Shown here piece after piece: positions 1 to 64,000 of a stretch of 64,000 bases of DNA; the first letter of the stretch is position 1, and each line of letters begins with the position of its first letter. Below the pieces are notes generated by a model. It was not told where the DNA came from. It did not search any database and was given only the letters and a program-made list of their open reading frames with translations. The position numbers and the translations under genes were made by a program. The stretch spans positions 1 through 64,000 of the forward strand of contig DATNQN010000080.1 of the NCBI GenBank assembly GCA_036703985.1, given 5' to 3'. This stretch comes from Leptolyngbyaceae cyanobacterium. GTDB lineage: Bacteria > Cyanobacteriota > Cyanobacteriia > Cyanobacteriales > Aerosakkonemataceae.

Positions 1-28
1 GGATGGGGGGATGGGGGGATGGGGGGAA
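1..28. repeat. G-rich 8-bp tandem repeat
   Basis: The window opens with three or more copies of an ATGGGGGG unit. It is a short simple-sequence tract downstream of the kinase gene on the minus strand; no gene is seen in bases 1-147. Confidence 0.7.
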
Positions 29-109
29 TATTTTTTACTTGAGATTTCATTCTTTATCCTTCAGGCTTTATCCTATATATTCGATCGTACATCCTTCATT
101 CTTGACAGA

Positions 110-135
110 GTTGGGTTTCCTCGCGTCAACCCAAC
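110..135. repeat. Palindromic dispersed repeat, GTTGGGTT/AACCCAAC
   Basis: Eight-base perfect arms (110-117 and 128-135) around a 10-base loop, just past the stop of the large minus-strand kinase. A related GTAGGTTG...CAACCTAC palindrome lies at 23437-23469. It could double as a weak terminator; there is no U-run. Confidence 0.5.
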
Positions 136-147
136 CTACGAAAAACT

Positions 148-3100
148 TTATCCTTCATCCTTTAGAAGTGGTAGCCTGATGGTAAACGTTGCGCCTTTAC
201 CTTCGCCGGGACTGTGGGCAAAAACCGTACCGCCATGTAGTTCTACTAGATGACGGACTATAGCTAATCCTAAGCCGAGTCCACCGTGCGATCGCGTAAT
301 GCTGCTGTTTTCTTGGCGAAAGCGATCGAATACGTAAGGAAGGAAGTTAGGATTAATACCTTGTCCCGTATCGCTTACTTGGATTCGGGCATATTTAGGA
401 GTGAGAGATTTGGAATTACTGACCGGTGAGAGTGAATGAGCAGGGGTAGTACTTGATGGTTGTTCTCCCAACATTTCCCGTGACAAACGAATGTCGATTC
501 GTCCGCCAGAGGGGGTAAACTTGATGCCATTGGATAGTAAATTCCAAATCGCTTGTTGTAAAGCATCAGCATCCCCCGCGACTAGTCCCACAGGTTCGGC
601 AAAATAGTTCAGTTCGATCCCTTTAGCTTCAGCCGTCGGTCGTACTGTATCCAAAGCAACCATAATTATCGGGTTAAGCTCAACAGGAGACAGTTCTAGT
701 TGTAGTTTGCCCCGGATGATGCGGGAGACATCCAACAGATCGGATACCATTTGAGTTTGGGCGCGGGCGTTGCGTTCGATCGTTTCTAAAGCACGCTCTG
801 CGGTGGCAGGATCTATTTTACGACTTCGCAGTAGAGTAGCCCAACCGAGAATCGCATTGAGTGGCGTCCGCAATTCGTGGGAAAGAACGGCTAAAAATTC
901 GTCTTTCAGGCGGTTAGCTTCCCGGGCTTCCTGATGGGTTCTGGCATTATCTACTATAATTGCAGCGCGGCTTGCTAACTCTTCAGCTAGTGCCAAATCT
1001 TGCAGAGAGTAGTGGCGTTTGGATTCGGCAAAAGCAAAAGTTAGCACCCCTAAAGTTTTTCCTTGTACGATCAGGGGTACGACGATCGCAGAGGAAAGAT
1101 TAGGTATTTCTAGATTAAAAACATTGTCTCCGTTAACTGCTCTGTCTTGAGAAAGTTCGGGATAAAATGCTGGATGGCCTGTCTGTAAAATCTCTAGAAT
1201 TGGATGTGTTTGGTGGGGATTTACTAATAGTAGCCGTTGTAATTCTAGTATTTTTTCTGTTTCGGTGCGATCGGGATTGGCAACTGCTAAAGGACAAATA
1301 CTACCATTTTCTTTCACTATATAAACCAGACACCAGTCAGCTAAGTAAGGTACGACGAAATGTGCCAACTGACTGAGGGTACTTTCGTAGTCGAGGGAAG
1401 AAGCCAGAATCATACTCGCTTCTGCTAAGAAAGCAAATCTTTTTTGTTGAGCTTCTGCATAAACACGGGCTGCTTGTTCTTGAATTAATTGGGTTCTTTC
1501 TTCTTCTGCTTGTTTGAGTTCGGTAATATCGCGACTGACCACTAAAGCTGATTCGATCGAACCTTCTTGGTTTAATTCCGGTACGACGCGAGATTGATAG
1601 TTTCGCAGTCCGTTAACGGTAAAGGTTTGAAATTCAATAACTTGTTCTTTACCCGTACTAAAAACTCGATCGAGCGTCGTTTCCCAAAGTTGACATAAGT
1701 TTTCTGGCGAACCTAGTTCTCGGAAAGTTTTCCCGATAAAAGTAGCGGCTGGCATTCCGGTAGTTTTTTCTACTACTGGATTGACGTATAAATATCGTAA
1801 TTCGCGATCGCAACGGAGAACTACATCGGGTGAATTCTCGATTAATGTTTTGAATTCCTGCTCCCGACGGTATAATGCTTGTTCTGCTTGTTTGCGATCG
1901 GTAATATCTCGTTGGATGGCTACCCAGTGAGTATACCAGCCTGTTTCATTTGCTACTGGTACGATGCTGAGTTCTACCCAGATTTCCGATCGATCCTTGC
2001 AATAATTGATAATTTCTACTTCCACTGGTTGCCATTTTTGCAAGGCAGCGCGGATTTTATTCAAAGCAGCGCGATCGCTTTTTGGCCCTTGTAAAATCCG
2101 AGGAGTTTTCCCTATAATTTCTTCACCTGTATAACCAGTTAAGCGGGTAAACGCATCGTTAACGTAAATAATGCGAGGGCCAGGTTTTTCAATCGGTTCT
2201 GCTTCTGTAATGACAACTGCATCGTTGGCATTGACTACCACTGATTCTAATAAGCGCAATCTTTCAATTGCTTTTACTTGTTCGGTGATGTCTTGCACTA
2301 AAGCCACAAAGTAATCGATCGTCCCATCTTGTTGGCGCACGCATTGAGTGACCGTGGTGGTGTGAATTACTTCGCCGTTTTTGCGGATAAATCGCTTTTC
2401 TATCGAATAACTTTGAATTTCTCCGGTCAATACTCGGTTAAAATGGGCGATATCTAGCCCTAGATCGTCAGGGTGAGTAATCTCAGCCCAATTCATTTGA
2501 TTTAATTCGGTTCGCGAATAGCCGAAGATTTCGCATAATTTATCATTTACTTGCAACCAACCTTTATCTAAGGAAGTAATGGCAATCCCAATTAAAGGCA
2601 ATTCAAAGTAGCTGCGAAAACGTTGTTCGCTTTGTCGTAAAGCTTCCTGTTCTCTGATGCGATTGGCGATTTCTGCTTGTAATTGTTTATTGGTTTTGGC
2701 TAATTCAGCAGTACGTTGTTCTACTAAAATCTCCAATTCAGCAGCAAAGTTTTGTAGTGCGGCTTCTGCTTCTTTCCGCTGGGTAATATCTTCAGCAATT
2801 CCCGCAATGCGATAAACTTCTCCTAACTCGTTTTTAATCGGAAATCCTCGATCCCAAATCCAACGAATCGAACCATCAGGCTTAACAATTCGATATTCTT
2901 CTTCCGTGCATTCTCCTTGGATTTGTTTCTCCAAGCTTAAAAATACTCGCCATTGGTCGTCTGGATAAACATTATCCACAAAAGACCTAGCTTCTTCGTA
3001 AATACTCTGGCATTGGCGACCCCAGATCTTTTCGTAAGCAGGACTGATATATAGCATTTGGTAGTTTTTAGTGTCAAACATCCAAAAAACTTGATGGATG

Positions 3101-5022
3101 TTTTCTGCTAGTTGACGAAAGCGTTGGTCGGATTCCTGCAAAGCTGTTAGTGTTGATTGTAATTCTCGTTGCCGAATTTGAATTTCTTTGGCTAAAGTTG
3201 CTAAATCTTTAGTTTGGCTGGCCAACTCTTGTTGCAAGATTTCCCTCGCACGCTTCATGGTGATGAGGTTGTCGATCCGCGCTTTTAACTCTTCGGCTGA
3301 AAAAGGTTTCATCAGGTAATCTTGAGCGCCTTCTCTTAACATTTGCACTCGCAGTTCGTCGTCTGCTTTGGCCGTTAAAAGTACGATCGGTACTCCATCT
3401 AGCTGAGAAATTTCGCGAATCTTCAACACCATACGATCGCCACTCATGTGAGGCATCATCACGTCGGTGAGAATTAGGTCGGGATTTGATTCGATCGCTT
3501 TTTGCAGCCCTTCTCGTCCATTGACGGCAGTAATTACGCAATATTCAGATGCCAGGATTTCGGTGATGAACCGATTCATCTCCAGGTTGTCTTCTACCAC
3601 CAGTACTACCGGAGATTGGTAATTGGGGGGTGCTGGAGGACTGGTAACGGATGAGGTAGGGAGAGGGGAAGATGATGTGAAAAGATTAATTCGATCGAGC
3701 TTTTCATCCTTAAATTGCCCTCCCCAACTGGTAAATGCGGTATCGGATATTTGTTTGGTTTCTACTTTTACTCCTGGTGGCGCGACTAAAGGCAGTTGAA
3801 TCGTAAATATAGCGCCTCCCCAGGAGGAGTCACCGACTGCGATCGTACCACCATGTAACTCTACAAATTCTTTAACAATCGCTAATCCCAAACCAGTACC
3901 GCCAAAAGAGGGATCTCCTGCTTGTTCTCCTTGACGAAAAGGCTCAAAAATGATTTCTCTGAATTCCGGAGCTACACCAGAGCCACTATCTTCTACAGTA
4001 ATAGTGGCAAATGGCGAACCATTAACTACCGAATTTTCTCCTGCTGTCTCACTCGACACGCTCAAACTAATATTGCCGCCACTAGGAGTAAATTTAAAAG
4101 CATTAGAAAGTAAATTGAAAAAAACGCGCTGCAATTTTTCAGAATCGACTTGCGCTGACAGAAATTCTGGAGTTTTCACCCTAAAAGAAATCTCGCGTTG
4201 TTCGGCTAGCGGTTCAAAATGAGCGGCAATAATTTTTACTAGTTGACCTATATTTATTTCTGCATAGCTGATAGTCATTTGTGCTGCTTCTAATTTGGCA
4301 ACATCCAGCAAATCGTTCACCTGTTTGAGCAAAGTTCGAGCATTGCGACGAACGACTTGCAGAGAATAGCGTTGCTGTTGATTTAATTCTTCTGAAGCTA
4401 ACAAATTTTCAGTTGGCCCTAAAATTAATGCTAAAGGGGTTCGCAACTCATGGCTGACGTTAGCAAAAAACTGACTTTTGAGTCGGTCTTGTTCTTTGAG
4501 CTTTTGAGTAAGAGTTTCTAGTTCTTGATTGGCAATTTCTAATTGCTGTTTTCGCTGTTGAGAAGTTTTAGCAGCTTCCACTAGTGCCAAAATTTGGGGA
4601 ATTAGGGTAGGTAGAACCAAAGCAGTTGTCACGGAAGCAACTGCTGTCATCAGTTTTACTTCTCCCGACAGCCAGTAAAGTGGCGTCCACAGCGTCCACA
4701 CATCCATAAAGTGCGTACCGCCACAAGCAGTAATGAATGTTCCAAATAAAAGAAACATCCAATGAAAAGGTATATCTTGACGAGATTTATAAACTAAATA
4801 GGCTAGACACCCAGAAATCGCTACATAAGATAATCCGATTAGCAAATCGGATATGAAATGAAGCGATACTAGTTCTGGCTTCCACAGATAGCAATGACCG
4901 TGTGCAATAAAACCGCTTGCCACTAATAAATTTTGCAATAATCCCGGCCACACTAGCATCAGCCCTAGTGCTATAGCCAATACACCTATGCCGTATGTTA
5001 TATCTTGCCGATGTATGTTCAT
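148..5022 (-). CDS. Hybrid sensor histidine kinase with ethylene-receptor-like membrane domain
   Basis: A 1624-residue sensor protein. Residues 10-140 hold several hydrophobic segments with Asp59, Tyr66, Cys100 and His104 ([13 protein letters not shown]), matching the spacing of the copper/ethylene-binding residues of plant ETR1. Then come HisKA (His191 in SHELRTP) with HATPase (to about 412), a receiver at 472-590 (Asp520, Lys572), four PAS domains (about 630-750, 795-915, 920-1040, 1050-1170), a GAF domain (about 1200-1360), and a second HisKA/HATPase core (His1382). There is no terminal receiver, so output probably goes to a separate protein. The third PAS has a LOV-like RILQG motif but lacks the flavin-binding cysteine. 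The start at 5022 gives the full membrane domain; no clear ribosome-binding site is visible. The ligand is inferred, not shown. Confidence 0.93.
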
Positions 5023-5388
5023 CTATCTTTTAGCCCTCTTTACGCAAAGGGTAAAGCAAAATAAAGGTAGTTGTCAGTATCGATATTCAATCAGAATGCC
5101 GCTCTAGTTGAGATATCAACCGAAAATCCCGTATGGGAATTAGATTGTAACAATCCGATACTGCTAATTTATATCAGTGCTTCTCAACAGGGGGGTTGTA
5201 AATCTGAAAAAAGTATTAAACGTTACTTATAATTTAACTAATTTAGATATGGTAAAGATCGACTTTCCATCAGGAACGGGATTAATTTGTTTAAATTTTT
5301 AATAAAGATTGTCTGCTACCAAGATTTCGGCTTGGTATGGGCAGTTGTAAAATTGCTATCTACGCCATAAGATAGAATTTATTTTTTG
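5023..5388. other. Intergenic region between ackA and the large kinase
   Basis: AT-rich spacer that must hold the promoter of the minus-strand kinase and the 3' end of the acetate kinase transcript. I see no convincing hairpin, RNA or small gene in it. Confidence 0.5.
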
Positions 5389-6624
5389 CTAATCATTAAG
5401 AAAATTTGTATCTTTTGATAGTTGCCAACATTCACGAGCGATCGCCCAATCTTCTTGAGTATGAATAACTAAAACCCGTACTTTTGAATCAGCGGTAGCG
5501 ATATCTTCATCTCTAGGAGAACGGAGATTTTTTGCTAAATCTAGTTTTAAACCAAGAAAATCAAAAGCTTCACAGGTAGCAGCACGAATATCGGCAGAAT
5601 TTTCTCCTATCCCGGCAGTGAAAATTAAAGCATCTAATCCTCCCAAACTGGCTAGCATCGCGCCAATATAAGAACGCAGACGATGCACGAACATATCAAG
5701 GGATAGTTTAGCACGGGAATTACCTTGAGCGATCGCATCCATAATCGATCGCAAATCGCTGGATACGCCAGAAATACCTTGCAAACCAGATTGGCGATTG
5801 AGTATTTTGTCAAGTTTATCTGGTGTAGAGTCAGTTTGCCGTAAAATATATAACAATATGCCAGGATCGATCGAACCAGAACGGCTACCCATCATCAATC
5901 CTTCCAAAGGCGTGAATCCCATTGTGGTATCGACACTTACACCGCCACGAATCGCTGCTAAGGAACATCCATTTCCTAAATGACAATTAATTAAGCGTAA
6001 ATCTTGTAAATCTTTTCCCAAAATTTGAGCAGCGCGATGGGTGCAATATTGATGGCTAATTCCGTGAAAACCGTAGCGGCGAATTCCTTCGTTTAACCAT
6101 TCATAAGGGACGGGATAAACGAAAGCAGATGGTGGTAAAGTAGAATGAAAAGCAGTATCAAATACTGCTATTTGGGGAACGTTTCCTAAAATTTGCTCGA
6201 TGGCTTCTATTCCTTCTAAGTTGACTGGATTATGAACTGGTGCAAAAACAGATAATTGCTTAATTGCTGCTTTGACTTCTGAATTAATGAATGTACTTTT
6301 TTGATATTCGCTTCCTCCATGCACTACTCGATGACCGACTATATCAATTTCTCTATTATCTGAAATTACTTTAGTTGAACCGCTTGATAAAGTTTTGAAC
6401 ATTTCAGACATGACAGAGGTGCGAGAATCTGTCTGAAAAGTTTGTTCTAGCTTTTCTCCTCTAGCGGTTTTCACTTTCATTTCCGCTTCACCCTGATGAT
6501 GATTCCAGTCAATTTGGGCTGACCAAATTGGCTGTAGTGGTTCTTGGGGAAGTGCGTTATTATTTATTTCGTATAGGGAAGTTTTTTGGCTGCTTGAACC
6601 TGCGTTTAGTACTAAGATTTTCAT
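5389..6624 (-). CDS. ackA: Acetate kinase
   Basis: Interconverts acetyl phosphate + ADP and acetate + ATP in the cytoplasm. Family signatures are all present: NAGSSSQKTSLYE at the N-terminus, GHRVVHGG, the FDTAFH loop, HLGNGCS, the GLMMGSRSGSIDP segment and TAGIGENS near the C-terminus. About 411 residues, close to the usual 400. I start at 6624 (MKILVLNAGSSS); an upstream in-frame ATG at 6651 would add nine residues not typical of the family and lies in repeat DNA. It is last in a minus-strand series with phosphoketolase, a lactate dehydrogenase-type enzyme and a phosphatase, so its acetyl phosphate probably comes from phosphoketolase. No phosphotransacetylase gene is in the window. Confidence 0.96.
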   Translation of the reverse strand: MKILVLNAGSSSQKTSLYEINNNALPQEPLQPIWSAQIDWNHHQGEAEMKVKTARGEKLEQTFQTDSRTSVMSEMFKTLSSGSTKVISDNREIDIVGHRVVHGGSEYQKSTFINSEVKAAIKQLSVFAPVHNPVNLEGIEAIEQILGNVPQIAVFDTAFHSTLPPSAFVYPVPYEWLNEGIRRYGFHGISHQYCTHRAAQILGKDLQDLRLINCHLGNGCSLAAIRGGVSVDTTMGFTPLEGLMMGSRSGSIDPGILLYILRQTDSTPDKLDKILNRQSGLQGISGVSSDLRSIMDAIAQGNSRAKLSLDMFVHRLRSYIGAMLASLGGLDALIFTAGIGENSADIRAATCEAFDFLGLKLDLAKNLRSPRDEDIATADSKVRVLVIHTQEDWAIARECWQLSKDTNFLND

Positions 6625-6639
6625 GAGATTTTTTTTACC

Positions 6640-6680
6640 ACAGATGTCCACAGATGAACATAGATGAACACAGATGTAGT
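6640..6680. repeat. Dispersed CATCTGTG-type tandem repeat
   Basis: About four units of a 10-11 base motif, (T)CATCTGTG(T/G)(T/A) read on the minus strand, immediately upstream of ackA. The same motif runs occur at 7499-7545 and 59158-59201. Confidence 0.65.
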
Positions 6681-6735
6681 TGTAGCGTTATTGCTTTGTT
6701 GAAGAGATTTTGAGAGATGTTTTTTGGATGAGTTT

Positions 6736-7374
6736 TTAGGTACCGGGTAGGCTGCGTAGTTGTTCGTCCATGTAACAGCGATCGCCTAATACTTCTAATA
6801 GTGGCCCATAGACATCTAGTTTAACTATACTGATGGAACCGGCTAGGGCGTTTATGCGATCGCGATAACGTCCTAAGTCAATTCCCAATAAGCTACAAAG
6901 CATAATTCTAATGGTTGCTTTGTGGGAAACAACTAAGACGTTTCCATCTGCATATTTTTGTTCGATTTCCGTAATTACCAGGGAAGCGCGACTGGCAATT
7001 TGGACGGCGGTTTCTCCTCCTGTGGGGGGATTCCAAGCAGGTTCAGTTAACCAACGAACGTAATCCTCATGATATTTTTGACTCACTTCTTCGACTGTTA
7101 AACCTTCCCATTTGCCGTAACGAATTTCTTTTAATCCGTCTCTCAATTCCATGTCTATTCCAATCGCATCACACAAAGGCTTTGCAGTAGCGATCGTTCT
7201 TTTCATCGGACTTACATAAACAGCCTCCCAAGGTAAAGCAGAATATTTTTCCGCAAAAGCCTTAGCCATTAAAGTCCCGTTTGATGTTAGTTCCGGATCT
7301 AACTCACCGCAATAACCCCCAGTTTTGCTGTAAGTTGTTTCCCCATGCCGTAAAAAGTAAATTTTTAAACTCAT
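6736..7374 (-). CDS. Histidine phosphatase (phosphoglycerate mutase-like) family protein
   Basis: A 212-residue cytoplasmic protein of the histidine phosphatase superfamily. The phospho-accepting histidine lies in the N-terminal FLRHGET motif (His10), the acid/base Glu region is KEIRYGKWEG, and the second catalytic histidine is in VVSHKATIR. The family includes cofactor-dependent phosphoglycerate mutases and many small-molecule phosphatases; length and context do not decide the substrate. Its place between the lactate dehydrogenase-type gene and ackA suggests a role with sugar phosphates or glycolytic intermediates. It is separated from ackA by about 110 bases of repeat DNA, so co-transcription is possible but not certain. 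Confidence 0.88.
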   Translation of the reverse strand: MSLKIYFLRHGETTYSKTGGYCGELDPELTSNGTLMAKAFAEKYSALPWEAVYVSPMKRTIATAKPLCDAIGIDMELRDGLKEIRYGKWEGLTVEEVSQKYHEDYVRWLTEPAWNPPTGGETAVQIASRASLVITEIEQKYADGNVLVVSHKATIRIMLCSLLGIDLGRYRDRINALAGSISIVKLDVYGPLLEVLGDRCYMDEQLRSLPGT

Positions 7375-7776
7375 AATGTTAATTTGTCATTGGTTATTGG
7401 TCATTGGTTATTGGTCATTAGTCATTGGTTATAGCTAATTTGTCCCCACCTAGAATTTTATCTAAAAACATCTATCTACATCGCGATCGCCTTCCAGTTA
7501 CATCTGTGTTCATCTGTGTTTATCTGTGGACATCTGTGGTAAAAAAAGCTTTTAAATTCACCAACCAAATATCTAAATATCTATTATTCATTAGTCATGG
7601 TTAACTTTTCTTATCCTATTATCTAAAAAATCTGTATTCATCGCGATAACCTTACAACTACATCTGCGTTTATCTGCGTTCATCCTCTTACATTTGCGGT
7701 AAAAAAAAGCTTTTAAAATCACCAACCAAATATCTAAATATCTAGGGTGGGCACAGCCCACCATTATCTATATAGA
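7375..7776. repeat. Repeat-filled spacer: heptamer repeats plus a diverged direct duplication
   Basis: Bases 7385-7435 are tandem heptamer-like TTGGTCA/TTGGTTA units. Then two related blocks of about 155 bases follow (about 7429-7585 and 7592-7745), each ending in CATCTGTG/CATCTGCG repeats, a GGTAAAAAAAGCTTTTAAA stretch and ACCAACCAAATATC. A HIP1 octamer sits at 7483-7490. A GGTGGGC/GCCCACC hairpin (about 7746-7762) precedes the next gene's stop. No coding sequence is seen. Confidence 0.7.
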
Positions 7777-8799
7777 TCAAGCAGGCACTTTAGCTGCCAC
7801 CTTCTTAGCAGCGCTAATCTCATTTTGACAAGGACGGCCTTGTTCAAAATCGCTGATATTAGCTAAAGTAGTTTCAGCAATATTATGCAACGCCTCCTCA
7901 GTAAAAAATCCTTGATGTCCCGTCACAATTACATTGGGAAAAGTTGTTAGACGTTGAAAAACATCATCTTGAATGATTTCTTCCGACATATTCTCAAAAA
8001 ACAATTCCGATTCCTTTTCGTAAACATCTAAACCAAGATAACCAATTTTGCGAGATTTCAAAGCAGCGATCGCAGCATCCGTATCAATTAAAGCACCCCG
8101 ACTAGTATTAATTAACATGACACCTTGTTTCATTTGTGCCAAAGCTTCATCATTAATTAAATGATATGTTTCGGGAGTGAGAGGACAATGAAGGGTGATA
8201 ATATCGGAATTGGCAAAAAGTTCGGTAAGTTCTACATATTTGACGCCAATTTGTTCGCATTCTGGATTACGATAAACATCGTAAGCAAGTAAGTTACAAC
8301 CAAATCCCTTCATAATTTGTGATACGATCGCACCAATTTTACCAGTACCGATAATCCCCACAGTACGCCCGTGTAAGTCAAATCCCATCAGTCCATCTAT
8401 CGAAAAATCTCCTTCTCGGACTCGGTTATAAGCGCGATGGATTTTGCGATTCAGGGATAACATTAAGGCGAGGGTATGCTCTGCCACTGCATAAGGCGAA
8501 TAGGCAGGTACTCGCACGACGGTAATTCCCAAATCGTTAGCGACTGGCAAATCTACGTGATTGAAACCAGCAGAACGCAAAGCAAGTAAACGAGTTCCTT
8601 GGGAGGCAAGAATTTTTAAAGTTTCTGCATCTGGTTGATCGTTGACAAAGACGCAAACGGCGGGAAATCCTTTCGCCAAAACTGCGGTGTGGGAATCGAG
8701 TTTTGGTTCCAAGAACACTAATTGATGACCGAATTTGGCATTGGCAGATTCTAAGAATTTGCGATCGTAATTTTTGGTGCTAAAAACGGCTACTTTCAT
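7777..8799 (-). CDS. D-2-hydroxyacid dehydrogenase, D-lactate dehydrogenase type
   Basis: About 340 residues, typical for D-lactate dehydrogenase, which reduces pyruvate to D-lactate with NADH. Visible features: MKVAVFSTKNYDR N-terminus common in LdhA proteins, the nucleotide-binding GTGKIG motif, the substrate-binding arginine in INTSRGALID, and the catalytic histidine in VTGHQGFFTEEAL. I choose the start at 8799; an in-frame ATG at 8844 would add 15 residues ending inside a dispersed repeat. It lies 121 bases downstream of phosphoketolase on the same strand. With acetate kinase it fits dark fermentation, regenerating NAD+. Exact substrate is inferred from family resemblance. Confidence 0.9.
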   Translation of the reverse strand: MKVAVFSTKNYDRKFLESANAKFGHQLVFLEPKLDSHTAVLAKGFPAVCVFVNDQPDAETLKILASQGTRLLALRSAGFNHVDLPVANDLGITVVRVPAYSPYAVAEHTLALMLSLNRKIHRAYNRVREGDFSIDGLMGFDLHGRTVGIIGTGKIGAIVSQIMKGFGCNLLAYDVYRNPECEQIGVKYVELTELFANSDIITLHCPLTPETYHLINDEALAQMKQGVMLINTSRGALIDTDAAIAALKSRKIGYLGLDVYEKESELFFENMSEEIIQDDVFQRLTTFPNVIVTGHQGFFTEEALHNIAETTLANISDFEQGRPCQNEISAAKKVAAKVPA

Positions 8800-8839
8800 G
8801 GAAAAAACCCGACTAATTTTAAGCTTTAGATTGTAAGCT

Positions 8840-8912
8840 GTCATCGGTCATTTGTCATTTGCGATCTGCTTTACCAATGACTAATGACTAACGACCAATG
8901 ACTAATGACAAT
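8840..8912. repeat. Heptamer-type AATGACT/AGTCATT repeat cluster
   Basis: Short tandem units GTCATTTGTCATT and then AATGACTAATGAC in opposite orientation form an imperfect inverted repeat between the lactate dehydrogenase-type gene and phosphoketolase. Related TTGGTCATT units are at 7385-7435 and 55229-55265. Confidence 0.65.
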
Positions 8913-8920
8913 CTAAAATC

Positions 8921-11305
8921 CTAATAAGGCCATTTCCAATCCCGCACATCTGGCAGATCATCACCGTACTGGGTGATATATTGCAAATGTTCGATCAGTT
9001 TGTCGCGGATGAACTGTTTGACATACCCCGCCGCATAGCCTACTTTAGGAACGCGATCGATCACATCACCCACTAGATGGAAGCGATCGAGATCGTTGAG
9101 CACCACCATATCAAACGGGGTAGTAGTCGTTCCCTCTTCCTTGTAACCGCGAACGTGCAGATTTTTGTGATTCGTCCGGCGATAAGTCAGGCGGTGAATC
9201 AGCCAAGGATAACCGTGGAAAGCAAAGATAATTGGCTTATCTTTAGTGAAGATAGCATCGAAATCCGGATCGCTTAATCCGTGGGGGTGTTCCTTCGGCG
9301 GTTGCAAAGTCATCAAGTCCACCACGTTCACCACCCGCACTTTCAACTCCGGTAAGTGTTGGCGCAAAATATCCACCGCCGCCAAAGTTTCTAAAGTGGG
9401 GATATCTCCCGCACAAGCCATTACCACATCTGGGTCGTGACCTCGATCGTTGCTGGCCCATTCCCAGATGCCCAGTCCGGCTGTGCAATGCTTCACCGCC
9501 GCATCCATATCCAAGTATTGCAGTGCTGGTTGCTTACCCGCAATAATTACGTTGATGTAGTTACGGCTGCGGAGACAGTGGTCGGTCACCGATAGCAAAG
9601 TATTGGCATCCGGCGGTAAATAAACGCGGATGGCTTCCGGTTTTTTGTTAATTACGTGGTCGATAAAACCGGGGTCTTGGTGAGAAAAGCCGTTGTGGTC
9701 TTGTCGCCAAACGTGAGATGTGAGTAGATAATTCAGGGAAGGAACTGGTCTGCGCCAAGGAATGCGATTTGTAGTTTCCAGCCACTTGGCGTGTTGATTG
9801 AACATCGAATCGATGATGTGGATGAACGCCTCGTAGCAGGAGAAGAAGCCGTGACGACCGGTGAGAGTATAACCTTCCAGCCATCCCTGACACATATGTT
9901 CGCTGAGGATTTCCATAACTCGACCGTCTTGAGAAATATGGTCGTCTTCTGGCAAAATATTTGCCATCCACACTCGGTCAGTCACTTCAAATACGGCATC
10001 CAAACGATTAGAAGCGGTTTCATCTGGCCCCATGATGCGGAAATTCTTCGTTTCCAGGTTTTGTTTCATCACGTCCCGCAAAAATTGTCCGGTGATGCGG
10101 GTAGCTTCTGAAGCGATCGTACCTGGTTTGGTAACTTCGATCGCGTATTTGCGAAAATCAGGCAACTTCAAATCTCGCATCAAAATCCCGCCATTCGCAT
10201 GGGGATTGTCACTCATGCGGCGAGTTCCTTTCGGCGGCAGTTCTGCCAATTCGGGAATTAACCTGCCATTCTCATCAAACAATTCTTCTGGCTGGTAACT
10301 CTTCATCCAGTCTGACAACAACTGGAGGTGTTCTGACTTCTTAGTCACATCGGAAAACGGAACTTGGTGAGAACGCCAATAATCTTCCGTTTTCTTGCCA
10401 TCCACTTCTTTTGGCCCCGTCCAACCTTTCGGTGTCCGCATAATAATCATCGGCCATTGGGGACGCTGGACGTAGCCATTAATTCTCGCATCGTGTTGAA
10501 TGGCTTTAATTTCCGAAATGATTTTATCTAAAGTACCCGCCATTAACTGGTGAATATCTTCTACCGGGTAAGAACCTTCCACAAAATAAGGTTTGTACCC
10601 ATATCCCACAAATAAACTTTCCAATTCCTCATCACTCATCCGCGCCAACACGGTGGGATTGGCAATTTTGTAGCCATTCAAATGCAGGATGGGAAGAACC
10701 GCGCCATCGTGTTTAGGATTGAGAAACTTGTTCGAGTGCCAACTAGTAGCGAGTGGCCCTGTTTCCGCTTCCCCATCTCCCACCACGCAGGTAACGATCA
10801 AATCCGGATTGTCAAAAGCAGCACCATAAGCATGAACTAAAGAGTAACCCAACTCGCCGCCTTCATGAATCGAACCGGGAATTTGCGGCGCAACGTGGCT
10901 GGGAATCCCGCCAGGAAAGGAGAATTGTTTAAATAGTTTTTTCATTCCCTCGGCATCTTGGGTGATGTCGGGGTAGTATTCACTGTAACTTCCTTCTAGA
11001 TAAGTGTTAGCAACTATACCCGGCCCACCATGACCCGGCCCGATGATGTAAATCATGTTCAGGTCGTTAGCTTTAATCACCCGGTTAAGATGAACGTAGA
11101 TAAAATTTAACCCAGGTGTCGTACCCCAGTGTCCGAGTAATCTAGGCTTAACGTGTTCTATTTTCAGGGGTTCTCGGAGTAGGGGATTATCTAATAAATA
11201 TATTTGTCCCACAGAAAGATAGTTAGCTGCCCGCCAGTAAGCGTTCATCTTACGCAGTTCTTCTGCGCTGAGGGGTTTCGTTTTTTCTAGAGTTGCTACT
11301 ACCAT
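8921..11305 (-). CDS. xfp: Phosphoketolase (xylulose 5-phosphate/fructose 6-phosphate)
   Basis: A 794-residue thiamine-diphosphate enzyme, the normal family length, cleaving xylulose 5-phosphate or fructose 6-phosphate with phosphate into acetyl phosphate and glyceraldehyde 3-phosphate or erythrose 4-phosphate. The N-terminal half has [19 protein letters not shown], the TPP/Mg site GDGEAETGP followed by [11 protein letters not shown], and the C-terminal half has [17 protein letters not shown], all family signatures. It is first in the minus-strand series with lactate dehydrogenase, phosphatase and ackA; the product acetyl phosphate is the substrate of ackA, giving ATP without pyruvate decarboxylation. 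The start at 11305 is followed by [20 protein letters not shown], usual for cyanobacterial homologues. Confidence 0.97.
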
Positions 11306-11640
11306 ACCTGGTGGGTTAATCCTAAATAAACGATTTTTGACAAATTTTCACTTCCATTATGACGGCAGGATATTTTGTATCCTATTGCTTAGGGTAGATT
11401 TCCTCAAAAATAAAAAATGCTCGTAAAAGCTTGATGAATATTTGGTTAAAAGTGCGTTAACTCAAATTGTCCACTAGGGTTAGAAACGGGGTCTTTTGCA
11501 ATTAGCGATACCTGAAATTATAAATTTTTTGCGGTAGTTACCTGGTTTCTCAAGTCTGGCTGAGAATGTTATGCGTTGGAAATTAGTTGCGATCTGCTTA
11601 ATGAGGATTAATCGCAAATTCTGCGGGATAGAAACGGGAT

Positions 11641-11673
11641 AGAAACCCGGTTTCTTGAAGAAACCGGGTTTCT
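11641..11673. repeat. 33-bp compound palindrome, copy 1
   Basis: Perfect palindrome with a single central base; each half (AGAAACCCGGTTTCT) is itself a palindrome, so it can form one long or two short hairpins. An identical copy is at 37874-37906. A partial AGAAACGGGAT run precedes it. Confidence 0.85.
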
Positions 11674-11761
11674 ATGTACCAGTCAGCAAAATTTTGGATA
11701 TTACTAATAGTTTTATTGCTTTAAAAAACTGTACAGCGTGAAATATGCAAATTAATAATTA

Positions 11762-11802
11762 GAAAAAATAAATGCAGATAAATCAATGAATTATCTGCAT
11801 TT
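11762..11802 (-). terminator. Rho-independent terminator of ndhB
   Basis: Perfect 12-bp stem AAATGCAGATAA (11770-11781) / TTATCTGCATTT (11791-11802) with a 9-base loop. Read on the minus strand, the stem is followed by ATTTTTTCT, as expected for a terminator about 45 bases past the ndhB stop. The stem is AT-rich. Confidence 0.7.
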
Positions 11803-11815
11803 ATCTTCGATGAAA

Positions 11816-11840
11816 GTAGGGGGGAGATTACCCACCCTAC
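11816..11840. repeat. Small palindrome with GTAGGG/CCCTAC ends
   Basis: GTAGGGGGG...CCCACCCTAC, nearly perfect inverted repeat six bases from the ndhB stop codon. Its ends match those of the larger palindromic repeats elsewhere in the window. Confidence 0.5.
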
Positions 11841-11845
11841 ATAAA

Positions 11846-13414
11846 TCAATTTTGCTGAAAAGTGCTATCTGCCGATACCTGAGTAGCTACCGAGACTTGC
11901 TGAACAGGTACTGCCGCTTGTTGCAAAATTGGCGTGCGCGTAATCGAACTATTCGCCAAAGTAAACAGCGGATTAGACAAAATGCCAGCTAGAGAGGTGG
12001 CAATTACTGACAATACCAACCCAACTTGTAAAGGGCGCATTCCCGGTAAATTCCAGCGAATTTCGGGATAATTCTTCACAGCGTCGGACATTTCTTGGGG
12101 TTCTTTTACTACCATCATCTTCACGACGCGGATGTAGTAGTAAATGGAGATAACGCTAGTGATTAAACCTAGTAGTACTAACAGGTAAAGTCCAGCTTGC
12201 CAACCTGCCCAGAATAGATACAGTTTGCCAAAGAACCCAGCCAAAGGTGGTATTCCGCCGAGAGACAGCAGACAAATACTGAGTCCTAAGGTGAGAAGGG
12301 GGTCTTTTTGATACAAACCGGAGTATTCGCTAATTTGGTCGGTTCCCGTCCGTAACGTGAACAGGATGACGCAGGTGAAGCCGCCCAAGTTCATGAACAG
12401 GTAAATCAGGAGGTAAAAAACCATACTGGCATAACCAGCTTCGGTGCTGGCAATCAAACCCAGCATGACAAAACCGGCTTGGGCGATCGAAGAATAAGCT
12501 AGCATCCGTTTCATGCTAGTTTGGGCGAGGGCAACTACGTTACCCAACACCATACTGAGAATCGCCAGGGCGGTAAATACAAAGTGCCATTGTTCGGTAA
12601 CCAGGGGAAAAGCAGTGACCATCAAACGGATGGCGAGGGCAAATCCGGCTGCTTTGGAACCGACGGAGAGGAATGCTACCACTGGGGTGGGCGAACCTTC
12701 GTAAACGTCGGGCGTCCACTGGTGGAAGGGTACGGCGGATATCTTGAAGGCAATACCGGCGATCGCAAATACTAAAGCAATCACCAAACCTAAGGATTGA
12801 CCGCTACTAGCAATCTGAGATGCGATCGCTTCTAAGCGAGTTTCTCCACCAGACAATCCGTACAGCAAAGAGATGCCGTATAGAAAAATACCGGAACTGC
12901 TAGCGCCGATCAGCAGGTATTTCAACGCTGCTTCGTTCGATCGAGGGTCGCGTTTGGTATAACCTGTCAGCAAGTACGAAGAAATACTGAGGGTTTCCAA
13001 ACTAACGAAAATCGTCACCAACTCATTTGCCCCAGATAGGAACATACCGCCAACTGTTGCAGAAAGCAAAATGGCGATAAATTCCCCCAACGACGTGCCA
13101 GACTGTTCGATGTAGCGGATGGACATCAAAATCGTCACAGCCGCCGATACAGCAACTACTCCCCGAAATACGATACTGAGGGCATCACCGTTAAACCCGC
13201 CCAGAAAGGCGATCGTATTTTCCTTGTCCCATTGAAAGTACAGGGAAACGACGGCAAGCAGAAGACCTGCGATCGCTGCATAAGGCGTCCAACGGGAGGA
13301 AGTGCGCCCTCCAATCAAGTCGCCCATCAATACCACGACGAGGGTAACAATCACGATACCCTCTGGCCAAATCGTGCCAGCATTCAGCTGGGCTGCTAGT
13401 TCAGCAAAACTCAT
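11846..13414 (-). CDS. ndhB: NAD(P)H-quinone oxidoreductase subunit 2 (NdhB)
   Basis: Proton-pumping membrane subunit of the thylakoid NDH-1 complex, used in respiration, cyclic electron flow around photosystem I and CO2 uptake. About 522 residues, the usual cyanobacterial size, almost entirely transmembrane helices; recognised by the [21 protein letters not shown] start, the [17 protein letters not shown] segment, and [32 protein letters not shown] core (written in parts). The start is set at 13414, preceded by AGGTGCT; an in-frame upstream ATG at 13489 adds 25 atypical residues. It stands alone, with its own terminator at 11762-11802, as ndhB often does away from other ndh genes. Confidence 0.96.
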
Positions 13415-13499
13415 AGCACCTATAATTATTGGGAATGAGGCATAGAAACTGGGTTCCTTAATATTATTGCGTTCTAGGTTGCTTCTCACCAGTTTGTCG

Positions 13500-13517
13500 T
13501 GAGGACTTTAGTCCTCA
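13500..13517. repeat. Dispersed palindrome TGAGGACT-AGTCCTCA
   Basis: Perfect 8-bp arms with a two-base centre. Its right end (13515-13517) supplies the stop codon of the minus-strand vapC. Related copies are at 51976-51991, 52016-52036 and 59113-59137. Confidence 0.75.
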
Positions 13518-13934
13518 AGTGCGCCAATTATCCAACTTCAAACCGTAACCCAATCCTTGAATCCGCTGATAGTGCGCTAAATTGCCACTAACCAAAGTTA
13601 AATCATGTTGTAGCGCCGTAGCAGCAATTATCGCATCAGCTAGACCGATTGGTTGTCCCGTTCGTTCCAAATCACCGTAAATCCGTCCGGCTATTTCAGC
13701 AGTAACAGCGTCCATTATTAATACTTCCGCATCGAACATATCCGCGAAAAACTGTTGAATGCGGTCTTCCCGTTGACGCTTGTGCCATCCTGCAACAATC
13801 TCGGTAAAAGTAACCACGGATATCGTGTAATAGTTAAATATAGCCAAATAAGCAGTAGCTCTTGATGCAACTTGCTGATTGACGTTCTTGCGAACCTCAG
13901 AAAGAATATCGGTGTCAAGTAGTGACTTTTCCAA
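13515..13934 (-). CDS. vapC: PIN-domain toxin, VapC type
   Basis: A 139-residue PIN-domain protein. The acidic residues of the metal-dependent ribonuclease site are visible: Asp7 in LLDTDILSE, Glu45 in FTEIVAGW, Asp100 in IGLADAIIAATA, with Asn118 in VSGNLAHYQRI. VapC toxins cleave RNA (often tRNA) when freed from their antitoxin. The start overlaps the end of the upstream antitoxin gene by 20 bases, the standard arrangement for translational coupling. The C-terminus ends exactly at a dispersed palindrome, which provides the stop codon, so the tail may differ from that of relatives. Confidence 0.9.
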   Translation of the reverse strand: MEKSLLDTDILSEVRKNVNQQVASRATAYLAIFNYYTISVVTFTEIVAGWHKRQREDRIQQFFADMFDAEVLIMDAVTAEIAGRIYGDLERTGQPIGLADAIIAATALQHDLTLVSGNLAHYQRIQGLGYGLKLDNWRT

Positions 13935-14181
13935 CTTTTTGATTTAGTGGATGTGCGGCTCGGCTTTTCATTATATCTTCAAGTATCTCATCTACTAATT
14001 CAGGTTCATCTGCCCACCCGCCCTTTATACGGTCTTTTGGTGGTTCTGACTCGGCTAATTTTTTAATAGCATAGGCAATTAGATCAGAAAAATTGCGATC
14101 GCTTTGATTTGCCATCCGCTTCGCAAGCCAGTATGTCGATTCTTCCAATTCAATTTCCACTTTTATTTTTTTCATTTTCAT
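13915..14181 (-). CDS. Antitoxin partner of the PIN-domain toxin
   Basis: An 88-residue basic/acidic protein encoded directly upstream of, and overlapping, vapC. The N-terminal part (KKIKVEIELEESTYWLAKRMANQSDRNFSDL in pieces) has the short beta strand plus two helices typical of ribbon-helix-helix DNA-binding antitoxins, and the acidic C-terminal tail (DEPELVDEILEDIMKSR) would wrap the toxin. A good ribosome-binding site, AGAGGTACT, precedes the start at 14181. Such antitoxins usually repress their own operon. The exact antitoxin subfamily is not certain. Confidence 0.8.
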   Translation of the reverse strand: MKMKKIKVEIELEESTYWLAKRMANQSDRNFSDLIAYAIKKLAESEPPKDRIKGGWADEPELVDEILEDIMKSRAAHPLNQKVGKVTT

Positions 14182-14314
14182 AGTACCTCTGTTTTTTCAC
14201 TCCAACTAAGCGCAATCTTAACATCTTCTATCTGTGGCTCGTGCGCTCAAGCATAATAAAGTAAAGTAGCATCATAATATCTTCATTAATGCTATTCAGG
14301 CTAGGTGTAAGGCT

Positions 14315-14884
14315 ATGAATCTTTTAACATTAAATTTAAACACCGTTCACCTGAGTGACGAACAATTCTATCAATTATGTCAAAATAACCACGATTTACA
14401 ATTTGAACGAACTGCCCAAGGAGAATTAATCATTATGCCCCCCGTGGGAGGAGAAAGTGGCAATCGAGAAGCTGACTTAATCATCGATTTGGGAATCTGG
14501 AATCGCCAAACACAACTTGGTTATACTTTCAGTTCCTCAACTATATTTAAGTTACCTAATGGTGCTGACCGTTCACCGGATGCTGCTTGGATTCGGCGGG
14601 AACGCTGGGAATCTCTGACACCAGAACAAAGACGCAAATTTCCGCCGATCGCACCAGATTTTGCGATCGAATTAAGGTCAGCAACAGACGACTTAGAAAT
14701 GTTGCGGCATAAAATTCAAGAATATATGGAAGCAGGAGTGCAATTGGCATGGTTGATTAACCCCCAACAGCAACAAGTGGAAATTTTTCGGCAAGGACAA
14801 GACGTGGAAGTACGAAATCTTCCTACAGAATTATCAGGGGAAAATGTATTGCCTGGATTTAGTTTGAATCTATCTCTTTATTAA
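14315..14884 (+). CDS. Uma2-family (DUF820) putative nuclease
   Basis: A 189-residue member of the Uma2/DUF820 family, which is greatly expanded in cyanobacteria and has a PD-(D/E)XK nuclease-like fold. Visible marks: IIMPPVGGESGNREADL near residue 45, SPDAAWIRRERW (about 88-100) with the conserved Asp, APDFAIELRS (Asp/Glu) around 115 and AGVQLAWLINPQQQQVEIF. The predicted active-site D...E(X)R set appears present. No biochemical role is established for the family as a whole. It is monocistronic, running away from the toxin-antitoxin pair, with AAGG before the start. A second Uma2 gene is at 48973-49596. Confidence 0.9.
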   Translation: MNLLTLNLNTVHLSDEQFYQLCQNNHDLQFERTAQGELIIMPPVGGESGNREADLIIDLGIWNRQTQLGYTFSSSTIFKLPNGADRSPDAAWIRRERWESLTPEQRRKFPPIAPDFAIELRSATDDLEMLRHKIQEYMEAGVQLAWLINPQQQQVEIFRQGQDVEVRNLPTELSGENVLPGFSLNLSLY

Positions 14885-14894
14885 TATTTTTGCC

Positions 14895-15986
14895 TTAAGT
14901 CTGTACTGCAAATTCTTCTGGTGCAGTTCCCCAATTCACCCAACTAATTGCTTCTCGAGCAGATTTCAGATTGGGAGGTACTCGCAAAACATGAATCGCG
15001 CCCGTACTCGGACAAGTCATTTTTAATAGATAAATTGGTTCAAAATCGAGATAATCTTTTAATTTTAAAAGGGTGTATTCCTGCCATTTATCGAGTTCGG
15101 TAATGGCTAATTCCTGACAAATTCTGCCATAACCAATTCCCTGTATTAAAACTCGTCGTATTTCTGCATTATTTTCTTCTAAAAGCCATTGTGGTTCCCA
15201 CTCGTGAGGTAGCAATTTACCATATTTTTCAGGTAAGTTAACACCATGATATGAATAAATACTATATCCATCGGGAAACTGAAGGGCTGGTTTTCCTTCC
15301 GCGTGTAATTTTTGTTGCGAATCAAAAGAAATTTCACTAGGTCGATCGCACGCCAAACAAATCCCTTCAAAAGGGTAAGTCCAACTACAATACTTGACAA
15401 TCGACTGCATCAATTCCCACTTGTCTCGATCGAAACTGCAATTGAACACTGCCGCACTATAATCTAGTAAGCTAACATATTCAAACAAAGCTTCTGGTTG
15501 CAAGCAATTACCCCACGATCTCTTCAGATGACTGCCGATTTTTTTAAGATCCGGTTTAGCCGATTCATTACTCAATTGCAATTGGTTTCTCAATTGTCTG
15601 TGTAGCGGAATCACCAATTTACTATAAACTTCCGTATACATTTTACTTTGTAGTCTGCTCACCAATTCTATTCCTAATTGGCTAACTAGTTCTCTGTACA
15701 GTCTTTCGTATAATTCGCTTCTTAACTTTTTCTCTACTTGGTAATTTACTCTAATATTTACTGGTAAATTTACAAATTTTTCAAAAGCTTGATAAATATT
15801 ATCAAAAAAGATGATTTCCGGTTCTTTTCTACCACTTAAGGCATAGATATTTTTAATGGTTTCTGCTGCTTTATCTCGGTCGATCGGCCCCGGCTTGAGT
15901 GCCATATCCCGCCATTTTTTCTGGTAAAGAGGCATCAGTTCTTCTAACATTACACCCAGATTTACCACTTTGGTTTGTAACATCAT
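14895..15986 (-). CDS. DUF6745-like protein, paralogue A
   Basis: A 363-residue protein that I recognise only as a member of the uncharacterised DUF6745-type family. The N-terminus has LYQKKWRDMAL and PIDRDKAAETI; the middle (about 60-200) is helical and divergent; the C-terminal 170 residues are strongly conserved with paralogue B: CLACDRP, LHAEGKPALQF, YSYHGVNLPEKYG, NAEIRRVLIQGIGYGRICQEL, LLKMTCPSTG, SAREAISWVNWGT and a shared EFAVQT end. No enzyme motif is clear; the CxxCDRP pair and adjacent His could bind metal, which is conjecture. AGGGAAAGC precedes the start at 15986. It follows paralogue B on the same strand with a 142-base gap. Confidence 0.85.
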   Translation of the reverse strand: MMLQTKVVNLGVMLEELMPLYQKKWRDMALKPGPIDRDKAAETIKNIYALSGRKEPEIIFFDNIYQAFEKFVNLPVNIRVNYQVEKKLRSELYERLYRELVSQLGIELVSRLQSKMYTEVYSKLVIPLHRQLRNQLQLSNESAKPDLKKIGSHLKRSWGNCLQPEALFEYVSLLDYSAAVFNCSFDRDKWELMQSIVKYCSWTYPFEGICLACDRPSEISFDSQQKLHAEGKPALQFPDGYSIYSYHGVNLPEKYGKLLPHEWEPQWLLEENNAEIRRVLIQGIGYGRICQELAITELDKWQEYTLLKLKDYLDFEPIYLLKMTCPSTGAIHVLRVPPNLKSAREAISWVNWGTAPEEFAVQT

Positions 15987-16128
15987 GCTTTCCCTGTTTC
16001 TGAAATTTATACATTACCTTTATAGGCTTATGCTTATTTTTGCATCAGCCTATTGGTGGCATTCAAGCAGATAGTAATTAGGATTGAGAATATGTTATCA
16101 GTAACTAAAATTTTTGCAATATTAAAAT

Positions 16129-17415
16129 TTAAGTTTGTACGGAAAATTCGGAGGGGTCGGTTCCCCAATTTACCCAACGAATTGCTTCGCGAGCCGATCT
16201 TATATCGGGTGGGACGCGCGTAGCATGAATATGCCCGGTACTCGGACAAGTCATTTTCAGTAAATAAATCGGTTCTATATCAACATCGTTATCTATTTTT
16301 AAAAGTACGTATTCTCGCCAGAAATCTAACTCTTCGGCTTGTAATTCCTGACAAATCCGCCCGTAACCAATTCCCTGAATTAGCACTCGCCTCAGTTCGG
16401 CATTTCGTTCTTGTAATAGCCATGTTGCTTGCCATTGGTGGGGGTGCAATTTACCGTATTGTTCGGGCAATCTTACGCCATGATAAGCATAAACTCTACA
16501 GCCATCAGAAAATTGAATTGCTGGTTTACCTTCAGCATGAAAGCGATGTTCGCTGTCAAAGTGCAAATCGCGGGGACGATCGCAAACAATACAAGCTTTT
16601 TCCAAAGGAAAATACCAACCTGACTCAGAGACGAGGGATTGCCATGCCAGCCATTTGCTCGAATCGCGAGCGCAATTAAGTACATCAATACAAAAATCGA
16701 TTAAATCGATCGATAAACCTTGGAAATTTTGACTGACAGCCGACAAAAGTCCCATCCCGCCGATGATTTGCAACCAAGGTTGCTGCCACTGTTGAATTAT
16801 CGGTTGATTCATCAGTGGTTTCCAGACAGTTTCTTCCAGTTGATTCGAGAGAGGTTCTCCCCATTGCGTCCAAAAAAAATCACTGATTTGAGCAATGAAA
16901 TTTCCTCCCGGCTGTTGGAGGAGTTTTTCTCGCCAATATGTTCGCTGTTGCTCCCAATACTGCACTAAAAATCGCTCTTCCCACTGTAACCAAATTTGCT
17001 CTAGAAAGATTTGCTGTTGTGGCGTTAAAGATTGCTGCAAAGCAAAGAACGAGAATAACAAATTTTCGCGAGACGATTGGGACTCTAATTGCATCCACAA
17101 TTCATCTCCGATTTGCTCTCGAATGCTAGAGCATACTTGTGCCGACAAGGAAGTGAGCAGGGGTGCGCCTAATTCCCCTGCTAATCGTTCGGGAGATTTT
17201 TCGGCTAAGATATCCGCGATCGCATCCGGGCTACTTAAAAAGATCGTATCCGGTTCTTCTCTTCCCATCGCTTTGTAAGCAGCTTTCACGGCGGCATCAG
17301 CTTTTTGGCGGTCGATCGGTGCGGTGGAAAGCCAGATAGCTCTCCACTTATCCCGATAAACTGGTATCAACGCTGCTTGCTCTGGTGCTAAAGTCTCTAT
17401 CCTAGTCGGCGACAT
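16129..17415 (-). CDS. DUF6745-like protein, paralogue B
   Basis: A 428-residue paralogue of the gene at 14895-15986, sharing PIDRQKADAAVKAAY near residue 38, CIVCDRP, FHAEGKPAIQF, YHGVRLPEQYG, NAELRRVLIQGIGYGRICQEL, LLKMTCPSTG, VPPDIRSAREAIRWVNWGT and the SVQT C-terminus. It is longer in the variable helical middle, which is Trp/Gln-rich. The start overlaps the end of the small gene 17402-17695 by 14 bases, implying translational coupling and a shared function. The family has no assigned role; the conserved C-terminal half paired with a variable middle suggests a common core with changing specificity. Confidence 0.85.
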   Translation of the reverse strand: MSPTRIETLAPEQAALIPVYRDKWRAIWLSTAPIDRQKADAAVKAAYKAMGREEPDTIFLSSPDAIADILAEKSPERLAGELGAPLLTSLSAQVCSSIREQIGDELWMQLESQSSRENLLFSFFALQQSLTPQQQIFLEQIWLQWEERFLVQYWEQQRTYWREKLLQQPGGNFIAQISDFFWTQWGEPLSNQLEETVWKPLMNQPIIQQWQQPWLQIIGGMGLLSAVSQNFQGLSIDLIDFCIDVLNCARDSSKWLAWQSLVSESGWYFPLEKACIVCDRPRDLHFDSEHRFHAEGKPAIQFSDGCRVYAYHGVRLPEQYGKLHPHQWQATWLLQERNAELRRVLIQGIGYGRICQELQAEELDFWREYVLLKIDNDVDIEPIYLLKMTCPSTGHIHATRVPPDIRSAREAIRWVNWGTDPSEFSVQT

Positions 17416-17695
17416 ACCGCCATCCCTCTGGTTCGTACTCCCGCTGAATTCTTACCATCCAACTACCTTGGGGAATGGAAATCGCTTTATGCTCTTCGTG
17501 ACTTAACAAAGCTTCTTTAGAAAGTACCCGCAAGTAAAGAGTTCCTTTCTTTTCATACAACTCAGCTTCTCCCTTAATAATGCGGTGGGAGTGTCCTGTC
17601 ACCTCGCCCTCTGCTAATGTCAAGTGAGATAGCTTTTCCCCTTCCGTCTGCTCGATCGGTAATAAAATAACATCGCCTTGGCGAATTGGTTTCAT
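17402..17695 (-). CDS. Small conserved protein coupled to the DUF6745 genes
   Basis: A 97-residue protein starting MKPIRQGDVILLP, with GEVTGHSHRI (His35, His37) and LLSHEEHKAISIP (His66, His69). The HxH and HxxH pairs in a predicted all-beta protein recall small metal-binding cupin-like folds, but that is inference. From memory, similar RQGDV...GHSH...HEEH proteins accompany DUF6745 genes in other phyla as well. A strong ribosome-binding site (AGGAGA, seven bases before ATG) marks it as the first gene of the three-gene unit, and its stop overlaps the start of paralogue B. Function unknown. Confidence 0.85.
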   Translation of the reverse strand: MKPIRQGDVILLPIEQTEGEKLSHLTLAEGEVTGHSHRIIKGEAELYEKKGTLYLRVLSKEALLSHEEHKAISIPQGSWMVRIQREYEPEGWRYVAD

Positions 17696-18542
17696 GAGTT
17701 TTTCTCCTATAAATTAAAAAAACGCTGACCGAAAATTGGCTTTTGAGTGTCCCCAGTTATCTGTTCTGCGTTAGATAGAACTTACCCATTTCTAAGGTAT
17801 TTTCTATCATACTGACCAAATTTTTACGTAAAATTACTTTTGACATTAACATCATTATACGCTACAAAGTCCTATCGTCCAGTAATTACATGGGTTTTCT
17901 TCACCCATGTAATTAGTCCGATCGCACAAGTCGAGTGTCGAGAATTTGGGCAGTAGGCAGGGAAAAGATTGGGGGCTGAATTGGCATCGATGGAAAACCA
18001 GACAGTTTTACCGATAGAAAATATGTTTTGGCATCCGCCAAATTACTGGATATATATAGTCAAAATACTTAAATATTTCTAAAAAATCATCATTTTTAGA
18101 AAAAAACTATATCGAGCGAACTTTTTTTGATAAATTTCGATGTTATGCTTGGATAATAAATATCAAAATAATTTAAATAAAAAATATTTTGCCAACCCAA
18201 AATTCAAAATATAAAATTTAAAAAGTATACCGATATCTAAATTTATTGAAGTAACTAGATCGAGAATGTATTTAAAGACACCTGGCAAACAGAGATGCAA
18301 AGCCATTATTTAAATAGGTTAAACTTATTAATGGTTTTTCAGTCTAGCAATTCCTAATTTTTTTAACAATTTAATTAGTAAGGCAAATAAAAAGCTAAAA
18401 ATAAAATAGATAACACCGAGCGATCGATTTATTAGTTCGCAAACCATTTTTTGTTTTACTTTTAAATTCGGTTACTGATGGCATAAGTAATATTGACTAG
18501 GTTGCGATTTTTCAGTTACCCAGAGATGAAAGCAGGAGACAT
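17696..18542. other. Long AT-rich intergenic region
   Basis: Divergent spacer between the DUF6745 unit (minus) and the kinase cassette (plus), so it must carry both promoters. It contains one strong hairpin (17883-17915) and a good AGGAG site for the gene at 18543. I see no tRNA, other RNA or small gene in it. Confidence 0.6.
17883..17915. repeat. Orphan 13-bp inverted repeat
   Basis: TAATTACATGGGT (17883-17895) and its perfect complement (17903-17915) with a 7-base loop. No gene ends nearby on either strand, so it is not an obvious terminator; it could be an operator, a small-RNA end or a dispersed palindrome. Confidence 0.7.
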
Positions 18543-20234
18543 ATGATCCTAGTTAACCTTAAGAAATTCCTCACTAAAAAAGAAGTACTAGGTGTAATTA
18601 ACGATCTGGTAAAAGAACTAGATACTTCTATTTGTATCCTGGATGCGAAAGAGAAAATATTGTTAGGCACGGAAAGCCAATACTACACCAGTAGATACCC
18701 AATTGAAGTAGCGGGCGAATTAGTAGGTTGGATTTGCGGAGAAAAGAAAGTAAACGCGGTTGCATCTTTACTTACCTATATAGTCAAACAAGAAAATGAA
18801 AAAAAATCCCTAGCTAATGAATTACTGGAAAAATATCAAGAAATAGACTTGTTCCACGACCTTTCTACCCAAATTACAGCAAGTTTAGATTTGCAAGAAG
18901 TAGCCCAATTAGCGATCGAGGAAGCGGGAAAAGCGATCGCATCCACTAGCGGCGCTATTTACCTACTCGAGCGCACTAGCGATCGCCTGAAAATTTTATC
19001 CGAATTCGGTCAAACCGAGCGATTGCAACGTTCCCTCCGACTGGGAGAGGGAATCGTCGGTACGATCGTGCAGAGCGATCGACCGGAAATAGTCAACGAA
19101 GTCGCCTCAGATCCCAGATTTACCAACAGCCGAGAACCAATTAGTTCGCTCATTTGCGTACCCTTAAAAAGAAACGATCGCCTCATAGGTGCGATCGCCA
19201 TTTTCAGCCAAACACCAATTACCTATTCTGCCAGCGACTTAAAACTGCTCAGCGTATTTGCATCCCAAGCAGCAGTAGCGATCGAAAAAGCATTACTCTA
19301 CGAACAAAGTTGCACGGCTGCCAAACTCGCTCAAGAACAAGCCCAAAAGTTGCAATGCGCTCTAGACGAACTGCAACAAACTCAAGCACAACTAATTCAA
19401 AGCGAAAAAATGTCTTCTTTAGGGCAACTAGTTGCCGGAGTCGCCCACGAAATCAACAACCCCGTTAATTTCATCTGCGGGAATATTACCCCTGCCAGCG
19501 AATACATCGAAGATTTACTCAGTTTGTTGCACCTTTACCAAGACTACTATCCCGAACCCCCAGCCGCCATCGCCGAAAAAATCGAAAGCATCGATTTAGA
19601 TTTCTTAATTGGCGATCTGCCCAAATTGATAGATTCCATAAAATTGGGAATAGAAAGAATCTGCCAAATCGTTTTATCATTACGTAATTTTTCCCGCCTA
19701 GATCGAACGGAAAAAGTGCCAGTAAACATTCACGAAGGCATCGATACTACCCTTTTAATATTGCAGCATCGACTCAAAGCTAGCAGTCACAATAGCGGAA
19801 TTCAAATCATTAAAAATTACGGCAACTTACCTCTTGTTGAATGTCATGTCGGACAGTTAAATCAAGTATTTATGAATATTATCGCTAATGCTATAGATGC
19901 GGTAGAAGATAACAAACAAATCAAACCTATTATTAAGATTAGTACTAAACTATTGCCAAACCAAAGAGTGGCGATCGTCATCTCAGATAATGGCCCCGGC
20001 ATGACCCAGGATGAAAAATCAAAAGTATTCGATCCTTTCTTTACTACCAAGCCAATCGGCAAAGGCACGGGATTGGGGCTTTCCATTAGCTATCAAATTG
20101 TCGTAGAAAAACACGGCGGCGTGCTAAAGTGCTACTGCCAACCGGGAGAAGGATGCGAATTTTGGATTGAAATTCCCGTAGCACAAGAGCGATCGAACCA
20201 CGAAGCTATACCGATAGGAATAGCTACAAGGTAA
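18543..20234 (+). CDS. GAF-domain sensor histidine kinase
   Basis: A 563-residue soluble histidine kinase. Residues 1-85 form a small sensor-like region (LDTSICILDAKEKILLG, then YPIEVAGELVGWICGE), followed by a GAF domain (about 115-255), a coiled-coil linker (EQAQKLQCALDELQQTQAQL), a HisKA region with His302 in VAHEINNPVNFI, and a HATPase domain with NAIDAV, DNGPGM and GTGLGLS boxes. The HEINNP form marks the class of kinases often used in cyanobacterial phosphorelays. Start at 18543 follows GGAG four bases upstream. It lacks a receiver; the next genes supply two receivers, so the three genes probably form one relay. Confidence 0.92.
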   Translation: MILVNLKKFLTKKEVLGVINDLVKELDTSICILDAKEKILLGTESQYYTSRYPIEVAGELVGWICGEKKVNAVASLLTYIVKQENEKKSLANELLEKYQEIDLFHDLSTQITASLDLQEVAQLAIEEAGKAIASTSGAIYLLERTSDRLKILSEFGQTERLQRSLRLGEGIVGTIVQSDRPEIVNEVASDPRFTNSREPISSLICVPLKRNDRLIGAIAIFSQTPITYSASDLKLLSVFASQAAVAIEKALLYEQSCTAAKLAQEQAQKLQCALDELQQTQAQLIQSEKMSSLGQLVAGVAHEINNPVNFICGNITPASEYIEDLLSLLHLYQDYYPEPPAAIAEKIESIDLDFLIGDLPKLIDSIKLGIERICQIVLSLRNFSRLDRTEKVPVNIHEGIDTTLLILQHRLKASSHNSGIQIIKNYGNLPLVECHVGQLNQVFMNIIANAIDAVEDNKQIKPIIKISTKLLPNQRVAIVISDNGPGMTQDEKSKVFDPFFTTKPIGKGTGLGLSISYQIVVEKHGGVLKCYCQPGEGCEFWIEIPVAQERSNHEAIPIGIATR

Positions 20235-20243
20235 GATAGAGTA

Positions 20244-22883
20244 TTGATTAAAGGTAAGAAGTTGTTTTCTCACCACAGCATCCAAAACATCCTCAACAGT
20301 AGATTCGGGCTGAGTATCCGTCATCGCTTGAGCCTGCTGTTTTCTAGCCTGGTAGCCATCAACTTAATATCTGTAGGAATTGGGGCGATCGCGCTCAATC
20401 AACTAATCACTAACAATCCCATCAGCACCAAAATAGCCTCTCAGCAAGGCAGCATATTCAAACTAGCTTATCTGTCAAATATTCGCTCCCAAAAGAGAAA
20501 CTCTCTCGATCGAACTGCCACTGATGTAGCGATCCGGGAAGAAATCCAGGAGTTTGAAAACTTGTTAGCTGCATTGCGAAAAGGTTCTAAAGAACTGGGA
20601 ATCAAACCCATCACCGATCCCCTTGCTTTAGCCCAACTCGATAAAGTAGAAAGTAGCTGGCAAATTTATCGCCGCAGCCTGGAAAACTATCTCACCGCTT
20701 CTCCCGACCAAAAAGAAGAGTACCTCCAAGAAATTAATATCCTGACTGATTTTATTACCAATCAGACAAATGCGATCGCCAATTTAGTAGACAGCCAGAT
20801 CGCCAAACACGGACAAAACACCCAATTACTATTATTGGCGACCCTATTCCTCAGCGTGCTAGTCACCGGCGTGGCGTTGTTCATGATATCTCGGATTGTT
20901 CGGGATCTCAGTGGAGTAACTCAAACTGCCCATCAGATGGCAGAAGGCAACTTAAAAGTACGAGCGGTAGAGTTATCCAAAGATGAAGTAGGAGTACTTG
21001 CTTCTACCTTAAATACGATGGCTGCACAAATCGATAGCTTGTTACAAGGCTTAGAAGCGCGAAGCCAGGAGTTAGAAAATACCCTCGCTTACGTAAGCGC
21101 AATTATCGACAATTTGGCAGATGGATTATTAGTAACCGATCCGGATTGTCGGATTACTCGCTACAATCCCGCTTTATTAGGAATGTTCAATTTGCCAGAC
21201 CGAGACTTAATTGGTAAAGACTGTCAAGTACTATCTACTCCCAAAGTACAAGAACTGGTCGAACAAACGCGGGGACGCGCTAGAGAAATTTTTACGGCAG
21301 AAATCGAATTAGTAAACAATCGCGTCGGTCAAGCTTTAGCAAGTGCGATCGCAAAAGATAACCAACAAAACGGTAGCAATGAGTTACTCGGTGCCGTGAT
21401 TTTGATTCGCGATATTACCGCCGAAAAAGAAATCGACCGGATGAAAACTGATTTTATTTCTACGGTTTCCCACGAATTGCGGACGCCTTTAACTTCCGTG
21501 TTGGGTTTTGCTTCTCTGATTAAAGAAAAGTTAGAAGAAAGTATCTTTCCATTACTTGAGGAAAACGATCGCAAAACTCAAAAAAGTATCAAACAAGTAA
21601 ATGCAAATATCAATATTATCGTGTCCGAGGCAGAACGGCTGACATCGCTAATTAATGACGTTTTAGATATTGCCAAGATGGAAGCCGGTAAAATTGAGTG
21701 GCACATGGAGCCAACTATCATTGAGGAAATCGTCGATCGGGCAATCGCCGCCACTTCCTCCCTTGTGGAACACAAAGATATTGTTTTAATTAAAGATGTG
21801 GAGTCGGTTTTACCAGACGTGATGTGCGATCGCGATCGTCTAATTCAAGTTTTCATCAATCTGATTTCCAATGCCATCAAATTTACCGAGACTGGTTCTT
21901 GTACAATTAGAGTGACTCGCCAAGGCGATCGCATCCTCGTTAGAGTAATTGATACGGGTCTTGGTATCGCTCCTGATGACCAACCCAAAGTATTTGAAAA
22001 ATTCAAACAAGTAGGTGAAACTCTCACCGATAAACCAAAAGGAACTGGTTTAGGGTTGCCAATTTGTAAGCAAATCATCGAACATCACAACGGCAGAATT
22101 TGGGTAGAAAGCGAACCGGGACAAGGCAGCACTTTTTCTTTTACCCTACCTCTAAGTCCTGCCATTAATGTCGAAACAGAAAAAATGAATATTAATATCT
22201 TAGTCAGGCAATTAAAAGAAAGTATCGTCCAAACCAAACCTTTGCCTGCGAAGGATTACAAAACTATTTTAGTAGTTGATGACGACCCTCACATTCGCGA
22301 ACTGCTCAGACAAGAATTAGAAGCCGAAAGTTACGAAGTCAAAGAAGCCAAAGATGGCATGGATGCCATTACTCAAGTTAAAACAACCAAGCCAGATTTA
22401 ATACTTTTAGATGTGATGATGCCGCAAATCAATGGTTTTGATGTAGCAGCTATCCTCAAAAACGACCCTCAAACAATGGGTATCCCGATTATTATCTTGT
22501 CAATTATTGAAGATAAGGCAAGAGGGTATCTACTGGGCATCGATCGGTACTTAACCAAACCAATTAATAAGGAAGAATTACTGAACGATATCGGCTTGTT
22601 GCTTTCTCAAGGAACTTCCAATAAGAAAGTTTTAGTAGTAGATAAAGATGCCTCAACCGTAAAAATTTTATCCGAAGTACTGCAATCTCAAGGATACTCC
22701 GTATCTGAAGCATACAACGGTCAGGAGTGCATTGATAAAGCCTTATCTGTTAAACCCGATATGATTATTGTTGATTCGGTATTTTCTCAACAGCACGACT
22801 TGGTAAAAACTTTGCGGTTTGAAAAAGGATTGGAAAATGTCTTTTTTGTTTTACTTGGTAGAAGTAAAGCAGATTCTATATAA
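20244..22883 (+). CDS. Membrane HAMP-PAS hybrid histidine kinase with two receivers
   Basis: An 879-residue kinase starting at TTG (20244), nine bases after the preceding stop, with AAGGTAAG just upstream. Transmembrane segments at about 29-54 and 194-216 flank an extracytoplasmic sensor; then HAMP (217-268), PAS (280-395), HisKA (His410 in VSHELRTPL), HATPase (to 637), receiver 1 (672-788; Asp723, Lys772) and an incomplete receiver 2 (795-879; Asp844 kept, no conserved Lys, ends after strand 4). Receiver 2 is probably a truncated or regulatory remnant. The tight spacing suggests an operon with the genes at 18543 and 22914. The signal could be the ligand of the nearby ModA-like proteins, which is inference. 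Confidence 0.92.
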   Translation: MIKGKKLFSHHSIQNILNSRFGLSIRHRLSLLFSSLVAINLISVGIGAIALNQLITNNPISTKIASQQGSIFKLAYLSNIRSQKRNSLDRTATDVAIREEIQEFENLLAALRKGSKELGIKPITDPLALAQLDKVESSWQIYRRSLENYLTASPDQKEEYLQEINILTDFITNQTNAIANLVDSQIAKHGQNTQLLLLATLFLSVLVTGVALFMISRIVRDLSGVTQTAHQMAEGNLKVRAVELSKDEVGVLASTLNTMAAQIDSLLQGLEARSQELENTLAYVSAIIDNLADGLLVTDPDCRITRYNPALLGMFNLPDRDLIGKDCQVLSTPKVQELVEQTRGRAREIFTAEIELVNNRVGQALASAIAKDNQQNGSNELLGAVILIRDITAEKEIDRMKTDFISTVSHELRTPLTSVLGFASLIKEKLEESIFPLLEENDRKTQKSIKQVNANINIIVSEAERLTSLINDVLDIAKMEAGKIEWHMEPTIIEEIVDRAIAATSSLVEHKDIVLIKDVESVLPDVMCDRDRLIQVFINLISNAIKFTETGSCTIRVTRQGDRILVRVIDTGLGIAPDDQPKVFEKFKQVGETLTDKPKGTGLGLPICKQIIEHHNGRIWVESEPGQGSTFSFTLPLSPAINVETEKMNINILVRQLKESIVQTKPLPAKDYKTILVVDDDPHIRELLRQELEAESYEVKEAKDGMDAITQVKTTKPDLILLDVMMPQINGFDVAAILKNDPQTMGIPIIILSIIEDKARGYLLGIDRYLTKPINKEELLNDIGLLLSQGTSNKKVLVVDKDASTVKILSEVLQSQGYSVSEAYNGQECIDKALSVKPDMIIVDSVFSQQHDLVKTLRFEKGLENVFFVLLGRSKADSI

Positions 22884-22913
22884 TAATGAATTCTGTAGTA
22901 ATTGGGGGAGCGT

Positions 22914-23303
22914 ATGAATAAAAAAATATTAATCGTAGATGATGAACCGAATATTTTAATTTTATTAGAACAAGCTTTGGAAAAGTTGGAAGATTGGGAC
23001 GTAGAATTAATCACTGCAACCAATGGTGAAGAAGCCCTAGAAGCCATCAAAGAAGAAAAGCCAGATTTAGTTTTTTTAGATGTGATGATGCCAAAAATGA
23101 ATGGATTTGAGGTTTGTCATACAGTTAAAAATATCTTGAAAATACAAAACGTTTATATTATTATGCTAACAGCTAAAGGTCAGGAATTTGATAAACAAAG
23201 AGGAAATGATGCTGGGGCAGACCTTTACATGACTAAGCCTTTTCGTCCAAAGAACGTACTGGAAAAATCTATGGAAGTTCTCGGTTTATCAAGCGCTGAA
23301 TAA
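22914..23303 (+). CDS. Single-domain response regulator
   Basis: A 129-residue CheY-like receiver with no output domain: acidic pocket ILIVDDEP, phospho-acceptor Asp56 in FLDVMMP, and Lys108 in YMTKPF. I start at ATG 22914, preceded by GGGGGAG; a TTG at 22902 is in frame but lies on the ribosome-binding site. It follows the hybrid kinase by 30 bases and likely receives phosphate from it or from the GAF kinase, passing the signal by protein contact. No DNA-binding output gene is adjacent. Confidence 0.92.
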   Translation: MNKKILIVDDEPNILILLEQALEKLEDWDVELITATNGEEALEAIKEEKPDLVFLDVMMPKMNGFEVCHTVKNILKIQNVYIIMLTAKGQEFDKQRGNDAGADLYMTKPFRPKNVLEKSMEVLGLSSAE

Positions 23304-23413
23304 CCTAACCATTTTAGAGATTTTTTATGAAACATCTCTATATTTTTAGCAAACAATTGCAGCAGATTTCATTCGTAAAAAACTCAGTTTATCAGGTAAA
23401 CGCACTCATCTCC

Positions 23414-23506
23414 CAATACTGCTCGGTTAAAAAACTGTAGGTTGCTTGACGTTAAGAAACCCAACCTACGAAAACTACAATTTTATGCAAATTTCGAGCA
23501 GTATTG
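23414..23506. repeat. 93-bp nested palindromic element
   Basis: Outer perfect 12-bp inverted repeat CAATACTGCTCG (23414-23425) / CGAGCAGTATTG (23495-23506) enclosing an inner GTAGGTTG/CAACCTAC pair (23437-23444, 23462-23469). It fills the convergent gap between the response regulator and the first ModA-like gene and has the form of a small non-coding mobile repeat; it could also stop transcription from both sides. Confidence 0.7.
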
Positions 23507-23519
23507 ACTGATATCCTAC

Positions 23520-24311
23520 TTATTTAATAACCGTGAATCCGTATTTGTTAGCGATTTCTTTAGCTTTTTTACTAGCAAGAAATTCTATAAATTCTTCCGC
23601 TTTAGGCACGTTCTTGCAACCTTTAATGACAACTGCACTATAAGTAATATCAGAACTAGCTTCTTCAGGTGCAATTGCCACAATTTTAACTTGATTTGAC
23701 AGCTTAGCCTCTGTTAAATAAGTAATGCCTGCATCTGCTTGTTTCGTTTCTACAACTCGGATCACTTGGCTAAAATTTTCTCCGGCAAAAATAGCTTTAC
23801 TTTTTACTCGATCGTAAATCCCTAGATAAGTTAAAATCTTTTTTGTTTGATTCCCAGAAAATAGTCGATCGCTTCCTAAAGCTACTTTCTTGACTTGTGG
23901 ATCGGTAAGGTCTTCAAAATGAGAAATTCGACTTTTAATACTTTGCGGAATAATTAAAACTAAATAATTTTTGAGAGGAAGAGTTCGTCTAGTGCCTGGA
24001 ATGGTAAAATTTAAAGATTCCAATTCTTTAAGTGTTTGCGGATCGATAGAAATCAAAATATCCACAGGCAGCGATTTTTCAACTTGTTCTTTCAATAAAG
24101 AAGTATACCCAAAATTATAAGTTAAGTTAAAATTTGGATTTTCTTGTTGATAAATTTTTCCTAGTTCCAAAAGAACTTTTTGATAACTAATGGGTGCCGA
24201 TACTAATAAAGACAATGGTTCGACATTTCTAGTTTTATTTTGACAACCAATTAATAATAAACATAAGATCCAAATGCAGCTTACCCACCCTAGATTTTTT
24301 TTATATTTCAT
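23520..24311 (-). CDS. ModA-like substrate-binding lipoprotein, copy 1
   Basis: A 263-residue periplasmic binding protein of the molybdate-type (ModA) family. A lipoprotein signal is clear: KKNLGW, hydrophobic run, LLIGC with Cys23. The body shows ISYQKVLLELGKIYQQENP, VDILISIDPQTLKELE, and ETKQADAGITYLTEAKL, typical of ModA ordering. Known oxyanion-binding residues are not well conserved, so the ligand may not be molybdate. No permease or ATPase gene is nearby, so it may act as a sensor input rather than a transporter part. It lies 19 bases downstream of copy 2 in the same orientation. Confidence 0.85.
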   Translation of the reverse strand: MKYKKNLGWVSCIWILCLLLIGCQNKTRNVEPLSLLVSAPISYQKVLLELGKIYQQENPNFNLTYNFGYTSLLKEQVEKSLPVDILISIDPQTLKELESLNFTIPGTRRTLPLKNYLVLIIPQSIKSRISHFEDLTDPQVKKVALGSDRLFSGNQTKKILTYLGIYDRVKSKAIFAGENFSQVIRVVETKQADAGITYLTEAKLSNQVKIVAIAPEEASSDITYSAVVIKGCKNVPKAEEFIEFLASKKAKEIANKYGFTVIK

Positions 24312-24330
24312 AAAAATTAGCGGTCGATAT

Positions 24331-25122
24331 TTAAACTTTTTGTTTGACTATCGAAAAGCCATATTTGTTAAATATATATTGGGCTTTTTCGCTTTTCATA
24401 AAATCAATAAAAGCTTTTGCTTCAGGAACATTTTGACATCTTTTGAGTACGGCGATCGACAAAATGACAGGCTTATGGGAATTAGCAGGTGCGATCGCTA
24501 CTATCTTAACTTTATTTGATAGTTTAGCCTCTGTCAAAAAAGTAATGCCAGCATCCGCATTTTTAGACTCCACAGTTTTTAATACTTGGCGGATATCCTC
24601 TTCTGCTACAATCCCTTTCTTTTTTACTTGCTCGTAAATCCCCAAAAAAGTTAATATTTGCTTGGTGTAAATTCCTGTTGCTACTGTTTCTTTACCAATC
24701 GCTACTCTCTTGATTCGTTCGTCAATAAGATCTTCAAACTTAGAAATAGGAATAGTCGATTCCTTAGGCAAAATCAATACAATTTGGTTTCTTAGCAAAT
24801 TTTGACGAGTTTCTGGCAGCACTAAACCTAAAGACTGTAATCGATCCATTTCTAGAGCGATAGCAGGCATATAAATATCTACAGGTGCGCCTTGTTCGAT
24901 TTGTTGTCGGAGAAAACCAGAACCCGCTATATTATAAGTAATTAATACATTAGAATTTTCTTGTTTATAAAGTTCATTAATTTCTGCCAAAACATTTCGG
25001 TAAGACCCGGCTGCTGATACAATTAAAGCCACTGGTTTTGATGTTGTTAAATGACAGCTTACTATCCAAGCACAGAAGAATCCTAATAGAATTATTACAA
25101 GAAATTGCTTTTCTTTTTTCAT
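24331..25122 (-). CDS. ModA-like substrate-binding lipoprotein, copy 2
   Basis: A 263-residue paralogue of the preceding gene with the same length and a lipobox ending WIVSC (Cys23). It keeps more of the ModA pattern: SAAGSYRNVLAEINELYKQ, GSGFLRQQIEQGAPVDIYMPA, and ESKNADAGITFLTEAKLSNKVKIVAIAP, the last nearly identical in copy 1. The pair clearly arose by tandem duplication. It is the first gene of the two-gene unit. With no modB/modC homologue nearby, and a three-gene sensory relay converging on it, a periplasmic sensing role is plausible but unproven. Confidence 0.87.
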   Translation of the reverse strand: MKKEKQFLVIILLGFFCAWIVSCHLTTSKPVALIVSAAGSYRNVLAEINELYKQENSNVLITYNIAGSGFLRQQIEQGAPVDIYMPAIALEMDRLQSLGLVLPETRQNLLRNQIVLILPKESTIPISKFEDLIDERIKRVAIGKETVATGIYTKQILTFLGIYEQVKKKGIVAEEDIRQVLKTVESKNADAGITFLTEAKLSNKVKIVAIAPANSHKPVILSIAVLKRCQNVPEAKAFIDFMKSEKAQYIFNKYGFSIVKQKV

Positions 25123-25679
25123 GGAAAATCTCTAATAATTCCAACTAATTTCGTTAGGATTTACGCTACTCATATTTGATATTTGGCTGAGTAACCGGAT
25201 TTTTCAGTAATGAACGTCTAAACTTTGGCACGAAGATTTTTCTGCTCACCACGATCGAAATAGCGATCGCGATCGAGAAAAATAAGCTGAAATAGCAAAT
25301 TTCGTTTAAAAATGAGGTTATTTTATTTATATACTCATTATAAGGCTTAAAGCAGCAATAAATTTAGAATATCCCCCAAATTAAGGAAAATTTGTCGGAC
25401 AAACCCCGAAAAATCATCAAACTCTCTTGTCCCCTGCCAGAGAGCCTCCTGCCCTCTACCATTTCCCCGATTGGAAGTAAGTCATCATTTTTAGGTGGGG
25501 ACTTCTGGCGACATTTCTGTTAAAGATGAAGTATTACTAAATTAAGTTTGGCTTTTAGCTACTGCCTGGGATACGATGAAAACCCATTGTCTTAAATGCT
25601 GTTTCCAGTGAAACTCCATATTCTAAGGCCATTCTTTAAACAGGACTATCTAGCCTAGCTGCTATTCCTTATTGTTGCC
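25123..25679. other. Divergent promoter region between ModA-like genes and topA
   Basis: No gene is visible. A HIP1 octamer occurs at 25263-25270 with overlapping CGATCG sites. The region must carry promoters for the ModA-like pair (minus) and topA (plus); I cannot place them with confidence. Confidence 0.5.
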
Positions 25680-28373
25680 ATGTCAACCCTCGTTATTGTC
25701 GAATCTCCCACCAAAGCACGCACCATTCGTAACTTCCTGCCCTCCAACTACCGCGTCGAGGCATCGATGGGCCACGTTCGCGACCTCCCCTCCTCAGCCG
25801 AGGAAATTCCCGAAGAAGTCAAAGGGGAAAAATGGGCGCAGTTGGGAGTGAATGTGGAGGATGACTTTGACCCCCTGTATGTCGTCCCGAAAGATAAAAA
25901 GAAAATAGTTAAAGAATTGCAAAAGGCTCTTAAGGAAGCCGACGAACTTTTATTGGCAACAGACGAAGACCGAGAAGGTGAAAGCATCAGTTGGCATCTA
26001 AAGGAGCTTTTAAAACCAAAAGTTCCCACCAGACGGATGGTATTTCACGAAATCACTCAAGAAGCAATTCGAGAGTCGCTCAAAAAATGCCGCGATATCG
26101 ACGAACAACTGGTACACGCCCAAGAAACGCGGCGCATTTTAGACCGATTGGTAGGCTACACCCTCTCACCCCTACTTTGGAAAAAAATCTCTTGGGGACT
26201 TTCTGCCGGAAGAGTGCAGTCAGTTGCCGTGCGCCTGTTAGTTACCAGAGAACGAGAACGGCGAGCTTTCCACGAAGCTAGTTATTGGGATTTAAAAGCT
26301 AATCTGGAGCAGCAAAAAAGTCCCTTTGAGGCTAAGTTAGTCAGCTTGAAAGGGACGAGAATCGCTAATGGTAGCGATTTCGATCCCGCTACCGGACGCA
26401 TTGCGAATGGGCGCAATGTGGTTCTGCTCAACGAAGCGGAAGCGATCGCCCTCAAAGAGCGACTCGCTGGTAAAATCTGGACGGTGAGTAACTTAGAAGA
26501 GCGTCCGGTTACTCGCAAACCCGCACCCCCGTTTACTACTTCCACCCTGCAACAAGAATCGAACCGAAAACTGCGGCTGTCGGCACGAGACACGATGCGA
26601 ATTGCCCAAAGTTTGTACGAGCAGGGCTATATTACCTATATGCGGACAGATTCGGTGAATTTATCCGACCAAGCTCTGACTGCCGCCCGCTCCTGCGTCG
26701 AGCAAATGTATGGGCCACAATACCTGAGCCCCCAACCCCGTCGCTATACCACTAAAAGCAAGGGCGCACAAGAAGCTCACGAAGCGATTCGTCCAGCGGG
26801 TAATAGTTTCCGCACTCCCCAGGAAACTGGACTGAGCGGTAGAGAGTTCGACCTCTACGATTTGATTTGGAAGCGCACCGTTGCTACCCAGATGGCGGAA
26901 TCCCGGCAAACCATGATTACGGTTGATTTGCAAGTTGAAGATGCTGGTTTCCGTTCCAGTGGGAAGCGCATCGACTTTCCGGGTTATTTGCGTGCTTACG
27001 TGGAAGGTTCCGATGACCCGGAAGCGGCAATTGAAGACCAGGAAGTGATTTTGCCGAATTTGAAGGTAGGCGATCGTCCTAATTGTAAAAAATTAGAAGC
27101 GATCGCGCACGAAACTCAGCCACCTGCACGTTATACGGAAGCTTCTTTGGTGAAAACCTTAGAAAGCGAAGGCATCGGGCGTCCTAGCACTTACGCTAGC
27201 ATCATCGGCACGATTATCGATCGCGGCTACGCTCAGATGAACAACAACGCCTTAATCCCCACTTTCACGGCGTTTGCAGTTACCAGCTTGTTGGAAAAGC
27301 ACTTCCCCGATTTGGTGGATACCAGTTTTACTTCCCAAATGGAACAAACTTTAGATGACATTGCCACTGGAGAAGCAGACTGGTTGCCTTATTTGCAAAA
27401 ATTCTATTTGGGAGAAACCGGTCTAGCTACTCAAGTAGAAGAACGGGAAAACCAAATTGACCCCGCTGAAGCCCGGACAGTGGAATTAGAAAATATTGCG
27501 GTAAAAGTCCGCATCGGTAAATTTGGCCCTTATATTGAGGCAGAAAACGGCGACAGTGTAGTGACAGCTTCTATCCCCAAGGATTTGACTCCGGCTGATT
27601 TAAATCCAGATCAAGTAGAAGTCATACTGCGGCAAAAAACTGAAGGCCCAGATAAATTGGGCTTGCATCCGGAAACTGGAGAACCAATTTTCGTACTGCT
27701 CGGTACTTATGGCCCTTATGTCCAACTCGGTGAAGTTTCTGAGGAAAATAAAAAGCCTAAACGCGCTTCCTTGCCCAAAGGTGTCAACCTTGAAGACGTA
27801 ACTTTGGATATGGCGCTGGGATTACTTTCTTTACCTCGCAATCTCGGCGTTCACCCAGACACGGGTAGCAAGATCCAAGCCGGATTGGGACGTTTTGGCC
27901 CTTACGTGGTCCACGACCAAGGCAAGGACGGTAAAGATTTCCGTTCTTTAAAATCTACCGATAATGTATTGACAATCGACCTAGAACGTGCATTAGAATT
28001 ACTGGCCGAGCCGAAGAAAACCAGGGGCGGCAAAACTAGTAAGACGAAGGAACCGTTGCGAGAATTGGGAACTCACCCCGATGATGACGAACCGGTGAAT
28101 ATTTACGATGGCCCCTACGGGCCTTACATCAAGCACGGTAAAACTAATGCGGCGATCCCGGAAGGAGAATCACCCGAAACCGTGACTTTGGAACAGGCGC
28201 TAGAACTTTTACAAGCTAAGGCATCTACTAAGAAATCTAGTAGTAAGTCGAGTAAATCAACGAGTTCTGCTAGTAGTAAAAAGAGTACATCTGCTACTAA
28301 ATCAACTAGCAAAACTGCTGGTAAAACTACCACAAAATCGACTGCCGCTAAGAAGAAAACTTCTGCTAGTTGA
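25680..28373 (+). CDS. topA: DNA topoisomerase I
   Basis: An 897-residue type IA topoisomerase that relaxes negative supercoils. The Toprim domain is at the N-terminus ([14 protein letters not shown]; acidic DEDREGE near residue 95), and the catalytic tyrosine is Tyr320 with Arg322 in YITYMRTDS. Unlike the E. coli enzyme it has no cysteine zinc fingers; the C-terminal third carries four repeated G-(x)-HP-(x)-TG / GPYV type modules (from about 655), followed by a Lys/Ser/Thr-rich tail of about 50 residues, common in cyanobacteria. A hairpin at 28414-28433 may end the transcript. Confidence 0.97.
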
Positions 28374-28413
28374 GTTTTAGCGGTAGGTAACTAAAATTGT
28401 TTTCTTGCTTTAG

Positions 28414-28433
28414 GGAGGGTGCTAACATCCTCC
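28414..28433 (+). terminator. Possible topA terminator hairpin
   Basis: GGAGGGTG (28414-28421), loop CTAA, CATCCTCC (28426-28433), pairing fully if one G-U is allowed. It sits 40 bases past the topA stop; the following bases are TTAAAAA rather than a U-run, so this is tentative. Confidence 0.45.
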
Positions 28434-28516
28434 TTAAAAATTACCCGGTTCCCACCGCCCAGAAAACGGTTAAATAGCGGTATGTCAGTGGGATAAGCTG
28501 ATAATTGACACTCCAC

Positions 28517-28531
28517 CGCCGTTCTACGGCG
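28517..28531 (-). ncRNA. Right-end hairpin of the tnpB element, probable guide-RNA scaffold
   Basis: A 6-bp stem (CGCCGT/ACGGCG) with a 3-base loop, placed just past the tnpB stop. In characterised IS200/IS605 elements the RNA that guides TnpB covers this end and reads into flanking DNA. The RNA itself is inferred; only the hairpin is seen. Confidence 0.5.
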
Positions 28532-28538
28532 AGGATTC

Positions 28539-29783
28539 TTAAGAGACAAAAATCCTTAAAGGGTTAGCCAAAAACCCGCTACACACTCGCTCAAAACTGA
28601 GTCTGTGCTTACTTTTGATTAAAATATTGGCACTTCCGTTAATATCGGCTGAAACTAAATGTTTATCCTTCGTTTGATACAATCCCCGTTTAATCCTTTT
28701 ACCGGAAAACCTTGTTTGACTGGGCCGATCGGCATTGTAAACGGGAATTTCATCTCGGTCGTAAAAACTAGCTTTAGAAGAATAAGATTCCTCTTGTTCC
28801 AAATACTCAATTCCATATCGAGAACACAAAGCCCTAAGTTTTTGTCTCAGTTGCCAGAACGGAATTTGCACAAAGTTTTGATTGTTAGAACGTCCGATAT
28901 TAATCTCTTGTTTGATACCAGGATTGTAGCCAATTATCAATTTACCGATTCGGTGGGTTACGCAATGATTGATGATGATTCTAGCAGTCTTATTCAGGTA
29001 ATCTCGAATCGAGTCATTCCGCCATTGGTTAAGACGTGCTTGCCGCTCGGTCAATCCCTTAATCCCTTGCTTATCTTTAACTGACTGAAGGAAGGCATTA
29101 CGCTTGTTGTACCATTGATTAATACTTTTAAGTCTTTTCCCATCAATTAAAAATTGATGCCCTTCAGTGTCAAAACAAGCTGCCAGATTATTAACTCCTA
29201 AGTCAATCGCAATCGCTTTTTCCAAATCAACCGATGTTTCGATTTTCTCTTCTTCGTAAATGTACTCAATCTCAAACCAACGAGCCGAGTATTTTGGGTG
29301 TATTCGTACCTCCTTAATCTTTTTAGTTTTCAATCTTTCAGGGAGTTTAATTCTTACCTCGCCATATTCCTTTTTAAATTCATTAGACATGGGAATATTA
29401 AATATTCCGTCCTTCAGTTTAATTCTGGGAATAATCAGAGTAAAGTATCCGTCTTTAGGCAAGTATCTAGGAAGTTGTGGTTTTCGATCGCAGCGTCCTA
29501 TGCTAATTGCTTTAAATAAGCCCAAGAAAGATTTCATGCTTCTATCTACTACCTTCATCGTTTGTTGAGCAATGTCGGTGTTCAGCAATCGATAATTCTC
29601 ATTTGATTTGCAGATGTGGTAGTTTGATTCATAGGTTAGCCGTTCTCTTTCGGCAAAGAAATACTGTCTGGATTCGTACAGAGCCACGTTAAACAGATTT
29701 TTACTCAGACGGCACAATGCACTCAGGGCAATAAATTCCTGTTTGCTCAGTCCTCTGATTTGATTTTTCTGAGTGGCGTACAT
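28539..29783 (-). CDS. tnpB: TnpB-family RNA-guided nuclease
   Basis: A 414-residue OrfB/TnpB protein. The three RuvC acidic sites are present: Asp in AIAIDLGVNNLAACF, Glu in YLEQEESYSSKASF, Asp in LVSADINGSANI. The cysteine zinc ribbon normally between the second and third sites is absent; instead there is the YDRDEIPVYN...FSGKRIKRGLY segment seen in a zinc-less branch of cyanobacterial TnpBs. I start at 29783 (MYATQKNQIRGLSKQEFIAL); the open frame extends to 30041 but that part overlaps trxA antisense and the left-end hairpin. TnpB proteins cut DNA using an RNA made from the element's right end. It appears intact. Confidence 0.88.
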   Translation of the reverse strand: MYATQKNQIRGLSKQEFIALSALCRLSKNLFNVALYESRQYFFAERERLTYESNYHICKSNENYRLLNTDIAQQTMKVVDRSMKSFLGLFKAISIGRCDRKPQLPRYLPKDGYFTLIIPRIKLKDGIFNIPMSNEFKKEYGEVRIKLPERLKTKKIKEVRIHPKYSARWFEIEYIYEEEKIETSVDLEKAIAIDLGVNNLAACFDTEGHQFLIDGKRLKSINQWYNKRNAFLQSVKDKQGIKGLTERQARLNQWRNDSIRDYLNKTARIIINHCVTHRIGKLIIGYNPGIKQEINIGRSNNQNFVQIPFWQLRQKLRALCSRYGIEYLEQEESYSSKASFYDRDEIPVYNADRPSQTRFSGKRIKRGLYQTKDKHLVSADINGSANILIKSKHRLSFERVCSGFLANPLRIFVS

Positions 29784-29900
29784 ATTCCTAAGAACTTTCG
29801 CTATAACTCTAAATATATAGCGAGAATCTCTAAAACGCAAAGCCGTCCGAAAAGGACGGCGTTCAAACCCATTTTTCTGATGACCGTTGTGGGGTGAGCT

Positions 29901-30233
29901 ATGAGTGACGTAATTACGATCGGCGATGCTGAATTTGAAACTGAAGTCCTGAAAACCACAAAGCCAGTATTGGTGTATTTCTGGGCTCCTTGGTGTGGCC
30001 CTTGCCGCTTGATGACGCCGTTGGTTGGCTCGGTAGCCCAAACCTATGGCGATCGTCTGAAGGTAGTGAAAATGGAAGTAGATCCCAATCCAGTGGCAGT
30101 GGCGCAGTATAAAGTCGAAGGCGTTCCCGCACTGAGACTGTTTAAAAACGGAGAAGTAATAGAAGCTTTAGAAGGAGTGGAAACTAAAAACGTCAAACAG
30201 AGAATAACCAGCTTAGTAGAACCTCACTTGTAA
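29901..30233 (+). CDS. trxA: Thioredoxin
   Basis: A 110-residue thioredoxin with the redox-active WCGPC motif (Cys32, Cys35) after the VYFWAP strand and the cis-proline region VEGVPALRLF. It reduces protein disulfides in the cytosol. GGGGTGAG lies just before the start. Its leader is interrupted 35 bases upstream by the left end of the tnpB element, so its present promoter must lie in that short gap or within the element. It is followed after 87 bases by an aminotransferase on the same strand. Confidence 0.96.
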   Translation: MSDVITIGDAEFETEVLKTTKPVLVYFWAPWCGPCRLMTPLVGSVAQTYGDRLKVVKMEVDPNPVAVAQYKVEGVPALRLFKNGEVIEALEGVETKNVKQRITSLVEPHL

Positions 30234-30320
30234 AGAGTGATTAGTCCTTGGCAAATAGTCAAATGCCATCGGCAATTGGTCAAGGACTAATCGCGATAGA
30301 TGAAAGATCAAGGAAAGAAT

Positions 30321-31490
30321 ATGCAATTTGCTAAACGTTTAGAACCGCTACAGTCCAACGTTTTTGCTGATATGGATCGGGCCAAAGGGCTGGCCAAAGC
30401 AAGCGGTAAAGAAGTAATAGATTTATCTCTGGGGTCTTCCGATTTGCCAACATCCCCTCATATTATCGATGCGATCGCCGAATCCTTAAAAGACACCAGC
30501 ACTCACGGTTACTTGCTATTTAACGCTACAAAAGACTTCCGAGTAACTGCTGCCAATTGGTATACCGAAAGATTCGGCGTTTCAGTCGATCCGGAAACCG
30601 AAGTTTTACCTTTAATCGGTTCTCAAGAAGGAACCGCTCATTTACCTTTAGCGGTACTCAATCCAGGAGATTTTGCCTTATTGCTCGATCCCGGCTATCC
30701 TTCCCACATGGGAGGAGTTTATTTAGCCAGCGGACAAATTTACCCGATGCCAATACTAGCTGAAAATGGCTTTTTACCAGTGTTGGAAGATATCCCAACC
30801 CCAGTATTAGCTCAGTCTCGGATGATGGTGCTGAGTTATCCTCACAATCCGACTACCGCGATCGCACCTTTATCTTTTTTCCAAAAAGCCGTCGCCTTTT
30901 GTCAGGAACACAACTTGGTATTAGTACACGATTTTCCTTATGTCGATTTGGTATTTGAAGACGCTAAAGCGCCTTCTATTCTGCAAGCCGATCCCGAAAA
31001 AAGCGTTTCTATAGAATTTTTCACTCTTTCCAAATCCTACAATATGGGCGGTTTCCGTATTGGTTACGCGATCGGCAACGCCCAGTTAATTAAAGCTTTG
31101 CGTCAGGTGAAAGCTAGCGTAGATTTCAACCAATATCGGGGAATTCTCAACGGTGCAATGGCAGCCATGAGCGGATCTCAAGAAACAGTGAAAAATGCAG
31201 TCGCTTGCTTCCAAAATCGTCGCGATGCTTTTGTAAAAGCACTAAACCGCATCGGCTGGCAAGTTCCCACACCAAACGCCACTATGTATATTTGGGCTAA
31301 GTTGCCGGAACGTTGGGCGCATAATTCTGTAGAATTCTGTTCTCAGTTAGTACAGAGTACTGGTGTAGCTGCTGCCCCAGGTGCTGGTTTTGGTAAATCT
31401 GGGGAAGGTTATGTCCGGTTTGCTTTGGTACACGAACCAGCTATCTTAGAAACCGCCGTTAGTAAAATGGCCGAATTTTTAAGACGGTAA
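30321..31490 (+). CDS. Class I/II PLP-dependent aminotransferase, LL-diaminopimelate aminotransferase-like
   Basis: A 389-residue fold-type I aminotransferase. Seen: GSQEGTAHLPLAVLNPGD, Asn177 in YPHNPTT, Asp204 in VHDFPY, the PLP-binding Lys238 in FTLSKSYNMGGFRIG, and a C-terminal VRFALVHE with the carboxylate-binding Arg. The family includes LL-diaminopimelate aminotransferase (lysine synthesis) and aspartate/alanine enzymes; sequence alone does not fix the substrate. I start at 30321 because AAGGA stands seven bases upstream; an ATG at 30300 would add seven residues. Downstream of trxA on the same strand, possibly co-transcribed. Confidence 0.9.
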   Translation: MQFAKRLEPLQSNVFADMDRAKGLAKASGKEVIDLSLGSSDLPTSPHIIDAIAESLKDTSTHGYLLFNATKDFRVTAANWYTERFGVSVDPETEVLPLIGSQEGTAHLPLAVLNPGDFALLLDPGYPSHMGGVYLASGQIYPMPILAENGFLPVLEDIPTPVLAQSRMMVLSYPHNPTTAIAPLSFFQKAVAFCQEHNLVLVHDFPYVDLVFEDAKAPSILQADPEKSVSIEFFTLSKSYNMGGFRIGYAIGNAQLIKALRQVKASVDFNQYRGILNGAMAAMSGSQETVKNAVACFQNRRDAFVKALNRIGWQVPTPNATMYIWAKLPERWAHNSVEFCSQLVQSTGVAAAPGAGFGKSGEGYVRFALVHEPAILETAVSKMAEFLRR

Positions 31491-31748
31491 ATAATCCTGA
31501 AAAACATCGTCCCTTGGTTTCTGTTTCTTCACTGAATCTTTGCCTAAAATCCACTCTATCTTTACCTGTTCCTATAAGCAGCCTGGTTAAAATAAACACA
31601 AGATAGAAAAACAACTGCCAAATGGCTGGGTTTCTACGGGGAGCGCATCTCAATCAAAGTATAAAGTTGTGAATTAATACACGAAACAATTTCCTAGCAG
31701 TAAGCCAAGTTGAAATTTTCATCGGCGGAAATAGTGGAGATAAAGAAT

Positions 31749-32732
31749 ATGGCAAGGTTCATGAAAAAATTTTTACTAGGCGCTTCGGTTGTAGCTAGCG
31801 TGAGTGCGATCGCCAGCACACCAGTATTGGCAGCAACCATGAGAGCTACTAATATCCAGTTCGACACCGACAACATCAACACTTGGACTTACGGTCCTGG
31901 CGCTCCCGTGTACGATAGCACTGGGATCGGCGGTGTCAAGCGTCGAGTTCTCAACGATTTTAATAACAAAGGTAATTATGAGAAAGCCAAAGCAGCCTTG
32001 ACAGATGAATATAGCGCTACCAACGTTGAAATTTGGACTAACGGTGAAGAAGTTACTGCCAACAAAGGATTTTCAGCTAATTTTGGCAAAAATACTATTA
32101 AGGTAGAAAGCGTTACCAAGGCTGATTGGGCTAGCAGCGATCTGGCTGAAAAATGGCTGAATGGTTTTCTCGGCGCTTACAGTAGTATATTGCAACCATT
32201 GGGTTTGACGCCGACCGCTCAACAGAAAACCGATATTGTAAATAAAATTAAAGAAAAGGGTATGTACAGTTCTGGCGACCCCAACATCGGAGACCTCACT
32301 TTGGATGACCAGACTGGCAAGTTAAAAGTAGACCTAGTGGGTCACTTGGATAGAGCATCCCTGTATGCTACTAAGAAGAACGGTGTGTACGTACCCAAAA
32401 ATGACCCCCGTTACGATACGGGAAATAAATTGCTCAATGATGCTTTGTTTGCAGTCGCAGCCGCATCGATGAAGCAAAGTAAATATTTCCAAGTGAGCGA
32501 AGTAGCGAAAGTTACTTTTAACGGTGTGGTAGACTATGCTTTCAGCTTCTTTGCTACCGATGCAATGGCGATCGCAGGCGATCGCGGTAAGGGCGACACT
32601 ACCTCTCACACGGGGATTTACACTTGGGAGAAAACTGTGGCGATGGAAGTACCGGAGCCCTCTGCAATGTTAGCTTTGCTCGGTCTAGGTGGTTTAGCGG
32701 CAACCAAGCGCAAGCAATGGAAAAAAGCTTAA
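31749..32732 (+). CDS. Exported PEP-CTERM sorted protein
   Basis: A 327-residue secreted protein of unknown role. The signal peptide is MARFMKKFLLGASVVASVSAIASTPVLAA; the C-terminus has the PEP-CTERM sorting signal: VPEPSAML, hydrophobic ALLGLGGLAA, then basic TKRKQWKK. Such proteins are processed by an exosortase and usually go to the cell surface or sheath. The mature part starts TMRATNIQFDTDNINTW and resembles a cyanobacterial family of similar length that I cannot name with certainty. The start at 31749 has GGAG nine bases upstream; an in-frame upstream ATG at 31710 lacks this. A hairpin terminator follows. Confidence 0.88.
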   Translation: MARFMKKFLLGASVVASVSAIASTPVLAATMRATNIQFDTDNINTWTYGPGAPVYDSTGIGGVKRRVLNDFNNKGNYEKAKAALTDEYSATNVEIWTNGEEVTANKGFSANFGKNTIKVESVTKADWASSDLAEKWLNGFLGAYSSILQPLGLTPTAQQKTDIVNKIKEKGMYSSGDPNIGDLTLDDQTGKLKVDLVGHLDRASLYATKKNGVYVPKNDPRYDTGNKLLNDALFAVAAASMKQSKYFQVSEVAKVTFNGVVDYAFSFFATDAMAIAGDRGKGDTTSHTGIYTWEKTVAMEVPEPSAMLALLGLGGLAATKRKQWKKA

Positions 32733-32767
32733 TTTAGCAAAAGCTCGATCGTAAGTAGTAAGTAGTG

Positions 32768-32802
32768 GGTAGCAGGTATTAAAAAATTTATGACCTGCTA
32801 CC
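32768..32802 (+). terminator. Hairpin terminator of the PEP-CTERM gene
   Basis: Perfect 10-bp stem GGTAGCAGGT (32768-32777) / ACCTGCTACC (32793-32802), 15-base loop, then TTTCAG; 35 bases past the stop. It derives partly from a GTAGTAAGTAGT simple repeat. Confidence 0.55.
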
Positions 32803-33186
32803 TTTCAGCCCTTTTCAGAAGCGGTGTCAATATTTTTAATTTAATTTTTCAAAATTGAATAAAAGAAGCACCCGGTCTGAAACTTTTTTTATGCTCTTTC
32901 CATATGTAAAAGTTACATTAATCATTTGATAATTTGCATATTAGTAAAAACTTTAAACAAAATTTAATTCGGCTACAACAAAATTTTTCACAAATTAACA
33001 GAGAGATACAAGCAGTACTATTAGAAGTTATTGTCTCCAACCAAATAATCGATCGAAGTTAATTTAATTAAATGAATAATTTAAGGAATTTTTCAACAGA
33101 TCGGAGGTTAATTAACAGTGCTGCTAAGTTATTCTCCTAATATCCCTCATTGGCAAACTAATCTGGTTAAGTAGACGTGAAAAATC
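32803..33186. other. AT-rich intergenic region before the receiver gene
   Basis: No gene or clear structure is seen. It must carry the promoter for the response regulator at 33187. Confidence 0.5.
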
Positions 33187-33609
33187 ATGTTGACAATACA
33201 GAACCCCTTTGCTCATTCAGAAAAGCAAGCCTTATCCGGTCGTATTCTTCTAGTTGAAGACCACGAAGTAAACCGTTGTTTGCTGAGTGACTATCTCAGC
33301 TACCTTGGATACCAGGTTTTCTGTCTTGCAGAAGGCTCTACTTTTTTTGAAGCTGTCACCTGCTTTCGCCCTCATCTAGTTTTATTGGACTTAAAATTGC
33401 CTGATATTGATGGCTACACCCTCCTAGAACAAATGCAGCAGAGACCAAAATGGCAACAAGTTCCGGTAATCGTAGTATCGGCTTATGCTTTTAAAACCGA
33501 TCGACAACGTGCTTTTCGTCTGGGGGCTAAGAGGTATTTTGTCAAACCCGTAAATCTTTCCCATCTGCGGCAGGCTATTCAAGAAGAATTACGAGATTTA
33601 AAGACGTAA
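33187..33609 (+). CDS. Single-domain response regulator
   Basis: A 140-residue receiver with an 18-residue N-terminal extension: acidic pocket LLVEDHEVNR, phospho-acceptor Asp68 in LLDLKLPDIDG, and Lys120 in YFVKPVNL. The VEDHEVNR/DIDG style resembles receivers attached to hybrid kinases. There is no output domain and no adjacent kinase; the partner is unknown. Its 3' end overlaps a small gene on the opposite strand by 31 bases. Confidence 0.9.
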   Translation: MLTIQNPFAHSEKQALSGRILLVEDHEVNRCLLSDYLSYLGYQVFCLAEGSTFFEAVTCFRPHLVLLDLKLPDIDGYTLLEQMQQRPKWQQVPVIVVSAYAFKTDRQRAFRLGAKRYFVKPVNLSHLRQAIQEELRDLKT

Positions 33610-33812
33610 ATTATTTTTTTACTCTGTCTATTAATTAGGCGCTTTTTCCGTGTAGTCAGGTTTTCGTTTAATCGATACAGACTTTGCATACAATCTCTAA
33701 CTAGATCCATTTGAGCTTCTATCTGTGCTACTAGCAGGGTCACTGTTTGCAAATGATTTAAGGTTTCTGTGAAAGCTTCACGATATTGATTCTCAAGGTC
33801 TTCTAAACTCAT
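33579..33812 (-). CDS. Small coiled-coil hypothetical protein
   Basis: A 77-residue protein, MSLEDLENQYREAFTETLNH onward, with heptad-like hydrophobic spacing through LQTVTLLVAQIEAQMDLVRDCMQSLYRLNENL and a basic tail (TTRKKRLINRQSKK). I think similar 70-80 residue proteins with this start occur in other filamentous cyanobacteria, but the function is unknown. AGGTTG lies nine bases before the start. The C-terminal tail overlaps the end of the receiver gene antisense by 31 bases, so the tail may be unconserved. Confidence 0.6.
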   Translation of the reverse strand: MSLEDLENQYREAFTETLNHLQTVTLLVAQIEAQMDLVRDCMQSLYRLNENLTTRKKRLINRQSKKIIYVFKSRNSS

Positions 33813-34075
33813 TGATGCAACCTGGGTTGAAGTAAGAACGGGGAAAGTTTTCCTAAGTAATAGGTTTCTACTTTTAATTTAAACAGTACTTTTTCAAAAA
33901 TCTTCCGCCATCGTCATAATTTCATTTTTTCTAGTTATTCAGTCATTAAAGGTATACATATGTTGATTAATTGTATGGCAACTGCTTTATAAAAATACAA
34001 GATTTAAGTACTTATACTTAAATCTATAAAAATTTTTTAGTAATTTTATGAAAAACTAGCTAAATTAGGATTTAT

Positions 34076-34105
34076 TTGTGCTTGTTTCAGTATAATTACT
34101 ATAAT
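34076..34105 (+). promoter_or_regulatory. Candidate promoter of the structured RNA
   Basis: TTGTGC (34076-34081), 18-base spacer, TATAAT (34100-34105); a second TATAAT lies at 34091-34096. Transcription would begin near 34112, about 40 bases before the first stem. Confidence 0.45.
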
Positions 34106-34111
34106 GAATGC

Positions 34112-34268
34112 TACAAATAGCACAATTTATCCTTTTGCCAAAGAGGAATAGCACTAAGTTAAGCGAGGCTGAGCCTGGAAACTAGGATAGGAAACTCCAG
34201 CCTCCTTTTCGGACTAAACTTAGTGACATTCGCCTAAAGACCAGGAGGCGATCGGGTCAGTATTTTTC
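34112..34268 (+). ncRNA. Candidate Yfr2-type small RNA
   Basis: Three nested helices: CACTAAGTT (34152-34160) with AACTTAGTG (34217-34225), GAGGCTG (34165-34171) with CAGCCTC (34198-34204), and a short CCT/AGG inside. The loop contains GGAAACT twice (34177-34183 and 34190-34196). A further hairpin CGCCT/AGGCG (34231-34250) is followed by TATTTTT at 34261. Yfr2-family RNAs of cyanobacteria are, as I recall, marked by a repeated GGAAAC motif in an open loop plus a terminator hairpin. The ends are estimates. Alternatively it is a leader of the lipase gene, which starts 86 bases beyond. Confidence 0.5.
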
Positions 34269-34353
34269 CGGCTGAGTCCTTAATTATTGGGAATATATTG
34301 CTACAATCATTGAGCTTATTCTTCCATTGCAATCCATTACATCTATTAGAATT

Positions 34354-35796
34354 ATGAATACATTACACCCAATTTATGAAACCCTTACTAAAAGCATTGT
34401 TTATGTAGATAATCTACCGGAATTTCAATCTCAAGTACAAGGTTTTTTGGCACTGACAGGTTACCAAATAGACCGAGTATTCGACGATGCAAATACGGGT
34501 TTTCATGCGATCGGATTAATTTCTACGACAGCTAATAAACCGCCTGTTTTAGTATTTCGCGGAACCGACTCCATCACAGACGATCCCTCACTAGGAGATC
34601 GCCGAGGAATTGGTTTCAATCAATTTGAAGCCAATAAAACAGCTATCTCAGATTGGCTGACGCAGATAAGTCAAAACTCCTCTAAAAATCCCAATAATTT
34701 ACCTATTGACTTAATCGGTCATAGTTTAGGTGGTGCATTAACTCAGTTAGCAGCTAGCGAGTTTACTAACTTAGTAGGAAATATCGTTACTTTTAACTCT
34801 CCAGGCGTTTCTGCCGCTACAGCCAATACTTTTAACCAAAAAGTAGGAACTAGCCAAAATGTTACTCACTATATTACCAGTGGAGATAGAGTTAGCTTGG
34901 GCGGAGAAGCATTTATATCTGGAAGAGTAATTTTACAGTCATACACAGACCCGAATATCGATCCTTTGCGTCCTTTTAATAAGCATCGAGTGGATGGACT
35001 TTTAACAAATCCTCCTCCTGGTTATACTCAGCAAGAAATTCCGATCGCACAACTAAATAGTCCTACTTTTACTTTCACTAACGATGCGGACTTTGCCGAG
35101 TTGTTGGCTGCTATGTCTTACGCACTACCGCAGTATTTACCATCACTTACCAGCCGCGCAGGTGCAGAAGCAACGAGGATTAGCGAAGGATTTTCTTTTT
35201 TAGGATTGACTTTTTTAGTTGAGAAATCATTAGATCCTTCTCAACCTAATTATTTAGTTGGCAATGATGATAGTAATACTGCTTTGGCTTTAGATGGCAA
35301 CGATACAGTAATTGGTAATGGAGGAAACGATACTTTATTTGGTAACCAAGGAGAAGATATTTTACTTGGTGGTATGGGGAATGATGTAATTTATGCTGGC
35401 AAGCAAAATGACTTTTTATATGGCAACCAAGGAGATGATTTTCTATCTGGTGATTTGGGGGATGACTTTCTCTATGGTGGTAAGGACAATGATACTTTAG
35501 TTGGGGGAGAAGGAAATGATATTCTCAGCGGAGATTTTGGTAACGATACCCTAATTGGCGGCAATGGTCGCGATCAGTTCGTGTTAGCTGCTGGTAAGGG
35601 AACTGATGCGATAGTTGATTTTCAAGATGGGCAAGATTTATTAGTATTGACTGGTGGTTTATTCGTCGAACAACTCTCAATTATTCAAGGTAATAATGAA
35701 ACTTTGATTAGCGTTGTGAACGGTGGAGAAGTTCTGGCTAGATTGACGGGAATTCAGTCAAGTTCGATTACATCTGGTGATTTCGTGTTTGGGTAA
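34354..35796 (+). CDS. Lipase-like alpha/beta hydrolase with RTX calcium-binding repeats
   Basis: A 480-residue protein with an N-terminal class 3 lipase-like domain (VLVFRGTDS, then the nucleophile Ser124 in IGHSLGGALTQLAA) and, from about residue 310, a run of GNDT/GNQGDD/GGxGND nonapeptides of the RTX (haemolysin-type calcium-binding) kind, ending in DQFVLAAGKGTDAIVDFQDGQD (given in part). RTX proteins are usually exported by a type I system without a cleaved signal peptide, and none is seen here. No type I exporter gene is in the window. Start ATG at 34354; an upstream TTG is also in frame. A strong terminator follows. Confidence 0.9.
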   Translation: MNTLHPIYETLTKSIVYVDNLPEFQSQVQGFLALTGYQIDRVFDDANTGFHAIGLISTTANKPPVLVFRGTDSITDDPSLGDRRGIGFNQFEANKTAISDWLTQISQNSSKNPNNLPIDLIGHSLGGALTQLAASEFTNLVGNIVTFNSPGVSAATANTFNQKVGTSQNVTHYITSGDRVSLGGEAFISGRVILQSYTDPNIDPLRPFNKHRVDGLLTNPPPGYTQQEIPIAQLNSPTFTFTNDADFAELLAAMSYALPQYLPSLTSRAGAEATRISEGFSFLGLTFLVEKSLDPSQPNYLVGNDDSNTALALDGNDTVIGNGGNDTLFGNQGEDILLGGMGNDVIYAGKQNDFLYGNQGDDFLSGDLGDDFLYGGKDNDTLVGGEGNDILSGDFGNDTLIGGNGRDQFVLAAGKGTDAIVDFQDGQDLLVLTGGLFVEQLSIIQGNNETLISVVNGGEVLARLTGIQSSSITSGDFVFG

Positions 35797-35898
35797 AAGG
35801 GAGAAGGGAAAGGGATGAAGTATGAAATTTAACTTATTTTCTGCCTTTTCCCTTCCTACCCCTATTCCCCGTCCGGTCATCCCTACCCCATAAGCGGA

Positions 35899-35937
35899 AA
35901 GCTTTTCTTATCATTGAGATAGAAAAGCTTTTTTTAT
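35899..35937 (+). terminator. Rho-independent terminator of the lipase gene
   Basis: AAGCTTTTCT (35899-35908) pairs perfectly with AGAAAAGCTT (35921-35930), 12-base loop, followed by TTTTTATATT. It lies only seven bases before the uvrC start. Confidence 0.8.
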
Positions 35938-35943
35938 ATTGCC

Positions 35944-37827
35944 GTGACGACTTCTGCGAAAGCCCTACCTTTGGTTAAAGACCCGGAACGCCTGGAAAGT
36001 CGGCTGAAGGAGATTCCTGCCGAACCGGGTGTATATTTTATGAAAGATGAAGGCGATCGCATCCTCTACATTGGCAAATCGAAAAAATTGCGATCGCGTG
36101 TTCGTTCCTATTTCCGTGATGCCCAAAAACACAGCAGCCGCATCGATATGATGGTGCGGCAAGTGGTGGATATCGAATTTATCGTTACCGATACGGAAGC
36201 GGAAGCCTTAGCATTTGAAGCTAATCTTGTCAAGCAGCATCAACCATATTTCAATGTGCTGCTCAAAGATGATAAAAAATATCCTTATCTTTTGGTTACT
36301 TGGTCAGAAGATTATCCGCGCATTTTTATTACTCGCAATCGGCGTTTAGCAAAAGAAAAAGATCGATATTACGGCCCTTTTGTCGATGTTGGTTTATTAA
36401 GAAATACCCTCCGATTAGCTAAGCGGCTTTTTCCCTTACGGCAACGTCCCCAACCATTATTTAAAGACCGTCCTTGTTTGAATTACGATATTGGGCGCTG
36501 TCCGGGAGTTTGCCAAGGTTTAATTTCTCCCCAAGAATATCGCAAAATTATTCAAAAAGTGGCGATGTTGTTTCAGGGCAGGACAGAAGAATTAATTGAT
36601 ATTCTGACAGAGAATATGCAAAAAGCGGCAGAGGAATTAAACTTTGAAAGTGCCGCTAGAATTCGCGATCAAATTGCCGGAGTCAAATCTTTGGGGGCTG
36701 ACCAAAAAGTTTCTCTGCCAGATGACACGATTTCACGGGATGCCATTGCTTTGGCAGCAGATGAACAACACGCCTGCATTCAATTATTCCAAATTCGGGC
36801 GGGTCGATTAGTGGGACGTTTGGGATTTTTTGCCGATGCTCAATCTGGTACGGCTGGCGCAATTTTACAACGGGTATTGGAAGAACATTATCAAAATGTG
36901 GAATCGGTAGAAATTCCTGTGGAAATATTAGTGCAGCATGAGTTGCCAGAAGGAGAAATGCTGGCGGAATATTTAAGCGATCGCAAAAATCGCAAAGTTA
37001 CGATCGTCGCACCCCAAAGACAAAGCAAAGCCGAACTGATTCAGATGGTAGAACGCAATGCCCAGTATGAATTAGAGCGGACGCAACGGGCAAGCGATCG
37101 CAACAATCAAGCATTGCAAGACTTAGCCGAAATCCTCGACTTACCGGAAATTCCCCACCGCATCGAAGGATATGACATTTCTCACATCCAAGGTTCCAAC
37201 GCCGTTGCTTCACAAGTAGTATTTATTGATGGACTACCCGCCAAACAACACTATCGTCATTACAAAATTAGAAATCCCGAAGTAACGATCGGACATTCCG
37301 ACGACTTCGCCAGTTTAGCAGAAGTAATTAAACGCCGATTTCGCAAATATGCAGAAGAACCGCAATTGCAGCGAATTGGCAGTCCAGACTTTCCCGACTT
37401 AGTAATGATCGATGGTGGAAAAGGGCAACTTTCCTCAGTAGTTGCCGTTTTGCAAGAAATCAATTTAATCGAAGACGTGCGAGTAGTTAGTTTAGCCAAA
37501 CAGCGAGAAGAAATCTTTTTACCCGGTGAATCTTTACCTCTCCCAACCGATGCGGAACAACCGGGAGTACAGTTACTAAGACGACTGCGAGATGAAGCAC
37601 ACCGATTCGCCGTTACCTTTCACCGTCAACAGCGAAGTGATAAATTAAAACGATCGCGTTTAGATGAAATTTCCGGTTTAGGATTTCATCGGCAAAAACA
37701 ACTTTTAGCACATTTTCACTCGATTGATTATATTCGAGAAGCAACAGCCAAACAGTTAGCAGAAGTTCCCGGAATTGGCCCTCGTTTAGCGCAGGAAATC
37801 TATGAATATTTCCATCCAGGTAGCTAA
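35944..37827 (+). CDS. uvrC: Excinuclease ABC subunit C
   Basis: A 627-residue nucleotide-excision-repair nuclease that makes both incisions beside DNA damage bound by UvrB. Domains in order: GIY-YIG nuclease ([18 protein letters not shown], about 29-46), cysteine region [16 protein letters not shown]/UvrB-binding helix (about 215-250), RNase H-like nuclease ([27 protein letters not shown]) and two helix-hairpin-helix motifs at the C-terminus ([25 protein letters not shown]). Start is GTG at 35944, immediately after the previous gene's terminator, so its promoter overlaps or lies in the end of the lipase region. Confidence 0.97.
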
Positions 37828-37873
37828 ACAGCGAAAGCATCGAAATAAAAAGAGTTAATTTTTCATATCTCGT

Positions 37874-37906
37874 AGAAACCCGGTTTCTTGAAGAAACCGG
37901 GTTTCT
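37874..37906. repeat. 33-bp compound palindrome, copy 2
   Basis: Identical to 11641-11673. It stands 46 bases past the uvrC stop and could serve as its terminator-like end, though no U-run follows. Confidence 0.85.
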
Positions 37907-38039
37907 ATGCCTCATTCACCTGAAAAGCACTGTCATCCCGTGTAATTTGTGGAGCAGTAAAAATAAAAATGGAAACTCAGTAAGAGAACGGTTAGTCTTG
38001 TAAATCAGACATGACATCTCCGCCTTTGTAAGTAAAAAT

Positions 38040-38579
38040 ATGACTTCTAGACTCGTAACTTTTATTCTTCTGTCTGCTTTTTTTGGTTTAGCGGCTCCAG
38101 CGAGCGCATACAATGCCCAACATCTAAATACTTTCCTGCGAACAAAAGAGTGCCGGGGATGTGACTTGAGTAACGCTAACTTAGGCGGACTCGACCTCAG
38201 CGATGCAGACTTGCGTAATGCTTATCTCACAGGTGCAAATTTACAAAGAAGTAACCTATCCGGTGCCAAATTAGTCCGCGCTGATTTGACTAACGCCAAT
38301 TTAAGTCAAGCTTATTTGGTAGGTACTGACCTCAAACAAGCTTATCTAACCAATGCTAATTTGAGTGGTGCGGACTTGAGACTAAGCCGACTCTCTTTTG
38401 CTGCATTAGGTCGTGCCGACCTCAGCAATGCTGACTTGAGCGGTGCTGAACTAATGGGAGCCAATCTTCGAGAAGCCAACGTGATAGGGGTAGATTTAAA
38501 CAGGGCTATTCTGGAAAAAACAACGATGCCAGACGGTAAAGTCCGCGACTCCGACGATTTAAGAAGACAAAGAAGATAG
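38040..38579 (+). CDS. Exported pentapeptide-repeat protein
   Basis: A 179-residue protein with a signal peptide (VTFILLSAFFGLAAPASAYNA, in part) followed by A(D/N)LxX pentapeptide repeats from about residue 42 to 150 (LSNANLGGLDLSDADLRNAYL style), which fold as a right-handed quadrilateral beta-helix. A CRGC pair precedes the repeats and could form a disulfide. The C-terminus is charged (DSDDLRRQRR). Exported pentapeptide proteins in cyanobacteria are mostly of unknown function. ATG at 38040. Confidence 0.88.
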   Translation: MTSRLVTFILLSAFFGLAAPASAYNAQHLNTFLRTKECRGCDLSNANLGGLDLSDADLRNAYLTGANLQRSNLSGAKLVRADLTNANLSQAYLVGTDLKQAYLTNANLSGADLRLSRLSFAALGRADLSNADLSGAELMGANLREANVIGVDLNRAILEKTTMPDGKVRDSDDLRRQRR

Positions 38580-38614
38580 CATCGATCGGGAAAGGGAATC
38601 CTATTTAAATAATA

Positions 38615-38698
38615 AAACCCCTCCCTAGCCCTCCCCTTGGTAAGGGGAGGGTTCCACCCTAGCCCTCCCCTTGGTAAGGGGAGGGTTGGGAGGGGTTT
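38615..38698. repeat. 84-bp inverted repeat containing two 31-bp direct repeats
   Basis: Ends AAACCCCTCCC (38615-38625) and GGGAGGGGTTT (38688-38698) enclose two identical 31-base copies (38623-38653, 38657-38687), each itself a CCCTCCCC/GGGGAGGG hairpin. It lies 35 bases beyond the pentapeptide gene. A C/G-run palindrome of related character is at 58190-58305. Confidence 0.8.
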
Positions 38699-39423
38699 AG
38701 TTGTTCGCAATTCATTTAGGATCGCTATATTGATAGAGATAACAAAATCTTATTTAACTTTCGAGGGTGTTAGGCAAAAATGATAAATGGATGGCGATCG
38801 GTTTAAGCCGAGATAGTTATTAATTCAGAATGCTTCTCTCCTGAATTCGCAATTTCTGGCTCCTGACTCCTCAAAAATGCTTTTTTTGTCGCGATGCTAA
38901 GTTAGTAGTTAACTAAATAAAGTATTTCAAACAATAATTAATCTTTTTGCATAGCGAGTTTTTCCTGAATTTTGTAACATAGATGACGGACACTTTACCC
39001 GATCGACTGAAAATAGTTCTTCTATCTAAAGAAATAATAAAGAAAATAAAATATATAAAAAAATGATGTTAAATTTTGCAAACCACTTTTTTATTTAAGG
39101 ATATCTATTTCAATTGTTAATTACTTTTTACAGACCAGATAAAGAAACTAATTTTAAAATATATCTTTGTTGATAGTGACATTTATCAATGCTTTGTGCC
39201 AAGATAAATATTGGGGATCAACGGTTACTGCACCGTTCCTCATATTCAACCATGACAACCAGGAAATCCTTTTGAGAGTTTTTTAACTAGCAAAAGGAAG
39301 CAGGAACGGTAAAAATTAATACGCATTTATACGATTTAACAGTTGATTGCTAAAACCAGTCTGTACGGTTGCTAGTTTTTTTTACGGTTGTCTGAAAATT
39401 TGATTAAATAGAGAGAATTCAAA
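38699..39423. other. Long AT-rich intergenic region with a structured leader
   Basis: No coding sequence is seen before the zinc-ribbon gene. Bases 39220-39310 can form mutually exclusive stems (described separately). The rest is featureless to me. Confidence 0.5.
39220..39310 (+). promoter_or_regulatory. Candidate structured leader with alternative stems
   Basis: ACCGTTCCT (39232-39240) pairs with AGGAACGGT (39302-39310), enclosing TCCTTTTG/CAAAAGGA (39267-39274, 39291-39298). The same ACCGTT can instead pair with AACGGT at 39220-39225. The structure ends 114 bases before the small zinc-ribbon gene and is followed by AAAAATT. It might be a regulatory leader, a small RNA or a degenerate mobile palindrome. 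Confidence 0.4.
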
Positions 39424-39603
39424 ATGCTAACAATACAAAAAATCCGGTGTCCAAACTGCGGTAGTCATGCCGAACGCCATCATCTTTATCAGCATCAGAT
39501 GACAAAAACTCAATGTCCTAGTTGTGATTATTTGATGATCACCTGTTCTCAAACTGGTAAAGTGATAGAGGCTTACGCGCCCGGTATCTCTTTAGAAAGA
39601 TAA
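39424..39603 (+). CDS. 59-residue zinc-ribbon protein
   Basis: A short gene, ATG 39424 to TAA 39603. The product begins MLTIQKIRCPNCGSHAERHH, has a second CPSCD pair 22 residues after the first and ends AYAPGISLER. Two CxxC pairs make a zinc ribbon. Near-identical 55-65 residue proteins are, from memory, widespread in cyanobacteria and often labelled as PriA-like helicase by error, because of the zinc-binding segment. It may bind nucleic acid or protein; function unknown. Base order and codon use look normal for the window, supporting a real gene. Confidence 0.85.
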   Translation: MLTIQKIRCPNCGSHAERHHLYQHQMTKTQCPSCDYLMITCSQTGKVIEAYAPGISLER

Positions 39604-39683
39604 TCATTGATTGGGAGTAGGTAGTAGGAAAGCAAACGCGATCGTTCTAGTGACTGCCTGCTATTTTTTTAGCAAATTTAAAT

Positions 39684-39778
39684 GCTGCAAATCGGTAGGG
39701 GCGGGTTTAGCTTCAAGCTTTTGTATTCTCGCCAATCGGATTAAAATCTCTCATTTGCCCATCCCTACGATTTGTAGC
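39684..39778. repeat. Palindromic repeat, GTAGGG type
   Basis: Imperfect inverted repeat: GCTGCAAATCGGTAGGG at the left and its near-complement CCCTACGATTTGTAGC at the right, about 95 bases overall. Same size class and GTAGGG/CCCTAC signature as other palindromes in the window. Confidence 0.6.
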
Positions 39779-39797
39779 AAATATTTAGGTAATTCAG

Positions 39798-39851
39798 CTT
39801 AGCCCAATTCAGTCCGCCAATTCTCTATCCGGTGGACTGAGTTGGGCTAAG
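39798..39851 (+). terminator. 21-bp hairpin, possible terminator or processed RNA element
   Basis: Arms 39798-39818 and 39831-39851 pair along all 21 positions if two G-U pairs are allowed, with a 12-base loop; followed by TTTGTAT. It may end the zinc-ribbon transcript, nearly 200 bases downstream of it, or be a dispersed palindrome. Confidence 0.5.
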
Positions 39852-39972
39852 TTTGTATACAAGTTTATGTAATTTGGTCTTAAATCATTGACAATTAGAT
39901 TGGCTATGCTAAGAAAGTAAGAATATTAAATTTTTCTAAAATTATCATCTGCACTGCAATAGATGTTTGAAT

Positions 39973-42900
39973 ATGCCATTTACTAAAACTCGTGCTTTTT
40001 TATTTTCTTGTTTAGCAGTAGCATTTTTTCTTCCTTGGGGAGTTACTGCACAACCGATCGCACCAGCGCCCGACGGTACTGGCACGATCGTCAATCCAAA
40101 CGGTAACCGTTTTGACATCAGGGGCGGTACTAAATCCGGAGATGGAACCAATTTATTTCACAGTTTTACCGACTTCGGCTTAAATTCGGGAGAAATTGCG
40201 AATTTTATCGCTCAACCTAATATTTTAAATATTCTGGCACGAGTAAGCGGCGGAAACGTTTCTTATATAAATGGTCTTATTCAAGTTACCGGCGCGAATG
40301 CCAACTTATATTTAATGAATCCATCTGGCATTGTATTTGGGACAAATGCCAGTTTAAACGTACCTGCTGGTTTCATGGCAACTACTGCTAATGGAATAGG
40401 CTTTGGTAATAATTGGTTTAATGGGTTAGGTACGAATAATTATGCTGAATCGATCGGAAAACCGAGTAGTTTTGCGTTTACAATGCAGCAACCTGCAAGT
40501 ATTATCAATTCTGGAAATTTGTCAGTAGGAATCGGTCGCGATTTATCCTTAATTGGCGGTACGGTAATCAATACGGGAACATTATCAGCACCATCAGGCA
40601 ATATCACCGTTGCAGCAGTACCGGGGGAAAGCTTGGTGCGGTTGGGTCAATCGGGATATTTACTAAGTTTAGAAATTAATGCGATCGCAAATCATCCAAC
40701 TCAACCGAATAACTGGACATTACCCATAATTTCCTTACCTCAAATGTTAACGGGAGGAACTGCAAATCATGCCACAGGAGTGATAGTTAATTCAGATGGT
40801 AGCGTACAACTAACAGGTTCCGGTATTCGCTTAAACCAAGATGGCAATACGGTAATTGCTTCCGGTAACTTGCAAACTACGGGGGAAACTGGCGGTCAAA
40901 TTAATATTTTGGGTGGCAAAGTTGGCATAGTTAATGCCAATATTAATGCTGCTGGCAATTTCGGTGGCGGCGACGTGCGAATTGGTGGCGATTATAAAGG
41001 TGAGGGTAAAATCCCAAATGCTTTGCAAACTTTTGTAAGTAAAGATTCGGTAATTAATGCCGATGCTTTACTCAATGGTAATGGTGGTAGAGTAATCGTT
41101 TGGGCAGATAAAAATAACCGATTTTTGGGTAATATTACGGCGCGTGGGGGAATTTTTTCTGGTGATGGTGGTTTTGTAGAAGTATCGGGAAAAGAGTTTT
41201 TGGATTTCCGGGGAAATGTGAATACTCTTGCACCAAACGGTACTCCAGGGATGCTTTTACTCGATCCCACAGATATCATCGTCCAAAATGAAGCGGGATC
41301 TTTTACTGATTTAACGCAAGTAGATCAATTTTCCGATCCTGATAACGGGGCAAATACAATTAATGTTGCTTTAATTAATAATGCTGCTACTAATGTTACT
41401 TTGCAAGCAACTAATCGAATTGTTTTTAACGGTTCGGTTAATATTACTAATTCTGGAGTGGGTCTGACTGCGGAAGCTGGCAAACAAATTAACGTAAATA
41501 ATAGTATTACTACTAATAATGGCGATATCAATCTGCGGACTCAAACTGGTAGTATTTTTGTAGATGCACCGATATCTTCTGGAATGGGAAATATTTCTCT
41601 GTATGGAAATAGCAACATTTCTTCAGGGGTTAATATTGGGATTTCGGGTTCGATTACCACGACTAGCGGTAGCATCGCGCTAAACGGAACTACCACGGTG
41701 GGAGATGGTATCCGCAGTGATGGTTTTATATCTTCGGGAACTGGCAATATTAGCTTAATTGGTAATTCAAGTGATGGGAGAGGTTTATTTTTATCGGGAA
41801 ATATTACTTCCGAAGGTGGCAATATTAATCTAACAGGTAATAGTAAGGGTTACGATCGCGGTATTTCAGCTATTGGTTCGATTAATTCCGGCGGCGGTGA
41901 TATTAATTTAATTGGGACTAGCATTAATGAAAAAGGTATTGCTGTTATCCAAGGTATTAATTCTGGTGGCGGTGATATTCGGATTGAGGGAAATAGTACT
42001 AACGATGCTAATAATGGCATCTTTTTATATTTGCAACCGATTAACTCTAATGGTGGAGATATTACGATAATTGGTAATTCTGGTGGGGTTAATCTTGATG
42101 CTTCGATCGCATCTGGAGGTGGCAAAATCGCGATTTCTGGAAACAGCAGTAATTTTGATGGTGTAAACGTTCAAAAACCGATCGAATCGAGTGGCGGCGA
42201 GATTACCATTACTGGTACTAGTAATAATAGTAACGGAATTGCGATCGCTAGTACTAGTAGTAATAGTAACGGAATTTCGATCGCAAATTCCATTACTGCC
42301 AATAGTGGAAATATTACCCTCACTGCCGATCGCATTAATCTTGACCCTGGTGGTTCTCCTTCCCTCAAGGGTAGCGGTAATCTATTATTGCAACCTGTTA
42401 CTCCCGAACTAACTTTAGAAATTGGCGGAACTAGCGATGCCAAGACAACTTTTATTAATGCCAACGAACTGGCAAAATTAACACCTGGTTTTGCTTCGAT
42501 TACCATCGGTAGAGACAATAGTAGCGGTGCCATTAACTTATTGGGAGATGTAACTTTTAATGACCCGGTTACTTTGCGATCGCCTGTTAATGCTGGTTCT
42601 ATTAATGCTAACGGTTTTACGATTACCGGATTAGATAATGCTTCCCTTAACTTAGTCGCCAATCAAAATATAGCTATTGGTAACATCAAAGCATTGGGAA
42701 ATAATGTCAATATTTCCGGCGCAAATGTCACGGTTGGCGATATCGATACGGGAGATTCCCTTACTCAACCAGCGGGAAATGTAGCAATCACAGCTACTAC
42801 TGGTAATCTCACTGCTGGTAATATTACTACCAACGCTAATGATGATTTTTCCGGCGATTATCAATTTATTAATGCTGGCAAAGTTAATTTATCCGCTCCT

Positions 42901-45900
42901 TCTGGCAGTATAAAAGCAGGAGATATTAGTGCTTTTGCTTACGTGACGGGTTTTTATAGCGGAGATGGCGGTGCAATTACCGTCACCGCCAATGGAGATA
43001 TTCAAATTAATAATATTAATGCTCTTAGCGGTGGTGGATTTGGCGGAGAAATTAACCTTACCAGTAACAATGGTTCGATTAGTACTGGTAACTTGCAATC
43101 TCTTTCTTATGCTGGTGGTGGCGGTAGAAACGTTACTCTGACAGCAAGTAATGGCAACATCACCACGGGAAATATTGAAGCTTATGGGAATTTTACCAGT
43201 ATAGGTGGAGAAGTTACTCTTAATGCTGCTACTGGCAAAATTTCGATCGGTGATATTACATCTGATAATAATAATATCAATTTAAATGGAGCGGTTATTC
43301 TCGATCGCAATATTTCTGTTAGCAACCGCAACACCTCTGGCAACGTTAATTTTAATGGTTTAGTTGATGGTAATTACGACCTGAAAATTATCGCGGGTAA
43401 CGGTAATGTCAACTTTGCAAATACAGTAGGTAACACCATTAACTTAGGAAATATCACGGTTAATTCTACGGGGATAACTAAATTTAGTAATTCGGTTAAT
43501 GCGACTAGTTTAACTACTGACGATGGAGGAAAGACGCAACTCAACGGTAACGTTAATACTAGTGGAAGCGGCGGACAAAATTATGGCGATTCTCTGATAT
43601 TAAATGGCAATATTACTCTCACTGGTAATGAAATCAGCTTTAGTAAAACAGTTTCCGGTACAGGCGATCTCACTTTGCAACCTTTTACTTCTACACAAGC
43701 GATCGCAATTGCTGGTGCAGAAGATCTTGGTGCGGAAACGTTAGATTTAACCTTTACGGATTTGAACGCTTTAGCAGATGGTTTTAGCAGCATTACCATT
43801 GGCAGAAAAAATAGCAGTGGTGCAATTACTGCTGCTGGTAACGTTACTTTTAAAGACCCAGTAACGCTACAATCTCCTGAAGGTGTTGGTTCGATCGATA
43901 CTAGTAATTATACGCTAACAGGAGAAAGCAACACTACTATTAATTTGCTAGCAAATCAGGATATCATCACCAGCGATATTACCAATTTCGGTCGAGAAAT
44001 TAAGATAACTAGTACGAATGGAAATATCAATACTAGTAAGGGAAATATTAATGCTAGCAATTCTTTAGGTAATGGTGGAACGATCGCCTTAAGTGCTAGG
44101 GGTAACGTTATTACAAAAAATGTCAATGCAAACTCTATTGGCGCGAGCAGTCAAGGTAATCAAGGTGGTAAGATTACCATTACTAGTACTGAAGGCTCGA
44201 TCGATACTAACAAAGGCATTTTAGATTCCGGTTCTTCCGTCATTTCTGATTCTATTAGCGGGAAGGGAGGAGAAATTTTTCTAGAAGCAAAAGGCGATAT
44301 TATTACCAGTCATCTATGGTCTCATAGCAACAATCTTGGTAATAGCGGTAACATCACTATTATCAGTCAAGAAGGTAAAATTGATACGACAGCAGGAGAT
44401 TTGCGATCGGGTTTTACTACTAAAGGAAATGCAGGCGCAATTCGCTTAGAAGCAAAAAGCGATATCCGCACCGGAACTTTATCTGCTGATACCGATGGCG
44501 CTGGTAAAGGAGGAGATATTACCCTCAAAAGTACAGAGGGAGGAATTGACACATCGGCTGGGATTTTAGACGCTGATTCTAATAGCGGAGATGGCGGAAA
44601 TATCGCTTTTAATGCTAATGCCGATATTACCACGGGTAGCATGAATTCTCGTGCTAATCAAGGAAATAGCGGCATCATTACTATTACTAGTAGTAGCGGT
44701 AATATTAATACCAGTCAAGGCAACTTAACAACAAGTTCGACTAATGGTAATGGTGGCGATGTAAATATCGAAGCTGCCAACAAAGTTACTACTGGCAATA
44801 TTAATTCTTCAGCGGGTGGCAATGGTAAAGCAGGCAATATAACCATTACCAGTAAAACGGCAGAAATTCAGGCAAAATCGGGTATTTTAGATACTACTTC
44901 TAATAGTGGAAATGCCGGAGAAGTTACTCTTTCTGCTCCCAATAAAATTACTGCTTTTGGCATTAACTCCACTGGCATAAGCGGTACTGGAAATATTAAC
45001 ATAACCAGCAATCAAATTCAATTTACTGGTGCTGCTAATTCAGTCCGAGGTAAAAGCGAAATTTTACTTCAACCTTTTACAAGTAGCCAAAACTTAGATA
45101 TTAGTGTTCAAGATTTTGCAGTATTAGCAGATGGATTTACTTCGATTACTGTTGGTAGAATTGATGGCAGCGGCGTAATTAAATTTAATAATCCCCTGAC
45201 TTTCAAAGATCCGGTCACAATTCAATCTCCTAATGGCTCAATTGCAGTTAATGGTGCTTTGAAAGGAGAAGACAACGCATCAATTACTTTCACGGGAAAC
45301 AGTAATCTCAATGCAGATGTCACTACTGCTAATCAAAATATTAATATCAACGGTAACACCGCGATCGGGAATAATATTACTCTTAGCACTGGTAGCACTT
45401 CTGGTGGTAATATTACCGTTAACGGTACAATTGATGGCGATCGAGACTTAACTTTAGAAACAGGTAACGGCGATATTGTTGTCAATGGCAATATTGGTAG
45501 CAATGCTCAGCTAGGTAATTTGAATGTTAAAAGCGTCAATAACCTAGAAACTGGTGCAATTACTGCTGCAAGCATCGTTCAATCAGCAGGTAGTGGAACT
45601 ACTAATTTTAAAGGAGCAATTAATACCAATAGCAGCAGCGGAATTAATTTAACAGGAAATAACTTTTCTTTGATTAGTCCGGTGAATGTTAGCAATCAAG
45701 GTAATGTCACCATTAACAACGTTGGCACTCTGAATATTGGTGCGGAAGCCGATATTAATATAGATGGTGCATTCAATCAAATTGGCAGCGGACAAGTTAT
45801 CGCTGCTGGAGATATTACCACTGCAAATAAAGATATCAGTTTTAATAGTGCGGTTACTATTAACGGTAATGTTAATTTTAGTTTGGGAACGGCGACAATT

Positions 45901-48819
45901 AGCTTTGGTTCTACTTTAGCGATCGCAAATAACCCCCTCGCTTTAACGGCAGGTGAAATAGATTTTACGGGAGCGGTTACTGGGACGAATCAACTAATAT
46001 TGCAACCTGCCAATCCAAATCAAAATATTTTTGTTGCTTCGACCGATAACAATACAGATGCTTTAGATTTAACTGCTGCTGAAATTAATGCTTTACAAGG
46101 TAATTTTAGCTCGATTACGATTGGCAGAACTGATTCGGCAGGTGTTATTAATATTGCTGCTGATGTTAATTTCTTATCACCCGTTACTATTCAGTCTCCA
46201 GCCAATTCTGGTTCTATTAAGGCTGTGGGAGAAATTAGCACTAAAGGCACTTCAATAGATTTAAAAGCAACTAATATCGCTACTGGCAATATAATATCGA
46301 ATGGTGGAAATATTAATCTTTTTAACAATAACGGTAGTATCGTTACCGGAAATATTGATGCCAGTTCTATCGACTCTAATGGGGGAAATGTTGCTTTAAC
46401 TGCTGTTGGTAAAATTACTAGCGGTAATATTACTACCGAATCTAATAGTTTGGCTGGTGGAAATATTACGGTTCAAAGTGAAAATGGTGCAATCCAAACA
46501 GGTCACTTAACGGCAAAAGGAAATACCCAAGGCGGAAAAATTTCCGTGATAACGCCGATTCAGATTAATAGTGGGAAAATTAACTCTAGTGCCATCATCG
46601 GGGATGGAGGCAATGTTATTCTCGATCCCGCAGGTGATATCGAAATTGATTACATTAATGCACAAGGAGGAACGGCGGGTAAAGGGGGAATTGTTGATAT
46701 TACAACTGCCAGATTTTTCCGTGCCAAAAGTAGTTTTACAGACCGCAACGGTGTAATTTCAAGTATTTCTACAGCGGGAGAAACAGGGGGAGGCGCGATC
46801 GCAATTCGACATGGCGGTGGGCCAAATATCGCTTTCAACGTGGCCGGTGACGCCACAACTAACGGTACGGTTGGCAATATTACCACTGGAATTGGGTCAG
46901 AACAAACGGTAAAAGCAGGGTCTTATTTTGGCCCATTTAATCAGGGTCAAACACAAGTGATCACTGAAGGCGCACCACCACCCGTAGACAATCCACCACC
47001 AGTAGACAATCCACCACCCGTGGACAATCCACCACCAGTAGACAATCCACCACCAGTAGACAATCCACCACCAGTAGACAATCCGCCACCAGTCGATAAT
47101 CCGCCACCAGTAGACAATCCACCACCAGTAGACAATCCGCCACCAGTCGATAATCCGCCACCTGTTGATAATCCGCCACCCGTGGACAATCCGCCACCCG
47201 TGGACAATCCGCCACCAGTCGATAATCCACCACCAGTAGACAATCCACCACCCGTGGACAATCCACCGCCAGTCGATAATCCACCACCAGTAGACAATCC
47301 ACCACCAGTAGACAATCCACCACCAGTAGACAATCCGCCACCAGTCGATAATCCGCCACCAGTCGATAATCCGCCACCAGTCGATAATCCACCACCCGTG
47401 GACAATCCACCACCAGTCGATAATCCACCACCGTCCATATCATTAAATGACCAAACGATAATTGCTACAGACTTGGAGGGTATTAATATTTTCCCCGGAA
47501 AGATAGATTATGCAGGTGCGATCGCGAGAAGTTCTCTTGATACAACTGGTGTATTGCGAGATTACATTATCAATTCCCTGCAAAGAGGTAACTTAGAGCT
47601 TGCGGTAACTCAAATCGAACAGTTGAGACAGCAGGAATATGAAAATTACTTTGAGGAAAGTTTGCCTTTATACAGTGAAACGTCCTTGTCCGTCGAACAA
47701 ATTCAAAATATCCTCAGACGAGTAGCCCACCGTCCCGGCAAAAAACCAGCGATTCTTTATGTATTTGCGCGATCGCAACAATTAGACTTAATATTGGTCA
47801 CTCCCTCTGGCGCTCCCATTTACCGTAGCGTACCGGAAGCCGATCGCAATACCTTAATGAAAGTAGTATCGGAATATCGATCGCAAGTCACCGATCCCAA
47901 CAAAACACACACCACCAGTTATCTTTCATCATCTCAACAACTATATAAATGGTTGATTGGGCCGATCGAATCTGAATTGCAATCTCAAGGAATTCAAACA
48001 ATCGCTTTTTCCTTAGATACAGGATTAAGAGCAATCCCGTTAGCCGCTCTCCACGATGGCAACAAGTTTTTAGTAGAAAAATACGGACTCGGTTTAATTC
48101 CCAGCGTTAACTTAGTTGATAATCGTTACGAAAACATTACAAAATTTCAAGTCCTCGCAATGGGAGCTTCTCAATTTACTAATTTAAACGCCTTACCTGC
48201 CGTACCAGTAGAGATATCTACCATTGCCAAAACAATCTGGAAAGGTAAATCATTTTTAAACGAAACATTTACTTTATCCAACCTCAAATCTCAACGAACA
48301 AAAGAACCATTTGGCATTATTCACTTAGCAACTCATGCCGAATTTCGCCCCGGAAAACCCAACAACTCATACATCCAACTTTGGAATTCCCAATTAGAAT
48401 TAGGGCAATTAAGACAGATGGGCTGGAATAACCCAACTGTAGAACTATTAGTATTAAGCGCTTGTCGAACTGCCGTCGGAGATGACAACGCCGAATTAGG
48501 TTTTGCAGGTTTAGCAGTCTCAGCAGGCGTAAAATCTGCCTTAGCTAGTTTGTGGTATGTATCCGATCAAGGTACCTTAGCATTAATGGCAGAATTTTAT
48601 CAACAATTGAAAGATTCACCCATCAAATCACAAGCATTACAACAAGCACAAATTGCCATGATCGAAGGAAAAGTTCGCATCGAAAACGGTAAATTAATCG
48701 GCCTAATTTCTGAGCCACAAACTATTAATTTACCATCAGAATTAGCTAATTTAGGAAATTACCAACTTTCTCATCCTTATTATTGGGCAGGTTTTACTAT
48801 GATTGGCAGCCCTTGGTAA
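39973..48819 (+). CDS. Giant two-partner-secretion exoprotein with C-terminal CHAT protease domain
   Basis: About 2948 residues. A signal peptide (FLFSCLAVAFFLPWGVTAQP) is followed by a filamentous-haemagglutinin TPS domain (about 30-150; NPNGNRFDIRGG, FHSFTDFGLNSGEIANF, LMNPSGIVFGTNASL), which directs export through a TpsB pore. A long beta-helix region rich in G, N, S, T and I follows, with four copies of a LLQP...SSITIGR...FKDPVT block. Residues 2335-2484 are 25 PPPVDN units. The end is a CHAT (caspase/separase-like) domain with His2788 in HLATHAEF and Cys2831 in LSACRTAVGDD. No TpsB gene is in the window. I start at ATG 39973; a TTG at 39967 is also in frame. Substrate unknown; the combination is known from other cyanobacteria but not functionally explained. 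Confidence 0.92.
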   Translation: MPFTKTRAFLFSCLAVAFFLPWGVTAQPIAPAPDGTGTIVNPNGNRFDIRGGTKSGDGTNLFHSFTDFGLNSGEIANFIAQPNILNILARVSGGNVSYINGLIQVTGANANLYLMNPSGIVFGTNASLNVPAGFMATTANGIGFGNNWFNGLGTNNYAESIGKPSSFAFTMQQPASIINSGNLSVGIGRDLSLIGGTVINTGTLSAPSGNITVAAVPGESLVRLGQSGYLLSLEINAIANHPTQPNNWTLPIISLPQMLTGGTANHATGVIVNSDGSVQLTGSGIRLNQDGNTVIASGNLQTTGETGGQINILGGKVGIVNANINAAGNFGGGDVRIGGDYKGEGKIPNALQTFVSKDSVINADALLNGNGGRVIVWADKNNRFLGNITARGGIFSGDGGFVEVSGKEFLDFRGNVNTLAPNGTPGMLLLDPTDIIVQNEAGSFTDLTQVDQFSDPDNGANTINVALINNAATNVTLQATNRIVFNGSVNITNSGVGLTAEAGKQINVNNSITTNNGDINLRTQTGSIFVDAPISSGMGNISLYGNSNISSGVNIGISGSITTTSGSIALNGTTTVGDGIRSDGFISSGTGNISLIGNSSDGRGLFLSGNITSEGGNINLTGNSKGYDRGISAIGSINSGGGDINLIGTSINEKGIAVIQGINSGGGDIRIEGNSTNDANNGIFLYLQPINSNGGDITIIGNSGGVNLDASIASGGGKIAISGNSSNFDGVNVQKPIESSGGEITITGTSNNSNGIAIASTSSNSNGISIANSITANSGNITLTADRINLDPGGSPSLKGSGNLLLQPVTPELTLEIGGTSDAKTTFINANELAKLTPGFASITIGRDNSSGAINLLGDVTFNDPVTLRSPVNAGSINANGFTITGLDNASLNLVANQNIAIGNIKALGNNVNISGANVTVGDIDTGDSLTQPAGNVAITATTGNLTAGNITTNANDDFSGDYQFINAGKVNLSAPSGSIKAGDISAFAYVTGFYSGDGGAITVTANGDIQINNINALSGGGFGGEINLTSNNGSISTGNLQSLSYAGGGGRNVTLTASNGNITTGNIEAYGNFTSIGGEVTLNAATGKISIGDITSDNNNINLNGAVILDRNISVSNRNTSGNVNFNGLVDGNYDLKIIAGNGNVNFANTVGNTINLGNITVNSTGITKFSNSVNATSLTTDDGGKTQLNGNVNTSGSGGQNYGDSLILNGNITLTGNEISFSKTVSGTGDLTLQPFTSTQAIAIAGAEDLGAETLDLTFTDLNALADGFSSITIGRKNSSGAITAAGNVTFKDPVTLQSPEGVGSIDTSNYTLTGESNTTINLLANQDIITSDITNFGREIKITSTNGNINTSKGNINASNSLGNGGTIALSARGNVITKNVNANSIGASSQGNQGGKITITSTEGSIDTNKGILDSGSSVISDSISGKGGEIFLEAKGDIITSHLWSHSNNLGNSGNITIISQEGKIDTTAGDLRSGFTTKGNAGAIRLEAKSDIRTGTLSADTDGAGKGGDITLKSTEGGIDTSAGILDADSNSGDGGNIAFNANADITTGSMNSRANQGNSGIITITSSSGNINTSQGNLTTSSTNGNGGDVNIEAANKVTTGNINSSAGGNGKAGNITITSKTAEIQAKSGILDTTSNSGNAGEVTLSAPNKITAFGINSTGISGTGNINITSNQIQFTGAANSVRGKSEILLQPFTSSQNLDISVQDFAVLADGFTSITVGRIDGSGVIKFNNPLTFKDPVTIQSPNGSIAVNGALKGEDNASITFTGNSNLNADVTTANQNININGNTAIGNNITLSTGSTSGGNITVNGTIDGDRDLTLETGNGDIVVNGNIGSNAQLGNLNVKSVNNLETGAITAASIVQSAGSGTTNFKGAINTNSSSGINLTGNNFSLISPVNVSNQGNVTINNVGTLNIGAEADINIDGAFNQIGSGQVIAAGDITTANKDISFNSAVTINGNVNFSLGTATISFGSTLAIANNPLALTAGEIDFTGAVTGTNQLILQPANPNQNIFVASTDNNTDALDLTAAEINALQGNFSSITIGRTDSAGVINIAADVNFLSPVTIQSPANSGSIKAVGEISTKGTSIDLKATNIATGNIISNGGNINLFNNNGSIVTGNIDASSIDSNGGNVALTAVGKITSGNITTESNSLAGGNITVQSENGAIQTGHLTAKGNTQGGKISVITPIQINSGKINSSAIIGDGGNVILDPAGDIEIDYINAQGGTAGKGGIVDITTARFFRAKSSFTDRNGVISSISTAGETGGGAIAIRHGGGPNIAFNVAGDATTNGTVGNITTGIGSEQTVKAGSYFGPFNQGQTQVITEGAPPPVDNPPPVDNPPPVDNPPPVDNPPPVDNPPPVDNPPPVDNPPPVDNPPPVDNPPPVDNPPPVDNPPPVDNPPPVDNPPPVDNPPPVDNPPPVDNPPPVDNPPPVDNPPPVDNPPPVDNPPPVDNPPPVDNPPPVDNPPPVDNPPPVDNPPPSISLNDQTIIATDLEGINIFPGKIDYAGAIARSSLDTTGVLRDYIINSLQRGNLELAVTQIEQLRQQEYENYFEESLPLYSETSLSVEQIQNILRRVAHRPGKKPAILYVFARSQQLDLILVTPSGAPIYRSVPEADRNTLMKVVSEYRSQVTDPNKTHTTSYLSSSQQLYKWLIGPIESELQSQGIQTIAFSLDTGLRAIPLAALHDGNKFLVEKYGLGLIPSVNLVDNRYENITKFQVLAMGASQFTNLNALPAVPVEISTIAKTIWKGKSFLNETFTLSNLKSQRTKEPFGIIHLATHAEFRPGKPNNSYIQLWNSQLELGQLRQMGWNNPTVELLVLSACRTAVGDDNAELGFAGLAVSAGVKSALASLWYVSDQGTLALMAEFYQQLKDSPIKSQALQQAQIAMIEGKVRIENGKLIGLISEPQTINLPSELANLGNYQLSHPYYWAGFTMIGSPW
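46975..47424 (+). repeat. 25 tandem 18-bp units encoding PPPVDN
   Basis: Exactly 25 in-frame copies with no amino-acid variation but frequent synonymous changes (GTA/GTC/GTG/GTT, GAC/GAT, CCA/CCC/CCT/CCG). It makes a Pro-rich stalk between the beta-helix and the CHAT domain. The copy number is likely variable. Confidence 0.95.
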
Positions 48820-48892
48820 AATAGCAAGGGGCTAGGGGCTAGGAGTGAGAGTTTCATGCCTTAACCGCCTTGACAGTTGCTATATTTTAACA

Positions 48893-48957
48893 GTAGGGAC
48901 ACGGCATCATTAATATTGTTATTCAAAAATAAAACATTTATGATGCCGTGTCCCTAC
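48893..48957. repeat. 65-bp palindromic repeat, copy 1
   Basis: Perfect 18-bp terminal inverted repeat GTAGGGACACGGCATCAT with a 29-base AT-rich centre. It lies between the giant exoprotein gene and the Uma2 gene. Copy 2 is at 50549-50613. It resembles a MITE or REP-type element. Confidence 0.88.
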
Positions 48958-48972
48958 CAACATTGTAAATTT

Positions 48973-49596
48973 TCATCTGGCTGCTTGAAAAAGCTGGGAT
49001 GCTGTCAAATTTAATTCGGGAAATGTGCCAGATTCAATCCGCGAATTTTCCCGAAATTGTTTCACAACATATTCCTCTTCAATCAGTTGATAAACACTGA
49101 CAGTTGGTTGTTTTGGATTACCGATAAAACGCCTACCACCCAATCCTAAATAATCTACTATCCAATATTCAGGTATGCCTAATACTTCATATTCTTCTAA
49201 TTTTAAAGCATAATCATCACTCCAATTAGTTGAAACAACTTCGATAACTAAACGTGCAGAACTTCCTTTAGTAATAATAGATTCCTTTTCCCATCGCGGA
49301 TCTTCTCCAATGGTTTTTTCATCCAGAACAATCACATCTGGTTCGTAGCCAGACTCGTTACGGGCAGATTTGATAACGCATTCTTTGGGAATGAAATAGG
49401 GTAGATTAAGGCGTCTGATTTCAAAGTTAAGTTCAGCGATCGCAAAACCAGCTACTTTAGAATGTTTTCCAGTTGGCTTTGGCATTTCAACAATTTCTCC
49501 ATAGCGAAGTTCGTAGTGCTTTTCTGAATTTTCTGGATACCAAGCGATGAATTCGTCAAAGGTGAGTAATTGGGTCAGGGGTAGGGATTGAATCAT
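48973..49596 (-). CDS. Uma2-family (DUF820) putative nuclease
   Basis: A 207-residue Uma2 protein: LTFDEFIAWYPENSEKHYEL, the IVEMPKPTGKHSKVAG segment, the conserved acidic strand YEPDVIVLDE (about 95-104), SARLVIEVVSTNW with the active-site-like Glu, and LGIPEYWIVDYLG. These fit the PD-(D/E)XK-like arrangement of the family. It is on the minus strand, its start 80 bases from the pentapeptide gene's long-frame start, so the two are divergent. It belongs to a different subgroup from the copy at 14315-14884. Function unknown. Confidence 0.9.
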   Translation of the reverse strand: MIQSLPLTQLLTFDEFIAWYPENSEKHYELRYGEIVEMPKPTGKHSKVAGFAIAELNFEIRRLNLPYFIPKECVIKSARNESGYEPDVIVLDEKTIGEDPRWEKESIITKGSSARLVIEVVSTNWSDDYALKLEEYEVLGIPEYWIVDYLGLGGRRFIGNPKQPTVSVYQLIEEEYVVKQFRENSRIESGTFPELNLTASQLFQAAR

Positions 49597-49728
49597 AGAA
49601 GTTATGTTTTGAGAGAGGTAATAAATTATTAAATATTTTATAATCTTAAAATATTTTTATGTTTTTGGACTATATTGAAAATCACTTTGATAGTTAGAAT
49701 GAATAATGGCATATCAGGGATATTAACT

Positions 49729-50541
49729 ATGGACGCTGAAGAACTTTTAGCAAAATACGAAGAAGAAGAAAGAAATTTTCAGAAGGTAAAGCTAGTTGGG
49801 GTAGAATTAAAAGGAGCAGACCTGACCGAAATAGACTTATCCTATGCTGATTTGACAGGGGCAGATTTAAGCGAAGCAAACCTGACTAAGGCAAAACTTA
49901 GTAATACAAATCTAAGCAGAGCGTCGCTGGAAGGAGCTAACCTAAGTGGAGTAGAAATTAATTCAACAAACCTAAGTTTGGCAGATCTTAGAGGTGCAAA
50001 CTTGAGTGGGGCAAATCTAAGTAGCAGCAATTTAATTAATGCTAACTTAGATCAAGCAAATCTGACTGGGGCAAATTTATCTTATGCGAACTTAACTCGC
50101 GCTGCCTTAAGCGAAGCCAAAATAACTGGTGCTAACCTACAGAATACTAATTTAACTGGAGCAGACTTGAATGGAGCGGATTTAAGTCGCTCTAATCTTA
50201 GTGGCGCTAATTTTCAAGATGTTACCATACAAGGAGCTAAATTAAAGGCAGTTAACTTAAATCAATTTAATTTATCAGGGCTGAAACTTGATAATGTAGA
50301 TTTAAGTGGAGCAGATCTAACAAATGCCAATCTTAAAAAAGCGAGTCTGCAAGGGGCTAACCTTGAAAGGTCTAGTTTGCAAGGCGCAAATTTAATTAAA
50401 GCTAATTTGAAAAAAGCTAATCTTAAAAGAGCAGACTTGACTGACGCACGAACATACGGTGCAAATATCAAAGATATAGACCTTGCTGGTGCAATAATGC
50501 CTGATGGAGAAATTTTTACCCCTGAAGATTCTAAAAAATAG
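49729..50541 (+). CDS. Pentapeptide-repeat protein
   Basis: A 270-residue cytoplasmic protein: MDAEELLAKYEEEERNFQKV helix, then about 40 A(D/N)LxX pentapeptides (residues 25-255) forming a right-handed beta-helix, and a short IMPDGEIFTPEDSKK end. I start at 49729 because the neighbouring paralogue begins with the same M(D/N)AEELL motif; the frame is open further upstream to 49675. It is separated from the next, related gene by a 65-bp palindrome. Some pentapeptide proteins mimic DNA and protect gyrase; nothing here shows that role. Confidence 0.88.
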   Translation: MDAEELLAKYEEEERNFQKVKLVGVELKGADLTEIDLSYADLTGADLSEANLTKAKLSNTNLSRASLEGANLSGVEINSTNLSLADLRGANLSGANLSSSNLINANLDQANLTGANLSYANLTRAALSEAKITGANLQNTNLTGADLNGADLSRSNLSGANFQDVTIQGAKLKAVNLNQFNLSGLKLDNVDLSGADLTNANLKKASLQGANLERSSLQGANLIKANLKKANLKRADLTDARTYGANIKDIDLAGAIMPDGEIFTPEDSKK

Positions 50542-50548
50542 CTGAAAA

Positions 50549-50613
50549 GTAGGGACACGGCATCATCGATATTGTTGTTCAAAAACAAAACATTTATTAT
50601 GCCGTATCCCTAC
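50549..50613. repeat. 65-bp palindromic repeat, copy 2
   Basis: Left arm identical to copy 1 at 48893-48957; right arm has two changes (ATTATGCCGTATCCCTAC). Same length and AT-rich centre. It begins eight bases after the stop of the first pentapeptide gene. Confidence 0.85.
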
Positions 50614-50657
50614 AAATGGTTACAGCATTTCATCTTAAGGGCATTGAAAAATTAATT

Positions 50658-51965
50658 ATGAACGCAGAAGAACTTTTAGAAAGATACGCTCAAGGTGAAA
50701 GAAAATTTCATTCAGTAAACTTGAGTGAAGAAGATTTAACAGGTGCAGACCTGAGCGAAATAGATCTATGCAATGCGAATTTGAGCGGAGCAAAATTAAA
50801 TGAAATAACGCTGATAAACGCAAACCTTAGCAGTGTAAACCTTAATAGAGCATCCCTAATTGGTGCAGATTTACGTAGTTTACGCGGAGCCTCTTCAGCA
50901 AATTTAGCTTGGGTCGATCTCAGCGGTGCAGATTTGAATTTCTCCAATCTAAATAATGTTAATCTGAATCATGCGAACTTGGAAAAAGCTAATTTAACAG
51001 GTGTAAATCTAAGTAGTGCTAAATTGAATTTTGCCAACTTAGATAAAGCAGACTTGAGTAGTGCAAATCTAAGTAGTGCAGAGTTAACTGTTACTTCGTT
51101 TTGTGAGGCAAACCTAAGTAAAGCTAACCTCAGTAAAGCCAATCTTACTTCTGCATACTTGATTGGGGCAGATTTAACTTTAGCTATCCTATGTGAAGCC
51201 AATCTAGAAGATGCAAAACTGCAAGGAGCGAAACTAGAAAGAGCTAATTTATATCAAGTTAAATTGTCTGGTTTGAACTTGACTAATGTCGATTTGAGAG
51301 GAGCAAATCTTGGCTATGCAAACCTTAGAAAAAGTTGTCTTCAAGGTGCGAATTTAGAAAAAGCTAATCTGCGTTGGGCAAGTTTAACTGGAGCTAATCT
51401 GAATGGAGCAAATTTAACTAGGGCAGACTTAACAGGTGCAGATACCTATAAAATGATCGTTGATGATGCAGACTTCACTGGTGCGATAATGCCTGACGGA
51501 GAAATCTACAAACCAGGAGATTTTGAGGTAGAATCCCCCAAGCAAAAAAATTCATCAGAAATAGAGACATCATCAATGAATCGCCAAATTATTCGTACAG
51601 ACGCCGCACCCGCACCAGTTGGGCCATACAATCAAGCCATTGTCGCCAGCGGACAAATGATTTTTGTTGCAGGGCAAATTGCCATTGACCCCAGAGTTGG
51701 TCATGTTGTTTACACGGACGACGTTACCAAACAAACGGAATGCGTGATGTCTAATTTAGAAGCTATCTTAAAAGCTGCTGGTGCTAATTGGTCAAATGTG
51801 GTAAAAACTACAGTATTTCTTTCCGATATGAACAATTTCGCTGCCATGAATGCAGTTTATGCAAAATACTTTGATGAAGCAACTGCCCCCGCCCGTGCGT
51901 GCGTGGAAGTATCTCGTTTACCGAAAGATGTTTTGGTCGAAATTGATTGTATTGCGGTGATTTAA
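50658..51965 (+). CDS. Pentapeptide-repeat protein fused to RidA (enamine/imine deaminase)
   Basis: A 435-residue single open frame. Residues 1-280 are a paralogue of the preceding gene (MNAEELLERYAQGERKF, pentapeptides, IMPDGEIYKPGD). A linker of about 25 residues leads to residue 307, where a complete RidA/YjgF domain of 129 residues begins with its own methionine (MNRQIIRTDAAPAPVGPYNQ). RidA features are intact: AGQIAIDP, the Arg in APARACVEVSRLP that binds the carboxylate, and VEIDCIAVI at the end. RidA hydrolyses reactive 2-aminoacrylate and related enamines. The RidA part may also be made alone from ATG 51576, although only a weak GAGA precedes it. I start at 50658 by analogy with the neighbour. 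Confidence 0.88.
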   Translation: MNAEELLERYAQGERKFHSVNLSEEDLTGADLSEIDLCNANLSGAKLNEITLINANLSSVNLNRASLIGADLRSLRGASSANLAWVDLSGADLNFSNLNNVNLNHANLEKANLTGVNLSSAKLNFANLDKADLSSANLSSAELTVTSFCEANLSKANLSKANLTSAYLIGADLTLAILCEANLEDAKLQGAKLERANLYQVKLSGLNLTNVDLRGANLGYANLRKSCLQGANLEKANLRWASLTGANLNGANLTRADLTGADTYKMIVDDADFTGAIMPDGEIYKPGDFEVESPKQKNSSEIETSSMNRQIIRTDAAPAPVGPYNQAIVASGQMIFVAGQIAIDPRVGHVVYTDDVTKQTECVMSNLEAILKAAGANWSNVVKTTVFLSDMNNFAAMNAVYAKYFDEATAPARACVEVSRLPKDVLVEIDCIAVI

Positions 51966-51975
51966 GTTGGGAAAA

Positions 51976-52037
51976 TGAGGACTGAAGTCCTTACTACAAA
52001 CCTTGTTTAAGTTAGTAGTGAGGACTTTATTCCTCAA
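51976..52037. repeat. Two inverted copies of the GAGGACT palindrome
   Basis: TGAGGACTGAAGTCCTTACTAC and GTAGTGAGGACTTTATTCCTC-type sequences face each other (given in part), forming a larger hairpin between two convergent genes. Same family as 13500-13517 and 59113-59137. Confidence 0.7.
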
Positions 52038-52047
52038 TTGTGTAAAC

Positions 52048-55000
52048 TCAAATAAAGAACCGTTTCTTGAACGGGAAATCATGGAAAAGAGTATAGAAAC
52101 AGGGGATAATAAACAAAGTCAAAAGAGTTGCCAAAGATAAACCGGAAAATACCACAACACCCAACGGTTGTAGAAACTCCGAACCTTCCCCAACTCCCAA
52201 CGCCAGAGGGAATAAACCCAAAACCGTGGTGATAGTAGTCATCAAAATGGGTCGCAAACGTTGAGGTGCAGCTTTTAAAATTGCCGTAGTGCGATCGAGT
52301 TTTTCTTGTTCGCGAATTTGGTTAGCCAATTCAACCATGATAATCGCGTTATTTACCACAATACCCACCAGCAATACCGCACCGACTAACACCGTAGCGC
52401 CAATGGCAGTTTGCGTAATATAAAGTCCAAAAATTCCACCTGCCAAAGCTAGCGGTACTGTTAGCATAATGACCAATGGATCGATTAGAGAATTATACTG
52501 CACCGCCATTACCACAAACACCAAGAAAGCAGCTAATCCCCCTAAAATTTTCAGAGAATTTTGCAACTGTTGATTAGTTTCCGCCGCAGAGCTAGGTAAA
52601 ACCGATACCCCTTCAGGTAATTTTAAATCAGCCATTACCGAGTTTACTTGTTTGAGCGCTTCACTCAAATTAGCACCCTCGCTCAAACTACCAGCAATGA
52701 TAAATACTTGTCGCTGGTTAATGCGTTGCACTTCCCCCGGTGCTTGTCCTTCTTCAATTCGCGCTACATCTCCCAAACGAATTGGTCGATTATTATTAAT
52801 AAATAATGGAATTTGTTCTAACTGAGTAGCTTCTCGAATTGCATCTCTATCCAGTTCAACTCGCACGTCGATCAGGCGATTTCCCCGTTGCAATTGGGTA
52901 GGTATTGACCCTTCAATTGCAGTTTGAATAGTTTGACCGATATCCTGTGCCGTTAATCCTAATTCAGCTACTCTTTCCCAGTCCGGACGAATTTGCACTT
53001 CCGGTTGTCGGGGGTCTGCATCAGGCCGAAACCTAGCCAGAGTTACCCTTTCATCCATTGCGTCCAATACTTGTCGTCCGGCTCTTTGCAGGCTTTCTTC
53101 ATCTTGTCCTTGAAGGATGATGTCAATATCTGCTCCTCGCACGGGAGAATTGGTTAAAATAATACCGCGCACTTGACCGGGATTGATCCGCAAGCGAATT
53201 CCTGCCAAATTTAACTTTTCAAATTCCTGAGAAACTCGTTGCACAAAAGCTTCAACATTAGTACCCGGCTTGAGGGTGATCGTGCTAGAACTCCGCAGGG
53301 GATTGCTACTTGTATTACTGCCAAACAGAAAACCACCTGCGGTAGAAAAGACATATTCTGTTTCCGGTTGTTGGCGAATAATTTCATCAACTATTTTGCT
53401 GACTTTTAAGTTAGTTGCCAAACTAGTGCCGGGAGGAAATTGAGCAACCATGTTAGCTTGTCCGGTATTGATGCGGGGCAAGATTTCTTGAGGAATTTGA
53501 CCGCTCAACCAAATACTGCCACCGCCCAGAATTAAGAATGCAGCTAGTACTACTAAGATCCGAATTCGTAATATGCCAGCTAAAAAATTCCGATAAAGTA
53601 CGATCGCACCTTCAAATTTTTGATTAAACTGCCGCAGCAGCCAAAAACGGTTCAATCCACTAGAAAAACGAATTCCCAATAGTCGAGAACTGCATACTGG
53701 TACAATTGTGAGAGCAACTAAAAGAGAAGCGGCAACGGAAAAAGTAATTGTCAGAATTAATTCGTTAAATAACAATGAGAAAAAACCACCAATTAACAAA
53801 AATGGTAGTACTGATACTAAATTAGTAGTTGTGGAGGCAACTAAAGCAGATTCTACTGATTGACTGCTGCTTTCGGAAAGTTCAATTATTTCTCTATGAC
53901 TCAAATTGCTGCCAGCATCTTTGCCAGGAGTTATCCCAACTCCTTCGGCTATAGTCTCCATCATGACGATGGAATTATCTACTACAATACCCACTCCCAA
54001 CGCCAAACCACCTAAGCTGAAAACGTTAATGGAAAGGCCGAATAGTTGCATTAAAATAATTGCTGCAACCGTAGCGAGGGGAATGGCAATTACGATAATT
54101 AAAGTTTGCCGTAGGGAACCCAAAAATAGCAGAACTGCCAAAGCAGCTAATGCAGTACCGCTTAATCCAGAGCTAACTACGTTGTCGATCGCATTTTTAA
54201 TAAACCTCGATTCGTCCAGCGTCGCTACAATCTGCATATCTTCTGCAATTAAACCAGATTCTCGCAGTTCTTCCAGGCGTTTTTTGACTCCTTCCACTAC
54301 TTGAATCGTGTTAGCATCGGGTTGCTTTTGCACGCTAACTTTAACTGCCTGTTCTCCATTGAGAGTAACAAATATCCGCTGTTCTTCCGTACCATCATTT
54401 ATTTCAGCCAAATCTCTTAAATAAACTCGGCGACTGGAAACAGGAAATGGAGAATTAGGATCGGGAGAAGAACTAACTTCAAAAGAAAGATCGCCAATTT
54501 CTCGAGCATCCCGAAAACGCCCTACCGTGCGCGTAAGCGGCTCTGCATCTTCTCCGAGTAACCGACCGCCAGAAATATCTTGGTTGCGCTCTCTTAAAGC
54601 ATTTAATACATCAGTTAAACTAACACCTTTTGCTTGTAAACGTTTCAGGTCAATTTTAATTCTTACTTCTTCTTGTACGCCCCCCGACACATCTACCGAC
54701 GCTACACCTGGGATAACGTTGAGTTCCCGTGCTAGCTCTTCATCAGCAAATACCCGCAAGTCAACATCCTGCAAAGAAGAAGACTGCAAAGCAAATTCGT
54801 AAATCGGTAATTGAGAGGGATCGATCTTAAATAAACGCGGCTCTTCGATCGTATCTGGTAGCCTACCGCGAGAGCGGTTAAAAGCAGCCGTCGCATCGTT
54901 TAGAGCTTGGTCGATATTTCCACCAGGTTCAAAATATAAGTCTAAGCTGACTTGTCCTTCGCGAGTTTGAGAATAAACTTGCACCACCCCTTCCGTCGCA

Positions 55001-55230
55001 CTTAAAGCTTCTTCCAAAGGTCTGGTAATTTCATCTACTGCTACCTCTGGTGAAACTCCCGGCGCTGATAATCTCACCCCAATTCTGGGATAAGTAATCG
55101 AAGGTAATAAATCTACTTGTAGTTGAGTGAAAAAGAAAACTCCTAATACCAGTACGGCTAAGGTGAGCATCAGCGTACCGATATGCTGGCGAATGGAGAG
55201 TCCGCTAAAACTAAATCCTTTGTTAGTCAT
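52048..55230 (-). CDS. RND-family efflux transporter, AcrB/HAE1 type
   Basis: A 1060-residue inner-membrane proton-driven exporter of the hydrophobe/amphiphile (HAE) class. Features: N-terminal transmembrane helix then LPSITYPRIGVRLSAPGVSPEVAVDEITRPLEEAL (in parts), two large periplasmic loops, and two six-helix bundles; the first contains LALGVGIVVDNSIVMMETI with the proton-relay Asp region, the second VLVGAVLLVGIVVNNAIIMVE. It would form a trimer with the adaptor encoded 265 bases upstream on the same strand and an outer-membrane channel such as TolC, which is not in this window. Substrates cannot be told from sequence. Confidence 0.95.
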   Translation of the reverse strand: MTNKGFSFSGLSIRQHIGTLMLTLAVLVLGVFFFTQLQVDLLPSITYPRIGVRLSAPGVSPEVAVDEITRPLEEALSATEGVVQVYSQTREGQVSLDLYFEPGGNIDQALNDATAAFNRSRGRLPDTIEEPRLFKIDPSQLPIYEFALQSSSLQDVDLRVFADEELARELNVIPGVASVDVSGGVQEEVRIKIDLKRLQAKGVSLTDVLNALRERNQDISGGRLLGEDAEPLTRTVGRFRDAREIGDLSFEVSSSPDPNSPFPVSSRRVYLRDLAEINDGTEEQRIFVTLNGEQAVKVSVQKQPDANTIQVVEGVKKRLEELRESGLIAEDMQIVATLDESRFIKNAIDNVVSSGLSGTALAALAVLLFLGSLRQTLIIVIAIPLATVAAIILMQLFGLSINVFSLGGLALGVGIVVDNSIVMMETIAEGVGITPGKDAGSNLSHREIIELSESSSQSVESALVASTTTNLVSVLPFLLIGGFFSLLFNELILTITFSVAASLLVALTIVPVCSSRLLGIRFSSGLNRFWLLRQFNQKFEGAIVLYRNFLAGILRIRILVVLAAFLILGGGSIWLSGQIPQEILPRINTGQANMVAQFPPGTSLATNLKVSKIVDEIIRQQPETEYVFSTAGGFLFGSNTSSNPLRSSSTITLKPGTNVEAFVQRVSQEFEKLNLAGIRLRINPGQVRGIILTNSPVRGADIDIILQGQDEESLQRAGRQVLDAMDERVTLARFRPDADPRQPEVQIRPDWERVAELGLTAQDIGQTIQTAIEGSIPTQLQRGNRLIDVRVELDRDAIREATQLEQIPLFINNNRPIRLGDVARIEEGQAPGEVQRINQRQVFIIAGSLSEGANLSEALKQVNSVMADLKLPEGVSVLPSSAAETNQQLQNSLKILGGLAAFLVFVVMAVQYNSLIDPLVIMLTVPLALAGGIFGLYITQTAIGATVLVGAVLLVGIVVNNAIIMVELANQIREQEKLDRTTAILKAAPQRLRPILMTTITTVLGLFPLALGVGEGSEFLQPLGVVVFSGLSLATLLTLFIIPCFYTLFHDFPFKKRFFI

Positions 55231-55265
55231 TGGTGATTGGTCATTAGTTATTGGTCATCGGTCAT
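55229..55265. repeat. Heptamer-type TTGGTCATT repeat
   Basis: Tandem CATTGGTGATTGGTCATTAG-type units right at the start codon of the RND transporter gene. Same family as 7385-7435 and 8840-8912. Confidence 0.6.
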
Positions 55266-55495
55266 GGGATTTTAGATTTTAGATTGAAAAATGTATATTG
55301 CTAGGGAATAACTTTATGGGTTTTAGATCCCCGTGAAACCCTCTTTTTAAAAGGGGGACTTTCAATTTGTCTCCCCCTGCACCCTGTTATTAACACAGAT
55401 GAAAAATTTTTGCTTAGCTGCACCAAGGGGGAGCGAGTATAGGATATTAATAACTAGCAACTTGCCTTTGAATAATTGACCTTAATGATTACTAA

Positions 55496-56935
55496 TTATT
55501 GTTCGGATATGATGCTTAAACGCACGCTTTCGCCGTCTTTTAATGGTTTACCACTGCGAACGACGTAACGTTCCCCCGAATTTAACCCTGATAATATTTC
55601 TACTCTGCCATTAGCTCGATCGCCTATTTGCACCTGCCGAGCCATTACTTTCGTTTCCTCTCCTTCTCCCACCACCACAAATATCGTTGCTGATGATGGC
55701 GCACTGACCTCTCCACGCTGCTGAGTCGCCGCCTCTGCGCGTCCTTGAGTCCCGGCGCTGCCGCTCCCGCGCTCCCGCGCTCCCACTTCCAAAGCGGTTT
55801 GTGGCACGATCGCTTTTGGCTCGCTTTTTTGGACAAAACGCACCCGCGCTAACAGCCCGCTGCCAATATTACCACTTTCATTAGGGATGGTAATTTCCAC
55901 AGGCACTAAACGAGCAGTTGCATCAGCCGCTGGGGAAATTTGCGACACTACGCCTGTAAAAGTTTCTTTTGGAAAAGCATCTAAGATTACTTGTACTGAT
56001 TGCCCGGTACGAATAGTTGATAGTTCCAATTCAGAAACGGGAACTACCACTTTTACCCGGCTAAAATCACCTAATTTGAGAATTTCACCCCCTGGCTGCA
56101 CCAAATTTCCCGGCTCGGTGACTCGCGCTAAAACTACTCCCTTGATGGGAGAAACTAATCTGGCATAAGATTGCCGTTCTTTTGTTTGCGCTACCAGTGC
56201 TTGTTGTGCTTTGACTCTCCCTTGGGCGGCGGCTACTGCCTGTTGTTCGGTGGCAATTTGATCTTGGGCTGCCAGCAAAGCTTGTTCGGCAGTTCGCACT
56301 GCTGTTCGTGCTAATTCTGCTTCTTGCTTGGAAAGGGCACCTTGACGGGCGAGAAATTCCCGCCGCGCTGCATCTGACTTGGCTTGCTGAAGTTCTACCC
56401 GTGCTTGCTCTGCTCTGGCTCTAGCGTTATTCACCTGCGATCGAGCGCGTGCTACTTCCGACTGACGAGCGGCTAATTCTGCTTCTGCTTGCGTGACGCC
56501 AGTCAGTAAGATTGCTTCATCTAACTGGGCGAGAATTTGGCCTCGCCCCACCGGGTCGCCCACATCCACAGCTAGGTTGAGCAACCTTCCTTCTACCTGA
56601 GAACGTAAAGAGATTTCTCGGTAAGCTTTGGTAGTACCGATGTAGGAGGGTGCTTCTTGAATAACTCCTACTTTGGCACGTACTACATCTACTGGCGTAA
56701 CGCTGTTCTGTCTTTGCTGTTGTGGAGAAGGGGATTGAGCGTCCGCTTCTGCTTTATCCACTATGCCGCATCCATTAGCAGCGACGAGCAGAGGCAAAAA
56801 CATTACCATCCAAATTCGGGAAACTGGGTATTCCCTTATCAGTTGGCAAAAAAGAGGCAAAGAAACATATTTATACCTCTTTTTCATTCGCAAAAACGAT
56901 TTTAATCTGGATTGTTGCGGATGCCTGGAAGCCAT
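55496..56935 (-). CDS. RND efflux periplasmic adaptor (membrane fusion protein)
   Basis: About 479 residues if begun at 56935. A lipoprotein-like signal is visible (RIWMVMFLPLLVAANGC), then a biotinyl-lipoyl-like half (VDVGDPVGRGQILAQLD), a long Ala/Gln/Arg coiled-coil hairpin (ARSQVNNARARAEQARVELQQ and AAQGRVKAQQALVAQ), the second lipoyl half (SPIKGVVLARVTEPGNLV), and beta-barrel and membrane-proximal domains. It bridges the RND pump to the outer membrane. The start is uncertain: the frame is open to 57010 and ATGs at 56935 and 56887 both lack a ribosome-binding site; 35-60 residues would precede the lipobox, unusually many. A low-complexity SGSAGTQGRAEAATQQRGE insert lies near residue 395. 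Confidence 0.88.
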   Translation of the reverse strand: MASRHPQQSRLKSFLRMKKRYKYVSLPLFCQLIREYPVSRIWMVMFLPLLVAANGCGIVDKAEADAQSPSPQQQRQNSVTPVDVVRAKVGVIQEAPSYIGTTKAYREISLRSQVEGRLLNLAVDVGDPVGRGQILAQLDEAILLTGVTQAEAELAARQSEVARARSQVNNARARAEQARVELQQAKSDAARREFLARQGALSKQEAELARTAVRTAEQALLAAQDQIATEQQAVAAAQGRVKAQQALVAQTKERQSYARLVSPIKGVVLARVTEPGNLVQPGGEILKLGDFSRVKVVVPVSELELSTIRTGQSVQVILDAFPKETFTGVVSQISPAADATARLVPVEITIPNESGNIGSGLLARVRFVQKSEPKAIVPQTALEVGARERGSGSAGTQGRAEAATQQRGEVSAPSSATIFVVVGEGEETKVMARQVQIGDRANGRVEILSGLNSGERYVVRSGKPLKDGESVRLSIISEQ

Positions 56936-57195
56936 GTTGGGAAAATTTACAAAGCTTGACAATTTATAGCATACGGCCAAAAGAAGATTCTCTTGTATGT
57001 CTTTAGTCATGTCCTTTGGCCTTACATTGTAGCCAAGTCAAGATTATTTGACACGCTATCCAATTGCTCATAGAGTTTTTTTTGCGAAAGTTATTGACTT
57101 TTTTTCGCAAATGATTCAAACTCAAAAATTGCTTCTTGCCATTATTTAGCGATAAAAGTGGCTGTTTTATTTGGGTCTCGAATCGAGAGTTAATT

Positions 57196-58164
57196 ATGAT
57201 TCTGGGGAAAAAATTTATACTGGGTGCTGGTGCTGCTTTAGCAGCATTAGCTGCTTTGACGATCGCTGGAGTGGAAAAAGTAGCACTAGCAGAGCGAACT
57301 AACCATCGGCGAGTTGAAAATACCATCGCACAAGCTAATCCTTCTCGTCTGACGATCGTGCTGCCCGGTCGAGGCGATGCAGCGGACTTGCAAAGAAAAG
57401 CAAACGCGATCGCGCAATTTCTGTCCCGGGATCTGGGAATGCCAGTAGAGGCAATGGTAGCTGATGATACGGCTGCTGTAGAAGCGCTGAGAGCTAACCG
57501 GGCTGACGTAGCTTTTTTGAGCAGTCGTCCCGCTTTAAAAGCCGAACAATTGGCAAATGCTCGTTTGTATTTAGCAGAAGTGCGTCCCAACTATTCTGGC
57601 AGACATACTTATCGATCGGTGTTCGTAGTACCAACCAACAGTTCCTTGAAAAGCGGCTCCAATCCTCAAACGCTGCAACAGTTGCGGGGTAAGAGAATGG
57701 CGTTTACTTCTCCCACTTCTGGTAGCGGGTTTATTTTCCCAGTGGGTGAATTGGTAAAATTGGGACTGGTGCCAAATCGCGATCGCTTAAACGGTTTCTT
57801 CGGCCAAATATCTTACGGCAATAATTATAGTGGAGCGCTGCAAGCCGTATTGCGCGGTCAAGCTGATGTAGCTGCCGTATCCGAATATGCTCTGAAGCCT
57901 CCGTACATTACCGCCGCAGAAGGAAATCGGTTAAGAGTTCTCTACGCTATTAATAACGTACCCGCTCACGGTGTGGCGATCGACGATGATGTTCCGGCAG
58001 CTATGCGGGAAAGAATCATCACTTCTATGATGAAATTAAATCAGCCAGCCAACAATCAATTATTAAAAGATTTGTACAATTCAACCGAATTGGTGAGAGT
58101 TAACCATAGTACTCACTTACAGCCAATGCGGGATGCGCTGCAACGTGCTGGCATCGAACCTTAG
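57196..58164 (+). CDS. phnD: Phosphonate/phosphite-type ABC transporter substrate-binding protein
   Basis: A 322-residue periplasmic PhnD-like binding protein. A signal peptide (KKFILGAGAALAALAALTIAG) is followed by LTIVLPGRGDAADLQRKAN, a ADVAFLSSRPALKAEQ segment, RSVFVVPTNSSL, the ligand-pocket motif TSPTSGSGFIFPV, and GQADVAAVSEYALKP. This matches the family binding phosphonate, phosphite or phosphate. I start at ATG 57196 (GAGAG upstream); an upstream ATG at 57136 adds residues that spoil the signal peptide. It is followed by phnC and phnE in the same orientation. No C-P lyase or phosphite dehydrogenase gene is nearby, so the ligand is open. Confidence 0.9.
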   Translation: MILGKKFILGAGAALAALAALTIAGVEKVALAERTNHRRVENTIAQANPSRLTIVLPGRGDAADLQRKANAIAQFLSRDLGMPVEAMVADDTAAVEALRANRADVAFLSSRPALKAEQLANARLYLAEVRPNYSGRHTYRSVFVVPTNSSLKSGSNPQTLQQLRGKRMAFTSPTSGSGFIFPVGELVKLGLVPNRDRLNGFFGQISYGNNYSGALQAVLRGQADVAAVSEYALKPPYITAAEGNRLRVLYAINNVPAHGVAIDDDVPAAMRERIITSMMKLNQPANNQLLKDLYNSTELVRVNHSTHLQPMRDALQRAGIEP

Positions 58165-58189
58165 AAAGGATGAAGGATGAAGGAGAGAG

Positions 58190-58305
58190 AGACCTAACCC
58201 CCCGACCCCCTTCCCGATCCCCCCTGCCCCCCTTTTTAAGGGGGGGTTGGGAAGGGAGGAGTATTACTCCCATCTCCTTGCAGGAGAGGGGTTGGGGGAG
58301 AGGTC
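58190..58305. repeat. C/G-run inverted repeat between phnD and phnC
   Basis: Ends GACCTAACCCCC (near 58190) and GGGGGAGAGGTC (near 58305) enclose CCCCCCTTTTTAAGGGGGG and other C-run/G-run pairs. It resembles the 38615-38698 element and could reduce read-through from phnD into phnC. Confidence 0.6.
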
Positions 58306-58336
58306 AGATTGTCCAGGCGATAGTTGGTAACAAAAA

Positions 58337-59104
58337 ATGATCGATCGGTTTTCAAACTTCCAGCTTCAGACTTCAGACTTTTCCCAGTCTGCCATTAAAT
58401 GCGAAAACATCCAAACTCCCTACGTAGCCTCTCTCAACCGTTCGATTTTGAACGGCATTAGCTGTAATATCCAAGCTGGTGAATTTGTTGCCTTGCTAGG
58501 ACTAAACGGTGCGGGTAAATCCACCTTGTTACGTGCAATGGTTGGTTTAGTGCCTTTACAGCAAGGAATTATTCGCATTAATGGAGTAGCAGGTCATCAG
58601 CAGGGAAGTTCTCGCCAGGAAGTTGGGATGTTATTTCAGGGAGGTGGATTAATTCGCCAACTATCTGCGATCGAAAATGTATTGTGCGGAAAATTGGGAA
58701 GTTTACCCGCTTGGCAAACCTTGTGGGGATTTCCCAAAAGCGATCGACGTTTAGCCTTCAGTTTACTCGATCGACTGGGCTTGAAAGACCAAGCTTATCA
58801 AAAAACCGGACAACTCAGCGGCGGACAACAACAAAGAGTTGCTATAGCCCGTGCCCTCATCCAAAATCCGCAAATCCTACTAGCCGACGAACCCACCAGC
58901 GGCTTAGATGTCATGGCAGCCAAGCAAGTCATGGATATCTTAGCAGATTTGCACTCCCAACAAGGCATGACGATCGTAGTAGTATTGCACGACTTAGCAA
59001 TGGCCGCCACCTATGCCAAACGCGCCATCCTTGTAGATACAGGTCGCATTATTTACGATGGAACTTGTCACAACCTAGAATCACAATTTGCCCAACTAAA
59101 CTAA
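58337..59104 (+). CDS. phnC: Phosphonate-type ABC transporter ATP-binding protein
   Basis: A 255-residue ABC ATPase: Walker A GLNGAGKST, Q-loop in VGMLFQGGGL, signature LSGGQQQRVAIARAL, Walker B ILLADEPTSGLD, and switch His in VLHDLAMAA. It energises uptake by the PhnE permease. The IENVLCGKLGSLPAWQTLWG stretch after the Q-loop is typical of PhnC rather than other ABC families. The first 30 residues are variable. It is 172 bases downstream of phnD across a repeat element and 180 bases before phnE, looser spacing than in a compact operon. Confidence 0.93.
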   Translation: MIDRFSNFQLQTSDFSQSAIKCENIQTPYVASLNRSILNGISCNIQAGEFVALLGLNGAGKSTLLRAMVGLVPLQQGIIRINGVAGHQQGSSRQEVGMLFQGGGLIRQLSAIENVLCGKLGSLPAWQTLWGFPKSDRRLAFSLLDRLGLKDQAYQKTGQLSGGQQQRVAIARALIQNPQILLADEPTSGLDVMAAKQVMDILADLHSQQGMTIVVVLHDLAMAATYAKRAILVDTGRIIYDGTCHNLESQFAQLN

Positions 59105-59112
59105 AAAAATAG

Positions 59113-59201
59113 TTTGTAGTGAAGACTTCAGTCCTACCTGTAACAACCATCAAAAATTATCTGTGTTCATCTGTGTTCATCTGTGTTTCATCTGTGGTTA
59201 A
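59113..59201. repeat. Repeats between phnC and phnE
   Basis: A degenerate GTAGTGAAGACTTCAGTCCT palindrome (59113-59137) followed by four CATCTGTGTT-type units (59158-59201). Both families recur elsewhere in the window. Nothing else is seen in the gap. Confidence 0.65.
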
Positions 59202-59284
59202 AATTATCCCTTGCCACTTTTTAAGAAACTTTTGAATAAAAAACTAATACAAATCAATATTCATCTGAGATTTTAAAATTTAGC

Positions 59285-60073
59285 ATGAAAAACTTGAAAG
59301 TTTTCTACAAACGCCACTCCTGGATAACTCGCCTACTAATTTTATTAGGTGTAATTCTAATCTACGCTTGGGCATTACAAGGCTTAAAAGTCGATATTCA
59401 ATTACTAAAAACCAGTTGGCCTTACATTATTGACTTTGTATCAAGATTATGGCCACCAAATTTAGAAATCATCGATATAGCGATCATCAGATTAATCGAA
59501 ACCATTCAAATGTCCCTATGGGGAACCACAATCGGCGCTATCCTTTCCTTACCAATTGCCATATTATCTGCCCGTAACTTAGCCCCTAGTTGGCTGCGAT
59601 TAATTGCCAACTTCCTACAAAACGCCGTTCGTTCCGTTCCCTCAATTGTACTGGGATTATTATTTGTAGCAGCTACCGGATTAGGTGCGCCAGCCGGAAC
59701 TTTAGCACTAGGAATATATACAATTGGTTATCTAGGAAAATTTTATCAAGAAGCAATTGAATCCGTCGATTCTCGTTCCCTAGAATCTTTAAAAGTGTGC
59801 GGTGCTTCTTGGCTACAAATTGCTCAATATGGAGTTCTACCGCAAGTATTACCGCTTGGATTAGGCTACACATTATATATGTTTGAATACAATATTCGCG
59901 CCGCCTCCGTACTCGGTGTAGTTGGTGCTGGCGGAATCGGATTTGAACTGGTCAACTATATCCGAGGTTTTGAATATACAAAAGCAACTACCATGATGTT
60001 AGTACTGTTAGTAGTTGTCACGGTAATTGATACCTTAAGTAGCAAATTACGTCAAAGGTTAGAGTCGATGTAG
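59285..60073 (+). CDS. phnE: Phosphonate-type ABC transporter permease
   Basis: A 262-residue inner-membrane permease with about six hydrophobic segments. The first is LLILLGVILIYAWAL; the region FLQNAVRSVPSIVLGLLFVAATGLG and the EAxxxxG-type coupling loop (YQEAIESVDSRSLESLKVCGAS) that contacts the ATPase are typical of PhnE, as is AASVLGVVGAGGIGFELVNYIRGFEY. A single permease presumably forms a homodimer. It completes the phnD-phnC-phnE set, and is followed seven bases later by the remains of a transposase gene. Confidence 0.93.
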   Translation: MKNLKVFYKRHSWITRLLILLGVILIYAWALQGLKVDIQLLKTSWPYIIDFVSRLWPPNLEIIDIAIIRLIETIQMSLWGTTIGAILSLPIAILSARNLAPSWLRLIANFLQNAVRSVPSIVLGLLFVAATGLGAPAGTLALGIYTIGYLGKFYQEAIESVDSRSLESLKVCGASWLQIAQYGVLPQVLPLGLGYTLYMFEYNIRAASVLGVVGAGGIGFELVNYIRGFEYTKATTMMLVLLVVVTVIDTLSSKLRQRLESM

Positions 60074-60079
60074 TTCCCT

Positions 60080-60646
60080 ATGACTTATTATCCGGATATT
60101 CATCATCGCCGTTCAATTCGCCTTCAAGGATATGACTATTCTTAGGCAGGTGCGTATTATTTCACCATTTGCTGTCACAAAAGGCGATGTTTATTCGGCA
60201 AAATTATTAACGGAATTATGCAATTAAATATTGCAGGCGCAACCGTTGAAGCAGTTTGGCATAATTTACCTCATCACTTTTCCTTTATCGAACTAGATGC
60301 TTTTGTAATTATGCCTAATCACGTACATGGTATTATTGCGATCGGCGAACCTCAAAATAATATTGCAAATAACCAATTACTAACAAATCAAACAGACTCT
60401 CAACCACCTGTACCCAAAGGTACTACACCAGGTTCTTTGGGTTCAATTTTGCAAAATTTTAAGTCTGTAAGCACCCGCCGAGTTAATCGCTTCACGCGCA
60501 ATTCTGGTACAATTTGGCAACGGAATTATTATGAAGAAATTATTCGTAATGAACAAGCGTACAATAATATCAGACGCTACATCATTGAAAATCCGCTTAA
60601 TTGGGAAAATGACGAAGAAAATTTGACTAAGTTTAAACCAATTTAA
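60080..60646 (+). pseudogene. REP-associated (IS200-like) transposase interrupted by one stop codon
   Basis: Reading from ATG 60080 gives MTYYPDIHHRRSIRLQGYDYS, then TAG at 60143-60145, then AGAYYFTICCHK and onward in the same frame to the stop at 60644-60646, 188 codons in all. The family normally has SQAG here, so a CAG-to-TAG change explains the break. The HUH motif (MPNHVHGII), the WQRNYYE segment and the catalytic-tyrosine helix IRRYIIENP are intact. Members (RayT/TnpA-REP) process palindromic REP sequences. A shorter product could start at ATG 60218 but would lack the N-terminal strand. Located seven bases behind phnE. Confidence 0.85.
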
Positions 60647-60673
60647 TATTTTGTTAATTATAGTTAAGTAATG

Positions 60674-60749
60674 TGTAGGGGCGAAGCATTCGGATATATC
60701 AATTGTCGATTTTTATCATAGATAGTCGCCCGAATGCTTCTCCCCTACA
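60674..60749. repeat. 76-bp palindromic repeat behind the transposase pseudogene
   Basis: Terminal inverted repeat of 19 bases, TGTAGGGGCGAAGCATTCG with one mismatch in the right arm, 28 bases after the transposase stop. A REP-like element next to a REP-type transposase is a known association. Confidence 0.85.
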
Positions 60750-60864
60750 AAATCTGAAATAAAAAAAATATTCTGAATTCTCAATTCTTAATTCTGACTC
60801 CTGACCATTTTTTTAATTCAAAATTCAAAATGCTTGCATTCAAAATTTCTGAAATAATTTTGAA

Positions 60865-60901
60865 TTAATAAATTAAGGATACAAGCCTCTTAATTTATTA
60901 A
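60865..60901. terminator. 13-bp AT-rich hairpin
   Basis: TTAATAAATTAAG (60865-60877) and its perfect complement (60889-60901) with an 11-base loop. It lies between a pseudogene and a minus-strand gene; a terminator for either side is possible, but no T-run follows. Confidence 0.4.
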
Positions 60902-60963
60902 TGGAAAAGAAAAAACATAGTAACATTATCCAAGCCCCTGGCTTTAGACATGGGGTTTATCAT

Positions 60964-60996
60964 TTTGAATTTTGAATTTTGAATTTTGAATTTTTT
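60964..60996. repeat. Heptamer tandem repeat TTTTGAA
   Basis: Five near-perfect 7-base units just before the stop of the CHAD gene on the minus strand; a typical cyanobacterial short tandem repeat. Confidence 0.8.
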
Positions 60997-61007
60997 TGAC
61001 TCCTTCT

Positions 61008-62024
61008 TCAATAACTTTTAACCCCATTTTTAGAATCAAAGCCATTATTCGTTACTGTTTTTGGGCGCAAAAGTTCGGAACGGAAAGATTGGCGAATTGA
61101 TGTATTTAAATATCGTTTTTGAAGAATTTGCCATTTTTGCCATGCTTCGTAGCGATTTTGAGCCAATTTTTTGGCAAATTTAGGAGGTAAACTGTTGCTT
61201 CCACTCCCGGTTGCTTTGGCTAGAAACTCAGCTAAAACAACGCTATCTTGGATTTGGCCTAAAACTTCTTGGACTGCTTTCATGTCTTTTAAATAAGCAG
61301 CATAAGTAGAGCCATAAAAATCAGCGAATAGCTCCATTTGATAGCGAACTCGCTTAGTTTGTTTTCGCAATTTATGAAGGTTTTCTCCGTGAATAGATAG
61401 TTCTTTTTCAATATCTTTTTTACTCAATTCATCTAAAGTATAAATTTCTCCTGCCTCGGATTGCGTCCCCACTAACCAAGCAGGGTGAAGTAATAAATTG
61501 CTGATTTGAGGTAGAAGTAAATCTGGTAGTACTGCCACAATAGGGATTTGTCCCATCAAGCGATAAGTGGGATTTTTTAACCAACTTTGCACGGCCTGTT
61601 TAAAATCTTGATAAGGAGATTTTTCTAAAGTTGATTTGACTTTTTTATAAGCTTTTTGACGTTGAGTTGTTAAATAATCTAATGCCGTTTCGATCGCTGC
61701 TTGCTCTGATTTTGGCAAAGCTGGTTGGTAATCGTTTTTTAGCGCTTCTTGTAGCACGTCTAAATCTCGTAATTCACCGAGAGTGCGAGCGATTTTACCG
61801 ATGTTTTTTTCTTGCGCTTCTTTTGGCAAATCTAAAGCGGGTGCAAAACCGGTGACAGCAGTACGCAGGCGACGCATTCCCACCCGCATTTGGTGTAAGG
61901 CTTCCGGGTCTTTGTCTTCAATTACATCTACTTCATGTTTAATTGATTTGTGAAAGTGTTTTTCTACTGCTAAATAAGCCCAATCGCTCAAGGTGTTTTG
62001 TTTTAGTGGAGTATTGACTGCCAT
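61008..62024 (-). CDS. CHAD-domain protein
   Basis: A 338-residue all-helical protein of the CHAD family, rich in conserved basic residues: HQMRVGMRRLRTAV (about 45-58), LGELRDLDVLQEAL, and a second half with HKLRKQTKRVRYQMELFADFYG and LGQIQDSVVLAEFL. These His/Arg/Lys surfaces bind inorganic polyphosphate in studied CHAD proteins. No CYTH phosphatase domain is fused or adjacent. The C-terminus carries a short variable tail (PKTVTNNGFDSKNG). It stands alone on the minus strand. A polyphosphate link next to a phosphonate/phosphite-type transporter is suggestive only. Confidence 0.92.
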   Translation of the reverse strand: MAVNTPLKQNTLSDWAYLAVEKHFHKSIKHEVDVIEDKDPEALHQMRVGMRRLRTAVTGFAPALDLPKEAQEKNIGKIARTLGELRDLDVLQEALKNDYQPALPKSEQAAIETALDYLTTQRQKAYKKVKSTLEKSPYQDFKQAVQSWLKNPTYRLMGQIPIVAVLPDLLLPQISNLLLHPAWLVGTQSEAGEIYTLDELSKKDIEKELSIHGENLHKLRKQTKRVRYQMELFADFYGSTYAAYLKDMKAVQEVLGQIQDSVVLAEFLAKATGSGSNSLPPKFAKKLAQNRYEAWQKWQILQKRYLNTSIRQSFRSELLRPKTVTNNGFDSKNGVKSY

Positions 62025-62151
62025 AGTTATTCTCCAAATGTGAAATAAGTTTATAAAAAACCTGGTGTTTAATTCAGTCGGCTAATAAATAGCTATTATC
62101 CTATTTTTTTTAACCTAATTACTGATATTTTTCTGGGATTCAGAAATCAGG

Positions 62152-62889
62152 TTAATAGTGATAACCGAGGGGGCTAATCAGATCGTGAGGACAAGAAACC
62201 CATAAGTCATAGCGGGTGATGGTTTCTCCGGTTTTCACGTTTTTGATGAATGGCTTACCAGTCCAAATTTGACAACTGCATAGTTGTTTTGGTTGGACGA
62301 TCGCAAATCCTCCCTCGATCGGTTCTAGTTGAAAAAACTCAATATGCCAGTGTCCGGGTTCGATCGCAACATAGTTTTCCCAATTCTCGTTATCCTCTGT
62401 AATTTCGTCACTCATATTAGAAGAGGGAAACAACGGACGAGGTTCGATCGCAGTTGGGAAAAAATCAATATCAAGTAAATCTGGTTTAACTCCGGTTGCT
62501 TCTACAAACGCCAGTACTTGCTGCCAATCATCCAAAGGGGATGAGTCACCATCCATCGGAGTACGATCGCTAAAGCAGTGTCCCCCCAATAACCAAACCA
62601 ATTGAGAGAGGATCTCTTCAACTCGGTTGCGATCGTTATTTAATAATTCCATGTCTTCCGGTAACAAAATCCGACCCGGAACGCACCACCAATATTCCCA
62701 TGCCGTGAGAGGATTGAGAGGAATCAACCGTTTCACCAAACCGGGAATGCGATCGCGTAACTGAATTTCTCGCACTTCCTCACTAGATGCTACTTGCACA
62801 TCCGGTAAGTGACGCATCAAGTTTTCTGCTAAAGGATGGGGGGGCGCGAACATCCGATCGCTAGAGATAAAACCCTCCAGATTCAACAT
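62152..62889 (-). CDS. Conserved-looking protein of unknown function
   Basis: A 245-residue soluble, acidic protein that I do not recognise as any named family. It starts MLNLEGFISSDRMFAPPHPL and contains LTAWEYWWCVPGRILLPEDME, a SQLVWLLGGHCFSDRTPMDGD segment, an acidic linker (SDEITEDNENWENYV) and a C-terminal GHWHIEFFQLEPIEGG, CSCQIWTGKPFIKN and YDLWVSCPHD. Trp, Cys and His are frequent, but no signal peptide, membrane segment or clear catalytic motif is seen. Codon use is like that of its neighbours, and I judge it a real gene. It is preceded by a weak ribosome-binding region. Confidence 0.75.
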   Translation of the reverse strand: MLNLEGFISSDRMFAPPHPLAENLMRHLPDVQVASSEEVREIQLRDRIPGLVKRLIPLNPLTAWEYWWCVPGRILLPEDMELLNNDRNRVEEILSQLVWLLGGHCFSDRTPMDGDSSPLDDWQQVLAFVEATGVKPDLLDIDFFPTAIEPRPLFPSSNMSDEITEDNENWENYVAIEPGHWHIEFFQLEPIEGGFAIVQPKQLCSCQIWTGKPFIKNVKTGETITRYDLWVSCPHDLISPLGYHY

Positions 62890-63331
62890 ATCCCATCTCC
62901 TATTAATGGCAAAAAACCGCTATAAAAGTCAAAATCGAGAACCCTGAAGTCAGAAAAATCTTTTTTCCAAGACAAATTGCCTTCTAGTACCAATTTAGTA
63001 GCTAACTTTGCAGAATTACTTCTAAATTCTGACTCCTGACGCCAAAAAAATTCTTTCTGAAAGCCTAAATGCAAAAAGTGCATAGACTAGAACCTTAACT
63101 TTTTCTTCTTCTTTTTACAGAAATTTAACCAAAAAGACTACTACTTTGCGATTTAAATTTGTCAAAAGTCACCCACGATTACTACTTTAGGGGCAACTCA
63201 TGCTTTATCTCTACACAATGTTTCAATTTGTCATCAAAATTGTAAAACTCCCATAAAGTAAACCACTACTATCTGGGTGAAATTCTTTACAATGGTTGGG
63301 ATTTACATACTCGTACTCAAAACCCAGAAAT
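62890..63331. other. Divergent intergenic region before carB
   Basis: Holds the promoters of the unknown minus-strand gene and of carB. An AATTCTGACTCCTGAC repeat (63025-63040) is identical to that at 60790-60805. No RNA gene or small protein gene is seen. Confidence 0.5.
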
Positions 63332-64000
63332 ATGCCTCGTCGCAATGACCTCCGCAAAATCCTGCTGTTGGGCTCCGGCCCAATTGTAATTGGCCAAGCC
63401 TGTGAATTTGACTATTCTGGTACTCAGGCTTGCAAAGCACTCCGCAGTGAAGGCTACGAGGTGGTGTTGGTAAACTCCAACCCAGCCACCATCATGACCG
63501 ACCCAGAAACGGCAGACCGCACATATATTGAGCCGTTGACACCGGAAATGGTCGAAAAAGTGATCGCCAAAGAACGCCCCGATGCTTTGCTACCCACAAT
63601 GGGCGGTCAAACAGCACTCAATTTAGCCGTAGCCTTATCGAAAAATGGAGTTTTAGAACGCTACGGCGTAGAATTAATCGGTGCCAAACTAGACGCGATC
63701 GAAAAAGCCGAAGACCGCCAATTATTTAAAGAAGCAATGGAAAAAATCGGCGTTGCTGTTTGTCCTTCTGGTATCGCCTGCAACCTCAACGAAGCAAAAG
63801 AAATTGCCCACAAAATTGGTTCTTATCCTTTAATTATTCGCCCAGCCTTTACGATGGGAGGTACGGGTGGCGGCATCGCCTACAACCAAGAAGAATTTGA
63901 AGAAATGGCTCAAGTTGGGATAGATGCTAGCCCGGTTTCCCAAATTTTGATCGAAAAATCTCTTTTGGGCTGGAAAGAATATGAATTAGAAGTAATGCGA
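63332..64000 (+). CDS. carB: Carbamoyl phosphate synthase large subunit (5' part)
   Basis: The first 223 codons, running off the window end. The large subunit makes carbamoyl phosphate from glutamine-derived ammonia, bicarbonate and two ATP, for arginine and pyrimidine synthesis. The pre-ATP-grasp region has [24 protein letters not shown], then [26 protein letters not shown], and the ATP-grasp start with [20 protein letters not shown]. The full protein should be about 1080 residues. ATG at 63332; no clear ribosome-binding site precedes it, as for many cyanobacterial genes. Confidence 0.97.

What the first reader, a model, noticed from the sequence alone, without database searches (positions are those of the whole stretch)
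39973..48819. Secreted haemagglutinin-type fibre tipped with a caspase-like CHAT domain
One protein joins a TPS export domain, a beta-helix long enough to project far from the cell, a 150-residue proline stalk and a protease domain with the His/Cys dyad intact. CHAT domains are usually cytoplasmic effectors of cell death or defence; placing one at the end of an exported fibre suggests contact-dependent action on another cell, self-processing at the surface, or release of a tip. No partner pore or immunity gene is adjacent, so if it is toxic the protection is elsewhere.
Basis: partly seen in the sequence, partly recalled or inferred. Interest (0 to 1): 0.65.

Follow-up and report, generated by a model that had tools for sequence, protein, structure and literature searches.

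The report
Cyanobacterial surface fibre carrying a protease
A filamentous cyanobacterium makes a giant exported fibre that ends in its own caspase-like protease, and in cyanobacteria at large this protease line travels with the fibre-export machinery, which suggests it matures or releases the fibre rather than killing neighbouring cells.

Summary
Observation confirmed: 39,973-48,819 (+) encodes 2,948 aa: signal peptide, TPS export domain, about 2,000-residue beta-helix, (PPPVDN)x25, intact CHAT protease (H2788/C2831). It is one of at least six TPS-CHAT fusions in this filamentous cyanobacterium and belongs to a cyanobacteria-wide family. His and Cys are invariant in 75/75 aligned relatives. 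The mature protein has exactly one cysteine, the catalytic one; 33 of 43 fused relatives show the same. The sister CHAT clade consists of separate TPR-CHAT proteins that appear exported and are encoded beside TPS exoprotein genes (11/11 resolvable here; 28/40 sampled elsewhere). TpsB pores adjoin 10 of 76 fusions and 19 of 82 split CHAT genes (about 0.4 expected each), including TpsA-TpsB-CHAT operons. All 44 of 60 genomes with the fusion clade have TpsB. So export is strongly supported, indirectly. Contact-dependent killing is not: the tip is invariant and no immunity gene recurs. Best reading: an exoprotein with its own clan CD maturation or release protease, like Bordetella FhaB or CdrA/LapG in logic, but with the protease fused or in the operon. 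Mechanism, cleavage site and CHAT location (periplasm or surface) are inferred. New variant of a known kind.

The parts
39973..48819 (+). TPS-CHAT fusion gene, 2,948 aa (alternative TTG start 39,967)
   Evidence: single ORF; Pfam TPS and CHAT
39973..40053 (+). signal peptide, residues 1-27 (MPFTKTRAFLFSCLAVAFFLPWGVTAQ), by inspection and a hydropathy heuristic
   Evidence: sequence; hydropathy; N-termini of relatives for comparison
40081..40659 (+). TPS secretion domain with NPSG motif
   Evidence: Pfam PF05860 E 3e-38; model closest to EtpA, HMW1, HxuA and FHA secretion domains
40660..46974 (+). cysteine-free beta-helix shaft, period about 25 residues, Gly/Asn/Ile/Ser/Thr-rich
   Evidence: autocorrelation and composition; no Cys; the start of this region is modelled as beta-solenoid
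46975..47424 (+). (PPPVDN)x25 proline-rich linker, no Lys or Arg
   Evidence: relatives have different, often Pro-rich linkers
47530..47934 (+). helical hairpin and first half of the separase/Craspase-like module, ahead of the Pfam CHAT match
   Evidence: AlphaFold model and VIA alignments starting near model residues 26-34
47929..48810 (+). CHAT protease domain
   Evidence: Pfam PF12770 E 2e-69; fold search
48334..48336 (+). catalytic His2788
   Evidence: invariant 75/75; aligned in own-genome paralogues
48463..48465 (+). catalytic Cys2831, the only cysteine of the mature protein
   Evidence: invariant 75/75; cysteine positions 13 (signal peptide) and 2831 only

Best explanation
It is a two-partner-secretion (type Vb) exoprotein with a built-in clan CD cysteine protease. 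The N-terminal TPS domain docks on a TpsB pore (encoded elsewhere in this genome), and the beta-helix folds outside as a fibre of roughly 45 nm (estimate). The C-terminal CHAT domain, tethered by a long flexible proline-rich linker, is translocated last, or is held in the periplasm because it folds. It most likely cleaves its own or a sister TPS exoprotein to mature the fibre or switch it between anchored and released. In many cyanobacteria the same job would be done by a separate TPR-CHAT protein encoded next to TpsA and TpsB. Supported by sequence, conservation and gene order: architecture, export (indirectly), dyad conservation and coupling of this CHAT lineage to TPS genes. Inferred: that it is an active protease, its substrate, and where CHAT ends up.
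For: H/C dyad invariant in 75/75 and present in every split-pair CHAT of this genome. The mature protein's only Cys is catalytic; 33/43 fused relatives likewise, 65 Cys in 70,523 residues against about 0.8 per 100 in other ORFs, and extra Cys mostly in close pairs, as expected for an exported protein in which only the catalytic Cys is kept. Split-pair CHATs form a clade (100/94) sister (96/95) to the fusion clade, and no CHAT outside these two clades adjoins a TPS gene in this genome. TPS next to the sister CHAT: 11/11 resolvable here (10 by the script against 0.85 expected), 28/40 loci in 20 other genomes. TpsB within 1.5 kb: 10/76 fusions, 0/30 short CHATs, 19/82 split CHATs; about 0.4 expected for the fusion and split sets. 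TpsA-TpsB-CHAT operon L233; TpsB 19 bp after a fusion in L224. All 44 genomes with the clade have TpsB. Precedents: FhaB, whose C-terminal prodomain stays in the periplasm and is proteolysed (PMC11077949); CdrA, whose periplasmic C-terminal tail is cut by LapG (PMC5422565).
Against: No cleavage has been shown, and no conserved cleavage motif exists in the linker or its junction with CHAT. The short exported CHATs of the same clade have no TPS domain and none adjoins a TpsB gene (0/30), so the lineage is not always TPS-bound. Co-occurrence of the clade with TpsB is confounded by phylogeny and genome size. Signal peptides were judged by a simple hydropathy rule.
Confidence: 0.45

Rival explanations
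1. Surface-displayed protease: CHAT is fully exported, and the fibre holds it away from the cell to cut external proteins (of other cells or the matrix), in the manner of gingipains or the TPS-secreted protease LepA.
For: Fold similarity to gingipains, Z 18; long fibre and long linker; a TPS-secreted protease, LepA, is known (PMC5422565).
Against: The sister-clade CHATs carry no TPS export domain of their own and so should stay in the periplasm. Protein length varies from 897 to 3,582 aa, which is hard to explain if reach mattered.
Confidence: 0.2
2. Surface sensor: fibre engagement activates CHAT, which cuts a periplasmic signalling partner (anti-sigma factor or sensor kinase), turning surface contact into a response.
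For: CHAT of the transmembrane anti-sigma factor DdvA is a close fold match (Z 20.6; E 3e-7 by profile). A subclade has operons DUF928 - TPS-CHAT - CHASE2 histidine kinase - response regulator. Craspase TPR-CHAT is switched on allosterically (PMC9729208).
Against: The signalling neighbours occur in few loci; the window gene has none.
Confidence: 0.2
3. Contact-dependent toxin: the CHAT tip enters and harms neighbouring cells, with immunity encoded elsewhere.
For: TPS exoproteins of the CDI type carry C-terminal toxins (PMC5422565); CHAT proteases act in cell death in other systems (PMC9729208).
Against: The tip is always the same CHAT, dyad invariant 75/75; no conserved small neighbour gene; the same lineage occurs as free proteins in TPS operons; at least six copies in this genome without an immunity candidate.
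Confidence: 0.05
4. CHAT has lost protease activity and serves as a plug, anchor or binding domain.
For: A folded C-terminal domain could stop translocation, as the FhaB prodomain does.
Against: Invariant His and Cys across 75 divergent sequences, and the catalytic Cys kept in a protein that otherwise avoids cysteine.
Confidence: 0.08

Closest known systems
Bordetella FhaB/FHA (TPS exoprotein with C-terminal prodomain)
   Same: TPS domain, long beta-helix, proline-rich region next to the extreme C-terminal domain, TpsB-dependent export; the C-terminus is subject to regulated proteolysis (PMC11077949)
   Different: the FhaB C-terminus is a substrate, not a protease; its proteases (DegP, CtpA, SphB1) are encoded elsewhere
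Pseudomonas CdrA / LapG
   Same: a TPS adhesin whose periplasmic C-terminal tail is cut by LapG to release the fibre (PMC5422565); LapG is a cysteine protease (my knowledge)
   Different: LapG is a separate protein of another protease family and is controlled by c-di-GMP; here the protease is a CHAT and is fused or in the operon
Craspase TPR-CHAT (Csx29)
   Same: same fold over 342 residues, Z 29.8; same His/Cys dyad
   Different: CRISPR effector working inside the cell; this one is exported, lacks the long TPR part and has Leu2869 where Craspase has K670
Separase and gingipains (clan CD)
   Same: fold and dyad (Z 24 and 18); gingipains are also extracellular
   Different: the separase P1-Arg aspartate position aligns, by way of Craspase K670, with Leu2869, so Arg specificity is not supported
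HetF (Anabaena), the CHAT name-giver
   Same: cyanobacterial membrane-associated CHAT protein, active-site-dependent (PMC8406250)
   Different: one TM segment, TPR, divisome partner; no TPS domain
MARTX cysteine protease domain (C80)
   Same: clan CD protease built into a giant secreted protein for autoprocessing (PMC4357240)
   Different: different secretion system and family; leucine specificity, ligand-activated

Membership tests
TpsA exoprotein (type Vb secretion) | N-terminal TPS secretion domain after a signal peptide | tested here: met
   PF05860 E 3e-38; fold match to EtpA, HMW1, HxuA, FHA; signal peptide by hydropathy and inspection only
TpsA exoprotein (type Vb secretion) | beta-helical passenger | tested here: met
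   modelled beta-solenoid at its start; period near 25 residues in the rest
TpsA exoprotein (type Vb secretion) | cognate TpsB pore | tested here: inconclusive
   three ShlB/POTRA_2 genes in the genome, and TpsB adjoins 10/76 family members elsewhere; but none adjoins the window gene and which one serves it is unknown
CHAT protease (clan CD) | CHAT fold with His/Cys dyad | tested here: met
   PF12770 E 2e-69; Z 29.8 to Craspase TPR-CHAT; dyad invariant
CHAT protease (clan CD) | proteolytic activity | not testable with these tools
   needs biochemistry
CdiA contact-dependent inhibition | variable C-terminal toxin | tested here: not met
   the same CHAT at the C-terminus of all fused members examined
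CdiA contact-dependent inhibition | adjacent immunity gene | tested here: not met
   no recurring neighbour of that kind across the 84 loci compared
FhaB-like processing | C-terminal domain retained in the periplasm and processed | not testable with these tools
   only the order beta-helix, proline-rich region, conserved C-terminal domain is shared

The most novel reading that the evidence does not exclude
Cyanobacteria use a three-partner version of two-partner secretion: TpsA fibre, TpsB pore and a dedicated exported separase-like protease (CHAT), either as a third gene or fused to the fibre. In the fusion the fibre stands outside, the proline linker runs through the pore and the folded CHAT stays in the periplasm as plug and timed release protease.
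Probability: 0.28. Interest if true: 0.8.

Novelty: new variant of a known kind. Interest (0 to 1): 0.6.

Why it matters
Type Vb exoproteins are known to be matured by proteases encoded elsewhere; a review states that maturation protease genes appear not to be part of TPS operons (PMC5422565). Here a caspase/separase-type protease lineage is wired to the pathway, by operon and by fusion, across much of the Cyanobacteria. If it processes the fibres, it explains many of the abundant, otherwise unexplained CHAT genes of filamentous cyanobacteria (41 CHAT matches in this genome) as envelope proteases rather than death or defence effectors, and gives a testable handle on how these organisms control surface fibres.

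Tried and rejected
CDI toxin with immunity gene: no conserved neighbour, invariant tip. Defence system: only weak PADLOC matches (BovA, E 9e-6), no defence neighbours. Arg/Lys specificity from an S1 aspartate: I first suspected invariant D2865, but the Craspase alignment places the separase D2151/K670 position at Leu2869, so I dropped it. A conserved autocleavage motif in the linker: none found. Sequence search of solved structures with the fusion CHATs alone found nothing useful; a broader CHAT profile found Craspase, DdvA and, at weak E-values, separase. L146 first looked as if it lacked the Cys motif; it reads LSACRS, Cys present. Literature: no paper in the held library joins CHAT with two-partner secretion or haemagglutinin; the wider search listed no such paper among the 15 shown.

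Full report
WHAT IS THERE. The window gene is one open frame, TTG 39967 or ATG 39973 to stop 48819. It holds a signal peptide, a TPS secretion domain (E 3e-38) and a C-terminal CHAT domain (E 2e-69). Between them lies a Gly/Asn/Ile-rich shaft with a period near 25 residues and (PPPVDN)x25. Neighbours are ordinary: UvrC, pentapeptide proteins, Uma2, an AcrB-type pump. The fibre length of about 45 nm is my estimate (about 2,300 residues at 25 per coil and 0.48 nm per coil).

NOT UNIQUE HERE. The genome (7.68 Mb, 151 contigs) has 41 CHAT matches, 35 TPS matches and three TpsB genes. At least six genes are TPS-CHAT fusions or cut ones: C80 (window), C84, C137, C145, C30 and C142, the last cut by its contig end but placed inside the fusion TPS clade. 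Eleven further CHAT genes sit beside a TPS gene. By script, 10 of 35 CHAT-only genes lie within 600 bp of a TPS gene, against 0.85 expected and at most 5 in 2,000 random draws; the eleventh was cut by my fetch boundary.

FAMILY. A scan of genome contigs gave 78 loci, all cyanobacterial, mostly Oscillatoriales; 43 have TPS and CHAT in one ORF, 897-3,582 aa in the 40 measured, often with a proline-rich linker of differing sequence. Others are cut by contig ends, look frameshifted (L075, L098, L101, L131, L137, L151) or are short signal-peptide CHATs. In 75 aligned members the catalytic His and Cys are invariant. The fusion CHATs form a clade (99/99), which includes the short exported CHATs; its sister (96/95) is the clade of split-pair TPR-CHATs (100/94). 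Fusion TPS domains also form their own clade (97/100, bootstrap not fully settled).

EXPORT. Four lines, none a direct measurement. (1) The TPS domain fold matches EtpA, HMW1, HxuA and FHA. (2) Cysteine: the mature window protein has one, C2831. In 43 fused relatives there are 65 Cys in 70,523 residues, 33 proteins have exactly one, and where there are more they come mostly as near neighbours in pairs, as disulfides would. In the C84 paralogue several of its Cys lie in an N-terminal glycosyltransferase that should be cytoplasmic. (3) TpsB adjacency: 10 of 76 fusions, none of 30 short CHATs, 19 of 82 split CHATs, with about 0.4 expected for the fusion and for the split set under a rough model of three TpsB per 5.5 Mb. 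Nine of the ten were read out with TPS and CHAT in the same ORF; in L223 the ORF runs to the contig start and its TPS domain was not seen. (4) All 44 of 60 genomes with the clade have TpsB, and the 11 genomes without TpsB lack the clade, Fisher p 1e-8 before any correction for phylogeny.

COUPLING OF CHAT TO TPS. Beyond the fusion, the sister TPR-CHATs lie within two ORFs of a TPS gene in 28 of 40 loci from 20 genomes (loci were the best-scoring ones, not a random sample, and in one of them, L209, the neighbour is itself a TPS-CHAT fusion). L233 reads TpsA-TpsB-CHAT with gaps of 50 and 79 bp; L224 has a fusion followed 19 bp later by TpsB; L234 has TPS and TpsB in one polypeptide followed by an overlapping CHAT gene. 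Fusion and operon are two forms of linkage, so a shared function is likely.

FOLD AND CHEMISTRY. The CHAT region (pLDDT 90) covers the double-domain module of Craspase TPR-CHAT (Z 29.8, rmsd 3.1, 342 residues), separase (Z 24), DdvA (Z 20.6) and gingipains (Z 18). P1 specificity is open: the separase D2151 position, K670 in Craspase (PMC9729208), aligns with invariant Leu2869.

HOW IT PROBABLY WORKS. TPS export runs N to C, so the C-terminal CHAT crosses last or stays behind. Split CHATs seem to have a signal peptide but no TPS domain and should act in the periplasm. This, with the known logic of FhaB (C-terminal prodomain held in the periplasm, proteolysis by DegP, CtpA and SphB1; PMC11077949) and CdrA (periplasmic tail cut by LapG; PMC5422565), makes a maturation or release protease the simplest reading. 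It is not shown: there is no conserved cut site and no activity data. A surface protease or a signalling protease (CHASE2 kinase operons in a subclade; DdvA fold) remain possible. A contact toxin is unlikely.

NOVELTY. The parts are known kinds. The coupling of a separase-like protease to TPS by fusion and operon, class-wide, was not found in the papers I could search, which omit most subscription journals; domain databases may already list the architecture.

Noticed in passing
own genome C84:100934-111328 (L062); L145; L146: Three fusion proteins begin with a GT2 glycosyltransferase (Pfam E 5e-33 in C84, 3e-32 in L145; L146 by sequence likeness only) in frame before the signal-like segment, TPS, helix and CHAT. 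In the stretch checked just before TPS, L146 has no ATG and C84 only one (residue 223), so the fusion looks real.
   Followed up: partly
L234:2797-7122: A single 1,441-aa polypeptide holds a TPS domain and a complete POTRA_2/ShlB pore (TpsA and TpsB in one), followed by an overlapping CHAT gene.
   Followed up: partly
L108, L122, L093, L113: A subclade has TPS-CHAT followed by a CHASE2 sensor histidine kinase and a response-regulator kinase; in L108 and L122 a DUF928 gene overlaps the start.
   Followed up: partly
L081, L082, L084, L087, L129: In another subclade a small pterin-dehydratase-like gene precedes TPS-CHAT (overlapping it in several) and an Lnt-like acyltransferase gene follows; identities by eye only.
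   Followed up: no
own genome C20, C52, C56, C67, C71, C91: Other CHAT clades not linked to TPS also show signal-peptide-like starts and few cysteines, so most CHAT proteins of this genome may be exported.
   Followed up: partly
L075, L098, L101, L131, L137, L151: TPS and CHAT parts lie in different frames or are split by stops: pseudogenes, sequencing errors or genuine splits; not resolved.
   Followed up: no
window 46975-47424: The 18-bp repeat coding for PPPVDN uses nine codon variants in 25 copies, so it is not a simple array of identical units.
   Followed up: no
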